Assembly: GCF_000143985.1 (NCBI RefSeq)
Contig: NC_014364.1
Location: 1,178,001-1,242,000, forward strand
From: Sediminispirochaeta smaragdinae DSM 11293
GTDB lineage: Bacteria > Spirochaetota > Spirochaetia > DSM-16054 > Sediminispirochaetaceae
Direction: 5' to 3'
Length of the DNA: 64,000 nucleotides
The position numbers and the translations under genes are program-made. Below, piece after piece: positions 1-64,000 of the stretch. The notes beneath the pieces were generated by a model. The model was not told where the DNA came from and did no database searches. It worked only from the letters and a program-made list of their open reading frames with translations. Each line of letters opens with the position of its first letter. Position 1 is the stretch's first letter.

Positions 1-841
1 CTTAACGTTCGGTGTAACGTTTTGTATCATTTCCGGAGGAATCGATTTATCTCTTGGATCTGTTGTTTCCTTGTCGTCGGTTGTGGCTGGGAGCTTTGCG
101 CAAAAATTAGCATATTCTGCCAAGATCTTTCCCGGTATGGCCCCTTACCCTGCGGTCGTTGCACTACTGATCGGTCTGGCCGTTGGTTTGGCCGTTGGAT
201 TTACAAACGGCATGTTTATTGCTTATACGAGAATCCATCCGTTTATCGCAACCTTAGGCAGCATGTGTATCGCAAGGGGCCTTGCTTTGGTCTATACAAA
301 AGGACAGCCTGTTTCGCAATTGACCGACAGCTTTAACAAGTTCGGCAATATCCATATTTGGGGCGATGTAACTGGTATTATGGTTTTCTTTATTATATGC
401 GGCGCCATATCGTGGTACCTGTTGAATCAAACACGGTTCGGCAGAAGTGTATATGCAATAGGAGGTAACTTGGCGGGAAACAGTGCTGCTGCACGTGTAG
501 TCGGAATCAATGTCGAACATAACTTGGTCAAGGTATATGCCCTCTCCGGGCTTTTTGCAGGCCTTGGCGGAGTCCTGATTGCAGCAAGGACCGGCGCCGG
601 AAACCCAACCCTGGGACTGAATATGGAACTGGATGCAATTGCTGCTGCGACCATAGGCGGTGTTTCTCAAAGAGGAGGAATCGGGCGTATCAGCGGTGTT
701 TTTGCCGGTATATTAATTTTAGGTATCGTAAAAAGTGCCTTAATTTATCTTGGTATTTCTTCCTATTTCCAGGACATCGTCAAAGGTGTGATTATCATTT
801 TTGCTGTTGTTCTTGATATGACGGGGCAGAAAAACAACTAA
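1..841 (+). CDS. ABC sugar transporter permease, RbsC type (5' end outside window)
   Basis: This is the C-terminal part of an inner-membrane permease of the RbsC/BPD_transp_2 family, which forms the channel of pentose-type sugar importers. The reading frame is open from the first bases of the window and already encodes the family motif SGGIDLSLGS, so the start lies upstream; a TTG at 71 is only an internal codon. About 279 residues remain, with several hydrophobic segments, the cytoplasmic coupling region around GRSVYAIGGN and the late family motif AATIGGVSQRGG. RbsC proteins are usually 310-330 residues, so roughly 40 are missing. It is the last gene of its operon, since the next gene starts about 95 bases later behind its own promoter. 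The substrate cannot be told from the permease alone. Confidence 0.9.
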   Translation, partial: LTFGVTFCIISGGIDLSLGSVVSLSSVVAGSFAQKLAYSAKIFPGMAPYPAVVALLIGLAVGLAVGFTNGMFIAYTRIHPFIATLGSMCIARGLALVYTKGQPVSQLTDSFNKFGNIHIWGDVTGIMVFFIICGAISWYLLNQTRFGRSVYAIGGNLAGNSAAARVVGINVEHNLVKVYALSGLFAGLGGVLIAARTGAGNPTLGLNMELDAIAAATIGGVSQRGGIGRISGVFAGILILGIVKSALIYLGISSYFQDIVKGVIIIFAVVLDMTGQKNN

Positions 842-878
842 AACAGGGCCTTTATCCATGTTTAGCGATCGTTGTTAT

Positions 879-928
879 AGTGTACAATATTAAACATACA
901 TTGACAATATGTACAAATATTGTACACT
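879..928. promoter_or_regulatory. Promoter inside a perfect 13-bp inverted repeat
   Basis: A perfect inverted repeat has arms agtgtacaatatt (879-891) and aatattgtacact (916-928), separated by 24 bases. A TTGACA box (901-906) and a TACACT box (923-928) are 16 bases apart, so the right arm covers the -10 element. This layout fits an operator under repressor control, although an RNA hairpin is also possible. The expected transcription start is near 935-936, right at the GTG proposed as start of the next gene. Confidence 0.55.
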
Positions 929-935
929 GATCTAT

Positions 936-2102
936 GTGATCGATAGAGAAGTAGAATCAGAATTGTTCCTGCTCAGCAAAGAATTTCCAATTATAGCAAT
1001 ATTAGGTCCACGTCAGTCAGGGAAGACGACACTTTCGCAAAAAGTGTTTTCAGGCTATGAGTATGTCTCATTGGAAGACATAGACCACAGAGAATTTGCT
1101 CAAAATGACCCCCGGGGATTTCTTTTGCGGTATGGCGGAAAGGTTATCTTTGATGAGATCCAAAGAGTACCGCAACTGATATCCTATTTACAGACACATG
1201 TTGATAAACACAAAGAAAATGGCCAAATAGTAATAACCGGATCCCATAATTTTCTCTTGATGGAACAGATCAGTCAATCATTATCCGGACGTGTAGGAAT
1301 CGTAAAACTTTTGCCGTTTACTGCGTCTGAACTAAAAGCAACCAATAACAGCCTGGGTGATTTGCTGTACAATGGGATGTACCCCAGGATTTATGATCAG
1401 CATATTCGGCCTGAGACATTCTATAAAAATTATATTGCGACATACATAGAGAAGGATGTGCGTCAGATCAAACAGATCATGAATTTGGATAACTTTATGA
1501 AGTTTATCCGGGTGTTGGCTGGAAGAACAGGACAAGAGTTACATCTTGCATCAATAGGAGAGGAATGCGGAATATCTCATAACACAGTAAACGAATGGAT
1601 CAGTGTACTTGAGGCGAGTTTTATCATATACAGGATACGGCCTTATTATAAGAACTATAACAAAAGGATAGTAAAAAATTCAAAGATCTATTTTACCGAC
1701 ACAGGACTTGTCTGCAATGTGCTAGGAATTAGAAAAAAAGAAGAACTTGATTATCATTTCTTGAAAGGGAGTATTTTCGAAACCTTTGTAGTCAATGAGC
1801 TGATGAAGGAAAATTTAAATACGGGAGAAAAAGTGGGACTCTATTTTTGGAGAGATAATCATAAAAAAGAGCTTGATATAGTGATAGATGCAGGAAGTCA
1901 AACGTATGGAGTGGAGATAAAATCCAGTGCAACGATTCAGGAAAAGTACTTTGCTGGACTTAAGTATTGGAGCGAACTCAGTGGGGTGGAACCATCGAAG
2001 ATGTATTTGGTATACGGAGGAGAAGAAAGTTTTAGAAGAAACAACATGAATGTCGTGGGTTGGAGACACATAAAAGAAAAGCTTATGGAGAATGCTATAT
2101 AA
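936..2102 (+). CDS. ATP-binding protein, AAA_14/DUF4143 family
   Basis: The predicted 388-residue protein has an N-terminal P-loop ATPase domain with Walker A GPRQSGKTT and Walker B KVIFDEIQRV, followed by a winged-helix-like middle region and a C-terminal nuclease-fold segment typical of DUF4143 proteins (motif WRDNHKKELDIVI, then VEIKSS). The GTG at 936 is preferred because family members usually begin a few residues before a basic-hydrophobic stretch like the one that follows it. An ATG at 909 would add nine residues but lies inside the inverted repeat. Neither start has a Shine-Dalgarno sequence. The family is common as solitary genes in anaerobes and its biological role is unsettled; links to toxin-antitoxin or mobile-element functions have been proposed but are not shown here. 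The gene stands alone between two operons. Confidence 0.85.
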   Translation: MIDREVESELFLLSKEFPIIAILGPRQSGKTTLSQKVFSGYEYVSLEDIDHREFAQNDPRGFLLRYGGKVIFDEIQRVPQLISYLQTHVDKHKENGQIVITGSHNFLLMEQISQSLSGRVGIVKLLPFTASELKATNNSLGDLLYNGMYPRIYDQHIRPETFYKNYIATYIEKDVRQIKQIMNLDNFMKFIRVLAGRTGQELHLASIGEECGISHNTVNEWISVLEASFIIYRIRPYYKNYNKRIVKNSKIYFTDTGLVCNVLGIRKKEELDYHFLKGSIFETFVVNELMKENLNTGEKVGLYFWRDNHKKELDIVIDAGSQTYGVEIKSSATIQEKYFAGLKYWSELSGVEPSKMYLVYGGEESFRRNNMNVVGWRHIKEKLMENAI

Positions 2103-2220
2103 AACCGTCAATTGGCGAAGACATGGGTGTTGAGGATTGGATATACTTCCCGGCTTCTTGACAAAACGGCTAAAAGATTAAGAACATAGTTCAGAATGTT
2201 TAGCATCTCCAGGAGTTAAC

Positions 2221-3798
2221 ATGAAGTCAGTTCCTTTCCCTCGACACATCCCGGCGGCTCCGACCAACCCGGCGGATAAAAGCAGTAAAAAGGCGTCTTT
2301 TCGTATCAGAGACCTCTTTGATGACCAGAGCGAAGGTTCGGAGGACGAAAAAGCCTCAGGTCTTGATGAGAAATTGCGGCAGGCCTATTTCTGGATTACC
2401 AATACGGCGATCATCAGTCCGTTTTATGATATCGAATACCATGAGCAGCCTCCACAGTCCTTTTTCTTCGGAGATTCCAAGGTACAAGTAGATCTGCCCA
2501 CAGGGCAAAGTTATTCCAGTTTCGTTCTAATTCCCTTACTGACCCTGGCCGTTCGTAAACGCTGCCTTATTGTGGGCGGACCGGGACGCGGTAAAACGGC
2601 AACCTCCATCCTCATGGGGCTTTTGGCAGGTTATGATCTGAAGGATATGAAAAGGGCCATTCAGCATGGCCAGCCCCAGATGACGGTGGCAGATCTGCTG
2701 GGACACCCCTTTCCCGGTGATCTCATGAAATCGGAAGATCCCAGTCAGATTCGTATCTCATGGCGAAAGTGGCTCGGCATGAGGGTCAAGATCATCGATG
2801 AATATAACAGGATACCCACCAGAACCCAGTCGGCGCTCTTAACGGTCCTTGCCGACAATTACGCAGAAATCATGGACCAGATCTACGAATGTCCCGAGGC
2901 AGCCTGGTATCTGACCGCCAATGACGATGCAGGGGGAGGCACATACCAGGTAATCGAGGCCTTGAAAGATCGAATTGATGTGGTTGTCAGGGCCCTCCAT
3001 TTTAACACCCGTTTCCTGGAAGATTTGCAGCATCGTATAGAAACAAGATTTCAACCGGAAAAGAACATACCCGGTGAGATTGTATTTACCGAGGAAGAAC
3101 TGGATACCCTGTATCAGGAGATTCTTGCAATTCAGGTTCCTGCGCTTATACGGAAAAAAATAGAGTTCTTCGCCCGGCAGTTTGAGTTTTTCGAACCGGC
3201 CTCCACCAAGCTGGAGTACATGACAAAGGATACGGCAAAGCTTTCCGGGCTCGATTTCCAGGAATTGATGAGTCAGGAGAGTGGTAAAGATCAGATACGG
3301 GACCTCGGCAGCCAGGCAAAGAACGGTCTGTCCGTACGAAAACTGATGACCATGCTCCTGTTCACCAAGGCTCTTGCCTACTTTCGGGGCCACGGAGAGG
3401 TCGAGGATGAGGATGTCAGGCAGATTATTCCCTTCGTACTTCATGACTCACTTTCCCCCTATCTGGAATCACCCTACTTTGACAGCGAGGAAAATGGTCC
3501 CTACCGGGTGGACAGAATCACCTGGATTCGCAAGACCTATGATCTCTCCTGCCAGGAATTTGAGCGTCTGAAGCTTCAGAAACACGATCCGGTGGAAGAG
3601 ACGGAAAAGCTGTTTCGCATGGGGCTTGAAGATCTAAGCATAAAAGAGGTGGAAAAGCGGATGTTTCAGATCGAGCAGATTTTGAAAGAGATGAGCAAGA
3701 CGCAAAAACTCTACGGTCATATGGCCGATGATATTCTTAAATTGAAGTATTTCCATCAGAGATACACCAATTATCGACGATGGCTGCAATGGAAATAG
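2221..3798 (+). CDS. MoxR-family AAA+ ATPase
   Basis: This 525-residue protein is a MoxR-type AAA+ ATPase, a class that acts as a chaperone or remodelling motor with vWA-domain partners. Walker A is GGPGRGKT (119-126), Walker B IIDEYNRIP (191-199), the sensor 1 Asn lies in LTAND (231-235) and an arginine-finger candidate is Arg251 in ALKDRID. An unusual 110-residue N-terminal extension precedes the ATPase core, and a long charged helical C-terminal region (about 420-525) follows it; typical MoxR proteins are about 330 residues. The ATG is preceded by aggag. It is the first of seven overlapping genes, and the vWA protein encoded two genes downstream is the expected partner. A TTGACA at 2158-2163 could be a -35 box, but no convincing -10 is visible. 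Confidence 0.88.
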   Translation: MKSVPFPRHIPAAPTNPADKSSKKASFRIRDLFDDQSEGSEDEKASGLDEKLRQAYFWITNTAIISPFYDIEYHEQPPQSFFFGDSKVQVDLPTGQSYSSFVLIPLLTLAVRKRCLIVGGPGRGKTATSILMGLLAGYDLKDMKRAIQHGQPQMTVADLLGHPFPGDLMKSEDPSQIRISWRKWLGMRVKIIDEYNRIPTRTQSALLTVLADNYAEIMDQIYECPEAAWYLTANDDAGGGTYQVIEALKDRIDVVVRALHFNTRFLEDLQHRIETRFQPEKNIPGEIVFTEEELDTLYQEILAIQVPALIRKKIEFFARQFEFFEPASTKLEYMTKDTAKLSGLDFQELMSQESGKDQIRDLGSQAKNGLSVRKLMTMLLFTKALAYFRGHGEVEDEDVRQIIPFVLHDSLSPYLESPYFDSEENGPYRVDRITWIRKTYDLSCQEFERLKLQKHDPVEETEKLFRMGLEDLSIKEVEKRMFQIEQILKEMSKTQKLYGHMADDILKLKYFHQRYTNYRRWLQWK

Positions 3799-4694
3799 GC
3801 ACAACGCTGGCCCTTTTCCTTCAAAAAGAGGAACCGGTCCTCCAGGCTTCTTTGGACACGCTACTTGAATCACACCCCCTTGTGCGGGAGCTTGATGTGG
3901 AAGGGCTGCTGAGTCACCTGTTCTCCGCTCTGTTCGAAGTATTTTCTTCGGACTCGGAGTGCCTGCGCATGCTTTTCCTGCACGGCATGAGGCACTATCT
4001 GCCTGCCGTGCTTAAAGAGGGCGAAACGACGCTCCCTGCCGAGATGCTTCTTGAAAGCTGGCTTCTGCTAAGGCCCCTGATCTCTGATCAGCGCCTGCTT
4101 TCGGCGGATAAACTACCAGGTTTTCTCGAGCGGTGGGAGCTCGCCTTGAAGCGGCTCCCGGATAATTCCATGCGCCGGAGCTGGCTGGATCATATGGCCC
4201 GGTACCTCGATCAATGTACCCGACTTGAGCAGGTCTTTGCCCTGGGGCGTCTGGCCGCCTGGATTCTGGGGCTGGCCGAACAGCGGCAAGCGGCCCTGGA
4301 GAGTGCTGATCTTCTACCTGAAAAGCTCATCGGTGAGCTTCTTCACATAGAGAAGAGTGGACTGAAAGAGGCCCGGGATAACCCCTGGTTTTTCAAAGGC
4401 TCCTTCATCAAGGGGCGTATCGGCGGTTTCGCCGGTTACGGAGGGCCCTTCCTTCAGCCACCTACATGTCGCAGGCTGGAAGGGGTTTCTTTGCCTGCCT
4501 CCAGCGGCCTTGTGGCCCATGACCGGAAAAATGGTTACCATCTCTTTGCCGATTCCTTCGGCTGCCGTCTGGTTTACGATCCCGCCCTCCTGACCCTGGC
4601 CCGGAATCTTCCCGAGGCGCATGAGACCGAGTGGCTCCTTGTCGACTGTCGGAAGGACAGTCACTACCTATGGGTCCGGAGGAAGGGGGCATGA
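3780..4694 (+). CDS. Uncharacterised protein between MoxR and vWA genes
   Basis: I do not recognise this 304-residue protein. Roughly residues 1-200 are predicted helical and Leu-rich, while residues 205-304 contain Gly/Pro-rich and beta-like segments (FAGYGGPFLQPP, then alternating hydrophobic strands up to WLLVDCRKDSHYLWV). There is no signal peptide or membrane segment. Its gene overlaps the MoxR gene by 19 bases and the vWA gene by 4, so translation is probably coupled. MoxR-vWA modules described by Aravind and colleagues often carry a third, poorly conserved component between or next to the two core genes; this protein holds that position, but I see no diagnostic motif. A second ATG at 3789 is an alternative start. 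Confidence 0.7.
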   Translation: MAAMEIGTTLALFLQKEEPVLQASLDTLLESHPLVRELDVEGLLSHLFSALFEVFSSDSECLRMLFLHGMRHYLPAVLKEGETTLPAEMLLESWLLLRPLISDQRLLSADKLPGFLERWELALKRLPDNSMRRSWLDHMARYLDQCTRLEQVFALGRLAAWILGLAEQRQAALESADLLPEKLIGELLHIEKSGLKEARDNPWFFKGSFIKGRIGGFAGYGGPFLQPPTCRRLEGVSLPASSGLVAHDRKNGYHLFADSFGCRLVYDPALLTLARNLPEAHETEWLLVDCRKDSHYLWVRRKGA

Positions 4695-6427
4695 ACGGGA
4701 AAGAACTGTGCGAAGCCTGGGATGAACGGTGGGAAGAGGCCTTGGGGCTTTGGAGTCATCTGGTCATGATGCGTTCTCCCCACTGGTGTTTTTCTACGGA
4801 GGAGGCAAAGACCCAGGGACTGGAGGGCAGTTTTGCCATGATTCGTCTGAAGGATCACCGAGTCGTTCTCGATGCTTCACTCATCTCGTATTATCGCTTG
4901 GAAGACTTTCCTCTGGAAATACTCGCCCACGAAATCGGCCATCATGTCTATGTCCCGGCAAATCTTCAGGACAACGGGCGTTTGCTAAGCCTGGTGCGCA
5001 AGGCCCTGACGGAAAAAGAAAGCTATGCGCCCCAGTTTATGAACCTCTACGCCGATCATCTGATTAACTACCATCTTCAGAAACAGAAAGGCCTGGCCAT
5101 GGCGGAAGTCTATCAACATATTTTGGCCAAGCAGAAGAAGGATGACACTTCTGCGGTGTGGAATCTGTACCTGGCCGTCTACGAGCGGCTTTTTTCTCTA
5201 AAACCCGGCACCCTGGCACGAGTTCCAGGCAAGAAAACAGAGTCCCAGAGGCTGGAACAGGATAGTGAAATAGGGGCTCAGATCATTCGATCCTATTGTG
5301 AAGATTGGCTCTCGGGAGCCTACACCTATGCTTCCCTCTATTACCCCTATCTGTGGGAAAAAGCCCAGGAGAGCGCTTCGATTACCCTCCTCCTTGATAC
5401 CCTGCATGCCTCGGACGGGGCCTCCGGGGAGGGGGGAGACCTACAGAAGGTTTCTGCCGATGGGGTGGGTATGGTGTCCGATCACTCCATCTCCGGCGAT
5501 GGAAGAACAGAAATCGGTTCACCTCAATCTGAGGGAGAAGGGCCGGCTCAGCGCTATACCTCGCCCTGTGAGTATTTGGATTACATGAGTCAGCTGGAAC
5601 CGGGGAGCTTTGATTCCAACAAGGCGCTGGCCCGCTATTATACGCAGATTGCGTCCCCGTATATGATCCCATTTCCCATGGAAGTCATGCCGGAAAAAGA
5701 GGCTATCATCCCCGAAGGCCTAGAATCCTGGGATATCGGTGATAATCCCGGCGAGATCGACTGGTTTGGGACCCTCATCCGAAGCCCCGAGGTGGTACCG
5801 GGGATGACAACAGTTAAAAAGGTCTATGGATGGGATGATGACCAGAGCCCCGGGCAAAAGGTCCCGGACTTGTATATCGGTATCGATTGTTCCGGTTCCA
5901 TGGGGAATCCTGCTCTGAAATTTAGCTGGCCCGTTCTTGCAGGGACCATCATTGCCCAATCGGCATTGCGGGCCGGGGCCAGGGTGAAGGTCGTTCTTTC
6001 CGGTGAGCCTGGTTCTTTCATGGAGACCCGCGATTTTGTAAAGAGTCGGCAGGAGGTCATGAATGTGCTGATTTCCTATCTTGGAACGGGTTTTGCTTTC
6101 GGAATTCCCCGTCTTGCCGATGATTTTTCCCGTCCCAGGAAGGAGCGGACCCATATTCTGCTTTTGACCGATGACGATATCTTTGCCATGCTGAACGACG
6201 GTCCCCATTATGATCAAAAGCACTCTACCTGGGAGGTCGCAGACAAGGCCCTTAAAAACGGTGGAGGCGGCGGCTCCTTGGTCCTCTATTCAGAACCCGA
6301 GTACCATGCGAAAGAGGCTGACCGCTTGAAAAAAGAGGGCTGGGACCTCTTCTACGTATCCAATGACGAGGAGTTGTCCCGTTTTGCCAAGGCCTTTGCC
6401 CGCAAAAAATTTGGAGCCAAGCGATGA
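4691..6427 (+). CDS. Putative zinc metallopeptidase-vWA domain fusion
   Basis: The 578-residue protein joins two domains. The N-terminal part carries a zinc-metallopeptidase signature HEIGH (80-84) followed by YADHLIN (120-126), the arrangement seen in DUF2201-type putative metallopeptidases paired with vWA domains. A low-complexity Gly/Ser/Asp linker spans about 240-290. The C-terminal vWA domain has a complete MIDAS metal site: DCSGS (399-403), a Thr in YLGTG (466) and Asp in LLTDDD (494-496). It presumably works with the MoxR ATPase encoded two genes upstream, which would regulate its metal-dependent binding or cleavage. The ATG at 4691 was chosen because it overlaps the previous stop as ATGA and follows a good ggaggaaggggg site; an in-frame GTG at 4631 is less likely. 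No export signal is present, so it should act in the cytoplasm. Confidence 0.82.
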   Translation: MNGKELCEAWDERWEEALGLWSHLVMMRSPHWCFSTEEAKTQGLEGSFAMIRLKDHRVVLDASLISYYRLEDFPLEILAHEIGHHVYVPANLQDNGRLLSLVRKALTEKESYAPQFMNLYADHLINYHLQKQKGLAMAEVYQHILAKQKKDDTSAVWNLYLAVYERLFSLKPGTLARVPGKKTESQRLEQDSEIGAQIIRSYCEDWLSGAYTYASLYYPYLWEKAQESASITLLLDTLHASDGASGEGGDLQKVSADGVGMVSDHSISGDGRTEIGSPQSEGEGPAQRYTSPCEYLDYMSQLEPGSFDSNKALARYYTQIASPYMIPFPMEVMPEKEAIIPEGLESWDIGDNPGEIDWFGTLIRSPEVVPGMTTVKKVYGWDDDQSPGQKVPDLYIGIDCSGSMGNPALKFSWPVLAGTIIAQSALRAGARVKVVLSGEPGSFMETRDFVKSRQEVMNVLISYLGTGFAFGIPRLADDFSRPRKERTHILLLTDDDIFAMLNDGPHYDQKHSTWEVADKALKNGGGGGSLVLYSEPEYHAKEADRLKKEGWDLFYVSNDEELSRFAKAFARKKFGAKR

Positions 6428-7038
6428 GAGTTCCGCAAAACGGTGAGCAAACAGGGCCTCAACTGGAGGATCTGCTCCACCATCTTTCCGAATGCCCCGG
6501 TGTGTTTCTGGAAACGCCGCTGTTCGTCAGCTCTGCCTCCGAGGGCGGAGTCCATAGTTTGGCTCTGATTTTTGATCTGTTTCTGCTCCAGAATGTGAAG
6601 ATCCCTATAGGCTTGAAAAGGAAGTTGGAAACATCCTGGGAAAGTCCCCAGTTATCTGAGCGCTGCTGGCGAGGGTGGCAGCTTCTGGCCTACCTCTTTT
6701 CCCACAGCTGGTTCTATGAGAAAAAGGTCCTGGCAAAGGGCTTTGCCCGTGGCCTTGATCATATGCACAAGCTTACCGATATTGTGGAGGCTTCCGCTTT
6801 TATCGCCAACCCGGCACGGCGGGAGGAACTCTGTCGGCTTGCACTATTTTGGTGCGGCCTCAGGCCGCAGGGAGAGAGCCCAGAGCAGGCCGAGGATCGG
6901 CTGAAGGCACTGGATACCCTTTTCAGGAAGGACATCGAAGCGAAAAGCAGCCGGAACAGGAGCAGGGCAGAGGAGATACGACGAAAAATCCAGGAAGCCA
7001 GGGCCAGGGAGGCGGCCAATACCTATGCAAGGGAATAA
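6424..7038 (+). CDS. Uncharacterised helical protein of the MoxR-vWA operon
   Basis: This 204-residue protein matches no family I recognise. It appears almost entirely alpha-helical, with a Trp-rich middle (residues 70-100) and a strongly charged Arg/Glu/Ala-rich C-terminal helix (about 170-200) that could be a coiled coil. It has no signal peptide, membrane segment or obvious catalytic motif. The start overlaps the vWA stop codon as ATGA, and the end overlaps the next gene by 14 bases. By position it may be a small adaptor or regulatory subunit of the MoxR-vWA complex, but this is inference from context only. Confidence 0.7.
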   Translation: MRVPQNGEQTGPQLEDLLHHLSECPGVFLETPLFVSSASEGGVHSLALIFDLFLLQNVKIPIGLKRKLETSWESPQLSERCWRGWQLLAYLFSHSWFYEKKVLAKGFARGLDHMHKLTDIVEASAFIANPARREELCRLALFWCGLRPQGESPEQAEDRLKALDTLFRKDIEAKSSRNRSRAEEIRRKIQEARAREAANTYARE

Positions 7039-8374
7039 GACGATCCGTCCTGTTCTGGACGATTCAGAGCGATTCCCAGGACTTGAGGATTTGAGATGGG
7101 TCTACTACCTTAGGCAGCATCCGAAGGCGCCTCTGTACAATTTCAAATCGGGAGATCGTCTCGATTCAGACGGGGTGGAGCGGCTGCATGGCTACAAGAG
7201 GACGTTGCGGAAGCTCGGTGGTACCTCATCCCTCTCCTTTATACGGGCGTTCTACAAAGAGGCCCGTTCGGATGTTCCCGCCTACCGAAACTATCCGGCG
7301 GATTTTAACGATGCTCCTTCCATGAATCGTGACGACCTGCGCAAGGCCCCCTGGGACTATGTGAAAGATAGCGCTTCGTTGGAAAATATCCTCTGTTATG
7401 CCACCTCGGGAACCACAGGGGCGCCCCTCGAGGTTATCTTTGATGCCACATGTGCCTCTTCCTGGTTGCCCCAGGTGGAGTTGATGCTGGAGAAGGAGGG
7501 CCTCGGTCTGGAAAAGGGAGCAGGAACAACGGCTGTCGCCCTGATCTGCTATCAACTGGAGACCCTGACCTATGCCTCCGCTTCATCCTATTTAGAAGGC
7601 TCCGGTTTCATCAAGGTGAACCTCCATCCCAAACAGTGGAGAGCTCCCTCGGATGCAAGCGACTATCTTCTGGGCTTAGATCCGGGACTTTTGACGGGAG
7701 ACCCTCTGGCCTTTTCCGCCCTCATGGAGCTTGAGATTCCCCTACGCCCCCGTGCCATGATCTCCAGTGCCATGACCCTGAGCGAGGGATTAGCCGTTAA
7801 GCTGGAAGAGTACTTTCATTGCCCCGTCTATGATGTCTACTCCATGACCGAATGCCGAAACATAGCCTTCAAGAGACGGGGAATCATGGAGAAGATGAGA
7901 CCGGACCTCTATCTGGAAATCCTGGCCCCCGGAGAGGAGCGCGTTTTGGAAGAAGGAGCGTGGGGAGAGCTGGCGGTCAGCGGCGGCAACAACCCCTATC
8001 TTCCCCTGATCCGTTATCGGACGGGAGATTTTTGCCGTCTGAGAAACCAGAGGGGGCGGCAGTTTCTGGAAGATTTTCAGGGACGACTTCCCGTTCGTTT
8101 TCCCCTGCCTCACGGCGGTTGGATAAATACGATAGATTTTTCCCGGGCCCTGGCTCCCTTGGCCCTGGCCTCCTTTCAGATTGCCCAGCAAAGGGATTTT
8201 TCTCTGGTCGTTCGCTATGGTGGGAGGGGCAAGCTCTCCCGAGAGATCGGAAAGGCCATCGGGGGCGTTTTGGAACAATACGGTGCAGAAGATCTTCCCT
8301 TTATCTTTGGAGAACCTTTGCCGGAAATTTCTGGAAAGAAAATCTGTTCCTTTGTAACGGAGTTTGAGCGTTGA
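7025..8374 (+). CDS. Acyl-adenylating ligase, PaaK/F390-synthetase-like
   Basis: This 449-residue protein belongs to the ANL superfamily, which activates carboxylic acids as acyl-AMP and passes them to CoA, a carrier or another nucleophile. It has the ATP-binding loop YATSGTTGAP (125-134), a YDVYSMTE segment corresponding to the YxxTE motif, and RYRTGD, which holds the ribose-binding Asp. The length and motif style resemble phenylacetate-CoA ligase or coenzyme F390 synthetase more than classical acyl-CoA synthetases. No acyl carrier protein or polyketide gene lies nearby, so the acceptor is unknown. It overlaps its upstream neighbour by 14 bases and the NadR gene by 4. The pairing with NAD-precursor enzymes is unusual. 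Confidence 0.8.
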   Translation: MQGNKTIRPVLDDSERFPGLEDLRWVYYLRQHPKAPLYNFKSGDRLDSDGVERLHGYKRTLRKLGGTSSLSFIRAFYKEARSDVPAYRNYPADFNDAPSMNRDDLRKAPWDYVKDSASLENILCYATSGTTGAPLEVIFDATCASSWLPQVELMLEKEGLGLEKGAGTTAVALICYQLETLTYASASSYLEGSGFIKVNLHPKQWRAPSDASDYLLGLDPGLLTGDPLAFSALMELEIPLRPRAMISSAMTLSEGLAVKLEEYFHCPVYDVYSMTECRNIAFKRRGIMEKMRPDLYLEILAPGEERVLEEGAWGELAVSGGNNPYLPLIRYRTGDFCRLRNQRGRQFLEDFQGRLPVRFPLPHGGWINTIDFSRALAPLALASFQIAQQRDFSLVVRYGGRGKLSREIGKAIGGVLEQYGAEDLPFIFGEPLPEISGKKICSFVTEFER

Positions 8375-9366
8375 AAAAGGTCGGCTTGTGTTTGGGCAAA
8401 TACGCTCCCTTCCATCGGGGCCACGGCCTTGTCATAGAGACGGCCCTGAGCGAAATGGATCTGGTTCTTGTGTTGATTTACAACAGTCATGTGACCTCCA
8501 TTCCCCTGAAAAAACGGGCGGACTGGATTCGCCGCATCTATCCCGAGCGGGTCAAGGTGATAGAGGCCTACGACGGTCCGGAAGAGACCGGTTACAGCCC
8601 CGAGATCAAAAGCAAGCAGGAAGCTTATGTCTTGAAGAAGCTAACAGGGTGGCAGATTCACAGCTTCTATTCCTCGGAACCCTACGGGGAACATATGAGC
8701 CGGGCCTTGGGTTGTCGAAACCGTCAGGTTGATTGCCAGAGGCTGCAATTCCCCATATCGGCCACACTCCTGCGAGAGGATCCCTATACATACCGCCGTT
8801 TTCTCAGCCCCGAGGTCTACTTTGACCACGTAATCAAGGTCGTATTTCACGGAGCACCCAGTACGGGAAAAACCACCATTTCGGAGGCTCTGGCCCGGAA
8901 ATTTCACACGGCCTGGATGCCTGAGTACGGTCGGGAATACTGGGAAAAACATGAAGTGGACCGAAGGCTAAGCCCCCGTCAGCTTCTGGAGATAGCCTGC
9001 GAACACAGAAAACGGGAACTGAGGGATGTGTATGAGGCAAGGGATTTCTATTTTATCGATACCTGTGCACTTTCCACCTACCACTTTGCCCTGGATTATC
9101 ACGGTACGGCTCTTCCCGAGCTTTGCCGCCTGGCCGATGAGGCTGGAAGCCGCTACGATCTGCATATTCTTTGCGGCGATGATATTCCCTATGATGATAC
9201 ACCCGACCGTTCGGGTGAGGTGTATAGATCAAGATTTCAAAAGAGATTTGAAAAAGATCTTCAAAAACGGCAGATCCCCTACATTCTGCTTACCGGTTCC
9301 CTGGAAGAGCGGATAGAAAAGGTCTCCATACTTTTGAAGCATACCAAGGAGTTACATTCATGCTGA
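8371..9366 (+). CDS. nadR: NadR-like NMN adenylyltransferase / nicotinamide riboside kinase
   Basis: This bifunctional protein (331 residues) matches NadR without its DNA-binding domain. The N-terminal nucleotidyltransferase domain has GKYAPFHRGH, with the HxGH signature at 15-18, and the later ISATLLR (129-135) in place of ISxTxxR. The C-terminal kinase domain has a P-loop GAPSTGKTT (161-169). Such proteins phosphorylate nicotinamide riboside to NMN and adenylate NMN to NAD in the cytoplasm. The lack of the helix-turn-helix found in enterobacterial NadR implies an enzyme only. Translation starts at a TTG that overlaps the ligase stop as TTGA, and the gene overlaps pnuC by 7 bases, so uptake and salvage are tightly coupled. 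Confidence 0.9.
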   Translation: MKKVGLCLGKYAPFHRGHGLVIETALSEMDLVLVLIYNSHVTSIPLKKRADWIRRIYPERVKVIEAYDGPEETGYSPEIKSKQEAYVLKKLTGWQIHSFYSSEPYGEHMSRALGCRNRQVDCQRLQFPISATLLREDPYTYRRFLSPEVYFDHVIKVVFHGAPSTGKTTISEALARKFHTAWMPEYGREYWEKHEVDRRLSPRQLLEIACEHRKRELRDVYEARDFYFIDTCALSTYHFALDYHGTALPELCRLADEAGSRYDLHILCGDDIPYDDTPDRSGEVYRSRFQKRFEKDLQKRQIPYILLTGSLEERIEKVSILLKHTKELHSC

Positions 9367-10049
9367 ACTTTTTTTCCATCAACCATGTAGCCTTCACCGT
9401 TCTTCAGTATCCCATGAGCTATGTGGAGTTTCTGGGGACCATCTTTTATATATGGTCGGTCTGGCTTATTGCCCAGAAAAAGATGCTCACCTGGCCGGTC
9501 GGTATTGTATCGGTCATCCTGTATGCATTTCTTTTCTATCAGATTCGTCTCTATTCTGATTTTCTGGAGCAGCTCTACTACTTGGGGGCCAGTGTCTATG
9601 GATGGTGGTTTTGGGATAAAAAGAAAAAAGAGGATCAGGAGATCGCTGTCGTCCGCGGTACTCTAAAGAATAACATATTCTGGCTGGCTGGTATTCTCAT
9701 TGTTTCGGGATTCACCGGCCTTTTGATGGGAAGAATCCATCTGATTCTTCCGAAAATCTTTCCCCAGCCGGCTGATTTTCCTTTCTGGGATGCCTTTACC
9801 ACCATAAGCAGTTTTGCCGCCATGTTCCTTCTGGCCCGAAAACGATTTGAGAGTTGGCTTCTCTGGATTGTGGTTGACGTGATAGGAATCGTGCTCTATT
9901 ACGTCAAGGGGGTGAAATTCCTTTCGCTGCTTTACGTCTTTCTGTTGCTTATCGCCCTTAAGGGCTTTTTAAGCTGGCGGTCCTCTTTGCATAGTGTTCC
10001 GAATCCTGGTGATAACCGGAGCACTGCCCATATAGGGAATGGGCAGTGA
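9360..10049 (+). CDS. pnuC: PnuC nicotinamide riboside transporter
   Basis: The 229-residue protein is an inner-membrane PnuC-family transporter with about seven hydrophobic segments. The family's conserved aromatic region is visible in the stretch YYLGASVYGWWFW (near residues 72-84). PnuC carries nicotinamide riboside by facilitated diffusion, and the NadR kinase encoded just upstream traps the substrate by phosphorylation. The gene starts with ATG inside the end of nadR. The last 20 or so residues, after FLSWRSS, are encoded by the first copy of a 21-bp direct repeat and a hairpin, so the native C-terminus may have been altered by that element. Confidence 0.9.
   Translation: MLNFFSINHVAFTVLQYPMSYVEFLGTIFYIWSVWLIAQKKMLTWPVGIVSVILYAFLFYQIRLYSDFLEQLYYLGASVYGWWFWDKKKKEDQEIAVVRGTLKNNIFWLAGILIVSGFTGLLMGRIHLILPKIFPQPADFPFWDAFTTISSFAAMFLLARKRFESWLLWIVVDVIGIVLYYVKGVKFLSLLYVFLLLIALKGFLSWRSSLHSVPNPGDNRSTAHIGNGQ
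10022..10048 (+). other. Stem-loop at the 3' end of pnuC
   Basis: A perfect 9-bp stem, cactgccca (10022-10030) with tgggcagtg (10040-10048), overlaps the pnuC stop codon. No T-tract follows, so it is more likely a transcript-stabilising hairpin than an intrinsic terminator. Confidence 0.5.
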
Positions 10050-10111
10050 TACTATGTGACCGGCTGATGCAAGACAAAAGCCGGGGCAAAAGAATCCCAT
10101 AATCTTTGGGG

Positions 10112-10200
10112 TCCGGGGCGAAGGGCCCCGGAGAAGGGGGTGCGTCGAGATCACCGGGGGCTTCCCCCGGAAGCTCGGCGCAGGGGGAAGGCGTTCCCCC
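10112..10200. repeat. Three consecutive GC-rich stem-loops
   Basis: Three compact hairpins follow each other: tccggggc (10112-10119) with gccccgga (10125-10132), ccggggg (10154-10160) with cccccgg (10164-10170), and gggggaa (10183-10189) with ttccccc (10194-10200). They are followed by an A-rich run. The base composition differs sharply from the surrounding AT-rich DNA. The pattern resembles dispersed intergenic repeat elements or a structured RNA. No coding function is likely. Confidence 0.65.
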
Positions 10201-10443
10201 ACCAAAAAAGAAAAAGTCTGAAGGTCGAAATTTATATGACAGGCAGGTATTCCTCTTCATTACCATGGGGCTGTTTCACGAGGATAGTGTTCCGAATCCT
10301 GGTGGTGATATGTTGTTTTTGCCGAAGAAAACCTTGATTTTCCTTTCTTGTCCAATTTTTTATACGTGTGTCTTTGTAAGGGCCGAATAGCAAAGGAATT
10401 ATACTCTTTGCACCACCAATATTCCTAACACTAGTGGTTTATA

Positions 10444-10500
10444 TTGACAAAAAAAAGAAATATGCGTTAGTATACTTTAACCGTATTAGTTAAGACTAAT
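10444..10500 (+). promoter_or_regulatory. Probable promoter and operator of the haem operon
   Basis: TTGACA (10444-10449) lies 18 bases before TAGTAT (10468-10473), a plausible sigma-70 promoter. The palindrome agtatact (10469-10476) overlaps the -10 box, and a second inverted repeat, attagt/actaat (10485-10490 and 10495-10500), sits just downstream. These could bind an iron- or haem-responsive repressor. They do not match the classical Fur box well. Confidence 0.4.
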
Positions 10501-10542
10501 TAAATTCTAGAAACCTAATACAATGCTTGAAAGGAGTAAAGA

Positions 10543-11067
10543 ATGGATACCACCGGTGGAACCGGCTTGATCATATATTCAAGTAAGACAGGTAATACAC
10601 GTACGTTAGCCCGGGGCGTGGTTCAGGGACTTGGTATGCGGGTTAAACTGGCAGCAATAGAAGAAAATTTAGATGCTTTGTCCTTCTCTTGGGTGATTAT
10701 CGGTTTTTGGGTTGATAGGGGAGATCTTGATGCCAAGGCACGTTCATATGTAGAAACACTTTCTGGATGTAAGGTTGGTCTTATTGGAACCCTTGGAGCC
10801 TATCCTGATTCGCCTCATGCCAAAGATGTCGAGAATCATGTACGGGATGTCATATCTGCGAGAAACAAATATCTGGGATGTTTTTTATGCCAGGGACGGA
10901 TTGATCCGGCCCTGACAAGGAAGTTTGAGCAGCTGCCGCCGGATCATCCTCACGCTATGAATGAAGAACGCCGAAAGCGTCACACAGAGGCCGCATTCCA
11001 TCCCAATGATGCAGATATTGCGGCTGCTACTGCAGCATGTGCGGAAATGATAAAGGCCGCAAGATAA
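10543..11067 (+). CDS. Flavodoxin-family protein of the haem operon
   Basis: The 174-residue cytoplasmic protein has an N-terminal FMN-phosphate loop, YSSKTGNTRTLA, and a second flavodoxin loop around IGTLGAYPDSPHA. It is similar in size and style to flavodoxin-like proteins found beside haem- or bilin-metabolising enzymes. Because the operon also encodes a HutW/ChuW-like radical SAM enzyme, which needs a low-potential electron donor, the likely role is to reduce that enzyme. This is inferred from context. The ATG follows aaaggagtaaag and is the first gene of the operon. Confidence 0.8.
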   Translation: MDTTGGTGLIIYSSKTGNTRTLARGVVQGLGMRVKLAAIEENLDALSFSWVIIGFWVDRGDLDAKARSYVETLSGCKVGLIGTLGAYPDSPHAKDVENHVRDVISARNKYLGCFLCQGRIDPALTRKFEQLPPDHPHAMNEERRKRHTEAAFHPNDADIAAATAACAEMIKAAR

Positions 11068-11069
11068 TC

Positions 11070-12074
11070 ATGAAACATACAGCCTCCAGCAGGATGCGCT
11101 TACTCCTGTGGATACTCGCGATTGTCTTGGTGATACTGCTTCTTGTGGGTGTCGCTTCCGGGAGTGTCCGGATTCCTCTGCGGACCGTCATCTCCGTGCT
11201 TACCGGTCATGCCGAAGCTGATGCCAATGCCACGATTATTTTAGGAATACGTCTACCCCGCTTACTTATGGCAATTTTGGTGGGGATGATGCTCTCTACG
11301 GCGGGAACGGTGGCACAGGCGGTGTTCCGGAATCCTTTGGCGGACCCCTACATTATCGGTATTAGCGCGGGTGCCGTAGCAGGTGCAATCCTTGCGTTCT
11401 TTTTGGGATTGCCCGATGTCTATTACGGGATTTTTGCTTTCTTTACCGCACTGGCCACGGCGTTTCTTATTTTTCGTCTGGCAGGACGAAAAGGAAAAGC
11501 CGACACGGCTATGCTTCTCATTGTAGGAATAGCCGTGTCGTCGTTCTTGAGTGCCTTAACCTCCTTTGTCATGTATTCGGCTGGCGAGGATTCATACCGA
11601 GTGATGGTGTGGACCATGGGGTACTTGGGGGCGGCTACATGGGGCCGGGTAGGGCTACTGGTAGTGCCGCTTATCGCGTCGTCAGCCTACTTCCTCTATC
11701 TTCGACAGGATATTGATGCCTTGCTGATGGGGGACGAAGAGGCGTATTCGCTTGGCATCGATGTCGGCAAGCTTAAGCGACGGTTATTACTGGTTACCAG
11801 CTTGATAGTCTCTTTTTCGGTGGCATTTACCGGTATGATTGGTTTTGTGGGACTCATTGTGCCCCATGCCATACGGCTCATTATCGGAAATGGCCACGCT
11901 CGTCTTTTACCTCTTGCGGCATTTTCCGGCGGTGTCTTCTTGCTTTTTGCCGATACCCTGGCTCGTACACTACTTGCGCCGACAGAGATTCCTATCGGTG
12001 TGGTAACGGCTTTTTTCGGGGCCCCGTTCTTTCTGGTTTTAGCCGTTCGGGCTGGTCGAGGAGGCGCAGTATGA
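11070..12074 (+). CDS. FecCD-family ABC permease for haem or ferric siderophore
   Basis: This 334-residue inner-membrane permease belongs to the FecCD/BtuC family. The family signatures RLPRLLMAILVG and NPLADPYIIGISAGA are present in the N-terminal third, and GMIGFVGLIVPHAIR in the C-terminal third; about nine to ten hydrophobic segments are visible. It would homodimerise and pair with the ATPase encoded next. The ATG at 11070 was chosen because it gives a standard cytoplasmic N-terminus three bases after the flavodoxin stop; an in-frame ATG at 11037 would add 11 polar residues. The gene overlaps the ATPase start as ATGA. Confidence 0.92.
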   Translation: MKHTASSRMRLLLWILAIVLVILLLVGVASGSVRIPLRTVISVLTGHAEADANATIILGIRLPRLLMAILVGMMLSTAGTVAQAVFRNPLADPYIIGISAGAVAGAILAFFLGLPDVYYGIFAFFTALATAFLIFRLAGRKGKADTAMLLIVGIAVSSFLSALTSFVMYSAGEDSYRVMVWTMGYLGAATWGRVGLLVVPLIASSAYFLYLRQDIDALLMGDEEAYSLGIDVGKLKRRLLLVTSLIVSFSVAFTGMIGFVGLIVPHAIRLIIGNGHARLLPLAAFSGGVFLLFADTLARTLLAPTEIPIGVVTAFFGAPFFLVLAVRAGRGGAV

Positions 12075-12889
12075 GTCTATGTGCGGAACATATCCATTTT
12101 TCCTACCGGGATAAGACGGTTCTTGCCGGTGTCGACTTTACATTGCAACAGGGAGAGGTCTTTGGTTTGTTGGGCCCCAACGGATCGGGAAAATCGACCT
12201 GTCTGAAAACTGTATTGGGGTATCTCAAACCCTCCTCTGGTCGGATCGTTTTTGCAAGGTTCGGTTCTTTGCCGTACGGTTTGCTGGTTGGTAAAGAGGT
12301 TGCCCGGCGGGTTGCCTTTGTACCGCAGCAGACTGCATTGCATTCGGCAATTACCGTTTTCGAAGCGATTCTTATGGGACGCTTGCCACATCTTGCCGAT
12401 CGCTGGAGCGGTTACGGGGCGGAAGACAAAAAGAGCGTTCGTGAGGTGGTAGAGGCCTTGGGCCTGTGCGACTTAGTGGACCGAAATGTGACCTGTCTCT
12501 CAGGGGGCGAGTTGCAAAAGGTCATTATTGCCCGCTGCCTTGTACAGGAGAGCGATATTCTCCTGCTGGACGAAGCTACGGCAGGTCTCGACTTAAATCA
12601 CGCTGTAGAAATCATGGAGTTTATGCGACGAAAAGCGAAGGAAGAGTCGAAAAGCATCGTCGCAGTACTTCACGATGTGAATCTCGCTTCTCAGTACTGC
12701 GATCGTATAGCGCTACTCAAAAAAGGCTGTTTACGCTACATCGGTACTCCTGAAGAGGTTATAAGCGAAACGGTACTGGAAGAGATCTACGGTATTCGGG
12801 CGAAGATCGGCTACGATGATGGCGGCAAGCCTTTCGTTTTGCCGCGGCGGATAGAAACTGCTGAAAGAGAGGTTGCCAATGTTTGCTGA
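12071..12889 (+). CDS. FecE/HmuV-type ABC ATPase
   Basis: This 272-residue ATPase energises the FecCD permease. It has Walker A GPNGSGKST, the Q-loop region, signature LSGGELQK and Walker B ILLLDEATAGLD, followed by the switch His in AVLHDVN. The length and the YxFG-like spacing fit the iron-siderophore/haem/cobalamin class. Its start overlaps the permease stop by 4 bases and its end overlaps the radical SAM gene by 11, indicating coupled expression. Substrate specificity comes from the neighbouring receptor and binding protein, which point to haem. Confidence 0.92.
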   Translation: MSLCAEHIHFSYRDKTVLAGVDFTLQQGEVFGLLGPNGSGKSTCLKTVLGYLKPSSGRIVFARFGSLPYGLLVGKEVARRVAFVPQQTALHSAITVFEAILMGRLPHLADRWSGYGAEDKKSVREVVEALGLCDLVDRNVTCLSGGELQKVIIARCLVQESDILLLDEATAGLDLNHAVEIMEFMRRKAKEESKSIVAVLHDVNLASQYCDRIALLKKGCLRYIGTPEEVISETVLEEIYGIRAKIGYDDGGKPFVLPRRIETAEREVANVC

Positions 12890-14153
12890 ACGTTATCGCT
12901 CACACCATGATGCAGAGGCAAAATTAGCTTCTATTTTGGGACTGTATGCACATTCGCGTTCCGGAACAGTGGACTGGGAGGATGTGGAGCGGCCTCTCTA
13001 CTCTGCGCCACCGTCTGGGAGACGCTGTATCTATATCCATATCCCATACTGCGATACAATTTGTGAATTTTGCAATCTTAATCGTACCGCTCGGGGACAT
13101 ACCGATTTAGATGCGTATACAAAGTATCTAATAAAGGAGATCGAGTGGTATGCCCGATATCCGTACATCAGGGATGGTCAGTTCGACGCCATATATTTTG
13201 GCGGCGGCACGCCCACTATTTTACAGACTGAGCAGCTTAGCCTGGTACTTCGAGCCTTACGCGACTCTTTTCACTTGTCAGAGGATTGTGAAATAACATT
13301 GGAATCGACACTTCATAATCTGCCGGCTGAAAAAAGTGCCCGCCTCCAGCAGGAGGGGGTGAACCGTTTGAGCCTTGGTGTTCAAACCTTTTCGTCCCGT
13401 GGAAGATCATTTCTCGGCAGAACAGGGGATGCAGAATATGCTATCGCTCGACTGCGAGCGATCCGGCAGCTCTTTTCTGGTGTCCTTGGAATAGACATTA
13501 TCTACAGCTACTTCGATCAGAGTCTGGAGGAGGTCGCTCATGATGCTTCTCTTTGTTCTGATTTGTCCCTTGACGGTGCGAGTTTTTATTCTCTCATGAT
13601 TCACGACGGTTCTTCCTTGGGGCAGCGTATTGCGAAAGGTGAAATTCCCTTTGGCCGGAGCCTGGAAGATGATCGACAACGGCATAATCGTTTTTATGAG
13701 GATATGCATGCGGGTGGATACGAAATGCTGGAGCTCTCCAAGCTTGTTCGTCCCGGCCGTGATGAATATCGGTACATACGAATTCGATATGAGAATGGTG
13801 ATGTTCTTCCCATTGGAGCAGGGGCGGGCGGGCAGTTGGCTGGATACCGTATCTATTCCATGGCACAGGGCCGCCGCTTTGCTTCGAAGATAGAACCTGC
13901 TTATGCACAATACCACCGCGTGTTAGGCCATTTACAGTTTGGTTGCTACGACCTTACAACCCTCTCGGAGGAATTAGGGCCGGATTCGTATGCTCCTTTG
14001 CGGGAACGAATGGACTATTTTGTCCGCAATGGGATGCTGGTACCGGAAACGGATGATCTGTATACGTTAACCGCCGATGGAATTTTCTGGGGAAATAATA
14101 TTGCGGTGGACATATTGAAAGCGGCGATAGATGGGACGAAAGAACATCACTAG
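12879..14153 (+). CDS. HutW/ChuW-like radical SAM haem-utilisation enzyme
   Basis: This 424-residue protein is a radical SAM enzyme of the coproporphyrinogen-oxidase-like (HemW/HemN) family. The 4Fe-4S motif CDTICEFC places ligands at Cys58, Cys62 and Cys65, just after IHIPY, and the SAM-binding GGGTP follows. Within a haem-uptake operon, the closest known counterparts are HutW and ChuW, which open the haem ring without oxygen by radical methyl transfer and release iron. HemW haem chaperones are the main alternative. The ATG at 12879 has a gagagg site at the right distance; a TTG six bases upstream is weaker. The anaerobic chemistry matches the oxygen-independent lifestyle suggested elsewhere in the window. 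Confidence 0.82.
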   Translation: MFAERYRSHHDAEAKLASILGLYAHSRSGTVDWEDVERPLYSAPPSGRRCIYIHIPYCDTICEFCNLNRTARGHTDLDAYTKYLIKEIEWYARYPYIRDGQFDAIYFGGGTPTILQTEQLSLVLRALRDSFHLSEDCEITLESTLHNLPAEKSARLQQEGVNRLSLGVQTFSSRGRSFLGRTGDAEYAIARLRAIRQLFSGVLGIDIIYSYFDQSLEEVAHDASLCSDLSLDGASFYSLMIHDGSSLGQRIAKGEIPFGRSLEDDRQRHNRFYEDMHAGGYEMLELSKLVRPGRDEYRYIRIRYENGDVLPIGAGAGGQLAGYRIYSMAQGRRFASKIEPAYAQYHRVLGHLQFGCYDLTTLSEELGPDSYAPLRERMDYFVRNGMLVPETDDLYTLTADGIFWGNNIAVDILKAAIDGTKEHH

Positions 14154-14175
14154 GCTTTCGCCTCTCGGCGAAAGC
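14154..14175 (+). other. Intercistronic hairpin after the radical SAM gene
   Basis: A perfect 9-bp stem, gctttcgcc (14154-14162) with ggcgaaagc (14167-14175), has a 4-base loop and begins directly after the stop codon. No T-tract follows. It probably tunes mRNA processing or stability between the enzyme and the binding-protein gene. Confidence 0.55.
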
Positions 14176-14204
14176 GGTGCTGGACACAGAAAAGGAGAAA
14201 TATT

Positions 14205-15179
14205 ATGCGAAAGATAGCATATCTTGTTGCCGTTATCCTCGCTTTTGCAGGATGCGGAAATGAAAAGTCCTCTCATACGGATGCTGCATCTTCAGCTTCA
14301 TCGGCAGATACCGGAAAGCAGCTCGCATCCGTTACCATAGATGAAGCGACGGGGCGTGCACGTGATGCATATGGTCATACCATCGAGGTTCGTCCATATC
14401 AAAGAATGGTAGTAGCTTCGCTGGGAGCCGTAGAAACACTGTATCTTATTGGGGGCGAAGATGCCATGGTTGCTATAGCAACCAGTCGTGGGGGTGTCTG
14501 GCCCGAAGAGAAGACAGCCTTGCTTCCTAGTGTAGGAAATGTGGCTCGTCCAAGTTTTGAGACGATTATATCCTTTGATCCCGATATCGTTATTCTCAGC
14601 GCCATGTCTTTGGATATCGCCGAAAGCCTGTCTGGGCGCGGTATCCCCGTATTCATTCACGACGCCACGTCAATCGAAGATATTTTCGCTTCCGTAGAGC
14701 TTTTGGGCGATCTTTCGGCTAAAGAATCGGCAGCAGAGGCCTTGATAGCCGAAAAACGGGCTCGCCTGGCGGAAGTGGCGTCTGCGGTTGCCAAGCGGAC
14801 GGTGCGGCTAAAAGGTGCATTTCTCTATTCAGCCAATCCCGTCATGGGCTTTACCAACGAATCGCTTCCTGGCGAGATACTGAATCTCCTAGGGGTAACG
14901 AATATAGCCGTGGGGCTAAGCGGGAAGCGTCCTATTATCTCATCTGAGCTCCTCATATCCGAAAATCCCGATTTTCTTTTTATCTCCATGTCGATTGAGA
15001 ACCCCGAAGACTTGCTTAGGGCAGAATCTGCCGTCGCAAGAACTCGTGCAGGGAGAGAAGGCCACATCAGCACGATTCCTTCTTCTTTGATTCTGCGCCC
15101 CTCTCCACGTATTGTGGACGGAATTTCGACGCTCCAAGAAATTCTTGCGGAGATTCCTCCTGCCCCGGAAGAGGGATGA
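14205..15179 (+). CDS. Haem/iron ABC substrate-binding lipoprotein, FecB/HmuT type
   Basis: The 324-residue protein starts with a lipoprotein signal peptide ending in the lipobox FAGC, so it should be anchored in the periplasm-facing membrane. It is followed by the type III binding-protein fold: an N-terminal lobe with RMVVASLGAVETLYLIGG, a long connecting helix and a C-terminal lobe. It delivers haem or a ferric chelate to the FecCD/FecE transporter. The start has a strong aaaggagaaat site. It lies between the radical SAM gene and exbB. Confidence 0.9.
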   Translation: MRKIAYLVAVILAFAGCGNEKSSHTDAASSASSADTGKQLASVTIDEATGRARDAYGHTIEVRPYQRMVVASLGAVETLYLIGGEDAMVAIATSRGGVWPEEKTALLPSVGNVARPSFETIISFDPDIVILSAMSLDIAESLSGRGIPVFIHDATSIEDIFASVELLGDLSAKESAAEALIAEKRARLAEVASAVAKRTVRLKGAFLYSANPVMGFTNESLPGEILNLLGVTNIAVGLSGKRPIISSELLISENPDFLFISMSIENPEDLLRAESAVARTRAGREGHISTIPSSLILRPSPRIVDGISTLQEILAEIPPAPEEG

Positions 15180-15189
15180 GGAGCTTGTG

Positions 15190-15885
15190 ATGTTTTTGGA
15201 AACCTTTCACCATATTGTTGCATTCATTCAACTGGGAGGTATCCTCAACTGGATTCTTGTCGGGCTATATCTGGTTGTTCTTGTGCTTGCAGTGGATCGT
15301 TGTGCTTACTTTATTCGCACAGGATACCAGCGTAATCGTCTTGTTGCCGGTATCGATTCGGCTTTTTTTGCATCCATATCGGATAATGGCACCGACGGCC
15401 AAACGCCGGCTTTCCCTTGGCCTAAACATTACGCTAAAAGTCAGCCGGTGCGCATGATTGCCCTTGTACTCGAAGATCGACGGTCGACGAAAGAGGCTTT
15501 GGACGAGGCCGTGGATCGTGAAGGTTCGGCCATACGGAGGGAGATGGATCGTGGCTTAGAGGCTCTTTCGGTCATCGGTAACATTGCTCCTCTAATGGGT
15601 TTACTTGGCACGGTGACGGGGCTTATGAGGGCTTTTCATCGCATCGAATCCCTCGGCGGTACCGTCGATATTGCCGCTTTTTCCGGTGGTATCTGGGAGG
15701 CAATGATCACGACAGCCATCGGATTAATCGTGGCTATTCCGGCAGTAGTTTTTTGCAGAGTCTTCGAAAAGATTGTAGAACGTCGTGGTGAAGATATGGG
15801 GTATGTCGTTTCTCTCGTATCGGAAAGCTTGCATGAGGGGACTGTGGAAAACCCTCGGGCGGGGCAAAGCCGGGAGAGTGCATAA
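15190..15885 (+). CDS. exbB: ExbB/TolQ-type proton channel protein
   Basis: This 231-residue protein is a MotA/TolQ/ExbB-family inner-membrane protein. It has an N-terminal membrane segment (about 15-35), a cytoplasmic loop and two further segments containing IGNIAPLMGLLGTVTGLM and AMITTAIGLIVAIPAVV, both hallmarks of the family. With ExbD it uses the proton-motive force to energise TonB. The ATG at 15190 was chosen over an upstream in-frame GTG at 15112 because it follows a gagg-containing site and gives the expected N-terminus. The stop codon shares one base with the exbD start. Confidence 0.92.
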   Translation: MFLETFHHIVAFIQLGGILNWILVGLYLVVLVLAVDRCAYFIRTGYQRNRLVAGIDSAFFASISDNGTDGQTPAFPWPKHYAKSQPVRMIALVLEDRRSTKEALDEAVDREGSAIRREMDRGLEALSVIGNIAPLMGLLGTVTGLMRAFHRIESLGGTVDIAAFSGGIWEAMITTAIGLIVAIPAVVFCRVFEKIVERRGEDMGYVVSLVSESLHEGTVENPRAGQSRESA

Positions 15886-16286
15886 TGAAAACCTTTGGTG
15901 CCGTTCGATCTCGCCAAAGCGGCTTGAATATGACATCCCTTATCGATGTAGTTTTTATTCTTCTTATTTTTTTCATGATTGGATCAAGGTTTGAGAAGCC
16001 TGCGATTTCTCTTACCCTTCCAAACGCAACGACGGGAGAACGGGTGGAGCGTCAAATAATTACCGTCTCCATAGATTCCGAGGGGAATTTGTATGTAGAG
16101 GGGAAACCCATTGAACCGGCAGCCCTGGAGCTGTTTATTGCACCGTTGGCGACGGCCGATCCCGAGTTAACGGCATCTTTGGAATGCGACGGGGCAGTCC
16201 CTTTTGCAAAGGTGACGAAGATTCTGGATTCTTTGAAGCGGGCAGGAATTCTCAATGTGGCGGTTCGGCACGAGTTCCCTCGCTGA
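15885..16286 (+). CDS. exbD: ExbD/TolR-type protein
   Basis: This 133-residue protein has a short cytoplasmic N-terminus, one membrane segment (about 18-38, beginning LIDVVFILLIFFM with the conserved Asp of the family) and a periplasmic domain. It forms the proton-conducting stator with ExbB. The family range is 130-145 residues, so it is complete. The gene overlaps tonB by 32 bases. Confidence 0.92.
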   Translation: MKTFGAVRSRQSGLNMTSLIDVVFILLIFFMIGSRFEKPAISLTLPNATTGERVERQIITVSIDSEGNLYVEGKPIEPAALELFIAPLATADPELTASLECDGAVPFAKVTKILDSLKRAGILNVAVRHEFPR

Positions 16287-17037
16287 TCGCCTTACCCCTA
16301 TCGCACTCTGTGCGGCGGTGATCTTTGTTCACGGGCTTATTTGGGGAAGCCTTGATTTTTCTTTTGAAGCGGCTCAAAAAGAACCTGAGCCCATGACTGT
16401 TCGTTTTACCAGCCTCGAGGGGCTGGATGCTACGCCTGCGGGCAATGAGCTTGTCCCCCTTGAAGGTGATCCTGTGGTAGTGCCGAAGCCTCAGGAAACT
16501 CGTATAGAGGAGCCTTCCATGCCTGACGTTGCAGCATCGGAGATAGAGGAGTCCCCCATGACTGAGGTGCTTGAGACCGAAGTAAAGCCGGTTGAAAGCC
16601 CCCAGAGGATCTCGGCGAAAGCTCCGGAGACTGCCCGGCACGTTCGAGAGGAGGCAAGCCCGGCTGAGGCCGCTTCCGTAGCTACCGTTTCAAAAAGTGA
16701 AGTCGGTGCTTCTTCAGCTCTCGGCAGGGACGGCGGGTCGGCTTACGGTGAAAGCCTGTCCCTCGATTATCGTGCCATCATTCTCCGCCAGTTGGAAGGA
16801 CGGAAGGTTTATCCAGCGGCGGCTCGAAAACGGGGAATAATAGGCCCTGTAACCCTTTGTTTTTCTGTTGCTCCCGATGGAACAGTATCTGAACTTTCCG
16901 TAGAGGTAGCCTCACATCGATTTTTACGGCAGGCCGCTCTGGAATCTGTACGAAAGGCAGCGCCCTTTTCTTTTCCTGAGCGTCCTTCTGGAAAGATCGA
17001 TATGCAGGTAACGCTTGAATATCGGTTGGAAGAGTAA
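16255..17037 (+). CDS. tonB: TonB energy-transducing protein
   Basis: The 260-residue protein has an N-terminal membrane anchor (about 15-35), a Pro/Glu/Val-rich periplasmic spacer and a C-terminal TonB domain (about 170-260). The domain shows YPAAARKRGIIGPVTL and a terminal beta-strand, the standard TonB_C pattern. It contacts the receptor encoded directly downstream and transmits energy from ExbBD. The start lies inside exbD. The spacer is acidic rather than the Lys-Pro repeat of enterobacterial TonB. Confidence 0.9.
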   Translation: MWRFGTSSLADRLTPIALCAAVIFVHGLIWGSLDFSFEAAQKEPEPMTVRFTSLEGLDATPAGNELVPLEGDPVVVPKPQETRIEEPSMPDVAASEIEESPMTEVLETEVKPVESPQRISAKAPETARHVREEASPAEAASVATVSKSEVGASSALGRDGGSAYGESLSLDYRAIILRQLEGRKVYPAAARKRGIIGPVTLCFSVAPDGTVSELSVEVASHRFLRQAALESVRKAAPFSFPERPSGKIDMQVTLEYRLEE

Positions 17038-17052
17038 AATGAGGAGGACTTT

Positions 17053-19047
17053 ATGCGATATCCATCGGCGTTGGTATACGCCATAATTTTCAGCGTTGTG
17101 GGGTCTCTTTCTGTCTTTGCACAGGAGGAAACAAAAGATGAACCTGCCGTTATTGTCGTAACAGGCGCGAAGGCAGCACAGGATATTGAGGAGACCGTCG
17201 AAGCGGTAGAAGTCGTTACGGCTGAAGAGATACAGGAAATGGGGGCAAAAAACGTCAAGGAAGTTATGGAGAACATCCCTGGTGTTATTATCTATAATCA
17301 TCCTGTTTCGACGCTTATGATGCAAGGCTTTGCACCGGAGTATGTGAAGATCCTTGTCAACGGCATCGAGATAGCAGGAGACGTCGGCGGAGCCACCCCT
17401 ATAGCTCAATTATCCGCTTCCGAAATCGAGCGTATAGAGATTGTCCGGGGTGCGTCGTCGGTGCTCTATGGATCAGATGCCATGGGCGGTGTCATTAATA
17501 TTATTACCAAGAAAGCGGAGAAAGAGAAAATTTCCGCTTCTGTGGCTCAGGAGATTGCATCAAACTTACGGTACTACGGGGAAGGTGCCGTATCGTATGC
17601 ACATGATCTTTTTGCCCTCTCGGTGATGGGCTCCTTTGACTACGACGATGGTAAGTCTGTCGACGAAGAAAACAATCTTGGTCGTGAAATTTCGATCTAC
17701 GAGGTTCCCTACGCTTGTCTGGGATCTGTCAGAGGGAGTGCCACCTGGTTTCATCCCGGAGGTGAACTGGAACTATACGGAGCATGGTCCGATTCATCAC
17801 GGGAATCGAGCACAAATCTGGAAGGCGGTGTCTCCTACGATGATACCAAACGGGAAGGGGGGCTACGGGAGCGTTATACCTTTTCAGATTTCCTTTCGCT
17901 GGAAGGATTTGTTAGCGTCAAAAGCTATGATCACCATGTGGATCAACTCAATTATACCTACGATACAACCAGCGAGGAAAAGAGCCTCTTTGATGATATA
18001 GAAAGTGAAGTCACTGTTTCCTGGGAGCCTTCTATTTCCCATTCATTGCTGGTAGGTGTAAACGGGAAGCGCGAAAGCATGGACGGAGATGCTTTTGATG
18101 AGCAGAAATCGACGTCACAGATGAGCGTTTTTACTCAGGACACGTGGAATATTGGTGGTGCCGATCGATTTCGTATTGTTCCGGGGCTGCGCTTTGACTA
18201 TAGTGTGCCGGAAGATTCGGGAGATGATCCGATATATAAGCTCACTCCTAAATTGAGCTTTCGTTACGATCCGTCGGAAACCCTGGTTTTGCGTCTTGCT
18301 TACGGTATGGGATTTAAAACACCGAGTTTAAAGCAAAAGTATTGGCGCTTTTTTCATCCCTCGCCGGAGAATTTTATGCTTCTTGGTAATCCCGACCTAA
18401 AACCGGAAACGTCCCATGGCTTCAACGCTTCCGTAGAGTATGCGGTAAATCCTAAAATTTCGTTGACCGTCGGCGGATACTTCAACTATGTCTTTGACCT
18501 TATCGATACGCAGATTGTCGATGAAAACTCGGGAACGTATACCGATACGGATGGTACGGTGCATAACTACATTTATACCAGAAAGTACCGAAACGTTGGT
18601 AAGGCGATTACTTCGGGCGGCGACTTTTCTCTCCGATTCTCTGGTTCCCGCCTTGCCTCTTCCTTGGCATACAATTTCACCGTTGCCAAAGAGTACGATG
18701 AAGATAGCGATGAGTATATTGATCTTCCTTCACGGGTGCCTCATCAGATCAAAGGGAGCATCTCCTATACGATTCCTCATATTGAGACAAAGGCCAGCTT
18801 GCAGGTGAATTGGAACGCCCCTGAGCTGATCGATGTTGATGAGGATACATACACGCCTGATTACCTGATGGTAAACGCCCATTTTTCAAAACTTTTTTGG
18901 AAAGATCGTCTTAACCTCTACTGTGGGCTGAGAAATGCGTTACATAACATCCATTTCATCGACAGCAGCGACGGCGAAAGTCAGGAGGACTACTTCGGCC
19001 TTCGGGATGGTCTTGTATTCTACCTGGGAAGCCGCTTTACCATGTAA
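17053..19047 (+). CDS. TonB-dependent outer-membrane receptor, probably for haem
   Basis: The 664-residue protein has a signal peptide (cleavage after VFA, about residue 23), a TonB-box-like segment PAVIVVTG, a plug domain with NIPGVII and VEIVRGASSVLYG-type motifs (the sequence shows IEIVRGASSVLYGSDAMGG), and a 22-strand barrel region ending in the aromatic FYLGSRFTM typical of outer-membrane proteins. No FRAP/NPNL haem motif is obvious, so the haem assignment rests on the neighbours (HutW-like enzyme, HmuY-like lipoprotein). The ATG follows gaggagg. Confidence 0.9.
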   Translation: MRYPSALVYAIIFSVVGSLSVFAQEETKDEPAVIVVTGAKAAQDIEETVEAVEVVTAEEIQEMGAKNVKEVMENIPGVIIYNHPVSTLMMQGFAPEYVKILVNGIEIAGDVGGATPIAQLSASEIERIEIVRGASSVLYGSDAMGGVINIITKKAEKEKISASVAQEIASNLRYYGEGAVSYAHDLFALSVMGSFDYDDGKSVDEENNLGREISIYEVPYACLGSVRGSATWFHPGGELELYGAWSDSSRESSTNLEGGVSYDDTKREGGLRERYTFSDFLSLEGFVSVKSYDHHVDQLNYTYDTTSEEKSLFDDIESEVTVSWEPSISHSLLVGVNGKRESMDGDAFDEQKSTSQMSVFTQDTWNIGGADRFRIVPGLRFDYSVPEDSGDDPIYKLTPKLSFRYDPSETLVLRLAYGMGFKTPSLKQKYWRFFHPSPENFMLLGNPDLKPETSHGFNASVEYAVNPKISLTVGGYFNYVFDLIDTQIVDENSGTYTDTDGTVHNYIYTRKYRNVGKAITSGGDFSLRFSGSRLASSLAYNFTVAKEYDEDSDEYIDLPSRVPHQIKGSISYTIPHIETKASLQVNWNAPELIDVDEDTYTPDYLMVNAHFSKLFWKDRLNLYCGLRNALHNIHFIDSSDGESQEDYFGLRDGLVFYLGSRFTM

Positions 19048-19165
19048 AACAAAGAAAACACAGAAGCCGCTTTTCTATCGGTTTCATATGTTTTGCCCAC
19101 AGACATCCCCACGGTATGCCGGCACCTGGGAGTGCCCTGTAGGGTTAATAATAAGGAGTAATAGT

Positions 19166-20218
19166 ATGGTGAAAGTACACCGTTTTTTCTTTTATATACT
19201 TGCCCTCATGACAGCGGTCCTGCTCTTGGGATCCTGTGATAACCTTTTGGGCAGTGACAATGATGATGATGATGATGATGACTCATCCAGTTATTCTACG
19301 TCCACAGCCGCTGTGGATTATTTGGGTGACAATCTGTCTATTTTCTTCGATTTTTCGACTGGAACGCTAACAGCGGTCGATCATGACATGTGGGATGTTG
19401 CTATTGCAACGGACGGGGCTATTATTGCCAACAGTGGCGATTATGGTAGTGGTGTTACCGTCTATAAAACAAGCTCAACCGATATAAGCGACGACCTCAG
19501 TTCTTATGAGAGCAAGGTAGCTGAATACACATTCAAATCCGGTACAACCCTTTATGGCGATCAGACCGAGACTAATCCCTTTGACGATGAGATCGGTAGC
19601 GGTGGAAGCGGTTCCGGGACGGTCTATCTTGTGAAAGATGAGGCCGGTATCTATTACAAGCTCGTATTCACCTCATATGGTCCTATGGGACAGTACAGTG
19701 TGAACGCCGTTGAAGGCCTTAGCGGAACAAGTACGGAAACTATTTCCGGGACCATAGATGCTGCTTACGGCTATACGTACTTTGATCTTGGAACACAGGC
19801 CGCAGTGACTGTGGCACCGAAAAAAAGTGAATGGGACATCTTGTTTACCAGAACAAATGATATTCTGGATGATGGGTCGGGGGGTGCCTATATAGCGGGG
19901 CGTTCCGATGTATTGCTCAATACTGCCGGTGGGGTAGAGGGAGCTACGGTAGACGATACCGCTATCGAAGCGGTGGTAAACATCTCCGATTACACCTTTT
20001 CTTCCGTCATAGATACGCTTGGGTATAGTTGGTACACCCATAATCACAGTGCAACACCGGCATATTCTGTCAATACGCTTACCTATGTGGTTGAAACCAC
20101 GGAAGGGAACTATGCAAAATTGCAACCTGGCAGTTTCTATGGCCCCAATAGCGAGCAGTTTTACATGACCTTTCGATATTACTATCAGGCAGATGGATCA
20201 ACGAACTTTTCTCGTTAA
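19166..20218 (+). CDS. HmuY-like lipoprotein
   Basis: The 350-residue protein begins with a lipoprotein signal ending LLGSC, followed by an acidic run of eight Asp/Asn residues encoded by a GAT-triplet tract (from 19258). The rest is beta-rich and includes WDVAIATDGAIIANSGDYG, a pattern typical of HmuY-family proteins, which capture haem at the cell surface in Bacteroidetes and hand it to a TonB-dependent receptor. The ATG at 19166 was chosen because it follows aaggag and yields the signal peptide; the frame is open upstream but overlaps the receptor gene. It is the last gene of the operon. Confidence 0.82.
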   Translation: MVKVHRFFFYILALMTAVLLLGSCDNLLGSDNDDDDDDDSSSYSTSTAAVDYLGDNLSIFFDFSTGTLTAVDHDMWDVAIATDGAIIANSGDYGSGVTVYKTSSTDISDDLSSYESKVAEYTFKSGTTLYGDQTETNPFDDEIGSGGSGSGTVYLVKDEAGIYYKLVFTSYGPMGQYSVNAVEGLSGTSTETISGTIDAAYGYTYFDLGTQAAVTVAPKKSEWDILFTRTNDILDDGSGGAYIAGRSDVLLNTAGGVEGATVDDTAIEAVVNISDYTFSSVIDTLGYSWYTHNHSATPAYSVNTLTYVVETTEGNYAKLQPGSFYGPNSEQFYMTFRYYYQADGSTNFSR

Positions 20219-20412
20219 TGCTCTCTCATGGAAAGAGAGAAACAGCCGCCGGTTACGGCGGCTGTAGGTGAATTGAAAGGCTTCCGCCGAAATCCTGGTG
20301 GGCCGGCAGGCCTTTCCTTATCTTGCGCATAATCTTTTGCCGGGTCGATCCATCACATCGATCCGGCAGATTATGTACAATCCATGGATCGGAAAACAAC
20401 TCAGTTATAGTA
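20219..20412. terminator. Convergent intergenic region with two stem-loops
   Basis: This 194-base gap separates the haem operon from the minus-strand aldehyde oxidoreductase operon. A 9-bp stem, acagccgcc/ggcggctgt (20242-20250 and 20257-20265), lies 24 bases after the HmuY stop. A second, longer hairpin spans 20329-20374: ataatct/agattat (7 bp) outside and gccgggtcgat/atcgatccggc (11 bp with one G-T) inside. Neither has a strong T-tract, so they are possible bidirectional or Rho-assisted terminators. Confidence 0.5.
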
Positions 20413-21231
20413 TTATATATTGTCCGCCAGAAATCCACCGTCGACAGGAATGGTCACGCCGGTGACGAAGCCGGAGGCCTTGTTCGATGCAAGGAAAAGA
20501 GCTGCACCTGCGAGTTCCTGTACTTCACCGAAACGGCCGTAAGGGGTCCGTTCTATGATTGCTTTCCCCCGTTCCGTGAGTTCCCCACTCGCCTGATCCA
20601 CAAGAAGAGCCCTGTTTTGCCGCCCCAGAAAGAAGCCCGGTGCAATACCGTTGACTCTGATCTTGTAGGGCGCAAACTCTTTAGCGCTCGCCATGGTGAG
20701 GTTGAGGACCCCGGCCTTTGCCGCATCGTAGGCCCATACGCCGGAGAGTGGGGTATAGCTTGCCATGGACGACAAATTAATGATGCTTCCCGGCATATCT
20801 TTTTTGATCCACCACGTTGTGATAACCTTTGTAGGAACAAGCAGCCCTGCGACAAGGTTGAGTTCCATAACCGTTTTAAACTGATCAATGTCGGTATCGA
20901 CAAAGGCCCCTTTTCCCTTGTTGCCACCCACACCATTTACCAGAATATCGACCGAGCCAAAATGGTCGATACATGCTTCCAGCGCCTTTTGGGTTTCGGT
21001 CTCGTTTCCCGTATCTGCTAGTACGGTTTGTAACGTTTTATGGGCGCCGGGGAATGTTGCTTTGAGGCTCTTCGACACGTTCTCCATGCTGGTACTGCTT
21101 CGGTTCCAGAGCGAGACCTGTGCGCCTGCTTTCAGATATGCTTCGGCAAGGGCCGAAGCTATGGCACCTCCTCCCCCGGTGATGACGACCGTTTTTCCTG
21201 TAAGGCCAAACATATCGTTGAGATACTGCAT
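20413..21231 (-). CDS. Short-chain dehydrogenase/reductase
   Basis: The 272-residue protein is a classical SDR oxidoreductase using NAD(P). The cofactor loop is TGGGGAIA (19-26), slightly different from the usual TGxxxGIG, and the catalytic residues are Ser155, Tyr168 and Lys172 in YDAAK. The overall sequence resembles sugar-acid dehydrogenases such as D-mannonate or gluconate oxidoreductases. The substrate is not known. It is the last gene of the minus-strand operon, 20 bases after the DUF2271 gene, and has no obvious mechanistic link to the Tat and ferredoxin genes before it. Confidence 0.85.
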   Translation of the reverse strand: MQYLNDMFGLTGKTVVITGGGGAIASALAEAYLKAGAQVSLWNRSSTSMENVSKSLKATFPGAHKTLQTVLADTGNETETQKALEACIDHFGSVDILVNGVGGNKGKGAFVDTDIDQFKTVMELNLVAGLLVPTKVITTWWIKKDMPGSIINLSSMASYTPLSGVWAYDAAKAGVLNLTMASAKEFAPYKIRVNGIAPGFFLGRQNRALLVDQASGELTERGKAIIERTPYGRFGEVQELAGAALFLASNKASGFVTGVTIPVDGGFLADNI

Positions 21232-21251
21232 GAAAAGGGTTCCTTGCTTCT

Positions 21252-21824
21252 TTAGGGAATGAATTCTACCTTTGCACGGCCGATCATGCCGTGACCTTTC
21301 TCATCCTTCCCAAAATACCGTGCCCATGATGTCGCATGATCTTTACTGCTTCCGATGGTAATGGTTCCCTTCTGGAGGATGCGGCTTCGCCACCCTGTTG
21401 CTCCCTCGACGAAGAAATGATAATCACCATCCGGCACGGGGTTCCCGTCCTGATCGGTACAGTCCCATGTGTACGATAATTCGCCCTGGTCAGGGGTAGG
21501 ACCCGATACGGCATCGATCTCATCGGCCCCCATGCCTTCGGGATCGGCCGATTCAACCCAATTGGAAAGAACACCCGTTTGCTTCTTCCATCCCTCTTTC
21601 GAGGTGAAATCTGTTACAAAGAGGGTTTTCACATGGTGTTTCTGGCTGTCTTCGATCCAGACGGCAAACTGATTACTGCTTTGCCCAAATTGGCGGATAT
21701 AGGTGAAGGTTAGCGTTAGCTTTCGTGTTTCCGTTGTGCTTTCGGCCGATAGAGCACTGTTGCCCTGCCAAAGTGAAAAGAGCATAAGTCCGGTAAACAG
21801 CATGGAAATTTTTGTTCTACACAT
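21252..21824 (-). CDS. DUF2271-type exported protein
   Basis: The 190-residue protein has a signal peptide (residues 1-27, ending in ALSA) and a single beta-rich domain resembling DUF2271. Conserved-looking patterns are FAVWIED (about residues 52-58), TGVLSNW and a WDCTDQDGNPVPDGDY turn. DUF2271 proteins are periplasmic and often encoded with PepSY- or flavin-binding partners, which fits the electron-transfer context here. Its function is unknown. It follows tatC after 29 bases. Confidence 0.72.
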   Translation of the reverse strand: MCRTKISMLFTGLMLFSLWQGNSALSAESTTETRKLTLTFTYIRQFGQSSNQFAVWIEDSQKHHVKTLFVTDFTSKEGWKKQTGVLSNWVESADPEGMGADEIDAVSGPTPDQGELSYTWDCTDQDGNPVPDGDYHFFVEGATGWRSRILQKGTITIGSSKDHATSWARYFGKDEKGHGMIGRAKVEFIP

Positions 21825-21853
21825 CTGAATGAAAAACCTCTCTTTTGCAATCT

Positions 21854-22594
21854 TTATGCATGTGTTTCCGCAAGTGCTTCTTCTTTTTGCTTTCGCTTCT
21901 CGAAGATCATTGCCAAGAGAACGGAAAGTTCGTAAAGGACGAACATGGGGCCTGCCAGAAGAATTTGGGAAACGACATCGGGTGGGGTGAGAATTGCCGC
22001 CATGACTACAATTCCGAGAAGGATATATTTTGCAGCCTGTTGCAGCTTTTTGTGATTGACAAGTCCAACTCGGGTAAGAATGACGACGACGATGGGGAGT
22101 TCAAAGGCAACACCGAAGGCAATCATGATGGAACTGATAAAGCCGATATAGTTTCCAAAGGAGAACATAGCGGTAATCTCCGGTGTTGAATACTTTAAAA
22201 AGAAGGTCAGGGTGATCGGTAATATTATCCGGTAGGAAAAGAAGGCTCCGGTAATGAAAAAGATTGTTCCGAAGATGATGGTAAAGCCGAGGGCGGCTAC
22301 TTCCCTTTTTTCAAGCCCCGGTTTTACAAATCGCCATATCTGAAAAAGAATAACCGGTACGGAAGCAATAATCCCCATGGTAACAGATATCTTGATATAG
22401 GCAAGAAAGAGCTCCGGCGGCGTCAGATAAACAAACGTAAGCCCCTGTGCCGGCTTTTTGAGAACCTCTACCGCCGGTTCGACAAAGTAATAACCGATAC
22501 CGGAAAAGAGAACGATGGAAATTGCAATGTAAAAAAGTCGCTTTCGCAACTCCGAAAGATGTTCGAAGAACGTCATGCGCAGATCATTACTCAC
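21854..22594 (-). CDS. tatC: Twin-arginine translocase subunit TatC
   Basis: This 246-residue protein has the six membrane segments of TatC and the N-terminal signature FFEHLSELRKRL, which binds the twin-arginine signal. Another family landmark is the first periplasmic loop segment FVYLTPPELFLAYIK. TatC is the receptor for folded proteins exported by the Tat pathway. It is encoded immediately after two TatA-type genes and in the same operon as a twin-arginine ferredoxin, so the translocase may serve mainly that substrate. A hairpin (22617-22624 with 22641-22648) precedes the gene. Confidence 0.95.
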   Translation of the reverse strand: MSNDLRMTFFEHLSELRKRLFYIAISIVLFSGIGYYFVEPAVEVLKKPAQGLTFVYLTPPELFLAYIKISVTMGIIASVPVILFQIWRFVKPGLEKREVAALGFTIIFGTIFFITGAFFSYRIILPITLTFFLKYSTPEITAMFSFGNYIGFISSIMIAFGVAFELPIVVVILTRVGLVNHKKLQQAAKYILLGIVVMAAILTPPDVVSQILLAGPMFVLYELSVLLAMIFEKRKQKEEALAETHA

Positions 22595-22654
22595 TGAAAT
22601 CTATTCCTCTATTGGCCCCTTCCCACCTTCAAAAAAGGGCGGGAAGGGCAAGCG

Positions 22655-22915
22655 TTAGTTGCTTTCGGCCTTCTTCTTTTTCTTTGCGCGCCTCCGGCTG
22701 GGAGACTGGGGGGCCTCTGTTATCTGTTTGGGATCTTCCGAGCGTTCATCTTCGTTCTGAAGCTCATCATCTTCACCCTTGCTTCCCTTTTTGAATTCCC
22801 TGATCGTTTTGCCAATGGCCTTTCCAATTTCGGGTATCTTTTTAGGGCCGAAAATCAACAGGGCAATTGCCAGAATAAGAATGAGCTCAAAGGGCCCAAA
22901 CCTTCCGATAAACAT
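22655..22915 (-). CDS. tatA: TatA/TatE-type translocase subunit (second copy)
   Basis: The 86-residue protein has a short N-terminus, one membrane segment, the hinge motif [15 protein letters not shown] and a charged C-terminal tail rich in Glu, Asp and Lys. TatA forms the translocation pore with TatC. It differs from the other copy mainly in the tail. No separate TatB is encoded here; one of the two copies may take the TatB role, as in bifunctional TatA systems. Confidence 0.93.
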
Positions 22916-22934
22916 AGTATCCTCCTTGGGACCT

Positions 22935-23192
22935 TTACTTCTGTTCTTCTTTACTGCTCACCTGGGCTACCGTTGCCTCGGAGGTTTCCGGCTTCGGAAC
23001 CTGCCCGGCAGGTGCCTTTGTTTCGTCAAGGCTCAATTCTTCGGTTAGCTTGTTTGAGTGAGCCCTGAATTCTCGTATGGCGCTTCCCAGGGACTTCCCT
23101 ATCTCCGGTAGCTTTTTCGGGCCAAAGATAAGAAGTGCTATGACAAAAATAAGGATCAGTTCCATGGGGCCGAGCCTTCCAAATCCAAACAT
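22935..23192 (-). CDS. tatA: TatA/TatE-type translocase subunit (first copy)
   Basis: The 85-residue protein has the TatA architecture: [13 protein letters not shown] start, one membrane segment, hinge motif [14 protein letters not shown] and an amphipathic helix with a polar tail. The membrane and hinge portions resemble the copy encoded 19 bases downstream, which suggests a tandem duplication. The start follows a good aggaggt site on the minus strand. The pair, with TatC, makes a complete minimal translocase. Confidence 0.93.
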
Positions 23193-23231
23193 ACTATTAC
23201 CTCCTGGGTAAAAATCCTATTTGAGATGGCT

Positions 23232-23798
23232 TTAGGGGTTGAGCGCCTGCCCTACCTCATTCCATTCCGTTAGATATTTTGCATGATCAAAGGTGAGAGA
23301 CTGCTGTGAGTAAAGATATTCTTCTCCATTCGAAGCGGTGTAATATTGAATATCGCTGTACTCCCTCTCTTCTTTCATAAGTGTCAATGTGGCAGTCAAT
23401 TCCGTATCGCTCAAATTAAAGGGGCTCTGCTTGAAAAGCCTTTTGGCAGTTGCCCTGGGATAGAGCTTTGAATCCCTGCGAATCTGATCGGCAATCATCT
23501 TTGCACTATCTTTTTCTTCGGTGTTAACAAGGATATCGGCATAGGAATCGGACATATACTGCGAGCTGTACAGGTAAGAGTCTTTCTTTCCTTCCTTTAA
23601 CTTGATGTCCGTCTCCTTGTTTTCTTCAAGAAACGTTAGGAACCGCTCGACGACTGCCTCTTTTGTCTCTCCGTCGGGAAGCACATCTTCAGAGATAAGT
23701 GTGGGTAACTTACTCTTTCGAAAAAGATGCGCCGCTTTCGTCTCTTCTTGTATATCTATAATGATTGATTTAATAAGAGTCTGGCTGGAATCTTCCAT
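23232..23798 (-). CDS. Uncharacterised protein between aldehyde oxidoreductase and tat genes
   Basis: I do not recognise this 188-residue protein. It has no signal peptide or membrane segment, is mostly helical and highly charged, and contains several aromatic pairs (YLYSSQYMSD, then IQYYTASNGEEYLYSQQ). Its place between a YdhV-like oxidoreductase and the tat genes resembles the position of YdhW-like or TorD-like accessory proteins in comparable clusters, so a role as a maturation or chaperone protein is possible but unproven. Confidence 0.7.
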   Translation of the reverse strand: MEDSSQTLIKSIIIDIQEETKAAHLFRKSKLPTLISEDVLPDGETKEAVVERFLTFLEENKETDIKLKEGKKDSYLYSSQYMSDSYADILVNTEEKDSAKMIADQIRRDSKLYPRATAKRLFKQSPFNLSDTELTATLTLMKEEREYSDIQYYTASNGEEYLYSQQSLTFDHAKYLTEWNEVGQALNP

Positions 23799-23860
23799 GG
23801 TTCCTCGTACCTCAATAATAGAGCGAAATGCCCTTTTTCACAATACCCAAACCGAATGAA

Positions 23861-23890
23861 AAAGGGAAAGGCCTTACGGCCTTGCCCTTT
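23861..23890 (-). terminator. Stem-loop between aldehyde oxidoreductase and downstream genes
   Basis: A 13-position stem with one internal mismatch pairs 23861-23873 with 23878-23890 around a 4-base loop. On the minus strand it ends in a run of five Ts, which fits a partial terminator or attenuator that lowers expression of the downstream accessory and tat genes. Confidence 0.6.
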
Positions 23891-23913
23891 TATTATTACA
23901 TTGTTTCTTCGCC

Positions 23914-26013
23914 TTATGCAGGAAGCAGGCCTTTGCTTGCGAGCTCATCGGCTACGTCTGCAAGGCCAAGATCTTCCAGGGTTGCCCTGGTCGGAGCTCC
24001 GGTTTTCTTGTCCCAACCGAACTCTTCGTAGAGCATATCCTTCGCAAGTTCCATATCTTCTCGATCCAGTTTATTGGTCCCCTTATCGTAGGGCTTTTTG
24101 TCTTTATCTGCATCAAAAACCCATTTTGGGATCAGATCGTGCTCGTTACGCATATTCATGGTATTCATCTGGCGCATGGTTATCGCACGATGCAGGGTAA
24201 TAAGCTTGAGAGCCTCTTTATCGAGTTCTGCCTCACTGATCTCTTTTCCTGTTGCGAGGGTATAGTATTTTGATTCCATTGCCGTGTCTCCCCTGTAACC
24301 CTTTTCCTTAAGAGGAGATACCGTCATTGGCCACATCCAGTTACAGAGTGTCAGCGAGTCGTGGAGGAAATTCCGTTTTAGGGACCAGGCGGCAAATACG
24401 GCCTTTGGTTTGTTCATCGGGGTATAGTGTCCCGGTTCATCAATAGCTTCTCCGCCACCCCATACTTCGGCCGCGATTTCTTTCTGGATTTCAAGGGGAA
24501 GGCCGCTGCCGAGGAAGTTGTTGTGGGAGTGGTTCTGGGCGTCTCTGTTCTTGATCAGGTTTACCAAGGTTCCCACCTGGGCGTCCGCCTCGTTGGAGTG
24601 GTGATGTGGATACCCGAAGTCCTTGTTCCACAGCCCATATGCTTCTTCGTCCCAGTAGTCGTCCCCGAAACCCCAGCGTTTTGCAAGAAGGTAGGCACCG
24701 TCAGCCATGTGGGAGAACTCTCCTTCCTTCATTGCAATTCTTTGATAGAAATCGAGGAGGAAGGCCGGGTCGCCTGCTTCAAGCAGATCGAAACGAATGC
24801 TGTCGTACTCGGCTTTGGGGAGAACCTTTTTCAGGATACCCTTGTTGTAGGCATAGTTGAAGTCTCTTCCGATCTGGAGGTAATTACACCATATTCCGTA
24901 GTCGTTGGTAATCTGTGCCCCCAGGGCTCTTGCGATCATGAGACCTTCTCCGTTCATGTCCTGGACGCCCTTTATCATAACGGCACCGGGAGAGAAAAAG
25001 CCGACACAGGTGCTGGAGACGTAGGGAGGGTATCCGTACTGTTCCAGTTGAGGGATTTTCATCTGGGAATGGCACCTGATGGGACAGCTGGCGCAGCCAC
25101 CCATACGGACGGTGTACTTTTCCGCCACGTCGGTAAGGTCGAGAATACTCTTAAGGGTCCTAAAACCGATCCTGTTGATATCCTGAGGTGGGTTCGTTCC
25201 CGTTTTTACGGGAGGTTCGGCAGCACCCCAGTATTTGTCTTCGGCAGAGGTCCAACGGGTAGCTGGATTGTTGAATTCGGCCCAGGGCTGGGGAAACTTC
25301 GGCACAACATGCTGGTTGTTGGCACCGATGACGGTGAGATTTTCTCTCATCAGACGCATCCATGCGCCCTTGTCTCCGGCTATCTTTACCGACTGGGTAC
25401 CACGGACACCTATGGCTTTGAGCATCTTGGAACCCATAACATCTCCCAGCCCTCCGCCGTGGTGGCTCGAGCCGGTTCTGATAAAGGATATGGGAATGAG
25501 GTTTTCTCCCGCCTGACCGATGACCGCTGACTGGGCCTGATCTCCCAGTTCTCCGGCAATCTCAGCCATGGTGTAGAAACACCCTTTGCCCCACATCATC
25601 GATGCATCTTCAATAGAAACTTCGTTGTCATTGATCTTGATCCAAACGGGAGAGGATGCCTTCCCCTCAACGATGACGGCGTCCCATCCTGCATATTTCA
25701 ATTCCGAAGCGAAGTATCCGCCGAAGTGGCTGTTGATAACGGCGTTGTATTTGTTCCAGCTGGCAAGAGAAGTGATTGTCATTCTCCCGCTGCAAAGAGC
25801 CCCTGTTCCTGTAAGGGGACCGGTCGAGAAGACCATTTTATTCTCGGGGTCGTGTGCTTTGGTTCCTTCGGGAACCTCATCCCACATAACCTTATACCCA
25901 ATTCCCGATCCGCCGATGTAATCGTAATATTTGGAAGAATCTTCCGCTGATATTTTTCCTGTAGAAAGGTTAACCCGCAGGATTTTTCCTGCCCATCCAC
26001 CTAATGTAGCCAT
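23914..26013 (-). CDS. Aldehyde:ferredoxin oxidoreductase-family enzyme, YdhV-like
   Basis: This 699-residue protein is a tungsten- or molybdenum-bispyranopterin enzyme of the aldehyde ferredoxin oxidoreductase family. The N-terminal domain begins GGWAGKILRVNLSTG, the family start pattern, and the 4Fe-4S ligands are Cys307, Cys310 and Cys314 in CASCPIRC, with a fourth Cys near 336. Length and the adjacent four-cluster ferredoxin resemble E. coli YdhV/YdhY and related oxidoreductases of anaerobes. The physiological substrate is unknown. The protein has no Tat signal of its own. It lies 41 bases downstream of the ferredoxin gene. Confidence 0.9.
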   Translation of the reverse strand: MATLGGWAGKILRVNLSTGKISAEDSSKYYDYIGGSGIGYKVMWDEVPEGTKAHDPENKMVFSTGPLTGTGALCSGRMTITSLASWNKYNAVINSHFGGYFASELKYAGWDAVIVEGKASSPVWIKINDNEVSIEDASMMWGKGCFYTMAEIAGELGDQAQSAVIGQAGENLIPISFIRTGSSHHGGGLGDVMGSKMLKAIGVRGTQSVKIAGDKGAWMRLMRENLTVIGANNQHVVPKFPQPWAEFNNPATRWTSAEDKYWGAAEPPVKTGTNPPQDINRIGFRTLKSILDLTDVAEKYTVRMGGCASCPIRCHSQMKIPQLEQYGYPPYVSSTCVGFFSPGAVMIKGVQDMNGEGLMIARALGAQITNDYGIWCNYLQIGRDFNYAYNKGILKKVLPKAEYDSIRFDLLEAGDPAFLLDFYQRIAMKEGEFSHMADGAYLLAKRWGFGDDYWDEEAYGLWNKDFGYPHHHSNEADAQVGTLVNLIKNRDAQNHSHNNFLGSGLPLEIQKEIAAEVWGGGEAIDEPGHYTPMNKPKAVFAAWSLKRNFLHDSLTLCNWMWPMTVSPLKEKGYRGDTAMESKYYTLATGKEISEAELDKEALKLITLHRAITMRQMNTMNMRNEHDLIPKWVFDADKDKKPYDKGTNKLDREDMELAKDMLYEEFGWDKKTGAPTRATLEDLGLADVADELASKGLLPA

Positions 26014-26054
26014 GTGTCATTGCTCCTTATTTCAATACTCAGAATAAAATCGAA

Positions 26055-26759
26055 CTACGCCTGAAGCGCCTTCTCAAAGCCCTGCTTTTTATAGAGCTCT
26101 ATTGCATCTTCCCAGCTTACAAAGGTGAGTGCGCTGTTCGGACAACCGGCAACACAGGCTGGGTGGCCATAGCAAAGAAGACACTTTGTCGATTTCTTTC
26201 TCTCGGGATCCACCGTTGCCATGCCAAAGGGGCAGGCGCGTTCACAGGAACCACAACCGATACAGATATCGGTATTTACCACCCTTGCACCGGTATTTTC
26301 ATCGGTACTGATTGCCTGAACCGGGCAGGCATTGGCACAATAGGGCTCGGCACACTGCTTACAGGTTTCTCCGTTGAGTTTGAAGTTACCCATCTGTCCG
26401 TCCCTGTAGGCCCAGGCCATGGTAACTCCGCTTTTTCCGTAGTTGAAATTCCTTCCTATCTTTACTCGAGCAATGTAGGGATGCACTTTCCCGTCGTTGG
26501 AGACGGTACAGTTTATTTCACACCGCTTACAACCGGTACAGAGTCTGGAGTCGTGGATGATGGCTCCTGATGCTGTCTCATAGACCCGGATTTCCGGACC
26601 GATGTTTTTCTTTCCGGTTGAAAGACGATACACCAGCGCTCCGACGGCAATTCCCGCCACACCGGCACCGCTGATTTTAAGAAATTCCCGTCGCGCTATT
26701 TTCCGTTCTAGCAATTTCTCCTTTTCTTCGTTAGGTTTTTCTTCTTTTTTTTCGGCCAT
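26055..26759 (-). CDS. Twin-arginine 4Fe-4S ferredoxin, YdhY/HybA-like
   Basis: The 234-residue protein has a Tat signal ARREFLKIS (22-30, Arg23-Arg24) followed by a hydrophobic segment, then 16 Cys in four motifs: Cys74/77/80/84, Cys133/136/141/145, Cys166/169/172/176 and Cys193/196/202/206. This can hold four 4Fe-4S clusters, as in electron-transfer subunits of DMSO-reductase-type enzymes. The hydrophobic segment may stay as a membrane anchor. It is the only obvious Tat substrate in this window and shares an operon with tatA, tatA and tatC. It probably exchanges electrons with the oxidoreductase encoded next. Confidence 0.9.
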   Translation of the reverse strand: MAEKKEEKPNEEKEKLLERKIARREFLKISGAGVAGIAVGALVYRLSTGKKNIGPEIRVYETASGAIIHDSRLCTGCKRCEINCTVSNDGKVHPYIARVKIGRNFNYGKSGVTMAWAYRDGQMGNFKLNGETCKQCAEPYCANACPVQAISTDENTGARVVNTDICIGCGSCERACPFGMATVDPERKKSTKCLLCYGHPACVAGCPNSALTFVSWEDAIELYKKQGFEKALQA

Positions 26760-26800
26760 GTTGTTACTTCTCCCTTATTAAGCTTAACGCGTGTACACAT

Positions 26801-26849
26801 CATCAGAGTATCACCTGCATATTTATTATATGCATTGGGAAATCTGATG
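26801..26849 (-). promoter_or_regulatory. Nested inverted repeats upstream of the ferredoxin gene
   Basis: An outer 7-bp stem, catcaga (26801-26807) with tctgatg (26843-26849), encloses an inner 7-bp stem, tgcatat (26816-26822) with atatgca (26828-26834). The structure lies between a small upstream gene and the ferredoxin start. It may be an RNA element or a protein-binding site. Confidence 0.4.
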
Positions 26850-26858
26850 TGATGCTGT

Positions 26859-27113
26859 TCACGATATTAGCTTCTCTCTTTGTTCCCTTTCCTCTGCATC
26901 CCGTACCTTTTTCCGCGTTACCGGACTCCGGAACATCTTCCAATAGCAGAAGATATTTTTCGATTCGATGTCGTAAAGATAGGCTTGAGCGTCGATTTCC
27001 CGATCGAAGCTCATGAAGATCCCATCTCCCACGACATAGTATCCCTCCGGGCCTTTTTCAACCCTTAGTTTGCCGTCGGTATCTACAGTTTCTCCATCGC
27101 TGAATTCTATCAT
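26859..27113 (-). CDS. Small uncharacterised protein
   Basis: This 84-residue protein is not a family I recognise. It is charged, cytoplasmic by appearance and has the pattern GPEGYYVVGDGIFMSFDREIDA in its middle, written here only as a guide, followed by an Arg/Glu-rich tail. The ATG is preceded by gaaggaggtgcc on the minus strand, one of the best ribosome sites in the region, which supports it as a real gene. It is upstream of the ferredoxin gene on the same strand with a 99-base gap and may be the first gene of the oxidoreductase operon. Confidence 0.65.
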   Translation of the reverse strand: MIEFSDGETVDTDGKLRVEKGPEGYYVVGDGIFMSFDREIDAQAYLYDIESKNIFCYWKMFRSPVTRKKVRDAEEREQREKLIS

Positions 27114-27182
27114 GGCACCTCCTTCATTATTGAGATCATTTCACATAATACATGACTTTAGAAAAATAAATTCTATAATTTC

Positions 27183-27212
27183 ACAATATTTACTTTTTTA
27201 TCGATTTGTCAA
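27183..27212 (-). promoter_or_regulatory. Possible minus-strand promoter for the oxidoreductase operon
   Basis: On the minus strand TTGACA (27212-27207) lies 18 bases before TATTGT (27188-27183). This is about 70 bases upstream of the small gene starting at 27113. Confidence 0.4.
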
Positions 27213-27222
27213 GGATAATCGT

Positions 27223-27250
27223 TTGCACAGAATGAAGAAAAGCTTACAAT
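27223..27250 (+). promoter_or_regulatory. Possible promoter for the DUF364 gene
   Basis: TTGCAC (27223-27228) is 16 bases before TACAAT (27245-27250). A transcript starting near 27257 would have a very short leader before the first ATG at 27267. Confidence 0.4.
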
Positions 27251-27266
27251 TTTTGTTGTCTTTGAT

Positions 27267-28052
27267 ATGATACCCGCCATGAATGAGATGAGCATTGAAG
27301 TTGCGCTGGTTGAATGCGCTGCTGCACGGGCAAAGGGGAGAAGAATACAGTCGATCTGTATCGGCTATAACGTAACCATAGTGGAGCTTGACGACGGATC
27401 CATGGGTACTTCGGCAATGTTGAAGGAGCCGAAGACGGGGACTGAGCATCATGTGGCGGAAGCAGGAACCTTGGTTGGGGCAAAGGCCGACAAGGTGATG
27501 TACTGGCTGTTGGAACATCAGGCTTCGGTAAAGCGAAATGTCGCCCTTGCCACCATCAATGCCGCTTCGGCCATGACCATGTATCCGGAAGAGCAAGGAA
27601 TAACGGCATCGGATCTTCCCCTTATTCACGAGGGAGATGTGCTTGGAATTGTTGGTTACATTGCCCCTATGGTGCGGCGGATGGCCCCGAAAGCCGCGGA
27701 TTTCTTTATTTTTGATAATAGCCTGAATGAGGGGGTATCGCCCCCTGAAAGGCAACCTGAATTGATTCCGAAATGCTCGGTTGTCTGCATCACCGGTACC
27801 AGCTTTTTAAATCATACCGTGAGTACCGTTCTTTCCTATTGTCGGAACGCCCGGGAGGTTGTCATTGTCGGACCAAGTACTCCGCTTTTTCCCGAAGTCT
27901 TTGCCGATACCCCAGTCACCTTTCTTGCCGGCTCCCGCTGGCCCTCAGACAAACGGGAGCAGCTATTTAGCCTATCTTCCCAGGCCGCCGGCGTACACCA
28001 ACTAAGCAGGCTTATGCAGAAGGTAACGATTCCTATTTCCCGTGGTTCATGA
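27267..28052 (+). CDS. DUF4213/DUF364-type putative heavy-metal chelation protein
   Basis: The 261-residue protein resembles DUF364-family proteins: an N-terminal DUF4213-like alpha/beta portion with VKRNVALATINAAS and a C-terminal Rossmann-like portion with VVCITGTSFLNHT and VVIVGPSTPL. Family members occur beside molybdenum, tungsten and iron-sulfur enzymes and are thought to bind metals, but the role is not proven. Three ATG codons (27267, 27279, 27288) are possible starts and none has a ribosome site. The gene ends 20 bases inside the convergent XdhC gene. Confidence 0.78.
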   Translation: MIPAMNEMSIEVALVECAAARAKGRRIQSICIGYNVTIVELDDGSMGTSAMLKEPKTGTEHHVAEAGTLVGAKADKVMYWLLEHQASVKRNVALATINAASAMTMYPEEQGITASDLPLIHEGDVLGIVGYIAPMVRRMAPKAADFFIFDNSLNEGVSPPERQPELIPKCSVVCITGTSFLNHTVSTVLSYCRNAREVVIVGPSTPLFPEVFADTPVTFLAGSRWPSDKREQLFSLSSQAAGVHQLSRLMQKVTIPISRGS

Positions 28053-28809
28053 CCTCCACAAGCTGAGCAACAATTCCGACGGCGATTTCTCCCGGACTGC
28101 TTCCTCCGATCGGTATACCGATGGGACTGACCATCCTGCTTATCTTCTCTTCTTCATAGCCTTCCTGCTTGAGTTCCTTTCTGAGCTTTGCCGCTTTTGT
28201 TCCGCTTGCGATCAATCCAAGGTACTTCCACTCTTTTTTTAGAAAATAGCGGGCAAGGCGAAAATCGGTGGTATGGTCGCGGCTCACGATGACGATGTAG
28301 CTGTGGTCGTCAAGGGACAGAGCATCCTCGATCACCTTTTCGTCGAAGGAGGTAATAATGCTTTCCACACCGGGAAAGCGTTCCTCGTTGGCATACTCTT
28401 CCATCGAGTCGATCAGGACCGTCCTAAAATCCAACTCGCGGGTCATCGAATAGATCGCTTTGCCGATGTGGCCTGCCCCGCAGATGACAAGCTGCTTCCG
28501 CTTTTGAAGCGGTTCGATAAGGTAAGTGACCTTACCACCGCAGGCCATATTAAGGTCCTTGCCCAGATCCTTTTTATAGTAGCGGACCTCTCCTTCCCGG
28601 ATTGCCTCCAGAGCCTCTTCCAGGGCGATATGCTCCAAGGCTCCTCCCCCGATGGTCCCAAACGTCAAATGTCGATCCCCTTTGTCCACCACAAGCATCT
28701 TTGCCCCCGGGATCTGTGGAACCGAACCTATGACCTCGACGATAGTGACAAAGGCAATAGACTCCTCGCTTTTGGCAAATTCCGCGGCAGTCAATATCAA
28801 ATTATCCAT
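28033..28809 (-). CDS. XdhC-family molybdoenzyme maturation factor
   Basis: This 258-residue protein belongs to the XdhC/CoxI family, which binds and delivers (usually sulfurated) molybdenum cofactor to molybdoenzymes. The N-terminal portion shows ATIxSVPQIPG-like sequence (here IGSVPQIPGAKMLV) and GTIGGGALE; the C-terminal Rossmann domain has VICGAGHIGKA. It sits near the aldehyde oxidoreductase genes and may service that enzyme, or a xanthine dehydrogenase whose 2Fe-2S subunit is encoded at 61321-61836. It overlaps DUF364 tail to tail by 20 bases. Confidence 0.85.
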   Translation of the reverse strand: MDNLILTAAEFAKSEESIAFVTIVEVIGSVPQIPGAKMLVVDKGDRHLTFGTIGGGALEHIALEEALEAIREGEVRYYKKDLGKDLNMACGGKVTYLIEPLQKRKQLVICGAGHIGKAIYSMTRELDFRTVLIDSMEEYANEERFPGVESIITSFDEKVIEDALSLDDHSYIVIVSRDHTTDFRLARYFLKKEWKYLGLIASGTKAAKLRKELKQEGYEEEKISRMVSPIGIPIGGSSPGEIAVGIVAQLVEVMNHGK

Positions 28810-28906
28810 ATCGCTACTCCATATGCTATTCTTTGACTAGGGTTTTAGCATAAACACATGCTTTTTTCCAGATGCAGTCGTAGATTTCCCCTTTTTCCGT
28901 TGCTCA

Positions 28907-28935
28907 TTGACATTCAAGACCGTAAAATATATACC
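28907..28935 (+). promoter_or_regulatory. Promoter of the FMN-binding lipoprotein gene
   Basis: TTGACA (28907-28912) and TATACC (28930-28935) are 17 bases apart. The start codon at 28965 is preceded by taggagga. Confidence 0.55.
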
Positions 28936-28964
28936 ATAGTGGTAAAGCTAACTAGGAGGATGCT

Positions 28965-29378
28965 ATGAAGCGTACACTCGTATTGATCGGATCAATGCTT
29001 GTTATTCTTACGTTTGTAACCGCATGCGGAGGGAAGTCCGCCTTCCCCAAGGCTTCGGACAATGTTGCTGTTGCAGAAGAGGGGGCTTTCGATGCCCACG
29101 GCTGGAAGGCCAAGATTGCTATTACTTTTGATGGCGATACAATTACGAAGGTTCAGTTTGACGAATTAAATAAAAAGGGTGATCTAAAGTCTCAGGACAA
29201 GACCTATACGAGCCAGATGGAATCTGCCACCGGTGTAACCCCTGCAGCGGCCAACGAACAGCTTGCCGCCAGCCTTGTGGAAACGCAGGACCTCTCCAAG
29301 GTCGATACCGTTACCGGTGCTACCGATACCACCACGCGTTTTAAGGAACTTGCGGAAAAGGCTCTCTCAAGCCGATAG
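28965..29378 (+). CDS. FMN-binding-domain lipoprotein
   Basis: The 137-residue protein has a lipoprotein signal ending VTAC and a small FMN-binding domain. The motif DTVTGATDTT near residues 108-117 matches the flavinylation sequence recognised by the flavin transferase ApbE, in which the Thr after GA receives FMN. Such extracytoplasmic flavoproteins carry electrons in flavin-based extracellular transfer or Rnf/Nqr-type chains. It is monocistronic, with its own promoter and a strong terminator, and could connect to the exported ferredoxin encoded nearby, but that is inference. Confidence 0.85.
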   Translation: MKRTLVLIGSMLVILTFVTACGGKSAFPKASDNVAVAEEGAFDAHGWKAKIAITFDGDTITKVQFDELNKKGDLKSQDKTYTSQMESATGVTPAAANEQLAASLVETQDLSKVDTVTGATDTTTRFKELAEKALSSR

Positions 29379-29397
29379 ATTCGTTCCATCTCTCTTG

Positions 29398-29437
29398 AAA
29401 AAAGCTGCCTGGAAAAAATTTTCGGGCAGCTTTTTTT
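29398..29437 (+). terminator. Intrinsic terminator of the FMN lipoprotein gene
   Basis: The stem aaaaaagctgcc (29398-29409) with ggcagctttttt (29425-29436) is followed by a T-rich tail. It is about 20 bases after the stop codon and is the clearest intrinsic terminator in this part of the window. Confidence 0.85.
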
Positions 29438-29582
29438 ATAAAAGAGACCCTCAGCTTTCTTGGCTTATATATACGTTATCCATTTCAATGTGCAGGAGAA
29501 GAAAGATACCCCCTCTCCGTGAGCTTGATGAAAATCTTCCAGTGATAGAGAATAGGCAAAACAGCTTTTGGGGAGAAGTCAG

Positions 29583-30644
29583 ATGAACATTACCGGATGG
29601 AAGCTTGATAGGATTTCCGTGGCATTGAAGACTCCTTTTATCACTTCGCTGAGGAGGCTGGATGCCATCGAGAATATCATTCTGACCATCGATAGTGATA
29701 CTCCTTTCTCGGGGCAGGGAGGGGCCGCACCGACGGCGGTGATTACCGGTGATACCTTTGGTTCCATCACCGCTGGTATCGAGCATATCATGACTGCCAT
29801 CATGGGAATGGAGATCGAAAACATCGAAGGCATCATGCAGCGGATACAGACCTCCATGGTCGGCAACAATTCGGCAAAAGCGGCTGTCGACATGGCAGTG
29901 TATGATCTATACGGTAAGCTGTATTCCGCTCCGCTCTACCGGCTTCTGGGGGGCGCACGGGACAGCCTTGCGACCGACCTCACCATAAGCATGAATGAAC
30001 CGGAACAGATGGCGACAGATAGTGCAAGGGCCGCGGGTGAAGGTTTTTCGGTTTTGAAGATTAAATTGGGAAAAGACGTGGCTCGGGACTTTGAAAGGAT
30101 AAAAGCGGTAAGGGATGCTGTGGGGCCTTCCATTTCGCTTCGGATCGATGCGAATCAGGGATGGACGCCGAAGGAAGCCGTCGGGCTTGTTGCGAGGATG
30201 GAGCGGGCGGGGATTAATCCGGAACTTATAGAACAGCCTGTTGCTGCCCGTGATTTTGAGGGTATGTGCTATGTCAGGGAGCGAATCCCCTTTCCCCTCG
30301 TTGCAGACGAGAGTCTCTTTTCTCCTAAGGATGCCATCGATCTCGTGAAGATGCATGCGGCAGATGGTTTCAATATCAAGCTGATGAAATCGGGAGGGAT
30401 CTATAATGCCATGAAGATTGCCGCCATCGCCGAATCGGCAGGTTTATTTTGCATGGTGGGATCCATGATGGAAAGCCATACAGGCCTTACTGCTGCCGCC
30501 CATTTTGCGGCATCACGTGCCGTTGTTCGCATGGTTGATCTTGATGTGCCTCTTTTATGTGCCGAAAAGAAAGAGCATGGCGGAACGGAGTATACAGGGA
30601 GCAGTATTCGTCTACCGGCGGCTGCGGGCCTTGGTCTCGACTGA
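29583..30644 (+). CDS. Dipeptide epimerase (L-Ala-D/L-Glu epimerase type)
   Basis: This 353-residue protein is an enolase-superfamily enzyme of the muconate-lactonising subgroup. The catalytic Lys pair is in LKIKLGKD, the metal ligands are in RIDANQGW, IEQPV and ADESLF, and the second catalytic Lys is in NIKLMKSGG. The set matches L-Ala-D/L-Glu epimerases (YcjG/YkfB), which convert the dipeptide released from murein so that it can be degraded. The ATG at 29583 follows ggggaga; the frame is open from a TTG 15 bases upstream. Its location next to MurQ and AnmK supports a role in cell-wall recycling. Confidence 0.88.
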   Translation: MNITGWKLDRISVALKTPFITSLRRLDAIENIILTIDSDTPFSGQGGAAPTAVITGDTFGSITAGIEHIMTAIMGMEIENIEGIMQRIQTSMVGNNSAKAAVDMAVYDLYGKLYSAPLYRLLGGARDSLATDLTISMNEPEQMATDSARAAGEGFSVLKIKLGKDVARDFERIKAVRDAVGPSISLRIDANQGWTPKEAVGLVARMERAGINPELIEQPVAARDFEGMCYVRERIPFPLVADESLFSPKDAIDLVKMHAADGFNIKLMKSGGIYNAMKIAAIAESAGLFCMVGSMMESHTGLTAAAHFAASRAVVRMVDLDVPLLCAEKKEHGGTEYTGSSIRLPAAAGLGLD

Positions 30645-30662
30645 GAATCCGTTGGAGGCCTT

Positions 30663-31757
30663 TCAGGAAAATTCTCTGGCCAGTGCCGAGTGTAGGCTTC
30701 TCCTGAATGTTTTTATCTTATCGGCAGTTGCAGCTCTTCCGAAATGCACCCTGTTTGTCAGTAGTACCACCGTCAGATCGAGGGAAGGGTCCATCCACAC
30801 GCTAGTCCCCGTGAAGCCTGTGTGTCCGAAGGCTTCGTTGCTAAAGAGTGGTCCTGCGAAAGAGTCTCGATCCTGTACCAAAAAGCCGAAGGCCCGTTTC
30901 GGTGAAAGCCCCTGGGTCTGATTCCCGGTCATCAGGCGTACACTTGCTTCGGAAAGTATGTGCTTACCGTTGAGCATTCCCTCGCAGGAAAACAGCTCCA
31001 GGAGCTTCATGACCCCTTCCGCATTTCCGAACAAGCCTGCATTGCCTCCCATGCCGTCGAGGCAGAACGCGTTCTCGTCATGCACCTCGCCTTTCAGCCA
31101 CCTTTCTCGCCAGGGGCAGTATTCGGTAACGGCGATGTTCTCTTTGATTTCCTTATCGTTGCTTCTTAGGGGATTGAACATAAGGGAAGCTATTTCCCCC
31201 GGAATGGTAACCAGTTGTCTGAAAAGCTCATCCATGTTTTTGCCCGTTATCTTCCTAACCACTTCGGCAAGAAAGATATAGCCCGTGCAGCTGTATATGA
31301 CCTGGGCTCCCGGTTTTACGGTCGGAGTGAGGGAAAAGAGATGCTCGATTGCCTTAGCCCGGTCGATCTCCGCTTCCGTCTCAAAGAGCTTGAATATATC
31401 GGGGACGGGGGGAAGGCCCGAGGTGTGGGTGAAAAGCTGGCCAAGGGAGATGCTGGCGGTTTCCCGCCGAAGGGAAGGAAGGAAAGCCCCGATTTCCGTA
31501 TCCGGAGAAATCTTCTCCTGTTCCATGACGGCAAGGGCCGTGATGCTCGTTGCCAGGGGTTTTGTGAGCGAGGCAAGGTCGAAGATGGTTTCCGACGTCA
31601 TCTCTTCTTTGTACGGATACCGTCGTCTGTATCCGGCGGCCTTGGAGAAAACAACCTTTCCATGCTGCTTTACAAGGAGCACAAAACCGGGAGTCGTCCT
31701 GTCGGCAATGGCCTCATCGAGCGTTGTTTCGATGGTTTTTTCGTTATTTTCCTGCAT
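30663..31757 (-). CDS. Class C beta-lactamase-family serine hydrolase
   Basis: The 364-residue protein has the beta-lactamase/DD-peptidase active-site motif SLTK and a YSCTGY segment in the position of the Tyr motif, with a late HTGFTG that may serve as the KTG-like element. No signal peptide is evident, so it may act in the cytoplasm on imported muropeptides. The start at 31757 was preferred over an upstream in-frame codon at 31868 because the extra residues would lie inside murQ and are low quality. The gene overlaps murQ by 14 bases, which implies coupled expression with murein recycling. Confidence 0.82.
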   Translation of the reverse strand: MQENNEKTIETTLDEAIADRTTPGFVLLVKQHGKVVFSKAAGYRRRYPYKEEMTSETIFDLASLTKPLATSITALAVMEQEKISPDTEIGAFLPSLRRETASISLGQLFTHTSGLPPVPDIFKLFETEAEIDRAKAIEHLFSLTPTVKPGAQVIYSCTGYIFLAEVVRKITGKNMDELFRQLVTIPGEIASLMFNPLRSNDKEIKENIAVTEYCPWRERWLKGEVHDENAFCLDGMGGNAGLFGNAEGVMKLLELFSCEGMLNGKHILSEASVRLMTGNQTQGLSPKRAFGFLVQDRDSFAGPLFSNEAFGHTGFTGTSVWMDPSLDLTVVLLTNRVHFGRAATADKIKTFRRSLHSALAREFS

Positions 31758-32649
31758 GCTTGAGAACCAACCCAATATGTTCTTCGTTTTGTTGAAGCAA
31801 CTTTCGTGCCTCTTGTGCCGAAACCTTGAGCAGCACCGATACGATTGCCACCTTCGGCTTTCTGTCACACGCCAGGAAGGCCTGTTCTGCTACTTCGCTT
31901 GTGCAGTCGCATACCTCTTTTATAAGCCTTATGGACCTGTTTATCAGTTTACTGTTGAGCGGCATCAGGTCGACCATGAAGTTTTTGTACACCTTGCCAA
32001 GCCGTATCATTGCCGCCGTGGTGATCATGTTCAGAACCAGCTTCTGGGCGGTTCCTGATTTCATTCGTGTGGATCCCGTAATAATTTCCGGACCCACATT
32101 GATGAGGATGGTCCTGTCGGCATATGCAAATGTTCGGGAGTTGCTGTTGCTGCTGATGGCGCAGGTGACGGCTCCCTGTTCCCTTCCCCGCTTCAGGGCT
32201 CCTATGACATAGGGGGCATGGCCGCTTGCGGTGATCCCTATCACAATGTCATTGGGGCCGACCTCTTTTTCATCCATGGCGGCCCCTCCTTTTTCTTCGT
32301 CATCTTCGGCCCATTCCACGGCCCTTGTCAAGGCTTCCTGGCCTCCGGCAATAATCCCCTGAATCATTTTGGGATCGGTTCCGAAGGTCGGGGGACACTC
32401 CGAAGCATCGAGAACTCCTAATCGTCCTGATGTCCCTGCCCCTACATAAAAAAGCCGTCCGCCACGACGAAAGGCTTTGACAGCATCATCAACGACATCG
32501 GCAATGGAGTCGAGGGCCTTTTCGATGACCAGCGGAACCTTTTTGTCTGCTTCGTTTATTATTTTGAGAATCTCTATTGTCGACTTTGTATCGATATCTT
32601 GAGAAGCCGGATTTGCCTGTTCTGTCGTGAGGTTTCCCAAATAATCCAT
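31744..32649 (-). CDS. murQ: N-acetylmuramic acid 6-phosphate etherase
   Basis: This 301-residue protein is MurQ: it cleaves the lactyl ether of MurNAc-6-phosphate to give GlcNAc-6-phosphate and D-lactate. The family signature YVGAGTSGRLGVLDASECPPTF is divided over the SIS-domain loop (key residues Gly-Ala-Gly-Thr-Ser and the Glu in ASECP), and GITASGHAPYV follows. The start at 32649 has an aggagat site; upstream in-frame sequence belongs to anmK read in another frame. It lies 23 bases downstream of anmK, giving the classical AnmK-MurQ pair. Confidence 0.95.
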   Translation of the reverse strand: MDYLGNLTTEQANPASQDIDTKSTIEILKIINEADKKVPLVIEKALDSIADVVDDAVKAFRRGGRLFYVGAGTSGRLGVLDASECPPTFGTDPKMIQGIIAGGQEALTRAVEWAEDDEEKGGAAMDEKEVGPNDIVIGITASGHAPYVIGALKRGREQGAVTCAISSNSNSRTFAYADRTILINVGPEIITGSTRMKSGTAQKLVLNMITTAAMIRLGKVYKNFMVDLMPLNSKLINRSIRLIKEVCDCTSEVAEQAFLACDRKPKVAIVSVLLKVSAQEARKLLQQNEEHIGLVLKHAGK

Positions 32650-32672
32650 GTTCGTTATATCTCCTGTTCGTT

Positions 32673-33812
32673 TCAAGCTTGTGAAATTTTTCCCATCACA
32701 ACAGGACAAGCGGCACCGGTTGCTGAAGGGATATTGTTTGTTTTCCCATTGATAGCAAAATAGGCCATAAGGGCAAAGGCCTCCGCCTCCTTGTAATCGC
32801 TGCTGATGCCCGCCTCTTCCCCCTTCAGTACGGGACACTGCAGATGCTTTCTCAGCGATTCCATGATGAGAGGATTGTGTACGCCTCCTCCCGTCACTAC
32901 CACCCTGTCGGGATTTCGACCCAGATGCGCCGAATAGGCATGGACGATGCTGCGGACGGTGAACTCCTCGGCCGTCCGTATCAGATCTTCGTTGATCGTA
33001 AGTTTTTTCAGAAATATATCAAAAAAAGAGGACCCGAATTCTTCCCTGCCCGTGCTCTTCGGAGGTTTTTTTTCAAGGTAGGGGTGGGCCATCCACTCCT
33101 GCAGGATTGTCTCGTCTATGTTCCCTTTTCTGCCGAGGCTTCCATCCCTGTCGTACGACCATGCCCCTTTTGTGAACTCATGCACCAGTCGGTCGATAAT
33201 CATGTTCCCCGGCCCGGTATCAAAGGCCACGGGATCGGCAGTCGCATCCCCGAAGAAGGTGACATTTCCGATTCCACCGATGTTCTGAAAAGCAGTGCCC
33301 GAACCAAGCCGCTCGACCATGATCCTTTCCAGGAAGGGAACCAGGGGGGCTCCCGTTCCTCCTGCAGCAATGTCGGCCGATCGGAAATCGGATACCGTCG
33401 TTATTCCTGTTCTTCTGGCAATGATCGACCCGTCTCCGATCTGCAGACTTCCCCTTGCCGTTTTTCCGCAGAATTCTGTTTTTTCAGCAATGTGATAGAG
33501 TGTCTGTCCGTGAGAGCCTATCACTGCCACATCTTCGCAACGCAGGCCTTCTTTTTTCATTAACAAAAGGGCGGCTTCGGCAAACAATTCCCCCATGATC
33601 GAATGAAGCAGGATAAGCTCCCGAAGGGAACAGCGAGGGGCTTCAAAGAGGGCAAAGATCTTTTTTTTGACCGGATCGGGAAGGCAAACATTGATTCCCT
33701 TCACATCCTTGATTGCTATTTTTGCATCATTATCATCAAAGCTTATGACGGCTGCATCAATCGAGTCCACAGATGTTCCCGACATGAGCCCGATTGCTTT
33801 TGTCCTCTTCAT
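32673..33812 (-). CDS. anmK: Anhydro-N-acetylmuramic acid kinase
   Basis: This 379-residue protein is AnmK, which hydrolyses and phosphorylates 1,6-anhydro-MurNAc to MurNAc-6-phosphate. It has the N-terminal GLMSGTSVDSIDAAV motif of the family, IGSHGQTLYH in the middle and the ASKHA-type VVTGGGVHN motif in the C-terminal half. It is the first gene of the minus-strand murQ operon and is divergent from the peptide-transporter operon starting at 33956, so the two may share regulation in the 143-base intergenic region. Confidence 0.95.
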   Translation of the reverse strand: MKRTKAIGLMSGTSVDSIDAAVISFDDNDAKIAIKDVKGINVCLPDPVKKKIFALFEAPRCSLRELILLHSIMGELFAEAALLLMKKEGLRCEDVAVIGSHGQTLYHIAEKTEFCGKTARGSLQIGDGSIIARRTGITTVSDFRSADIAAGGTGAPLVPFLERIMVERLGSGTAFQNIGGIGNVTFFGDATADPVAFDTGPGNMIIDRLVHEFTKGAWSYDRDGSLGRKGNIDETILQEWMAHPYLEKKPPKSTGREEFGSSFFDIFLKKLTINEDLIRTAEEFTVRSIVHAYSAHLGRNPDRVVVTGGGVHNPLIMESLRKHLQCPVLKGEEAGISSDYKEAEAFALMAYFAINGKTNNIPSATGAACPVVMGKISQA

Positions 33813-33901
33813 GCTGCAAGTATGCCGCTTTCCATAATAATTGTCAAAATGTTTTAAAATTTTTTTTCAAATAAAAAAATATTCAATAAAACTATTTTTT
33901 A

Positions 33902-33930
33902 TTGACACTCATATCTGGCCAACCTATAAT
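33902..33930 (+). promoter_or_regulatory. Consensus sigma-70 promoter of the first peptide ABC operon
   Basis: TTGACA (33902-33907) and TATAAT (33925-33930) are separated by exactly 17 bases, a perfect match to the consensus. An aaggggg site and the ATG at 33956 follow within 30 bases. Confidence 0.85.
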
Positions 33931-33955
33931 CATACAATTATAAGGGGGTAGATTA

Positions 33956-35503
33956 ATGAAAAAAATGGCGTGGGCCTTATCCTTCTGTTTTCTGGCCTTG
34001 TCGCTTTTTGCTTCCGGTAAGCAGGAAGCCGCGCAAAAGGTGGGACCTTCGGAAAAGGTGGTGGCTGCGGACCAGACGCTTATCATCGGCACAGATGCGG
34101 AGCCTGCGGGGATTGATCCTCACAAGAGCACATCATTTTCGTCTGTTCGTGTTACGAGAAAAATCTACGAGACACTGGTTCGGACCGATGCACATATGAA
34201 TATCATTCCGGGCCTGGCCGAATCCTGGGAGATACCGGAGAATACAACCTACATCTTCAATCTGAAACACGGGGTGAGGTTTCATAACGGCAGGGAGATG
34301 ACGGCCGGGGATGTGAAATATTCCTTTGAGCGTATCATGAATCCGGAAAATGCCTGTATTGCAAAATCCTATTTCAAGGCGGTTTCCGATATTACCGTAG
34401 TGGACGACTATACGGTGAGGCTTTCTCTCAAAGAACCCTACGCACCGCTTCTTTCGTATCTGACGAGTGTGTATACTGCCGTCGTTCCCAGGGAAGTGGT
34501 TGAGGAAAACGGTGATCTGATGCAGGTCGCCTGCGGTACCGGTCCCTTCATGCTTGAGGATTGGGTTCCCGATAATCATATTACGCTCAAGAAAAATGGT
34601 GCGTATCACATTTCGGGAGAGCCGAAACTCGATAGTGTGGTCCTGATGGTAATGCCCGATGAATCATCCCGCCTCGCAGCCTTGCGAACGGGAGCCGTCC
34701 AGCTTACCACGCTTGGTTCCCAGAACATCGAGCTGGTTAAGAACAACCCAAATATCGTTTTAAAGAGCTATCAATCGAAGGATTATACCTTTCTCGGTTT
34801 CAACATGAATATTGAACCCTTCAGCGATGTCAGGGTTCGACAGGCGATGTCCTTGGCTGTGGACAGAAGCGAACTGGCGAAGATTGTGTTCAATGGTGAT
34901 GCGGTGACCTCCGGCCCCGTTCCCCCTGCTTTCGGGAAATGGGCGCTTGATGTTAATAAGAATGATTTTTTTCATCAGGATCTCGATCGGGCAAAAGAAC
35001 TTCTGGAAGAAGCCGGTTACGAGGATGGTTTTGATGTCGAAATAACCGTTCCCAGTTCTTATCCCGAAGTGGTGAGCACGGCTCAGGTCCTTATCCAGCA
35101 ATTTGGAAAGATCGGTATCAGGGCGACGATACGCCAGCTCGAGATCGGACAGTATGTCGATGCCTGGAAAAAGACGGACCATCAGGTTATGGCCGGAAAG
35201 AACGGGTCAGGGACAGATCCCGATCGGGCGCTCTCCTTCTTTTTCAATACCGAAGGAAGTGCAAATGTCTGGGGTTTTTCAGACAAGGCTTTCGATGATC
35301 TGACAAACCGGGCAAAGGTGACGACCGACACCGACGAACGGGTAGCGCTTTACCTTGACGCTCAAAAGCGTCTCTTTGAGCTTTCTCCCAATCTCTTTTT
35401 CAATGCACCAATGAAATATTACTTCATACGGAGTAATGTGGAAGGGTTCAACCCGAATGTTTTCAATGAGGAGGATCTCAGAGAGGTGGTCATCTACGAA
35501 TAA
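33956..35503 (+). CDS. Peptide ABC transporter substrate-binding protein (family 5)
   Basis: The 515-residue protein is a DppA/OppA-type solute-binding protein. It has a signal peptide ending near SLFASG and the family 5 landmarks of a bound-ligand domain: GTDAEPAGIDPH, then LKHGVRFHNGREMTAGDVKYSFERI. It captures peptides outside the membrane for the permeases encoded next. The start follows a very strong promoter and an aaggggg site, so it should be highly expressed. Because the divergent genes handle anhydro-muropeptide sugars, the natural ligand may be murein peptides, but generic dipeptides are the default. Confidence 0.9.
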   Translation: MKKMAWALSFCFLALSLFASGKQEAAQKVGPSEKVVAADQTLIIGTDAEPAGIDPHKSTSFSSVRVTRKIYETLVRTDAHMNIIPGLAESWEIPENTTYIFNLKHGVRFHNGREMTAGDVKYSFERIMNPENACIAKSYFKAVSDITVVDDYTVRLSLKEPYAPLLSYLTSVYTAVVPREVVEENGDLMQVACGTGPFMLEDWVPDNHITLKKNGAYHISGEPKLDSVVLMVMPDESSRLAALRTGAVQLTTLGSQNIELVKNNPNIVLKSYQSKDYTFLGFNMNIEPFSDVRVRQAMSLAVDRSELAKIVFNGDAVTSGPVPPAFGKWALDVNKNDFFHQDLDRAKELLEEAGYEDGFDVEITVPSSYPEVVSTAQVLIQQFGKIGIRATIRQLEIGQYVDAWKKTDHQVMAGKNGSGTDPDRALSFFFNTEGSANVWGFSDKAFDDLTNRAKVTTDTDERVALYLDAQKRLFELSPNLFFNAPMKYYFIRSNVEGFNPNVFNEEDLREVVIYE

Positions 35504-35521
35504 AAAGGGTAGGGGGTGCAG

Positions 35522-36502
35522 ATGCTTCGCGCCCCTTCCTTTGAAGGTTCAGTCAGGATGCGTTCATATATACTAAGACGATTATTACTCTTCATACCTG
35601 TGCTCATAGGTATTTCGATTGCCGTGTTTCTTCTCATGCACCTGATTCCGGGAAATGCCGTGGACAGCCTTCTTGGGGTGGAGGCCACGGATGAATTACG
35701 CGCCCAGCTGACAAAGCAGTTTGGATTGGATCTTCCCTGGTACCGCCAGTATGCAAACTGGATAACGGGTGTGGTGCAGGGTGATTTTGGAAATTCAATC
35801 AGGACGGGAAAACCGATACTTCCGGAAATACTGGAACGGTTCAAGGTTACCTTTGAATTGTCGCTTATCGCTTCCCTAATTTCATGGATCATCGCCATTC
35901 CGCTGGGTATTCTTGCCGCTGTTAAGCGGAATACCCTTTTGGATGGTGTCGCAAGGGTTGTCGCCCTGTTCTGGGTCTCCATTCCCAATTTTGCCCTTGC
36001 GACCCTGTTGCTGCTTTTCCTTTCCTTAAAGATGAATTATTACCCGGCCTTGAAGTACGCATCGTTTTTTAGTAATCCCGTGGAAAATCTGCAGATCATG
36101 TTTTTCCCTGCCCTGGTTCTTGGAGCCATCATGGCGGGATCGGTCATGCGAATGACCAGATCCTCGGTTTTGGAGGTGCTCAGGCAGGATTTTATCAGGA
36201 CGATACGGGCCAAGGGGGCGAAAGAACGGGTTGTTATTTTCAAGCATGCCTTGAAAAACTCATTTTCGCCAATCATAACCATTGTGGGTATGCAGATGGG
36301 GTATCTTCTCGGCGGAACCGTCGTAACGGAACAGATTTTCTCCCTGCCGGGGCTTGGACTTTTTATTTTGACGGGTATCAACCAACGCGACTATCCCGTC
36401 GTGCAGGGCAGCATTCTGTTTTTCGCCTTGATTTTCGGCGTCATAAATCTTCTGGTAGATCTGATATATGCCGGAGTAGATCCGAGAATCCAGTATAAAT
36501 AG
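35522..36502 (+). CDS. Peptide ABC permease, DppB type
   Basis: This 326-residue inner-membrane permease has six hydrophobic segments, the N-terminal LRRLLLFIPVLIG start typical of DppB, and the coupling helix region DFIRTIRAKGAKE with downstream PGLGLFIL. It pairs with the DppC-like protein encoded 24 bases later. The ATG at 35522 follows an aggggg site; an ATG at 35558 gives the more usual family start but lacks a ribosome site, so the true start is uncertain by 12 codons. Confidence 0.9.
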   Translation: MLRAPSFEGSVRMRSYILRRLLLFIPVLIGISIAVFLLMHLIPGNAVDSLLGVEATDELRAQLTKQFGLDLPWYRQYANWITGVVQGDFGNSIRTGKPILPEILERFKVTFELSLIASLISWIIAIPLGILAAVKRNTLLDGVARVVALFWVSIPNFALATLLLLFLSLKMNYYPALKYASFFSNPVENLQIMFFPALVLGAIMAGSVMRMTRSSVLEVLRQDFIRTIRAKGAKERVVIFKHALKNSFSPIITIVGMQMGYLLGGTVVTEQIFSLPGLGLFILTGINQRDYPVVQGSILFFALIFGVINLLVDLIYAGVDPRIQYK

Positions 36503-36526
36503 ATTTTTCTTGATAAGGATGTACCA

Positions 36527-37357
36527 ATGGGGCTTTTGAAAGAACTCCTACACGACAAGATCGGGAGAATAGGACTGATCGGCGTGTTTATCGTGCTGCT
36601 TACGGCGCTCTTTGCGCCTCTCATTGCCCCCCACGACCCTGTCGAAATGTTTCCCCAACTCAGAGAGGCTCCGGGGAAATCGTTTATCATGGGGACGGAT
36701 AATTTCGGACGGGATGTCTTTTCCAGAATTGTGTACGGAGCGAGGGTTTCGATTATGGTCGGCCTGATTTCCGTGGGAATCGGCGCGTCGCTGGGGATTG
36801 TTCTCGGCCTTGCCGCCGGTTATTTTTCGGGATGGCTGGATAATATCATCATGCGCCTTATGGATATTTTGTTTGCCTTTCCCTCGATTCTGCTGGCCCT
36901 GTCGATCGTTTCCGTGCTCGGGCCCGATCTGCAAAATACCATCATTGCAATAGGCATCGTCAGGATACCCATTTTTACCAGAACCGTGCGGGCGGAGGTT
37001 CTGTCGGTGAAATCCCAGGAATATATTACCAGCGCGCGATCGATAGGCATCAAGGATTCCAGGATAATAATCCGGCACATCATGCCCAATATCATATCGC
37101 CGTTTCTTGTTCAGGCAACGCTTTCTCTTTCGAGCGCGATCCTGGTCGAAGCCTCCCTCAGTTTTCTTGGCCTTGGCATTCAGCCTCCCAATCCGTCGTG
37201 GGGTTCCATGCTCAATGAAAGCAGAAAGATCATGGAGCTTGCACCCTGGACCGCTCTGTATCCTGCCATTGCCATCATCCTTACCATTTTGTCATTTAAT
37301 CTGCTGGGTGACAGCCTGAGGGACATCCTGGATCCCAAGCTTCGAAATATCGAGTGA
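36527..37357 (+). CDS. Peptide ABC permease, DppC type
   Basis: This 276-residue permease contains the short cytoplasmic N-terminus, the DNFGRDVFSRIVYGARVS motif of DppC proteins and the coupling helix EYITSARSIGIKDSRII (written in part). It has six predicted membrane segments and works with the preceding DppB-like protein. The end is 9 bases before the first ATPase gene. Confidence 0.92.
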   Translation: MGLLKELLHDKIGRIGLIGVFIVLLTALFAPLIAPHDPVEMFPQLREAPGKSFIMGTDNFGRDVFSRIVYGARVSIMVGLISVGIGASLGIVLGLAAGYFSGWLDNIIMRLMDILFAFPSILLALSIVSVLGPDLQNTIIAIGIVRIPIFTRTVRAEVLSVKSQEYITSARSIGIKDSRIIIRHIMPNIISPFLVQATLSLSSAILVEASLSFLGLGIQPPNPSWGSMLNESRKIMELAPWTALYPAIAIILTILSFNLLGDSLRDILDPKLRNIE

Positions 37358-37366
37358 GATTGCCGC

Positions 37367-38353
37367 ATGAGTAAAAACGAATTACTGCAGATTGAAGATC
37401 TTACCATAGAACTCAGGACGAAAAAGAATCGTTACAATCTGGTCGAGGAGGTCTCCTTTTCCGTCGGCAAGAAAGAGGTTTTCGGCATCGTCGGTGAATC
37501 AGGCTGCGGGAAAAGTGTGACCGCCTATTCGATCATCAACCTTTTGACTACGCCTCCTCTTTATATCAGCCGGGGCCGTATCAATTTCGAGGGAACGGAT
37601 CTTACCGAACTGTCGAACACAGAGATGCGTAAAATCAGGGGCAATGCCATATCGATGATCTTTCAGGAGCCCATGACGGCCCTTGATCCTCTTTTCACCA
37701 TCGGCCAGCAGTTGAAGGAAATCCTGCGCTTTCATTACCAGCTGCCGGAAGAGGTTATGCATGAACGGGCCGTCGATATCTTGAAAAAGGTGGAGATTCC
37801 CAGGGCCGAGCAATTAATGAAGGAGTATCCTCACCAGCTCTCCGGCGGCATGCTTCAACGGGTGATGATTGCGATGGCATTGTTGAACAAGCCGAAGCTT
37901 CTTATTGCCGACGAACCTACCACCGCCCTGGATGTGACGATCCAGGCACAGATCCTCGATCTCATAAACGGATTGAAGGAGCGCTTCGATACCTCGGTCA
38001 TCATGATCACCCATGATCTCGGCGTCATTTCGGAGACTTGTGACCGGGTGGCGGTCTTTTACGCCGGCCATGTTGTGGAAGTAAGTGATGTGGAGACGAT
38101 TTTTTCGGATGCCATGCATCCCTATACCAAGGGACTTGTCCGATCCGTCACATCCCTTGGAGAAAAGAGGAAGGAGCTCTACACCATTCCCGGCGTGGTG
38201 CCCAGCATCGATACCATGGGAAAGGGCTGTCGTTTTTATGATCGATGTTCACGGAAGATGGAAAGATGCAGGGATGTCGTTCCCGCTCTGAAGGAATATG
38301 GCCGGGGACATATGTGCAGATGCTGGCTTTTTGAAGGATCCGAGCATGAATAA
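37367..38353 (+). CDS. Peptide ABC ATPase, DppD type
   Basis: The 328-residue ATPase has Walker A GESGCGKS, signature LSGGMLQR, Walker [13 protein letters not shown] and the C-terminal OppD/DppD extension with Cys-rich tail ([14 protein letters not shown]), which may hold an iron-sulfur cluster as in characterised DppD. It powers import with the DppF-like ATPase, whose start lies 8 bases inside this gene. Confidence 0.93.
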
Positions 38354-39311
38354 GAGCCTACTGGCCGTCGAAGGTTTGCGGAAATATTTTCCCCTGAAGG
38401 GCGGCGTGTTCAATAAGACCATCGGATATGTCCGTGCGGTGGAAGAGGTGAGCTTTTGTGTGAATAAAAAAGAAACCTTCTCCCTTGTTGGCGAATCCGG
38501 CTGCGGAAAATCCACGACTGGCAGAACCATCCTGCGTCTGGAAGAGCCCGATGAAGGCAGGATCATCTTTAACGGCGAGGATATCAACGGTTACGGGAAG
38601 GAATCGATGCGAAGGATGCGCCGGCATATGCAGATGGTCTTTCAAAACCCCTATAATTCCCTCAATCCCCGCATGAAGATCAAAGCGCTTCTTGCCGAGC
38701 CCCTTCAGACCCACACGGTGTTGTCGTCAAAAGAGATACGTGGGAAAATAGACGAGATGCTGGAGCGAGTGGGGCTTTCTGCCTCTTATAAGGAGCGCTA
38801 TGCCCACCAGTTCAGCGGCGGACAGCGCCAGCGGATAAGCATAGCAAGGGCCCTGATTACCAATCCTGCCCTTGTCATTGCCGATGAGCCGACCAGTGCC
38901 CTCGATGTTTCCATTCAGTCGCAGATTATTAATCTGCTTATGCAGCTTCAGGATGAGTTGGAGCTTACCTATGTTTTCATCTCACACGATCTGAACGTGG
39001 TACGCCATATAAGCTCGGTGGTAGGGGTCATGTACCTGGGACGGATCGTGGAACAGGCTCCTACCGAAGAGTTGTTTGCCCGGCCTTCCCACCCCTATAC
39101 CCAGGCGCTGCTTTCCGCGGTTCCCTCTCTTTTGCCGGGGAAAAAGAAGGAACGAATCATTCTCTCGGGTGATGTGCCAAACCCTGCCGATCCGCCGAAG
39201 GGGTGTCCCTTCCATTTGCGGTGCCGGTATGCCATGGACAGATGCAGAACGGAGTTGCCCCAAAGCGTAGCGTTAAGCGACGGGCACTGGGCCTCCTGTC
39301 ACCTGCTGTAA
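38346..39311 (+). CDS. Peptide ABC ATPase, DppF type
   Basis: The 321-residue ATPase has Walker [10 protein letters not shown], signature FSGGQRQR, Walker [13 protein letters not shown] and the DppF C-terminal tail with CPFHLRC. The ATG at 38346 was chosen as the codon overlapping the previous gene by 8 bases and giving the normal family start [11 protein letters not shown]; an upstream in-frame codon at 38298 would add 16 residues. It closes a complete five-gene importer (SBP, two permeases, two ATPases). Confidence 0.93.
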
Positions 39312-39318
39312 GAGGGCC

Positions 39319-39786
39319 TTAGGGTCCTTTCAACAGATCACGATAGATGCCAGGATCCGATCCTTCTATGGGGACGGCTCCTACGCTTTTGCGGTAGAAA
39401 TCGGCAGGGCCGACACCGCCTATGACGGCGTAGGCATAACCCGATTCCCGCATGGCCCAGAGGGCATGAAGCAGGAGTATTTCACCGATTCTCTTTCCGC
39501 GTGCTTCCTTTCTGACGCCTGTCGGACCGAAAAAGTCTTTACAGACGGCGTCGTAGGAGGCGAACCCCATGATCCTGCCCTGCTCGACGGCAATGAAGGA
39601 AGAGACCGGAAGCCTTGAGAAGGTCGCTTCGACCTGATCGGCCCAGGACCGGCTGAAATGTTCGCAAACCCATTGTGTGACCAGGCTTTTTTCCGAAGGC
39701 AGCGGCCGTTTGATGATGATTCCTCCGGCTTTGGCCGGAGCGGGGATGGGCGGAAGATCATAGAGCCTGACAAGCATGTCGAACAT
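39319..39786 (-). CDS. GNAT-family acetyltransferase (minus strand)
   Basis: The 155-residue protein is a GNAT N-acetyltransferase. The acetyl-CoA-binding loop is VRKEARGKRIGEILL, a Q/RxxGxG/A-type motif, and a C-terminal FYRKSVG is typical of the family. The acceptor is unknown. The ATG at 39786 is a guess: a GTG at 39801 is also in frame and neither has a clear ribosome site. It ends 7 bases after the convergent dppF gene and is divergent from another acetyltransferase gene. Confidence 0.75.
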   Translation of the reverse strand: MFDMLVRLYDLPPIPAPAKAGGIIIKRPLPSEKSLVTQWVCEHFSRSWADQVEATFSRLPVSSFIAVEQGRIMGFASYDAVCKDFFGPTGVRKEARGKRIGEILLLHALWAMRESGYAYAVIGGVGPADFYRKSVGAVPIEGSDPGIYRDLLKGP

Positions 39787-39815
39787 GGGGAGAGTATACA
39801 CTCTTTGGAGGTGCT

Positions 39816-40325
39816 ATGATAGAATCCGAAACCATGAAACAACAGATCCGCCTTGCGGCATCGGAAGAAGAATTAATTTCCTGTGCAAAATTGATGGCGG
39901 AATCGGAACCATGGATTACCCTGGGAAGAGGCTTTGAACAGACACGGAAAGCGGTGCATGATACTTCCTCCGATCTGTTCATTTCACTGGCTGGCGAAGA
40001 GTTCACCGGCTTTATCATGGTTCAGATGCAGGGGGCCTTTCGCGGCTATATAAAGTCTTTCGGCATCATGCCGTCATGGAGGGGGCGCGGGATTGGCACT
40101 TCGCTCCTGTCCTTTGCCGAGTCGTATATTTTCAAAACAAGCCCCAATGTTTTTCTCTGTGTCTCTTCCTTCAATACCTCGGCACAGGGCTTTTATGCCG
40201 CTCATGGGTATGAGACCATAGGAGAACTAAAAGACTATATCATTGACGGCTATTCCGAAATCCTGATGCGGAAGTCTGTCGGACCCTTGAGCGGTTACAG
40301 GGGGGATACCGTCGCCGGCAATTGA
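39816..40325 (+). CDS. GNAT-family acetyltransferase (plus strand)
   Basis: The 169-residue protein has the acetyl-CoA-binding motif SWRGRGIGTSLLSFAE and the C-terminal FYAAHGYE segment of GNAT enzymes. The start follows a ggagg site at an ideal distance. It is encoded upstream of the decayed M20 gene on the same strand and might once have formed a pair with it. The substrate is not predictable; acetylation of amino sugars or peptides would suit the murein-recycling neighbourhood. Confidence 0.82.
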   Translation: MIESETMKQQIRLAASEEELISCAKLMAESEPWITLGRGFEQTRKAVHDTSSDLFISLAGEEFTGFIMVQMQGAFRGYIKSFGIMPSWRGRGIGTSLLSFAESYIFKTSPNVFLCVSSFNTSAQGFYAAHGYETIGELKDYIIDGYSEILMRKSVGPLSGYRGDTVAGN

Positions 40326-40418
40326 CGCAGGCGCCAGGATTATGAAGATCTTCTTGGCCTGGAACGACTGAGCGGAAACAATTGAATGGGAAAAAACTGA
40401 ATAGAAGGAAGGCGCTGT

Positions 40419-41323
40419 ATGGATTTTTTGGCCGAGGCTGGATTGCTGCGGGAGGAAATTGTCGGCTATCGAAGATATATTCATCGCCATCCCGAGCTCG
40501 GTATGGAGACCGCCGGGACCGCTGATTTCGTGCAGGCCTCTCTGGAAAAGATGGGGATACGCTGCTTCCGGCCGATTCCTCATTCGGTCTGCGGGATCCC
40601 GAGGTTTCCGCACTATTCGGCCTGCACTGCAACACGGGAAGGAAAGTGGGAGAGATCGCCCTTAGCTATGGACAGGCCTACGCCGCATCGGAGACCTTCG
40701 ATATTGAGATTATCGGGAAAATGAGTCACGGTGCGGCTCCCCAGGGTGGCATCGATGCCGTTCTTGTTGCCGCCCAGGTGGTCACTGCCCTTCATCACAT
40801 TGTTTCGAGGGAAATTGACCCCGTTCACCCTGCAGTGCTCACCCTGGGTACCATAGCAGGTGGACAGGCCCGCAATATCCTGGCGGAAAGGGTCCGCCTT
40901 GAAGGTATCTGCAGGGCCACCGATCCCGAGGTTCTGCATCGCCTTCGTCAGAAGGTGATACGGACGGCCGAGGGCGTGGCCTCCGGACTTGGTGCGAAGG
41001 CGCTGGTTAGCTTCGATGCAGGGTATACGGCCCTTATCAACAACGATGCCATGACGGATCTTGTAAAGCGATCGGCGGAAAAGCTTCTGGGAAGGCATGC
41101 GGTATATATCAACAAAGAACCCAATATGGGGGTCGAGGATATGGCCTATTTTCTGGAGGAAATCCCCGGCTGTTTCTTTTTTCTCGGGGTAACCAATGAA
41201 GAGAAGGGGATTACCGCTCACCTTCATAACGGTGCTTTTACCATCGATGAAGAGGCCCTGATCATCGGTACGGCCATTCAGTGCGAGAACATCGTCTCGT
41301 TTCTTTCAGGCAGGGCCCTTTAA
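40419..41323 (+). pseudogene. M20-family amidohydrolase with internal deletion and frame change
   Basis: The 5' part (40419 to about 40595) encodes the start of an M20/HipO-type metallopeptidase in one frame (MDFLAEAGLLREEI, then YRRYIHRHPELGMET). From about 40595 the sequence continues in another frame with DPEVSALFGLHCNTG and runs to the normal C-terminus at 41323. Compared with typical members of about 390 residues, roughly 95 residues between the N-terminal and GLH regions are missing, including the metal-binding HACGHD and the acidic EE segment. The junction lies near gcgggatccc (40591-40600). The enzyme, probably an N-acyl amino acid or peptide deacylase, should be inactive. A ribosome site, gaaggaagg, is still present. 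Confidence 0.85.
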
Positions 41324-41364
41324 AAAAAAGTTACAAAAAAAGTTTCCATATATAAAATAATTTA

Positions 41365-41393
41365 TTGGCTTCTACCTTCGGCCATGATACTAT
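41365..41393 (+). promoter_or_regulatory. Possible promoter of the NagZ-like gene
   Basis: TTGGCT (41365-41370) is 17 bases before TACTAT (41388-41393). The predicted transcription start is at or near the ATG at 41400, so the message may be leaderless; no Shine-Dalgarno is visible before that ATG. Confidence 0.4.
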
Positions 41394-41399
41394 AACCTC

Positions 41400-42902
41400 A
41401 TGGATTTCGATGAACTGATCGGGAATGTTTTCATGCTGGGCCTGCCTTCTTCAGTGCTTGACGATGTGGGAAAGGATGTTCTTGCCGCCGTCAGACCCGG
41501 ATCGGTCATTTTATTTTCCAGAAATATCGTTGACAGGGAGCAGGTTGCCCGGTTTATCGAAGAGATAACGACTTTTCTCGGATACAAGCCGCTCATTGCG
41601 ATCGATCAGGAAGGTGGTATTGTCACAAGGCTGAAAAAGGGATTTACCGTTTCTCCCGGCGCCATGGCTCTGGCCGCAACCGGCGATCCCCATAATGCAT
41701 ACCTGGCGGGAAAACTGCTCGGCCAAGAAATGAAGGCCGTAGGCATCGACTGGAACCTCGCCCCCGTTGTCGATATCAACAGCAATCCGCTTAATCCTGC
41801 CATCGGGATTCGCAGTTTTTCCGAAAATGCCGATGTTGTTATTGCCTATGCATCACAGTTTGCCGCAGGCCTTGAGAAAAGCGGCATCCTGACCTGCCTG
41901 AAGCATTTTCCGGGCAACGGCCGGGTTCAGGTTGATCCCCACCTCGATATGCCCTCTCTGGATATTTCCCGGGAAGCGTTGTTCCGTAATGAGATGCTTC
42001 CCTTTCTCTCTATTCCCGCTCCTTCCTGGATGCCCACCCACATCTATGTGCCCACATTACAAAGCCGCAGGGAGGCTGTTACCGTTTCAAGGGAGGTCCT
42101 GACCGGGCTGGTCAGAGACAAGCTGAAATACAAGGGGCTTTTGGTTTCTGATGATCTGAACATGGGCGGCGTGGCACATGTTCTCCGGGCCGATGACCTT
42201 GCGGTCGAGACCTTGGCAGCGGGTATGGACATGATTTCGTTCTGTGACAACCCGGAAAAGCAGCTGATGGCAGCCTCTGCCGTTGCCGGGAGAGTTGCCA
42301 GGGACGAAGTGTTTGCGGAGCGGGTAAGGCAGGCCTCGGCGAGGGTGAAAACGATGTGTTCCCTTCGTGACAGGGCGGACGGTTCTCGTTCCTCCCTTGT
42401 TGATTTTGAGGCGAACGGGCGAAAGATGGATTTCATTTCCCTGAAATCGGTGCGGCTTGTAAAAAATGAGGAACAGGCCGTTCCCCTTTGTTCCGTGGAT
42501 AATGTGTTCACCATGAGAAGCAGCCGACTTGTTCTCATTGAAGAGGGCAGTGAAGGAATCCCTGCGGTTGCGTCCCGTGCCGCCGAAAAGCTTTCCTGTC
42601 CCCTTTCCATATACGAAAGAACCATCACCGATGCAGAAGCGGCGGTTTTAAAGCGGCAGGCGAAGGGAAAGTCCAATCTTATCTTTACGGAAAATGCCCA
42701 TCTCGAACCGTCTCTGGTACGGTTCATCGAGGATCTGGCACAGATATCAGGCAGGCTTGTACTTGTCGCCCTGCGAAACCCATACGATACGGATATTGCG
42801 GGAATACAAAATGCGGTCGCCTCGTATGGCTATACTGCGGCTCAGCAGGAAGGGGTGATGAGGCTTCTTTTTCCGGGAGCCTTCGAGGAAGGTTGTGTAT
42901 GA
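41400..42902 (+). CDS. NagZ-like glycoside hydrolase family 3 enzyme
   Basis: The 500-residue protein is a GH3 enzyme of the NagZ type, which removes GlcNAc from GlcNAc-anhydro-muropeptides. The nucleophile Asp is in GLLVSDDLNMGG and the Asp-His dyad of NagZ is kept in VDPHLDMP. The normally strict KHFPGHG motif reads KHFPGNGR here, an unusual change. The N-terminal barrel is followed by a C-terminal extra domain of about 170 residues, as in two-domain NagZ proteins. No signal peptide is present, so it works in the cytoplasm on imported fragments. The stop codon overlaps the regulator start as ATGA. Confidence 0.85.
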   Translation: MDFDELIGNVFMLGLPSSVLDDVGKDVLAAVRPGSVILFSRNIVDREQVARFIEEITTFLGYKPLIAIDQEGGIVTRLKKGFTVSPGAMALAATGDPHNAYLAGKLLGQEMKAVGIDWNLAPVVDINSNPLNPAIGIRSFSENADVVIAYASQFAAGLEKSGILTCLKHFPGNGRVQVDPHLDMPSLDISREALFRNEMLPFLSIPAPSWMPTHIYVPTLQSRREAVTVSREVLTGLVRDKLKYKGLLVSDDLNMGGVAHVLRADDLAVETLAAGMDMISFCDNPEKQLMAASAVAGRVARDEVFAERVRQASARVKTMCSLRDRADGSRSSLVDFEANGRKMDFISLKSVRLVKNEEQAVPLCSVDNVFTMRSSRLVLIEEGSEGIPAVASRAAEKLSCPLSIYERTITDAEAAVLKRQAKGKSNLIFTENAHLEPSLVRFIEDLAQISGRLVLVALRNPYDTDIAGIQNAVASYGYTAAQQEGVMRLLFPGAFEEGCV

Positions 42903-43753
42903 ACGGATGTCTTTTGAAGGTAAAAGAGGCCTTTGACGATTTGAAACCTTCGGAAAAGAAGGTTGCCAGTTATATTTTGAGTTTTCCGGAGGAATCGGTG
43001 GGGCTTTCAGTGGGAGAACTTGCGCAGCGCTGCAATACCAGTAATGCCGCGATCATTCGCTTTTGCAAGACCCTTCGTTTTGACGGATATCGGGATTTTG
43101 CCATTCAGATGGCCTCCGACATTTCTTCACAGAAGGCCGAGGAAGATAGTTATACCGATATTCAGGTTGGTGATGATCTTGAAACGATCATAAAAAATGT
43201 ATCGTACAACAACAAGAAGTCCATTACCGATACCCTTCTTGTTCTTGATATCGAAGAGCTGAAAAAGGCCATTGCGGTGTTGCATTCATCCAAGCGTATC
43301 GATTTTTACGGCGTGGGGGCCTCGGGGCTTATCGCCCAGGATGCCCAGCAAAAATTTATGCGCATCAACAGGTATTCGATGGCCTACACCGATACCCATC
43401 TCCAGGCCACGGCGGCGGCCAACCTTTCGGCGGAGGACGCGGCTGTCTTTATATCCTATTCAGGAGAGACCCGGGACATCGTCGAAACCATGGAGATTGC
43501 GAAAAAGACAAGGGCAAAGACCATCTCTATTACAAAATTCGGGAACAATACCCTGAACAGCAAGGCCGACATCAAGCTTTTTACGGCTTCTCCCGAAACA
43601 AGCATGCGAAGCGGAGCCAGCGGTTCAAGGATAGCCCAGCTTAATGTGATAGACATCCTCTTTTCCGGTCTCGGCAGTATCGAGTATTCCGAGATCAAGA
43701 AATATCTTGACCGGACCAGAAAGGTTCGGGCCATAAAAAAATTCCGGGACTGA
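42899..43753 (+). CDS. RpiR/MurR-type transcriptional regulator
   Basis: The 284-residue protein has an N-terminal RpiR helix-turn-helix (SEKKVASYILSFPEESVG, then LAQRCNTSNAAIIRFCKTL) and a C-terminal SIS sugar-phosphate-binding domain with GVGASGLIAQDAQQKF and FISYSGETRD. MurR, the regulator of E. coli murQ, belongs to this family, and coupling to nagZ suggests it senses MurNAc- or GlcNAc-phosphate and controls the local murein-recycling genes. The ATG at 42899 overlaps the NagZ stop; an in-frame TTG lies six bases upstream. Confidence 0.88.
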   Translation: MNGCLLKVKEAFDDLKPSEKKVASYILSFPEESVGLSVGELAQRCNTSNAAIIRFCKTLRFDGYRDFAIQMASDISSQKAEEDSYTDIQVGDDLETIIKNVSYNNKKSITDTLLVLDIEELKKAIAVLHSSKRIDFYGVGASGLIAQDAQQKFMRINRYSMAYTDTHLQATAAANLSAEDAAVFISYSGETRDIVETMEIAKKTRAKTISITKFGNNTLNSKADIKLFTASPETSMRSGASGSRIAQLNVIDILFSGLGSIEYSEIKKYLDRTRKVRAIKKFRD

Positions 43754-43857
43754 GGACGGACCGCGGTTTGGTGGAGGTTCTGCAAATTTCATAAATCAGT
43801 CGACTGTACAATGAGGTCCGCTTTGCAGGTTTGCGCGGTCGATACAAAGGAGAGAGA

Positions 43858-45588
43858 ATGAAAAAAAAGATTTCTGCTGGACGCTTGATAATGACTATGG
43901 TCCTTCTGTTGTCGATGTCGTTTTTCGGCGCTTGTTCTCAGAAGAAGCCGTCTGACGGAGGGACTGCGGATGCCGCAGTTGAAAGCGATGCAAAGGACTC
44001 TGTCAGACGGGGCGGGATCGTAAACGTCACCTCGACGAAGCAAGGGGTTCTGATCAAGAATTTCAACCCATTCTCTCCGAACGCCTTGCAGTCGACCTTT
44101 GGATGTTTCTACGAAACCCTGGTTTTTGCAAATGAATATTCGGGAGAGGTAACTCCCTGGCTTGCTGAGCGTTACTCCTGGTCGGAAGATCTCAAGAGCC
44201 TTGAGTTTCATCTTCGCAAAGATGTGAAATGGAACGACGGTGAAGCTTTTGATGCCGACGATGTGATCTTTACCCTGGAGCTGGCAAAAGGCGACAAGGC
44301 CCTGGACAAGGCCGGAATATGGAATCAGGGGCTGGTCGACGTAAAGAAGATCGATGCCTATACGATTGATTTTACCTTCGAGGAGGTAAATACCACCGTG
44401 CTTCCCCAGATGGCCAGCCTGTACATCATGCCCGAGCATATATGGGCCTCCGTCGACAATCCCTCGGAATGGACGGGAAACGAAAACCCCGTGGGAACCG
44501 GCCCCTTTGTCTTTGACGAGGGCTCTTTTACCGAGCAGTCCTATCGTCTGAAGCGTAATCCCCTGTACTGGCAGCTGGGAGAAGACGGAAAGCCTCTGCC
44601 CTATATCGACGGTGTCCAGTATGTGGGGGCGACCGGCAATGCCCAGGCCCAAATGAAGATCATCTCCGGCGAGGTTGACTGGGGAGCCTATTTTCTCGCA
44701 AATATCGACGAGACCTATGTAAAGCGGGATCCCGATCACAATCATTACTGGCTGCCCGAGGGGAACATCGTCTACCTCAACCTCAACAACGGCAAAGAGC
44801 CGTTCTCGAACCGGAATGTCAGGCGCGCCCTTGCCATGGCCATCGACCAGAAAGAGATAACAACCATCATGAACTCCGGTGCGGTTCCTGCGGGGCAGGC
44901 CGGTGTAAAGACCGGATATCTATCCTGGGTGCCCGAGGATGCCGAATCATTTCGGCTTTCCTTCGATTCCGATGCTGCGGTGAGATTGCTCGAAAGCGAA
45001 GGCTATGCAAAGAATGCCAAGGGCATCATGGAAAAGGATGGAAAGGCGCTTTCCTTTGAGCTCTATGTTCCGACGGGATGGACCGACTGGATCACCGCGG
45101 TTGAGACCGTGAGCAACCAGCTAAAGGAGATCGGTATCGATGCCCGGGTAAATCAAGCTGCATGGCCTTCACCCTTCCTCGATAATATCACGACGGGAAA
45201 TTACGATATCTCCATTGACTACGTAAATTCGGGCTTCTCTCCCTACTATCAGTACAATAACATCCTGCCTTCCCGGCACTGGGCCCCTGTCGGTGAGGAT
45301 GCAACGGGCCATTCCCAGGTTCGATACAGGAACGAGAAACTTGATCAGGCCTTTTCGGCCTACCGCAGGACGGCAGACAAAAATGAACAGCTTGGTTACA
45401 TACATACCATTCTTTCCGCTGTCATGGAGGACACACCCCTCGTTCCCCTTTTCTTTAATCCGACCTGGTACGAATACTCCACCAGGAACTTTACGGGATG
45501 GCCGAAGGCCGATGATCCCTATACCGTTCCCAAGGCGGCCGGTATGGACAAGATGCCTGTGTTTCTTAACCTTCGGCCGAAGAACTAG
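43858..45588 (+). CDS. Family 5 ABC substrate-binding lipoprotein (peptide/oligosaccharide)
   Basis: The 576-residue protein has a lipoprotein signal ending FGAC and a long family 5 binding domain. The stretch GIVNVTSTKQGVLIKNFNPF and the length recall the oligosaccharide-binding branch (cellobiose- or xylo-oligosaccharide-type) more than classical DppA. The ATG at 43858 was chosen because it follows aaaggagagaga and starts the signal peptide; an upstream in-frame codon at 43831 is weak. Its position after nagZ and murR hints at GlcNAc-containing saccharides as ligand, which is unproven. Confidence 0.86.
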   Translation: MKKKISAGRLIMTMVLLLSMSFFGACSQKKPSDGGTADAAVESDAKDSVRRGGIVNVTSTKQGVLIKNFNPFSPNALQSTFGCFYETLVFANEYSGEVTPWLAERYSWSEDLKSLEFHLRKDVKWNDGEAFDADDVIFTLELAKGDKALDKAGIWNQGLVDVKKIDAYTIDFTFEEVNTTVLPQMASLYIMPEHIWASVDNPSEWTGNENPVGTGPFVFDEGSFTEQSYRLKRNPLYWQLGEDGKPLPYIDGVQYVGATGNAQAQMKIISGEVDWGAYFLANIDETYVKRDPDHNHYWLPEGNIVYLNLNNGKEPFSNRNVRRALAMAIDQKEITTIMNSGAVPAGQAGVKTGYLSWVPEDAESFRLSFDSDAAVRLLESEGYAKNAKGIMEKDGKALSFELYVPTGWTDWITAVETVSNQLKEIGIDARVNQAAWPSPFLDNITTGNYDISIDYVNSGFSPYYQYNNILPSRHWAPVGEDATGHSQVRYRNEKLDQAFSAYRRTADKNEQLGYIHTILSAVMEDTPLVPLFFNPTWYEYSTRNFTGWPKADDPYTVPKAAGMDKMPVFLNLRPKN

Positions 45589-45611
45589 ATGAAGCATAGA
45601 TAAAACAACTA

Positions 45612-45636
45612 CCCGACCTCTTTCCGGGAGGTCGGG
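45612..45636 (+). other. Intercistronic hairpin after the binding-protein gene
   Basis: A perfect 9-bp stem, cccgacctc (45612-45620) with gaggtcggg (45628-45636), lies between the binding protein and the first permease. It has no T-tract and most likely stabilises the upstream message, giving excess binding protein. Confidence 0.6.
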
Positions 45637-45655
45637 CCTTACGACAGAGACGCCC

Positions 45656-46642
45656 ATGAAATATTTTTTACGCAAATTGTTCTGGTTTGTTTTCGCACTC
45701 TATATTGCGGTTACGATAAACTTTATTCTGCCGCGACTGATGCCGGGAGATCCCGTTTCCGTTCTCGTAAACCGCCTTCAAGGGGTTGATGAAAACTCGA
45801 TGGAGGCAATTCGTGCGGCTTTCGGCGTGGATACCGAAAAAAGCATCGTTACCCAGTACTTCGAGTATCTCGGGAATATTCTCCGGGGAGATTTGGGCAT
45901 CTCCACAAGCAACTATCCTCACAAGGTGTGGGATGTGGTTGCGATGGCCCTTCCGTGGACCATCGGCCTCATGGGTATTGCAACCCTTTTCAGTTTTCTT
46001 ATCGGGACGGTGATCGGTATTATCATTGCCTGGAAACGGGAAACAAAACTGGCAAACGGTGTGCTCGGCGTCTTTCTGTTTATCCGTTCCTTTCCCTATT
46101 TCTGGTTCGGGCTGATATTGGTCTATTTTTTTGCCTTCCACCGTCAGGTCTTTCCCCTCGGCGGGGCCTTTGCCATAGGGGTGACCAGGGCCGACGGCTG
46201 GGCCTTTGTTCGATCGGTGATCTATCACGGCATACTTCCCGGTCTGACCATCGCCATAAGTTCGATGGGGTACTGGATGCTTACCATCCGTAACAACATG
46301 ATCAACGTCCTTGCAGAGGATTACATTGTCGTGGCCAAGGCAAAGGGGCTGCCGCTTGCAAGAATCCGGAACAGGTATGCGGCACGAAATGCCATCCTGC
46401 CTTCTGTTTCGGGCTTTGCCATGGCCCTTGGCTTTGTCATCAGCGGAAGTCTCCTGACCGAGATGGTGTTTTCCTACCCCGGGATCGGCTTTATGCTGTA
46501 TCAGGCGGTTCAGCAGCAGGACTACCCCCTCATTCAGGCAATCTTTCTTTTTATCGCGGTCTCCGTCATGGTCGCCAACTTTCTGTCCGACCTTGTGATC
46601 ATGTTTCTGGACCCGAGGGTCAGGGACGGAGGCAAACAGTGA
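45656..46642 (+). CDS. ABC permease, DppB type (second system)
   Basis: The 328-residue permease starts MKYFLRKLFWFVFALYIAVT, has six membrane segments and the EAA-type coupling loop around DYIVVAKAKGLPLARI. The downstream motif FSYPGIGFMLYQAVQQQDYP is typical of the family. It ends with a GTGA overlap with the next permease. It pairs with the DppC-like protein to form the membrane part of the second importer. Confidence 0.92.
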   Translation: MKYFLRKLFWFVFALYIAVTINFILPRLMPGDPVSVLVNRLQGVDENSMEAIRAAFGVDTEKSIVTQYFEYLGNILRGDLGISTSNYPHKVWDVVAMALPWTIGLMGIATLFSFLIGTVIGIIIAWKRETKLANGVLGVFLFIRSFPYFWFGLILVYFFAFHRQVFPLGGAFAIGVTRADGWAFVRSVIYHGILPGLTIAISSMGYWMLTIRNNMINVLAEDYIVVAKAKGLPLARIRNRYAARNAILPSVSGFAMALGFVISGSLLTEMVFSYPGIGFMLYQAVQQQDYPLIQAIFLFIAVSVMVANFLSDLVIMFLDPRVRDGGKQ

Positions 46643-47496
46643 TCAAGGACATGCTGAAACTTTTCATAGAAAACCGGAAGGCCCTGGCAGGAGTCATTAT
46701 TCTTGGGCTCTTCATTCTCATGGCGCTCCTGGCGCCACTTCTGGCACCCTACGGCCCCAAGCAGGATAGTGATGAGCAGGGGAGGTTTCCCCTGATGGCT
46801 GCGCCTTGCGATGCGCATCCCCTGGGAACCACCAATGCCGGTTATGATATCCTTTCACAGCTTATCTATGGCTCCAGGGTCACGCTGACCGTCGGCATTC
46901 TGACGGGACTTTTGACAAGTTTTATCTCCCTTGCGGTTGGCCTTTTCAGCGGCTATCTCAAGGGAGCTGCCGATGACGTCATTTCCTTTATCACAAATAT
47001 TTTTCTTGTCATCCCCAGCCTGCCGCTGGTGATCGTCGTTGCCTCGTATGTCCCCATGCGGGGAGTGGTGCCCATTATTGTGGTCCTCTCCCTTACCGGG
47101 TGGGCCTGGGGTGCCCGCGTCGTCAGGGCCCAGGTGATGTCGGTTGGTGAGCGGGAGTTTGTGAAGGTAGCGGAGGTAATGGGAGAGAACTCCCTTGTTA
47201 TTGTCTTTCGGGAGATACTGCCCAACATCATCTCGCTTGTCATGGCCATTTTCTTTACGTCGACAATTGCGGCCATTATCGGAGAGGCTACCCTCGAGTT
47301 TATCGGCCTGGGGAATGTCTCGACGGTAACCTGGGGAACCATGCTCTTTTGGGCCCAGAACAACGCCGCACTTTTGATGAACGCCTGGTGGTGGTTTCTT
47401 CCTCCGGGGCTTGGAATCGGTTTGCTCGGGACCTCTTTTGCGCTGATGAACTTTGCAATCGATGAAATCTCGAATCCGAAAATCAGAAAGAGGTGA
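46639..47496 (+). CDS. ABC permease, DppC type (second system)
   Basis: This 285-residue permease has an N-terminal membrane segment, the periplasmic motif HPLGTTNAGYDILSQLIYGS and the coupling helix EREFVKVAEVMGENSLVI in part. GTG is the start codon, overlapping the previous stop by 4 bases. The gene ends directly before the ATG of the first ATPase, so all four membrane and ATPase genes are translated as a block. Confidence 0.9.
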   Translation: MIKDMLKLFIENRKALAGVIILGLFILMALLAPLLAPYGPKQDSDEQGRFPLMAAPCDAHPLGTTNAGYDILSQLIYGSRVTLTVGILTGLLTSFISLAVGLFSGYLKGAADDVISFITNIFLVIPSLPLVIVVASYVPMRGVVPIIVVLSLTGWAWGARVVRAQVMSVGEREFVKVAEVMGENSLVIVFREILPNIISLVMAIFFTSTIAAIIGEATLEFIGLGNVSTVTWGTMLFWAQNNAALLMNAWWWFLPPGLGIGLLGTSFALMNFAIDEISNPKIRKR

Positions 47497-48474
47497 ATGG
47501 TGGATGATGTACTGCTGAGAATCACGAATCTTGAGGCAGGTTATCGGCTGCGTCAGGGAATGATACGGGCCGTCGACGGCATCAGTCTCGATTTGATGAA
47601 GGGCGAGTTCCTGGGCATTGCCGGGGAGTCGGGCTGCGGTAAGTCCACCTTGGCCTATACCTTGATGGGACTGCTTGAGGACAATGCAGAAATCACCGGA
47701 GGAGAGGTGCTGTTCAAGGGGGAAAACCTTCTTACCCTGTCCCGAAACAGGGCTAAGGAGATACGATGGGTCGATATCTCTATGGTGTTTCAGTCGGCCA
47801 TGAACGCCCTGAATCCCGTTCTGAAAATCAGCGAGCAGCTCACCGATACGGTTTTGACCCATCTTCCCGGGCTGACCAAGGCCAAGGCCCTCGATATGGC
47901 GAAAAAGGCCCTCGCCCTTGTCGATATCTCAGAAGACCGCCTCGATGCATATCCCCATCAGCTTTCCGGCGGCATGAAACAACGGGTCATGATAGCGATG
48001 GCCATGATACTGGAACCTGATTTGATTATCATGGATGAGCCCACCACCGCCCTTGATGTGGTTGTCCAGCGGACGATCATCGACAAGATTTCAGATCTCC
48101 AGAAGCAGTTCAATTTTTCCGTTATCTTCATAACCCATGACCTTTCGCTTCTGGTTGAGATTTCCGACAAACTGGTGATCATGTACAGCGGTCAGATCGT
48201 CGAAAGCGGTCCTGCGGAAGCGGTGTATCGGCATCCGGCCCATCCCTATACCAGGGGGCTGATGAATTCCTTTCCGCCTCTCAGCGGTCCCCTGCTCGAG
48301 TTCGGGGGAATCCCCGGTAGGCCGCCGAATTTTCTCGACCTTCCGGAGGGCTGCCGTTTTTATCCGAGATGCCCGCAGCGAAAAGATATTTGCAGGCAGC
48401 TTCCCCCCGAACTTTTGCCGCTGGATGAGGTTCATTCGGCCAGGTGCCACCTGCTAAAGGACGGAAACGCATGA
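47497..48474 (+). CDS. ABC ATPase, DppD type (second system)
   Basis: The 325-residue ATPase has Walker [10 protein letters not shown], signature LSGGMKQR, Walker [13 protein letters not shown] and the OppD/DppD-type C-terminal extension with CRFYPRCPQRKDIC. It works with the DppF-like protein to power the second importer. The start directly follows the permease stop and the end overlaps the next start as ATGA. Confidence 0.92.
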   Translation: MVDDVLLRITNLEAGYRLRQGMIRAVDGISLDLMKGEFLGIAGESGCGKSTLAYTLMGLLEDNAEITGGEVLFKGENLLTLSRNRAKEIRWVDISMVFQSAMNALNPVLKISEQLTDTVLTHLPGLTKAKALDMAKKALALVDISEDRLDAYPHQLSGGMKQRVMIAMAMILEPDLIIMDEPTTALDVVVQRTIIDKISDLQKQFNFSVIFITHDLSLLVEISDKLVIMYSGQIVESGPAEAVYRHPAHPYTRGLMNSFPPLSGPLLEFGGIPGRPPNFLDLPEGCRFYPRCPQRKDICRQLPPELLPLDEVHSARCHLLKDGNA

Positions 48475-49439
48475 GTGAAACGATACTCGAACTGCGAAAC
48501 GTAACAAAGCATTTTCCCGTACGGGGCCTTGGTCAGAAGCGTTTTGTCCATGCCATGGACGGTGTCAGTTTTTCTCTCAATCGTGGTGAGATTCTTTCGG
48601 TGGTCGGCGAGTCAGGGAGCGGAAAGACCACCACCGCCAAGGTGATCACGCGCATATACGAAAGTGATGCCGGATCTGTCGTGTTTCAGGGAAAGCCGGT
48701 CGGCGGCAAGCTGAAACATGACAAGTTACTCGAGTATCGTTCGCAGGTCCAGATGATATTTCAGGACCCCTTCGGAGCGCTCAATCCCACCCACACCATT
48801 GGTTCCATCATGGAGCGGCCCTTTGTCATTCACAAACTTGCAGGACGAAAAGAGCTCGAAGCGCGTATCAAGGATGTGCTGGTCCAGGTGGGCATGGATC
48901 CTCCCGAGCAGTATATGCAAAAATTTCCCCACGAACTTTCCGGCGGCCAGCGGCAGCGCGTCAATATTGCCAGGGCCATTGCGGTAGATCCGCTTCTGCT
49001 CATTGCCGATGAGCCGACTTCCATGCTTGATGTATCCATCAAAATGATCATCATGAACATGATCAAGCGCTTCAGGGATGAGAAGGGGATTTCCTATCTC
49101 TACATTACCCACGATCTTGCCGGAGCGCGTTATATCGCCGATCGTATCGTGGTCATGTACGCCGGCATGGTCATGGAGACCGGCCCGGCCGAGGAGGTGA
49201 TAAGCGGTGCTCATCATCCCTATACCAGGCTTCTGAAATCTGCCGCTCCCCAGCCCGAGGCGAATTTCAACAGGGCAAGGCTGACCACGAAGGGGGAGAT
49301 TCCCAGCCTCATCGACCCGCCTTCGGGCTGCCGCTTCCATCCCCGTTGTCCCATTGCCAGGTCCGAATGTTCGAAGCTGGTTCCGGAGATCCGGGAGGTT
49401 TCCGCCGGACATTTTTCCCGCTGCCGGTTTTCTTCCTGA
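48471..49439 (+). CDS. ABC ATPase, DppF type (second system)
   Basis: The 322-residue ATPase has Walker A GESGSGKTT, signature LSGGQRQR and Walker [13 protein letters not shown], with the C-terminal CRFHPRCPIARSEC tail. ATG 48471 was chosen because it overlaps the DppD stop and gives the standard family start; an in-frame codon at 48444 lies inside the upstream gene. It ends the second importer operon, 121 bases before the lacI-type regulator. Confidence 0.92.
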   Translation: MSETILELRNVTKHFPVRGLGQKRFVHAMDGVSFSLNRGEILSVVGESGSGKTTTAKVITRIYESDAGSVVFQGKPVGGKLKHDKLLEYRSQVQMIFQDPFGALNPTHTIGSIMERPFVIHKLAGRKELEARIKDVLVQVGMDPPEQYMQKFPHELSGGQRQRVNIARAIAVDPLLLIADEPTSMLDVSIKMIIMNMIKRFRDEKGISYLYITHDLAGARYIADRIVVMYAGMVMETGPAEEVISGAHHPYTRLLKSAAPQPEANFNRARLTTKGEIPSLIDPPSGCRFHPRCPIARSECSKLVPEIREVSAGHFSRCRFSS

Positions 49440-49484
49440 CGATTCCTTAGGTTTTTTTACTGTGTTTTCATCGAAAAATAATCC

Positions 49485-49513
49485 TTGACAGTAAGAAAAT
49501 TCAAAGCTAAAGT
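49485..49513 (+). promoter_or_regulatory. Promoter of the LacI-type regulator
   Basis: TTGACA (49485-49490) lies 17 bases before TAAAGT (49508-49513). The large inverted-repeat operator begins at the last base of the -10 box. Confidence 0.5.
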
Positions 49514-49545
49514 TAGTATAACGTTAAGCTAAAACGTTATACTAA
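49513..49545. promoter_or_regulatory. LacI-family operator upstream of the regulator gene
   Basis: Perfect 13-bp arms, ttagtataacgtt (49513-49525) and aacgttatactaa (49533-49545), are separated by 7 bases. Each arm contains the AACGTT core typical of LacI-family sites. Position just after the -10 box predicts autorepression of the regulator. Confidence 0.8.
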
Positions 49546-49560
49546 TGGGATAGAGGCTTC

Positions 49561-50580
49561 ATGAAGGTAACCATAAAGGATATCGCCAGAATGTGCGGCG
49601 TATCGGTAACAACAGTGTCCCGTGTGCTGAACAACAAAACGGAATCAATCGGTAAAGACACGGTTGTGCGAATACGAAAGAAGATTGAGGAACTGGGATA
49701 TCGGCCCAATTCCGTGGCGCGCAGCATGATCACCGGCCGGTCTCATACCGTGGGACTGGTTGTCCCCGATGTCCGCAACCCCTTTTTTTCGGAATTGGCC
49801 CGTGGTGTGGAAGATTTCATGAATAAGCGGGAGTATGGTGTCTTCCTGTGCAATACCGACAGCTCTCTTGATAAGGAGCGGCAGTACATCGATTTGCTGA
49901 AGGGCAAATTCACCGACGGCATCATCTTCACGACCCAAAATAAGAATGAATTGGGTCAATACTTTGGTAACTTCATCATGCACGATTTTCCCGTCGTCCT
50001 GATCGAGCGCTATATCGACGGTATGGATGCTGTTCCGGGGATCTACGTCGACAACCGGGGCGGGGCCGAAAAGTTGTGTGATTTTATCATTGGAAAGGGC
50101 CATCGTGGCATAGCCTGCATTGCCGGCCCCTTCCTGACAACCAACGCACGCTTGCGTCTGGAGGGGTATAAGGATTCGCTTCGCAAACATGGGATCGCTG
50201 TCGAGGATCGCCTCATCATCGAGAGTAACTACCGGTATAGCGGCGGCTATCGGGCCATGAAGGAGCTGCTCGAACAGCAGAAGGGGCGCTTCACCGCGGT
50301 TTTTGCCTGCAACGATTTGATGGCCTACGGCGCTTACAAGGCGCTGGAGGAGGAGGGGCTTTCCGTCCCCCAAGAGATGTCGCTTGCAGGCTTCGACAAT
50401 ATCAAATTCCCGGAGGTACTACGTCCCCGTATTACCAGTGTGGACCTACCTGCCTACGAGATGGGAGGAAAGGCTGCGGAGATGCTTTGTGCGATCATGA
50501 AAAAGCAGAAGCTCAGCGAGCTTCGCTATGAGTACGATCTTGAGGTGATCGATAAGGGCAGTGTTGCCGAGCCGCTGTAA
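49561..50580 (+). CDS. LacI-family transcriptional regulator
   Basis: The 339-residue protein has the LacI N-terminal helix-turn-helix VTIKDIARMCGVSVTTVSRV, a hinge helix with RPNSVARSM and a C-terminal periplasmic-binding-like ligand domain. It controls the sugar operon that follows, as shown by two matching operators at 49513-49545 and 50601-50621. The inducer is probably the sugar or sugar phosphate handled by RbsCAB and ribokinase. No clear Shine-Dalgarno precedes the ATG, although gaggc is nearby. Confidence 0.93.
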   Translation: MKVTIKDIARMCGVSVTTVSRVLNNKTESIGKDTVVRIRKKIEELGYRPNSVARSMITGRSHTVGLVVPDVRNPFFSELARGVEDFMNKREYGVFLCNTDSSLDKERQYIDLLKGKFTDGIIFTTQNKNELGQYFGNFIMHDFPVVLIERYIDGMDAVPGIYVDNRGGAEKLCDFIIGKGHRGIACIAGPFLTTNARLRLEGYKDSLRKHGIAVEDRLIIESNYRYSGGYRAMKELLEQQKGRFTAVFACNDLMAYGAYKALEEEGLSVPQEMSLAGFDNIKFPEVLRPRITSVDLPAYEMGGKAAEMLCAIMKKQKLSELRYEYDLEVIDKGSVAEPL

Positions 50581-50600
50581 ATTTTTTTCGCTTATTAGGA

Positions 50601-50621
50601 AAACGTTATACTATAACGTTT
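50601..50621. promoter_or_regulatory. LacI-family operator upstream of the sugar transporter operon
   Basis: A perfect palindrome aaacgttata (50601-50610), c (50611), tataacgttt (50612-50621) lies between the regulator and the permease gene. It contains the same AACGTTATA core as the first operator, so the same repressor should bind both. Confidence 0.82.
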
Positions 50622-50654
50622 CACTATGAAAATCTCTGTCAGGAGTTAAAACTT

Positions 50655-51635
50655 ATGCTGGGAGTCAGAAAAAAACAGGCCTCGAAAAGGGCCGGACATC
50701 GGGAGTTGGGAGTGTTTTTCGCTCTTCTCCTACTCATTCTCTTTTTTTCCATTACATCTCCGTTTTTTTTCAAATTGAATAACCTGATCAACATTGTTCG
50801 TCAGATTTCTCTTCTTGGGATCATTGCCATGGGGATGACGATGGTGATTGTTTCCGGTGAGATCGATCTCTCCGTCGGAGCCATCTACGGTGCCGCAGCG
50901 ATTGTCAGCGGCATGGTACTTACTCACGGCGGCAGCGTTTTTCTTGCCGTTGTCGCGGCATTGGCCACCGGTATCTTTTTCGGTGTCCTCAACGGGATTC
51001 TGACAACCTACGGGAGAATTCCCGCTCTGATTGTCACCTTGGGGATGATGAATATCGCCCGGGGTGCCGCCTTGGTACTGTGTAACGCCCGGGTTATTTC
51101 CCTTTCGAAGCGGACGGTGGAAAGTTCCGGACTCGGGGCCTTTCTCTTCCTCGGTCAGGGTAAGGTTTTTCACATCCCGGTGGTGAGCATCATCTTTATC
51201 ATCGTGGTCATCATTGCCAATTTTCTCTACTCGAAGACCCTTCTCGGATTCCGCTTAAGGGCCGTGGGAGGAAATAAATTGGCCGCCAAGGCCGCCGGCC
51301 TCAACCAAAATTTGATAAAAATCGCGGCTTTCGGTATCACCGGCCTGCTCTGTGCCTTGGCCGGTATACTCAACCTCTCTTTTCTTGCCAATGTCCAGGG
51401 AACAACAGGGACCGGCCTTGAGATGGATGTCATATCGGCGGTTATTATCGGCGGCACTTCCTTGTCGGGGGGGGAAGGGACCATTATCGGCACCCTCATC
51501 GGTGTGCTCATCATGGGAGTCCTGAAAAACGGCATCATTTTGCTCGGCGTCTCCCCCTTCTTTCAGATGCTCATTATCGGCATTGTCATCATTGTCGCCG
51601 TCGGTATCGATATGTGGTCGAGGAAAGCACAATGA
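50655..51635 (+). CDS. RbsC-type sugar ABC permease
   Basis: This 326-residue permease belongs to the RbsC/BPD_transp_2 family. It has the signature SGEIDLSVGAIYGAAA and the late motif AVIIGGTSLSGGEGT, with about nine to ten hydrophobic segments. It is the first structural gene of the operon, with an aggag site, 33 bases downstream of the palindromic operator. It ends with an ATGA overlap with the ATPase gene. Confidence 0.93.
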   Translation: MLGVRKKQASKRAGHRELGVFFALLLLILFFSITSPFFFKLNNLINIVRQISLLGIIAMGMTMVIVSGEIDLSVGAIYGAAAIVSGMVLTHGGSVFLAVVAALATGIFFGVLNGILTTYGRIPALIVTLGMMNIARGAALVLCNARVISLSKRTVESSGLGAFLFLGQGKVFHIPVVSIIFIIVVIIANFLYSKTLLGFRLRAVGGNKLAAKAAGLNQNLIKIAAFGITGLLCALAGILNLSFLANVQGTTGTGLEMDVISAVIIGGTSLSGGEGTIIGTLIGVLIMGVLKNGIILLGVSPFFQMLIIGIVIIVAVGIDMWSRKAQ

Positions 51636-53137
51636 AACCGATGGTCGCCTTTGAACATATCTCGAAGAGCTTTCCCGGCGTTAAGGCCCTTTCAGATATC
51701 TCCTTTTCCATCGAACGCGGGGAAGTACACGCAATTGTCGGGGAGAATGGCGCAGGGAAATCCACCTTGATGAACCTGCTCGGCGGGCTCTTTTCTCCCA
51801 CCGAAGGAGCGATCTTTTTCGAGGGAGCCGAGGTCGCCATACCGAACGAACAGGCCTCTCTCGGTATGGGAATCGGTATTGTCTATCAGGAGCTGCGTCT
51901 TTGCCCCAATCTCACCATTGCCGAAAATCTTTTTCTCGGCCGGGAGCTTCACGACGGCCATAGGCTGGACTGGAAGTGCATGAAAGAGCGTTCGAAAAAG
52001 GTGCTCTGCGACTTGGGCATGGATCTTTCACCCGACGCGCTTGTCAGGAGCCTTTCCATTGCCGAACAGCAGATTGTTGAAATTGCAAAGTCTCTTACCA
52101 GGGATATCAAGGTCTTGGTCCTTGATGAACCCACTTCGGCCCTGACGATTCGGGAATCAGAGAATCTTTTTACCAATATCAGGAAGCTGAAGGACGAAGG
52201 TGTCACGATCATCTACATTTCTCACCGCCTTGAGGAAATCATGGAGCTGAGCGATCACATCACTGTTCTTCGGGATGGTGAATATAAGGGGACCTTCGAG
52301 ACCGGTTCCGTTCAGATTGATGATTTGGTGAGGTTGATTGCAGGGAAAAAGCTGATAGAGGTCCTGGAACGGGGGGATCAAACCTCTGAGAGGAACGGTG
52401 TCTCCTCCGAAGTTATTCTGTCCCTTCGAAATTTGGAAAGCGCCGACGGAAAGGTGCGGAATGTGAGTTTCGAACTCCATAAGGGCGAGGTTCTCGGTAT
52501 TTACGGTGTGCAGGGGGCTGGGCGAACCGAACTGCTCGAAACCATATTCGGTATCAGGAAAAGGGGTTCTGGTGAGATGCTCTTTGGTTCCGAAACCCTT
52601 GAAAATAAAAGTCCTGCCCAGGCGATTAAAAACGGCTTTGCCATGGTCCCCGAAGACCGGCGTCAGATCGGCATCTTTCCCAACATGAATATCCTGGAGA
52701 ATATCAATATCTCGAACAAAAACGATATTTCCTCTCCCGGCGGTTTGCTGCATAAGCGGCGTATGGTAAAGATTTCCGACCACTACCGGGAAGAGGTGGG
52801 AATCAAGGCAAAGGATATCTATCAGAACATCACACACTTAAGCGGTGGTAACCAGCAGAAGGTCGTCATCAGTAGGTGGCTTGCAACAAATCCCAAGGTC
52901 CTTCTTGTCGACGAATTGACCCGCGGAGTGGATGTCGGTGCAAAGGCCGAGATTTTTTCGGTCCTGAGAATGCTCAGATCGAGAGGACTCGGCATCATCA
53001 TGGTTTCCTCGGAGCTGCAGGAGGTTATCGCGGAGTCCGACCGCGTCCTCGTGATGAAGAACGGTGCAATGGTTAAAGAGCTTACCGGTAAGGCCATCGA
53101 TAAAGATAACATCATTCGATATGCCCTGGTTGGGTAG
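51632..53137 (+). CDS. RbsA-type sugar ABC ATPase (two ATP-binding domains)
   Basis: The 501-residue ATPase has two tandem nucleotide-binding domains, as in RbsA/MglA. Domain 1 has Walker [10 protein letters not shown] and signature-like LSIAEQQ; domain 2 has a degenerate Walker A (GVQGAGRTE) and signature LSGGNQQK, the usual RbsA asymmetry. The ATG at 51632 overlaps the permease stop. It powers import of the pentose-type sugar. Confidence 0.94.
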   Translation: MKPMVAFEHISKSFPGVKALSDISFSIERGEVHAIVGENGAGKSTLMNLLGGLFSPTEGAIFFEGAEVAIPNEQASLGMGIGIVYQELRLCPNLTIAENLFLGRELHDGHRLDWKCMKERSKKVLCDLGMDLSPDALVRSLSIAEQQIVEIAKSLTRDIKVLVLDEPTSALTIRESENLFTNIRKLKDEGVTIIYISHRLEEIMELSDHITVLRDGEYKGTFETGSVQIDDLVRLIAGKKLIEVLERGDQTSERNGVSSEVILSLRNLESADGKVRNVSFELHKGEVLGIYGVQGAGRTELLETIFGIRKRGSGEMLFGSETLENKSPAQAIKNGFAMVPEDRRQIGIFPNMNILENINISNKNDISSPGGLLHKRRMVKISDHYREEVGIKAKDIYQNITHLSGGNQQKVVISRWLATNPKVLLVDELTRGVDVGAKAEIFSVLRMLRSRGLGIIMVSSELQEVIAESDRVLVMKNGAMVKELTGKAIDKDNIIRYALVG

Positions 53138-53218
53138 ACAGGGAAGGAGGTGTTGGACAAAAGAACAATGGATGGATCAGCAAAAATCGAGAGCAATTTT
53201 ATTTTTTGGAGGACAAAG

Positions 53219-54193
53219 ATGCGTAAAAAAACATTATTTCTGGTATTGATGCTCTGCTTCGGTATTCTGATTGCAGGTGCGAACGGCACGCAGGAGGCCG
53301 GTTCAGCCTCAGATAGCGACGCCATCACTATTACCGTTGTCTATCACGACACGGGGATCGAATTCGGCCAGGTCATCAAAAGCGGTGCCATGGCTGCTGC
53401 CAAGGAGTTTGGTGCCAACGTGAACTGGGTCGGTCCCATCGGGATCAACGTGGACGAACAGGTCAACTTCATCGAAAACGCTATTACTGCAGGTGTCGAC
53501 GGTCTTGCCATATCGAATGTAAACGCCGAAGCCCTTAACCCCATGATCGATAAAGCCATGGATGCCGGGATCCCCGTAGTTACCTTCAACAGTGAGGCTC
53601 CGGGATCAAAGCGGCTTGCCTTCTATGGCCAGGACCTGCAGCAATCGGGCTATGTTCAGGGACAAATTCTTGCCGAGTACATGAAAGGAACGGGCAAGGT
53701 GATCATCACCAGCGGTGATGCTTCCGCTTCCTGGTCTCAGGACAGAGAGGCCGGTGTTCGCAAGGCCCTTGCCGAATATCCCGATATCGAGATCGTTCAG
53801 GTAGTCAGCACAGGCTGGGAAGAGCAGCAGATGTATGCTGCAATCGAGAATGCCCTGCTTGCAAACCCCGATCTTGGAGGGCTTGCCACCCTCGGAGCTC
53901 CCACTACCATGGCCGGAGGTCGGGCTCTGCTGCGTAGCGGACGCTTCGATAAGGTCATGCACGTCGGCCACGACTTTATGCCCGAGACCCTGGACAACAT
54001 CAAGGCCGGGGCAACCAAGGCAACCCTGAGCCAGAACCCCTACATGCAGGGATACCTGCCGGTAAAGAATCTTTATCTCTACATTACCACCGGGGTAAAG
54101 CTGAAGAGTGAGGATACGGGGATCGTTCGCTGCGATGCCAGTAATGTCGATACCTATCTGCAGAAACTTGAAGACGGAGAGCCGATCGGCTGA
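53219..54193 (+). CDS. RbsB-type sugar-binding protein
   Basis: The 324-residue protein has a signal peptide (LFLVLMLCFGILIAG) and a type I periplasmic binding fold. The N-terminal lobe begins ITVVYHDTGIEFGQVI and the ligand-binding motif region includes DGLAISNVNAEAL. The ATG at 53219 was chosen because it follows ggagg and starts the signal; an upstream in-frame codon at 53150 would place 23 non-signal residues first. No lipobox Cys follows the signal. A hairpin follows the gene (54206-54235). Confidence 0.92.
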   Translation: MRKKTLFLVLMLCFGILIAGANGTQEAGSASDSDAITITVVYHDTGIEFGQVIKSGAMAAAKEFGANVNWVGPIGINVDEQVNFIENAITAGVDGLAISNVNAEALNPMIDKAMDAGIPVVTFNSEAPGSKRLAFYGQDLQQSGYVQGQILAEYMKGTGKVIITSGDASASWSQDREAGVRKALAEYPDIEIVQVVSTGWEEQQMYAAIENALLANPDLGGLATLGAPTTMAGGRALLRSGRFDKVMHVGHDFMPETLDNIKAGATKATLSQNPYMQGYLPVKNLYLYITTGVKLKSEDTGIVRCDASNVDTYLQKLEDGEPIG

Positions 54194-54205
54194 TAGTCCG
54201 AAACC

Positions 54206-54235
54206 GGGATGTTCCGGCCACTCGCCGGGCATCCC
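54206..54235 (+). other. Intercistronic hairpin after the sugar-binding protein gene
   Basis: Arms gggatg (54206-54211) and catccc (54230-54235) enclose a further ccgg/ccgg pairing (54214-54217 and 54225-54228). No T-tract is present; it likely stabilises the upstream mRNA. Confidence 0.5.
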
Positions 54236-54261
54236 CCACATCATATGAGTAGGAGAGAACA

Positions 54262-55179
54262 GTGGAACGGAAACCCAGAATACAGGTAATTGGCAGCTAC
54301 GCTGTGGGGATGACCATGGGAACGGACCGGTTTCCCAAGGAGGGCGAAACCGTACCTGGCTACGGCTTTTGTCAGCTGCACGGAGGAAAAGGTTCAAACC
54401 AGGCCGTCGGTGCGGCAAGGGGTGGGGGGGAAGTCCATTTTACTTCCTGCATCGGCCGGGATCGAATGGGAGACGATGCGATATCGATGCTCCGCAAAGA
54501 AGGAATCGGAACCGAAACGGTGTTTAGAAACTCCGAGGCCTCTACAGGAGTAGGCTTTGTCATGGTCGGTTCCAGTGGGGAGAATGAAATTCTTATCGAT
54601 TTGGGGGCAAACGAAAAACTGGGCCGAGACCATATCGATACGATTTTTACTTCTTCTCCACTCCCTGAGATCATCCTGGTGCAGCTTGAGGCAAACCTCG
54701 ATGCTGTTCACTATGCCATCAGACGTGCAGACGAAAAAGGCATTCCCGTGGTCCTCAATCCGGCACCCTTTCGTGCCGTTCCCGATGAAATGGTTGCTGC
54801 GGCAAGCTACATCACCCCGAATCAAACCGAAGCCCAGTCACTCCTTGGTAAAAATGCCGATCCCCAGATCCTCTGCAAGGAGCTGACCGCAAAATATGGC
54901 AACACCGTTATTCTGACCGCCGGTAAGCATGGTGCTTTCATCATGGAAGATGGCGAAGCGGTGGCTATTCCTGTTCCCGAAGTGACGGTGAAGGATACCA
55001 CGGGAGCGGGAGACTGCTTTAATGCAGCCCTTACCGTCGCCTTGGCAGAGGGGAAGGGACTTCGCGATGCCGTCACCTTTGCCAATGCGGCAGCAAGCCT
55101 TTCGGTTCAGGTTCCGGGGGTTATTGAATCCCTGCCCTTCAGGGACGCGGTCGAAGATTTCTTAAAACAGCAACGTTAG
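54262..55179 (+). CDS. Ribokinase-family sugar kinase (first copy)
   Basis: The 305-residue protein is a PfkB-family kinase: it has the N-terminal GGKGSNQAVGAARGG signature and the catalytic C-terminal DTTGAGDCFNAAL. It should phosphorylate the imported sugar at O5. Together with RbsD and a DeoC-like aldolase downstream, ribose or 2-deoxyribose are the best guesses. GTG (54262) is the start, with an aggagag site. A similar kinase is encoded on the opposite strand at 57625-58515. Confidence 0.92.
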   Translation: MERKPRIQVIGSYAVGMTMGTDRFPKEGETVPGYGFCQLHGGKGSNQAVGAARGGGEVHFTSCIGRDRMGDDAISMLRKEGIGTETVFRNSEASTGVGFVMVGSSGENEILIDLGANEKLGRDHIDTIFTSSPLPEIILVQLEANLDAVHYAIRRADEKGIPVVLNPAPFRAVPDEMVAAASYITPNQTEAQSLLGKNADPQILCKELTAKYGNTVILTAGKHGAFIMEDGEAVAIPVPEVTVKDTTGAGDCFNAALTVALAEGKGLRDAVTFANAAASLSVQVPGVIESLPFRDAVEDFLKQQR

Positions 55180-55217
55180 AAATACGTTGACCACTTTTAT
55201 ACAACACGAGGTAGAAC

Positions 55218-55685
55218 ATGAAAAAGAGCAGAATATTGAGCAAACCCTTGAACGATGCGATTGCAGCCATGGGTCATGGCGATTTCATCATTATCTCCGA
55301 TGCCGGGTTCCCCATTCCCGAAGGGAAACGGGTCGACCTTGCCATAGAGGCTGATAAACCCAGTATCACGGAAATTCTGGATCTGGTGGTTTCCGACTTC
55401 ATCTACGAACGGGTGATTGTTGCCGAGGAGCAGAAAGAAAACAACCCTAATCTCTACAACGCCATTGAAAAGCTCTGTGACCGTTGCAACGTTGAAACCA
55501 TTCCCCATGCCCAGCTGATTGAGCAGTATCCTGAAAAGGCCAAGTTTATTGTCAGAACAGGGGCCTTTGAACCCTGGGGAAATGTCATTCTCTGTTCCGG
55601 GGTCGATGCACCCGTATGGTTCAAGAAACCAGGAACGAAGGTTCCCGACTATTACGAGGAGCGGGCTTCCTACGAAGAAACATAA
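55218..55685 (+). CDS. RbsD-family sugar pyranase
   Basis: The 155-residue protein belongs to the RbsD/FucU mutarotase family, which interconverts pyranose and furanose forms of imported sugars. It has the N-terminal GHGDFIIISDAGFPIP motif with the catalytic His and Asp, and the C-terminal VRTGAFEPWGNVIL signature. It follows the kinase gene and supports furanose supply to it. The family size is 130-155 residues, so it is complete. Confidence 0.9.
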   Translation: MKKSRILSKPLNDAIAAMGHGDFIIISDAGFPIPEGKRVDLAIEADKPSITEILDLVVSDFIYERVIVAEEQKENNPNLYNAIEKLCDRCNVETIPHAQLIEQYPEKAKFIVRTGAFEPWGNVILCSGVDAPVWFKKPGTKVPDYYEERASYEET

Positions 55686-55696
55686 TGGAGGGCATG

Positions 55697-56386
55697 ATGG
55701 ATAAGAAAGAACTTGCCGGAAAAATCCAGTTTACCGACGTTAATCCCGATCTTACGCGGGAGGGAATTGTTCGGCATCTCGAGGCATGCATGGAACTTGG
55801 GGTTCAAGCGGCCATGATCTCTCCCTGCTGGGTACCCCTTGCCAAAGAGATGCTGCAGGGAACCGGCATCAAAATCGCCACCACCGTTAATTTCCCCCAG
55901 GCAACCGACACACCGGAGATGAAGGCGGCTGTTATTCCTCTTCTTGCCAGGATGGGAGCCGATGAGTTCGATTTTCCTCCTAATCCGGCATTGTTGCTAT
56001 CCGGGATGCAGGATGCATATGCAGAAGAGATTGCTCTGGTTGTCCGTGTCGCCCATGATCATGGCTTAGTCGTGAAGGCGATGCTGGAATTCGGATATCT
56101 TAAGGATCGCGGAATGAAGATCGATGCGGTGCGTCTTTCCTCCCAGGCCGGCGTGGACTGGGCAAAGAATTCCAGCGGATGGGGCAAGGGCGGCTCCCCT
56201 GCAACGGTGGAAGATATAGCTTTGCTGAAAGAGTATGTAATCCCACCTTGCCGGGTGAAGGCTTCGGGGAAGGTGAATTCCATGGTAAAGGCTCTTGCCA
56301 TCCTCGAATCTGGTGCTGAGCTTATCGGTACCAGTTCGGCACGGGAGATTCTTCTCGGTGGTGAAGGTTCGAAAGACAACTATTGA
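55697..56386 (+). CDS. DeoC-like aldolase
   Basis: The 229-residue protein resembles deoxyribose-phosphate aldolase. The Schiff-base Lys is in WAKNSSGW, a second conserved Lys is in VKASGKVN (usual form KASGG), the catalytic Asp is in DEFDFPPNP, and the phosphate-binding C-terminus reads LIGTSSA. With the RbsD and kinase genes this suggests import and cleavage of 2-deoxyribose or a related sugar. ATG 55697 lies after an ggaggg site; ATG 55694 and 55685 are also in frame. Confidence 0.82.
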   Translation: MDKKELAGKIQFTDVNPDLTREGIVRHLEACMELGVQAAMISPCWVPLAKEMLQGTGIKIATTVNFPQATDTPEMKAAVIPLLARMGADEFDFPPNPALLLSGMQDAYAEEIALVVRVAHDHGLVVKAMLEFGYLKDRGMKIDAVRLSSQAGVDWAKNSSGWGKGGSPATVEDIALLKEYVIPPCRVKASGKVNSMVKALAILESGAELIGTSSAREILLGGEGSKDNY

Positions 56387-56398
56387 AAGGAAAGAAAA

Positions 56399-57556
56399 AT
56401 GGATTATCGAAAAAGGGTTCTTCAGGCCCTGAACCATGAAGTAAGCGACCGGACACCGGTTGATTTTCTTGCTACTCCGGAAATTTGGGAAAAACTTATC
56501 CGTCATTTCGGCATCACGCAGGCCGATACGCTTCAAGGATTTTTCGATCCCGCCTGGGAGGAGGTCCTTCGTATGCTGGATGTCGATTGCCGTGTCGTCT
56601 CCTACGATCAGTTCTGCAAGCCTCCCGAATCCCTTTTCGAGGCAGATGAACGGGAAGAGTGGTGGGACGTGATGGGGAGATCAACCCCCGCCAGGATGTG
56701 GCGACGGGTGAAGGATGGCGAGTATGCCCGTTGTATCTTCGGCCGGCTTTTTAAGCGGGTGGCGAACGAAACCGGTGTCTACGAGTCGAATGTGGATGTC
56801 CTTGCCGATGCGAGCTGCGTGGATGACCTGAAACAGCACTGCTGGCCGGATCCCGATTGGTGGGATTTTTCCGCCCTCCCTTCGGTCATCAAGGAGATCA
56901 ACGGCGAAAATCGTTATCACATACGATATCGGATCGGGACCGTCTTCGAGCTTGCCTGGCAGCTGCGGGGGCTTGATACCTTTTTCATGGACCTTGCCCT
57001 TAATCCCGATATGGTGGAATACATGCTCGACCGCATTACGGATATCCTTTGTGAGGTAACCGAGCGCGCCCTGAGTGCCGGTGGAGATCTCATCGACATG
57101 GTCTATTTCTACGATGACGTTGCTTCAAACAGCAACCTTCTCATTTCAAAGGATATGTGGAACCAGTTTATACGGCCGAGGCATGAGAAGATCATTGCCG
57201 TGGCAAAGCGTTACGATAAGTCGATTATGTACCATTCCGACGGCGCCCTGCGGATGCTTCTTCCCGAATTGATCGACATGGGTATCGATGTACTGAACCC
57301 CATCCAGCCCGATGCTGCAGGAATGGCGCTTCGTGGTTTGAAGGATGATTTCGGCGACCGACTTTGTTTTCACGGCGGAATAGATATCAAGGAAACCTTG
57401 CCCAAAGGAAGCGTCGATGATGTCAGGGCAGAGGTCGCCGACAGAATTGGCATCCTTGGAGAGAGGGGCGGCTATATCATGGCCAGCTCCCACCACATCC
57501 AGTCTGACACACCCTTAGAGAACGTCCTTGCCATGTACGATTTTGAAGAAAAGTAG
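56399..57556 (+). CDS. UroD-like protein (uroporphyrinogen-decarboxylase superfamily)
   Basis: This 385-residue protein belongs to the UroD/MtaA superfamily, which includes decarboxylases and corrinoid-dependent methyltransferases. The N-terminal pattern VLQALNHEVSDRTPVDF matches the methyltransferase-like branch more than true UroD, and a YHSDGALRMLLPELIDMGID region and FHGGIDI follow. No corrinoid protein is encoded nearby. It is the last gene of the sugar operon, 12 bases after the aldolase, an unexpected partner for a pentose pathway. Confidence 0.75.
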   Translation: MDYRKRVLQALNHEVSDRTPVDFLATPEIWEKLIRHFGITQADTLQGFFDPAWEEVLRMLDVDCRVVSYDQFCKPPESLFEADEREEWWDVMGRSTPARMWRRVKDGEYARCIFGRLFKRVANETGVYESNVDVLADASCVDDLKQHCWPDPDWWDFSALPSVIKEINGENRYHIRYRIGTVFELAWQLRGLDTFFMDLALNPDMVEYMLDRITDILCEVTERALSAGGDLIDMVYFYDDVASNSNLLISKDMWNQFIRPRHEKIIAVAKRYDKSIMYHSDGALRMLLPELIDMGIDVLNPIQPDAAGMALRGLKDDFGDRLCFHGGIDIKETLPKGSVDDVRAEVADRIGILGERGGYIMASSHHIQSDTPLENVLAMYDFEEK

Positions 57557-57571
57557 CAAGCCGGAAGAATC

Positions 57572-57611
57572 AAAAAAGGGGCCGACTGAGAAGTAGTTGG
57601 CCCCCTTTTTT
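57572..57611. terminator. Bidirectional terminator between convergent operons
   Basis: A long stem pairs aaaaaagggg (57572-57581) with cccctttttt (57602-57611), extended inward by several more pairs with one bulge. The A- and T-tracts on both sides suit termination in both directions. Confidence 0.8.
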
Positions 57612-57624
57612 ACGCGCTTGGTTT

Positions 57625-58515
57625 CTACAAGCCGAGTTTCTTATCAACTTCGGAAGCAGTTGGGATCGACTCCATCGCTCCTGGACGGGATACGGTGATG
57701 GAAGAGGCCACCGTTGCCCGTTCCATTGCCGCCCTGGGAGAGGCTCCTGCTATTCTGGAAGCAAGGTAATAGCCGAGAAAGGTGTCTCCTGCCGCAGTAG
57801 TATCTACCACGGGCGCATCGACGATCGGTACATATTCACGTGCTTTTCCCCGTCCATAATAGGCGCCCTGCTTGCCTGCTGTCATGATGATGTCGATGTC
57901 CGGGTAGCGTGAGGTCAAACGGTCGAGAACCTCTTCGGGCGTTCCTTCGCTTTTGGCCAGTTCCATTCCCTCGGTTTCGTTTACCACCAGGGTATCCAGA
58001 AGCTCAAGAGGCCAGGAGAGAACCTCTTCCGAGAAGGGAGCCGGATTGAGGTATATTTTCATTCCCTTTTTTGCCGCTGCCTTCATGATCTCCGGAACAT
58101 TGTTGATTTCGTTCTGAAGAACAAGCACATCTCCCGTTCCGAAGCTTTCCATGGTCGCTTCAATCTCCCCCACCTCGATATGCTGGTTCCCACCGCCGAA
58201 GAGCACGATGGAGTTTTCCCCGCTCTCTGCAACCTGGATGATGGCGTGTCCCGTGGGTCCGTCCCATACTCGTACCAAGTCGGTATGTACACCGGCATCC
58301 TTCAGAATATCAAGGAGCCATTGTGCATCGCCGCCCACCTTTCCCGCATGCCATACCTCCACTCCTGTTTTTGCGATGGCTACGGACTGGTTTGCCCCTT
58401 TACCACCTGCAAAAAGCTTGAGGTCTCCGCTCGAAAGGGTTTCTCCCGGCCGTACGATGTGGGGTACCCGGTAAACGTGATCGATGTTCAGTGAGCCGTA
58501 GTTCAGAATCTTCAT
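57625..58515 (-). CDS. Ribokinase-family sugar kinase (second copy)
   Basis: The 296-residue protein is a PfkB-family kinase with the N-terminal AGGKGANQSVAIAKTG signature and the C-terminal DTTAAGDTFLGYYLA catalytic motif, in which the usual GAGD is AAGD. It is encoded 24 bases after a UPF0210 gene on the minus strand, away from any transporter, so its substrate may be a nucleoside or pentose made internally. The Gly-to-Ala change next to the catalytic Asp is also found in some family members. Confidence 0.9.
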   Translation of the reverse strand: MKILNYGSLNIDHVYRVPHIVRPGETLSSGDLKLFAGGKGANQSVAIAKTGVEVWHAGKVGGDAQWLLDILKDAGVHTDLVRVWDGPTGHAIIQVAESGENSIVLFGGGNQHIEVGEIEATMESFGTGDVLVLQNEINNVPEIMKAAAKKGMKIYLNPAPFSEEVLSWPLELLDTLVVNETEGMELAKSEGTPEEVLDRLTSRYPDIDIIMTAGKQGAYYGRGKAREYVPIVDAPVVDTTAAGDTFLGYYLASRIAGASPRAAMERATVASSITVSRPGAMESIPTASEVDKKLGL

Positions 58516-58539
58516 GTGGTACTCCTTTTCCCTCTATGC

Positions 58540-59898
58540 TTAGTTACGAACGCTGTGCAGCGGAGCCGGAATTCTTCCGCCCCTGCTGATAAAGTCAGCT
58601 GCGGAAAAGGCATTGACCGGCATCACCGGTGCCGTTCCCAAAAGACCTCCGTATGTTACCGAATCACCGACACCCTTTCCTGGAGCGGGAATGATACGCA
58701 CCGCCGTGGTTTTATTGTTCACGACCCCGAGGGCCATCTCGTCGGCGATAATTGCCGATATGGTCGAAGCGCTGGTATCTCCCGGCACGGCGATCATATC
58801 GAGACCCACCGAACAAACACAGGTCATCGCTTCCATCTTCTCAAGACTTAGCGCGCCGGCCTTCACCGCCCTGATCATACCTGCATCCTCACTCACGGGA
58901 ATGAAGGCGCCGCTGAGCCCCCCCACATGGGAGCTTGCCATGATACCCCCTTTCTTGACGGCATCGTTTAAAAGGGCGAGGGCGGCGGTGGTTCCCGGGG
59001 CACCTGCGGACTGGAGCCCCATCTCCTCCAGAATTTCCGCAACACTGTCTCCCACGGCTGGGGTGGGAGCGAGAGAAAGATCGATGATGCCGAATGGGAC
59101 ATTGAGTCTTCTGGAGGCCTCTCTCGCCACCAGCTGCCCTGCCCGTGCGATCTTAAAGGCCGTCCTTTTGACCGTCTCGGCGACCACGTCGAACCGTTCC
59201 CCGTGGACCTTTTCCAGTGCGGCCTTTACCGTACCCGGTCCGCTGATTCCGACATTGATGGTACACTCCGGCTCTCCTATCCCGTGCATCGCCCCGGCCA
59301 TAAAGGGGTTGTCCTCAGGGACATTTGCAAAGACCACCAGCTTTGCACATGCGATGCCTTCTCTATCCGCAGTTCTTTCGGCGGCAGCCTTCACCACCGC
59401 ACCCATTCGTGCCACTGCATCCATGTTGATTCCGGCCTTTGTTGTAGCGACGTTGATCGAAGAGCAGACCCTGTCGGTAAGGGTGAGGGCCTCGGGAATC
59501 GAATCGATCAGACGAATGTCGGAAGTTGAAAAGCCCTTATGGACAAGGGCGGAAAAGCCGCCGACGAAATCGACTCCCACCGCCTTTGCCGCCTTATCCA
59601 ATGTTTGGGCGAACCCCACATAATTTTCGCATTCTGAGGCCGCGGCCACAATGGAAATAGGGGTGACTGCTATCCGCTTATTGATGATGGGAATACCGTA
59701 TTCCGATTCGATTTCCCTGCCGACCTCGACAAGATTACCGGCAAGGCGGGTGATCTTGTCGTAGATCTTCTTTTGAGCGGCCTTCGCATCGGGATCAGCA
59801 CAGTCCTGAAGGGAGATCCCCATGGTGATGGTCCGGATGTCGAGTTTGTCCACGGTGATCATCCGGATGGTGTCCATGATCTCAAGTGTATCGAGCAT
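58540..59898 (-). CDS. UPF0210/DUF711 (PFL-like) protein
   Basis: The 452-residue protein belongs to UPF0210, a family related to glycyl-radical folds by sequence comparison but without a proven activity. Conserved features include the N-terminal [16 protein letters not shown]-like segment and Gly-rich stretches in the middle. It has no signal peptide. The gene lies 3 bases after an ACT-domain gene, a pairing found in many bacteria, which suggests a complex regulated by small molecules. Confidence 0.85.
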
Positions 59899-59901
59899 CG
59901 C

Positions 59902-60186
59902 CTATACCCTGTGCATGGTTCTGAAGATCTCTTCATGCTGGATTCGAATCGAAACACCAAGCTGCTTGCCGATCTCTTCCAGAGCCGTCTTGAGCTTTTC
60001 GAGAGAGAGCTCCATTTCGGAAAGCTCCACCAACATCATCATGGTGAAATAATTTTGTAGAATTGTCTGGGTGATGTCCAGGATATTCACCTTGCGCTGG
60101 GCCAGGGCCCCGCTCACACCGGCAATGATACCAACTTTATCTTCTCCAACTACCGTTATAATCGCTTTCATGCGGCTATTATACAC
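59902..60186 (-). CDS. ACT-domain protein, UPF0237
   Basis: This 94-residue protein is a single ACT domain, starting AIITVVGEDKVGIIAGVSG, the usual ligand-binding pattern. ACT domains bind amino acids or other small molecules and regulate partners. It is almost always encoded next to a UPF0210 gene, as here, and its ligand is unknown. It is the first gene of the minus-strand operon and is divergent from the BMP transporter operon. Confidence 0.88.
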   Translation of the reverse strand: MYNSRMKAIITVVGEDKVGIIAGVSGALAQRKVNILDITQTILQNYFTMMMLVELSEMELSLEKLKTALEEIGKQLGVSIRIQHEEIFRTMHRV

Positions 60187-60232
60187 GCTTACTTCCTACT
60201 CTGGAAGCCTGGCCCTTCTTTTTCGGATACGT

Positions 60233-60262
60233 TTGACAAAACCTATAGTTGCTCTATACAAT
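60233..60262 (+). promoter_or_regulatory. Promoter of the nucleoside transporter operon
   Basis: TTGACA (60233-60238) lies 18 bases before TACAAT (60257-60262); an alternative TATACA (60255-60260) gives a 16-base spacer. Confidence 0.6.
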
Positions 60263-60272
60263 CAACACTATC

Positions 60273-60300
60273 TGTTAAACGTTTATCAAGCGTTTACACA
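60273..60300. promoter_or_regulatory. Possible LacI-type operator in the leader of the BMP gene
   Basis: The palindrome taaacgttta (60276-60285) is followed by a second related half, gcgttta (60290-60296). The AACG/CGTT cores resemble LacI-family operators. It lies just after the promoter, where a repressor would block transcription. Confidence 0.4.
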
Positions 60301-60314
60301 TTAAGGAGGAGACG

Positions 60315-61298
60315 ATGAAAAGAGGAGTAGTACTGGCTATACTGTTTTTCCTGCTGGCTGCGGGAATGCTGTTTGCCGCCGGTTCCCAGGAAGCGAGTGA
60401 GGAAGAAGCCCTAAAGGTTGCTTTGGCACTTCCCGGCCCCATTAGCGACAATGGCTGGAGTGCATCTGCCTATGAAGGCTTGATGATGATTGAAGAGAAC
60501 TATGGCGCCGAGGTCTCTTACACCGAGAATGTAAGTACCAGCGACATGGAAGATGTATTTCGCAGCTATTCGGAACTTGGTTACAGTATCATCTTCGGCC
60601 ACGGTTCCCAGTTTACCGATGCTATCCATGCTGTGGCCGGTGATTATCCTGATATCCAGTTTATTATTATCAATGGAAACAGCCCGAAGGCTCCCAACAT
60701 CGCCTGTATTCAGGTTGCGGATGATCAGCAGGGCTTCATGATGGGGGCCGTAGCAGCTTTGCTGACGAAAACCGGGACCATTGGGGTTATCGGTGGTGTC
60801 GAAATTCCCCCCATCAAAATGGCGGTGGATGGCTACATGCTCGGTGCAAAGTATGCGGATCCCAATGTCGAGGTCCTCAGTACCCTTACCGGAAGCTTCG
60901 ACGATGTAGCCAAGGCAAAGGAAACCGCCCTTGCCATGATAGGAAACGGCGCCGATATTGTCGGTGCGATTGCAAACCAGGCCGGGCTCGGCTCCATCGA
61001 GGGGTGTAAGGAACGCGGCGTCATGGCTGTTGGGTCAAATCAGGACCAGAATCCCGTTGCTCCCGATACCGTCGTTGTCAGTGTGGTCAAGAGCATTCCC
61101 GTTCTTTTTACCTTTGCCTTCGAAAAGATGGCCGAGGGTAGCCTGGAGCCAAAAGTGTATCGCCTCGGTGTCAACGAGGGAGCGGTCTACCTTTCTTCCT
61201 GGCATGGTTTTGAAGATAAAGTACCTGCCGAAGTGAAGGCAAAACTTGAAACGATTAAGGACGAAGTCGGTAGTGGTACGGTAAAGACCCAGCCGTAG
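60315..61298 (+). CDS. BMP-family nucleoside-binding lipoprotein/periplasmic protein
   Basis: The 327-residue protein belongs to the BMP/Med family, the binding proteins of purine-nucleoside ABC importers in spirochaetes and Gram-positives. A hydrophobic signal ends near LFAAGSQE, and the type I binding fold follows with DNGWSASAYEGL and FVFTF-type signatures (sequence VLFTFAFEKMAEG). The natural ligand is likely a purine nucleoside. The start has an aaggagga site. Confidence 0.9.
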   Translation: MKRGVVLAILFFLLAAGMLFAAGSQEASEEEALKVALALPGPISDNGWSASAYEGLMMIEENYGAEVSYTENVSTSDMEDVFRSYSELGYSIIFGHGSQFTDAIHAVAGDYPDIQFIIINGNSPKAPNIACIQVADDQQGFMMGAVAALLTKTGTIGVIGGVEIPPIKMAVDGYMLGAKYADPNVEVLSTLTGSFDDVAKAKETALAMIGNGADIVGAIANQAGLGSIEGCKERGVMAVGSNQDQNPVAPDTVVVSVVKSIPVLFTFAFEKMAEGSLEPKVYRLGVNEGAVYLSSWHGFEDKVPAEVKAKLETIKDEVGSGTVKTQP

Positions 61299-61320
61299 AT
61301 CGAAGAAAGGGGAGCGATAT

Positions 61321-61836
61321 ATGGAAAAGATAACGCTTTTCGTCAATGGTCGGGTTCGGAGCCTAGAGGTTCCGAAAAATCGGACACTGCTTCGGGTTTT
61401 GAGGGAAGATCTTCATCTTACCGGAACCAAGGCTGGTTGCGAGACCGGTGATTGTGGTTCCTGCAAGGTCCTTGTTGACGGAGAGGCTGTAAGTTCCTGT
61501 ACGCTCCCCGCGTTTCGTGCGGATGGCAAGACAATTACCACCATAGAAGGGGTGGCCGCTTCCGACGGCACCCTTCATCCTGTACAGCGCGCTTTTATCG
61601 AGGCAGGAGCCGTTCAATGCGGCTTCTGCACTCCGGGTATGATTATCGCCACCATAGCCTTGCTGAACCGAAATCCCGATCCTTCAGAAGATGAGATCAG
61701 GAGCATGCTCGACGGACAGGTCTGCCGTTGTACCGGATATGTAAAGATTGTTGATGCCATCCGACAAGCTTCAGCTTTGCTGCGCTCTTCACATAAGGAT
61801 GACATGGACACATGCGAAAAAGCACAATTGATCTGA
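61321..61836 (+). CDS. Xanthine-dehydrogenase-type 2Fe-2S subunit
   Basis: The 171-residue protein is the small iron-sulfur subunit of the molybdenum hydroxylase family (XdhC/XdhE/CoxS type). The plant-type cluster ligands are Cys40, Cys45, Cys48 and Cys60; the second cluster ligands are Cys100, Cys103, Cys135 and Cys137 in QCGFCTPG and VCRCTGY. In the host operon it sits between a nucleoside-binding protein and its permeases, so it probably belongs to a purine hydroxylase whose large subunits are encoded beyond the window. It overlaps the first permease gene by 25 bases. Confidence 0.92.
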   Translation: MEKITLFVNGRVRSLEVPKNRTLLRVLREDLHLTGTKAGCETGDCGSCKVLVDGEAVSSCTLPAFRADGKTITTIEGVAASDGTLHPVQRAFIEAGAVQCGFCTPGMIIATIALLNRNPDPSEDEIRSMLDGQVCRCTGYVKIVDAIRQASALLRSSHKDDMDTCEKAQLI

Positions 61837-62906
61837 GTAAGGCCGTTTCGCCTCTTTTGGCGATCTTTTTTGCTCTGCTTTTTGGGGGGGCTGCCATCTA
61901 TCTCCTTGGCTTTAACCCTCTTGCGGCATATGCGAGCCTTGCTAAGGGCTCTGTTGGCAGTATCAAGGCCGTGACCGAAACCATCGTCAAGGCCGTTCCC
62001 CTCATATTTACCGGACTCGGTTTCGCCGTTGCCAAACGGTGTGGGATGATCAACATCGGCGCAGAGGGGCAACTCTACATGGGCGGCCTTTTTGCCACCG
62101 CCGTCGGGGTCTATTGGGATTTCCTGCCCCCCGGGATCCATCTGTTGGCTGCCCTTGCCGCCGGCGTTGTCGGAGGCGGGATGTGGGGCGCCCTTGCCGG
62201 TTGGTTTAAGGTTCGTTTCGGTGCGAGCGAAATCATCACCACCATCATGCTCAATTATATCGCTAGCCTTTTTATCAGCTTTTTGGTGACCGGCCCCATG
62301 AAGGAGCCCAAGGGAGAGTTTCCCCAGAGTTCCCAAATCGCCCATACGGCTCAGCTTCCCCGAATCCTGCCGGGAACGCGATTACACCTCGGCTTTATTG
62401 TGGCCCTTCTTGCGCTTGCCTTTTTCTACTATTTTCTTTGGAAAACCGCCTCAGGCTACGAGATGAGGGTGGTGGGGATGAACCCGGAAGCGGCTCGCTA
62501 TGCAGGAATGAACACTGCCAAAAGCAGTCTTCTTGCCATGTTTATGGCCGGGGGCTTCTCGGGCCTGGCCGGTGCCACGGAAATCCTCGGTGTCCAGTTC
62601 AGGCTCTTTCAGAATTTCTCGCCCGGATACGGTTTCGACGGAATTGCCGTTGCCTTGTTGGGGCGGAACACCCCGATTGGTATTTTCCTTTCCGGCCTTT
62701 TATTCGGCATGTTGCGGGCCGGGGCAAATATGATGCAGATGCTGGCCAAGGTTCCCGTTTCCGTTATTTCGATCATGCAGGCCTTTGTCATTCTTTTTGT
62801 GGTTGGGCGGAGCTTTTTCGAGACACGGAAGAGTAGGGTGAATATCCTTGAATCGGAGTCTGAATCCGACCTCGAGGCAGAAGTGGGCGAGGGAGACAGG
62901 GTATGA
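61812..62906 (+). CDS. Nucleoside ABC permease (first subunit)
   Basis: The 364-residue permease is of the BPD_transp_2 family branch for nucleosides (YufP/RnsC-like): it has the N-terminal signature KRCGMINIGAEGQLYMGG and the late motif PGYGFDGIAVALLGRNTPIG. About nine membrane segments are visible and a short acidic tail follows. It is translated from an ATG inside the 2Fe-2S gene, and the end overlaps the second permease by 4 bases. Confidence 0.92.
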   Translation: MRKSTIDLSKAVSPLLAIFFALLFGGAAIYLLGFNPLAAYASLAKGSVGSIKAVTETIVKAVPLIFTGLGFAVAKRCGMINIGAEGQLYMGGLFATAVGVYWDFLPPGIHLLAALAAGVVGGGMWGALAGWFKVRFGASEIITTIMLNYIASLFISFLVTGPMKEPKGEFPQSSQIAHTAQLPRILPGTRLHLGFIVALLALAFFYYFLWKTASGYEMRVVGMNPEAARYAGMNTAKSSLLAMFMAGGFSGLAGATEILGVQFRLFQNFSPGYGFDGIAVALLGRNTPIGIFLSGLLFGMLRAGANMMQMLAKVPVSVISIMQAFVILFVVGRSFFETRKSRVNILESESESDLEAEVGEGDRV

Positions 62907-63820
62907 TGGAGTGGATATTTGAATTCATAGCCGCCGATCTGCGTACCATGACGCCGATTCTTCTTGCTGCCCTCGGTATGGCCTTCAGCGAACGGGCCGG
63001 TTCGGTCAATATCGGCGCCGAAGGCATCATGCTGATCGGAGCACTGGCAGGGGCTGCCGGCTCCTTTCTTTTCGGCAGCATCTGGGCCGGCGCCTTTGTG
63101 GCCATGGCAAGCGGGGCCCTTATTGCGCTTCTGTTTGCCTATCTTACGGTCACCCTCTACGCCGACCAGATTGTCGTCGGTGCCGGCTTAAATGTCCTGG
63201 GACTCGGTCTGAGTACAAGCATTGCAAGGGTCCTTTTCGGGGTTAATACTACTCCGCCACAGCTTGACGCCTATAAGATTGTCCCCATTCCCTTGCTTGA
63301 AAAGATCCCTCTGCTTGGCCCCGCCCTTTTTCAACAAAAACTGTTGGTCTATGTTGCCATAGTCTTGGTCCCTATCGTCCATTTTATTCTCTTTCGAACC
63401 AACATGGGCTTGAAAATACGGGCAGTGGGCGAGCATCCACAGGCTTGTGATACCCTTGGTATCAATGTCTACCGAACCCGCTATGCAACGCTTATCATCA
63501 GCGGGGTTTTTCTCGGCCTTGCAGGATCCTATGTAAGTTTGGGACTTTTGAGTTTTTTCACCGAGAACATGATATCGGGGCGCGGTTTTATTGCTCTGGC
63601 TGCGGTGGTGTTCGGAAAGTGGAAGCCAAAGGGCATTCTTTTTGCCGCCCTGCTCTTTGGGGCTGGGGATGCCCTTCAGTTTAGGCTGCAGGCCTCAGGG
63701 ACGGAAATCCCCTATCAATTTTTGCTAATGGTGCCCTATGTCCTTACGATAGCGGCGCTGATTGGTCTGGTCGGTAAGGCCAAGGGACCTGCGGCCAGGG
63801 GCAAGCCCTATTTAAAATGA
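62903..63820 (+). CDS. Nucleoside ABC permease (second subunit)
   Basis: The 305-residue permease is the partner of the previous one (YufQ/RnsD-like). It has AFSERAGSVNIGAEGIMLIGA in the first third and GRGFIALAAVVFGKWKPKG in the last third. Together they form the membrane channel of the nucleoside importer. The start overlaps the previous stop as ATGA. Confidence 0.92.
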   Translation: MMEWIFEFIAADLRTMTPILLAALGMAFSERAGSVNIGAEGIMLIGALAGAAGSFLFGSIWAGAFVAMASGALIALLFAYLTVTLYADQIVVGAGLNVLGLGLSTSIARVLFGVNTTPPQLDAYKIVPIPLLEKIPLLGPALFQQKLLVYVAIVLVPIVHFILFRTNMGLKIRAVGEHPQACDTLGINVYRTRYATLIISGVFLGLAGSYVSLGLLSFFTENMISGRGFIALAAVVFGKWKPKGILFAALLFGAGDALQFRLQASGTEIPYQFLLMVPYVLTIAALIGLVGKAKGPAARGKPYLK

Positions 63821-63836
63821 AACAGAGAGGTAGAGT

Positions 63837-64000
63837 ATGAGTCCGGTTCTTGAGATGAACGGAATCGTTAAACGCTTTCCCGGGGTCCTTGCCAACGATC
63901 ATGTCGACCTCCGAGTGGAAAAGGGTGAGGTGCATGCCCTGCTCGGGGAAAATGGGGCGGGGAAGTCGACCCTGATGAATGTACTTTACGGCATGTATGA
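63837..64000 (+). CDS. Nucleoside ABC transporter ATPase (3' end outside window)
   Basis: Only the first 54 codons are visible. They encode an RbsA/MglA-type ATPase start with [15 protein letters not shown] and a complete Walker [17 protein letters not shown]. The gene is preceded by a gagaggtag site and follows the second permease by 16 bases. It should encode a double-domain ATPase of about 500 residues that powers the nucleoside importer. Confidence 0.88.

Follow-up and report, generated by a model that had tools for sequence, protein, structure and literature searches.

A conserved gene module joins a predicted MoxR-vWA-metallopeptidase machine to an adenylate-forming ligase, NadR and PnuC

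Seven overlapping genes of Sediminispirochaeta smaragdinae belong to a module, present in many bacterial phyla, in which a predicted MoxR ATPase and a predicted metallopeptidase-vWA protein are joined to an adenylate-forming ligase, NadR and the transporter PnuC. We are nearly certain that this module exists and that its parts are kept together, or retained jointly where they are dispersed. Strong comparative evidence fixes it, and with it come two unassigned conserved protein families and a near-obligate link to bifunctional NadR. MoxR-vWA machines are widespread, and few have a known client. The C-terminal tail of one module protein now provides a concrete client hypothesis for such a machine. 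What NAD does in a MoxR-vWA system can also be tested directly, and cultured bacteria, Flavobacterium among them, carry the module.

Results

Seven overlapping genes in one operon

The window, a 64,000-nucleotide stretch of the S. smaragdinae DSM 11293 genome, contains seven plus-strand open reading frames between positions 2221 and 10049, here called A to G. All neighbors overlap, by 19, 4, 4, 14, 4 and 7 bases from A to G in order. The start of C is the ATG at 4691, which yields the 4-base overlap with B; the mechanical reading frame begins at a GTG at 4631. The initial annotation had proposed a jointly expressed operon with these gene identities, and the coordinates and the overlap at every junction bear this out. 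Promoter and terminator scans of the module gave signals at the level of shuffled sequence. A sister genome (G003) carries the seven genes in identical order with 91-98% protein identity. Upstream of the module in G003, an AAA/DUF4143 gene is decayed.

The module is conserved across phyla and exchanged horizontally

Module loci were found by a profile scan of genome contigs with a MoxR alignment; a single C protein used as query gave no match. The order A-B-C-D-E recurs in Spirochaetota, Bacteroidota, Riflebacteria, Myxococcota, Acidobacteriota, Planctomycetota, Pseudomonadota, Verrucomicrobiota and Desulfobacterota, and records from Nitrospinota, Chloroflexota and UBP2 hold A-B-C, with or without D. 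D and E are both present in 52 of 58 fully covered loci. F lies within 10 kb of 45 of these 52 and in none of the six fully covered loci that lack D-E. The F-G pair takes several positions around the core: ABCDE-FG, ABCDE-GF, GF-ABCDE, ABCDE-F'G' and F'G'-ABCDE, where a prime marks the opposite strand.

Co-occurrence extends to whole genomes. All 11 Flavobacterium genomes with D encode a bifunctional NadR, compared to 1 of 289 without D (p = 3e-19). For Spirochaetota the corresponding figures are 22/24 module-bearing genomes and 36/369 others (p = 2e-18), or 12/13 and 15/155 when counted by genus. D itself is found in exactly those 24 of 393 Spirochaetota genomes that contain C (24/24 versus 0/369). 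Dispersal does not break the set: one genome (G004) keeps all parts on three contigs, as ABC, DE-G and F, and three others (G103, G032 and G182) retain NadR elsewhere in the genome.

In trees of A and F, S. smaragdinae groups with Bacteroidota and Riflebacteria and not with other spirochaetes. Pontibacter, Pararcticibacter and Desertivirga, which fall within its A clade, carry an unrelated NadR lineage, indicating that NadR was replaced while the linkage was kept. The module has thus been horizontally exchanged, and gains and losses of bifunctional NadR go along with its own. C and D are fused in Sporocytophaga and E is fused to PnuC in one metagenome-assembled genome; these fusions support contacts between sub-units, with the caveat that the latter may be a frameshift.

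These observations bear on whether NadR and PnuC are mere passengers, with NAD salvage functionally unrelated to the MoxR-vWA genes. Some loci lack PnuC, and no NadR lies near 7 of the 52 complete A-E loci, as passengers would allow. However, the link has survived repeated rearrangement, NadR has been replaced in situ, and co-occurrence is near-perfect in two phyla, so we regard this explanation as extremely improbable. The initial annotation had noted that an association confined to one strain would be chance; instead, it spans many phyla in several arrangements, and co-occurrence together with rearrangement under a retained link rules chance out. Conserved order and shared presence and absence in many phyla support its proposal of a single functional unit comprising the MoxR/vWA-peptidase genes, the acyl-adenylating enzyme, NadR and PnuC.

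A predicted ATPase, a conserved partner and a putative metallopeptidase-vWA fusion

A (2221..3798, plus strand, 525 aa) matches Pfam AAA_3 and AAA_lid_2 above the curated cut-offs (PF07726, 29.3 bits; PF17863, 24.7 bits). Its Walker A (GGPGRGKT) and Walker B (KIIDEYNR) motifs are invariant in the homologue alignment. On the AAA_3 core, both Walker motifs and AAA_lid_2, A is predicted to be a MoxR-clade AAA+ ATPase. It also has a conserved C-terminal extension, LKYxHQRYTNY, and shares 56-71% identity with full-length homologues from other module loci.

B (3780..4694, plus strand, 304 aa) sits between A and C in 57 of 58 fully covered loci. It matches no Pfam family. Its AlphaFold2 (AF2) model (pLDDT 90.8) has a helical N-terminal part and a small beta-rich C-terminal domain, and no PDB fold matched it at E<=0.001.

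C (4691..6427, plus strand, 578 aa) appears to unite a zinc metallopeptidase, with the motif HExGHH, and a vWA domain, with DxSGSM, in one polypeptide. The N-terminal zinc motif reads HEIGHH in the window and HE[IVA]GHH among homologues, with a sub-threshold match to Pfam M48. Twenty aligned homologues share invariant H80, E81, H84 and H85 in addition to D399, S401, G402, S403 and D494. The MIDAS motif DxSGS and Asp494 are therefore invariant, and Pfam VWA is detected in only 1 of the 20 members.

D ends in a conserved tail

D (6424..7038, plus strand, 204 aa) is a conserved helical protein with no Pfam family. Its AF2 model is confident (pLDDT 92.0), with a terminal helix spanning residues 165-203, and it had no PDB fold match. 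The functions of B and D are thus not readable from their folds.

The last 10 residues of D before the stop codon, REAANTYARE (7006..7035, plus strand), belong to a tail of pattern EAA[SN]xxxRE-COOH (AREAANTYARE in the window) whose terminal Glu is nearly invariant. The tail averages 3.09 bits per column, compared to 2.10 for D overall, and the terminal Glu reaches 4.1 bits. Glu is the last residue in 67 of 72 D homologues, and two of the exceptions are contig-end cuts. A DNA pattern for the tail matched once, at the module, in seven of nine genomes and did not match in the remaining two. The initial annotation did not mention this tail, which is a new observation of the present analysis. The tail could serve as a client signal, but other roles are conceivable: a structural one, where a long helix ends, or binding to B.

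A different client would be needed if A-B-C acted as a MoxR-vWA insertase or chaperone like CoxDE, NorQD or CbbQO and matured a host enzyme encoded elsewhere, with D-E-F-G making or loading an NAD-derived or acyl-adenylated cofactor. MoxR-vWA pairs of known role mostly assemble or metallate enzymes (PMC7159879). The neighborhood holds no constant client gene, as expected if the client is encoded elsewhere, and in a group of loci (L047-type) C and D are separated by ZIP and cation-efflux genes. However, no shared client enzyme was found, and D, the inseparable partner of C, has no recognized enzyme domain. We consider this reading possible but doubtful.

E is a predicted ANL-superfamily ligase

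E (7025..8374, plus strand, 449 aa) contains the motifs TSGTTGAP, YSMTE and YRTGD and a C-terminal GKK. Its best solved relatives are phenylacetate-CoA ligases (PDB profile match, E 8.6e-26). The P-loop, YxxTE, RTGD, C-terminal lysine and PDB profile identify E as a probable member of the ANL adenylate-forming superfamily, and according to the alignment most homologues, like the window protein, keep the core motifs. The C-terminal lysine was not seen in four homologues (L086, L093, L097 and L127), so adenylation may not be universal.

AMP-binding and PaaK profiles match E, all below their curated cut-offs (NF045666, 82.6 bits against a cut-off of 300), and its hinge region differs in the alignment. 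We therefore rejected a PaaK-type acyl-CoA ligase. E lacks a PaaK-like A8 hinge motif, and its N-terminal region is conserved and distinct.

A conserved C-terminal peptide beside a metallopeptidase and an adenylating enzyme would also fit a precursor in which C cleaves the D tail and E, sometimes with a radical SAM enzyme, makes a small peptide-derived product. MoaA-like radical SAM genes follow E in three loci (L114, L121 and L132), and peptide-processing metallopeptidase systems adjoin other MoxR-vWA systems (PMC7159879). Yet D is a folded protein of 204 residues, not a short leader-core precursor, and its tail lies in a long predicted helix; radical SAM genes were noticed in those three loci only. 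Such a product seems very unlikely.

F and G are NadR- and PnuC-like and travel with the module

F (8371..9366, plus strand, 331 aa, TTG start) combines a cytidylyltransferase-like domain (CTP_transf_like) with AAA_28; the N-terminal DNA-binding domain is absent. It contains GKYAPFHRGH, ISATLLR and GAPSTGKT and matches the solved NadR structures 8x7f and 1lw7 over its full length (profile E about 1e-70 and 1e-67). With both domains and both sets of motifs present, F is predicted to be NadR, a bifunctional enzyme with NMN adenylyltransferase at the N-terminus and ribosylnicotinamide (nicotinamide riboside) kinase at the C-terminus. It scores 155 bits against the NadR equivalog TIGR01526, below the curated 341, a value reached by 0 of 393 Spirochaetota genomes. 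In one Verrucomicrobia locus, F is an NMN adenylyltransferase domain alone and follows a second D-E pair. G (9360..10049, plus strand, 229 aa) exceeds the cut-offs of PF04973 (178 bits) and TIGR01528 (107 bits), which assigns it by profile to the PnuC nicotinamide riboside transporters.

NadD- and NadE-family matches occur in all 20 host genomes searched, which rules out F-G as the hosts' only route to NAD, and several hosts have a second kinase-PnuC pair elsewhere in the genome. F-G is therefore not simply the host NAD pathway, and reading NadR as plain NAD salvage would be a mistake in several lineages. The cluster has no NAD-consuming enzyme as a constant member, and the requirement for NAD is therefore not accounted for by any step identified.

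A defense role lacks direct support

Under a role in conflict with phage or stress, which the initial annotation had raised, F-G would restore NAD after depletion while A-B-C-E execute or control the response. A MoxR-vWA core is a typical mark of predicted conflict systems (PMC7159879), and the module has a patchy, horizontal distribution. The sole specific hint comes from relatives without NadR (L110, L121, L127, L131 and L132), in which a related protein adjoins MoxR; TCAD9 was found in all three scanned, and some of these proteins have PTPase or NUDIX ends. An isochorismatase-like part of the TCAD9 proteins, for which nicotinamidase was considered, matched weakly and below cut-off.

On the other side, PADLOC models matched none of the seven proteins, and no module copy was found in phages, plasmids or IMG/VR contigs; on these searches we rejected a known defense system. 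The typical cluster carries no hypervariable effector or sensor gene, and its parts are strongly conserved and sometimes scattered over the genome, unlike a mobile defense unit. The suggestion of defense thus found no direct support, and we judge such a system unlikely.

Discussion

We tentatively favor a model in which the module comprises three sub-units, A-B-C, D-E and F-G: the machine would work on the D tail, E would adenylate a carboxylate, and F and G would serve NAD. Judging from their families, the vWA domain of C may hold a client peptide, the ATPase ring of A may pull or reshape it, and the peptidase domain of C could cut it. Conservation suggests that D is the main client, presented through its C-terminal tail ending in Glu. 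The carboxylate adenylated by E might belong to a small acid destined for D or another client, or be the free carboxylate of the D tail itself. F and G would then serve the same reaction, either supplying an NAD-consuming step with NAD built from imported nicotinamide riboside or converting released NMN or nicotinamide riboside back into NAD. On this view the module would yield a protein that has been matured or modified, rather than a variable toxin. Against the model stand module loci that have no F nearby, in some of which other genes adjoin A.

A more specific scheme is an NAD-coupled protein conjugation or carrier system. Here E would adenylate the C-terminal Glu of D or another tail residue, the MoxR-vWA-peptidase motor would present and process the tail, and NadR/PnuC would supply or recycle NAD or NMN as donor or by-product. 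To our knowledge, a system of this kind has no precedent, and we consider it quite unlikely.

Comparison with known systems

We found no description of MoxR with NadR, PnuC or PaaK in the open-access literature, in line with the view of the initial annotation that the combination was new. Individual parts do resemble known systems. E shares the ANL core motifs with PaaK-type phenylacetate-CoA ligases and the DVU_1553 family, but differs in its sub-cut-off scores and its N-terminal region. In F and G, domains and motifs agree with those of the kinase-adenylyltransferase and the transporter of nicotinamide riboside salvage. Unlike free-standing NadR/PnuC, the two genes come and go with the module, and their hosts possess NadD/NadE and in some cases another kinase-PnuC pair.

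The Escherichia coli YehL-YehM-YehP-YehQ operon likewise combines a MoxR ATPase, a vWA protein and unknown partners, but it contains no ligase or NAD genes. A aligns with YehL only over the generic AAA core, C with YehP only over a short vWA stretch, and B does not match YehM; we therefore rejected orthology. A jumbo-phage MoxR adjoins a vWA co-chaperone with an N-terminal metallopeptidase domain (PMC7824862). That pair is phage-borne and proposed to act in virion assembly, whereas a tblastn search of 50,697 phage records found no relatives of A and C.

The MoxR-vWA conflict ternary systems (Kaur et al. 2020, PMC7159879) also place a MoxR ATPase, a vWA partner and further conserved proteins in one operon, and share the TCAD9 domain protein with a few relatives of the module. 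The main text of that study contains neither NadR nor an acyl- or AMP-forming term. Those systems have a VMAP, iSTAND, FtsH or beta-propeller partner and variable effectors; Pfam and NCBIfam searches found none of these partners in A-G, and the module has no constant extra gene or effector set. With third component and variable effectors absent, we do not count the module among them. Its own features, unlike theirs, are the predicted metallopeptidase-vWA fusion, the B and D families, the adenylate-forming ligase and NadR/PnuC.

Conservation of the operon

The complete Sediminispirochaeta smaragdinae genome comprises 4,653,970 bp, matching the size published under the earlier name Spirochaeta smaragdinae (PMC3035371). 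At 2221-10049, seven + strand genes overlap successively by 19, 4, 4, 14, 4 and 7 bases. They encode a MoxR-clade AAA+ ATPase (A), a protein of no recognised family (B), a protein with the zinc motif HEIGHH and the vWA motif DxSGSM (C), a second protein of no recognised family (D), an adenylate-forming ligase (E), a NadR-like adenylyltransferase-kinase (F) and PnuC (G). The sister species (G003) has the same operon, with 91-98% protein identity. Upstream of the operon, an AAA_14/DUF4143 ATPase gene (909-2102) that matches PADLOC PDC-S01 models is intact here and fragmented in G003. Downstream, 10543-15885 encodes a BilS-like flavodoxin, a BtuC/FecCD-type permease, a heme/corrinoid-type ABC ATPase, a ChuW/HutW-like radical SAM protein, a substrate-binding protein and an ExbB-like protein, a cluster that looks like one for anaerobic heme acquisition and degradation.

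We found C in 24 of 393 Spirochaetota genomes. Around it, the order A-B-C-D-E is kept; A is ~60% identical and the other proteins some 25-40%, and F and G mostly adjoin. The same order recurs among 80 loci from many phyla that we collected by scanning genome contigs with a MoxR alignment. D and E are present in 52 of the 58 loci with sufficient flank; NadR accompanies 45 of these 52 and none of the six lacking D-E. Because the placement of NadR and PnuC varies by lineage (before the other genes, after them or on the opposite strand), common descent of a single gene order does not account for the link. Binning errors occur among metagenome-assembled genomes (near-identical loci L102 and L103 are assigned to different phyla); the link is also seen in isolates of Flavobacterium, Pontibacter, Microbulbifer and Chitinimonas. 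In two loci, a single ORF joins E to PnuC (L054:1366-3345) or C to D (L066:12513-14858), through either gene fusion or a frameshift.

D occurs in exactly the same 24 Spirochaetota genomes as C. Bifunctional NadR is found in 22 of these 24, compared to 36 of the 369 others (Fisher p 2e-18; by genus, p 3e-10), and in 300 Flavobacterium genomes, where D occurs in 11 and NadR in 12, NadR is present in 11/11 with D and 1/289 without, in tests that span two phyla and correct only partly for shared descent. Where the genes are not adjacent, the parts still lie elsewhere in the genome as blocks A-B-C, D-E and F-G. The initial annotation had proposed that one overlapping operon joins MoxR/vWA-metallopeptidase genes to an acyl-AMP ligase, NadR and PnuC; this is borne out, and the case is stronger than was claimed.

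Horizontal history and probable NadR replacement

Phylogenies of both A and F group the S. smaragdinae protein in a starred clade with those of Bacteroidota and Riflebacteria, apart from the other spirochaetes. The identities of F agree (51-56% on the Bacteroidota/Riflebacteria side versus 27-34% with other spirochaetes). The NadR of Pontibacter, Pararcticibacter and Desertivirga is of separate lineage, though their A belongs to the S. smaragdinae clade. Because this separate lineage occurs inside one A clade, we read the sequences as pointing to replacement of NadR while the association persisted. NadD- and NadE-family matches were obtained in each of the 20 hosts examined, several of which also encode a second kinase-PnuC pair at another location.

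A proposed mechanism

Searches for Pfam and PDB-fold relatives of B and D found none. D, only ~30% identical overall, has a C-terminal tail (EAA[SN]xxxRE-COOH) conserved almost as well as its best internal motif. It ends in Glu in 67 of 72 homologues, the exceptions being two contig ends, two Asp and one extra Trp. In an AF2 model, a 39-residue helix terminates in this tail. The corresponding DNA pattern (AA[SN]xYxRE form) has one match, at the module, in 7 of 9 genomes and no match in the other two, where the D tails depart from it.

In MoxR-vWA machines, the vWA domain holds a client peptide at its MIDAS site and the MoxR ring passes on ATP-driven remodelling (PMC7159879). Since C-D pairing is obligate and the tail conserved, D appears the best candidate client, which A-B-C would engage through that tail. 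E keeps the adenylation motifs without the PaaK hinge, so that it likely activates an acid, with CoA transfer uncertain. For F and G we propose provision of NAD or recycling of NMN/NR. A Verrucomicrobia locus (L114:17437-20065) contains a second D-E pair followed by an F consisting of the NMN adenylyltransferase alone (166 aa), suggesting that the adenylyltransferase half is the more important part of F.

Variant loci and relation to known systems

In a spirochaete/Leptospiraceae group (L047, L048, L049, L051 and relatives), ZIP and/or cation-efflux genes lie between C and D, fitting a zinc requirement of C. One or two MoaA-like radical SAM genes directly follow E in L114, L121 and L132. Five loci with no NadR nearby (L110, L121, L127, L131 and L132) share a gene family located upstream of A, which may replace F-G. 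Each of the three family proteins scanned has a TCAD9 match, and an isochorismatase-like stretch at the start of one falls short of the cut-off; ends of PTPase or NUDIX type are seen in some members.

We found no description of the module's gene combination in the open-licence papers searched. Its core is a MoxR-vWA kind of machine, and its sole link to conflict systems is the TCAD9 genes, a family reported to accompany vWA-MoxR-VMAP systems (PMC10910872).
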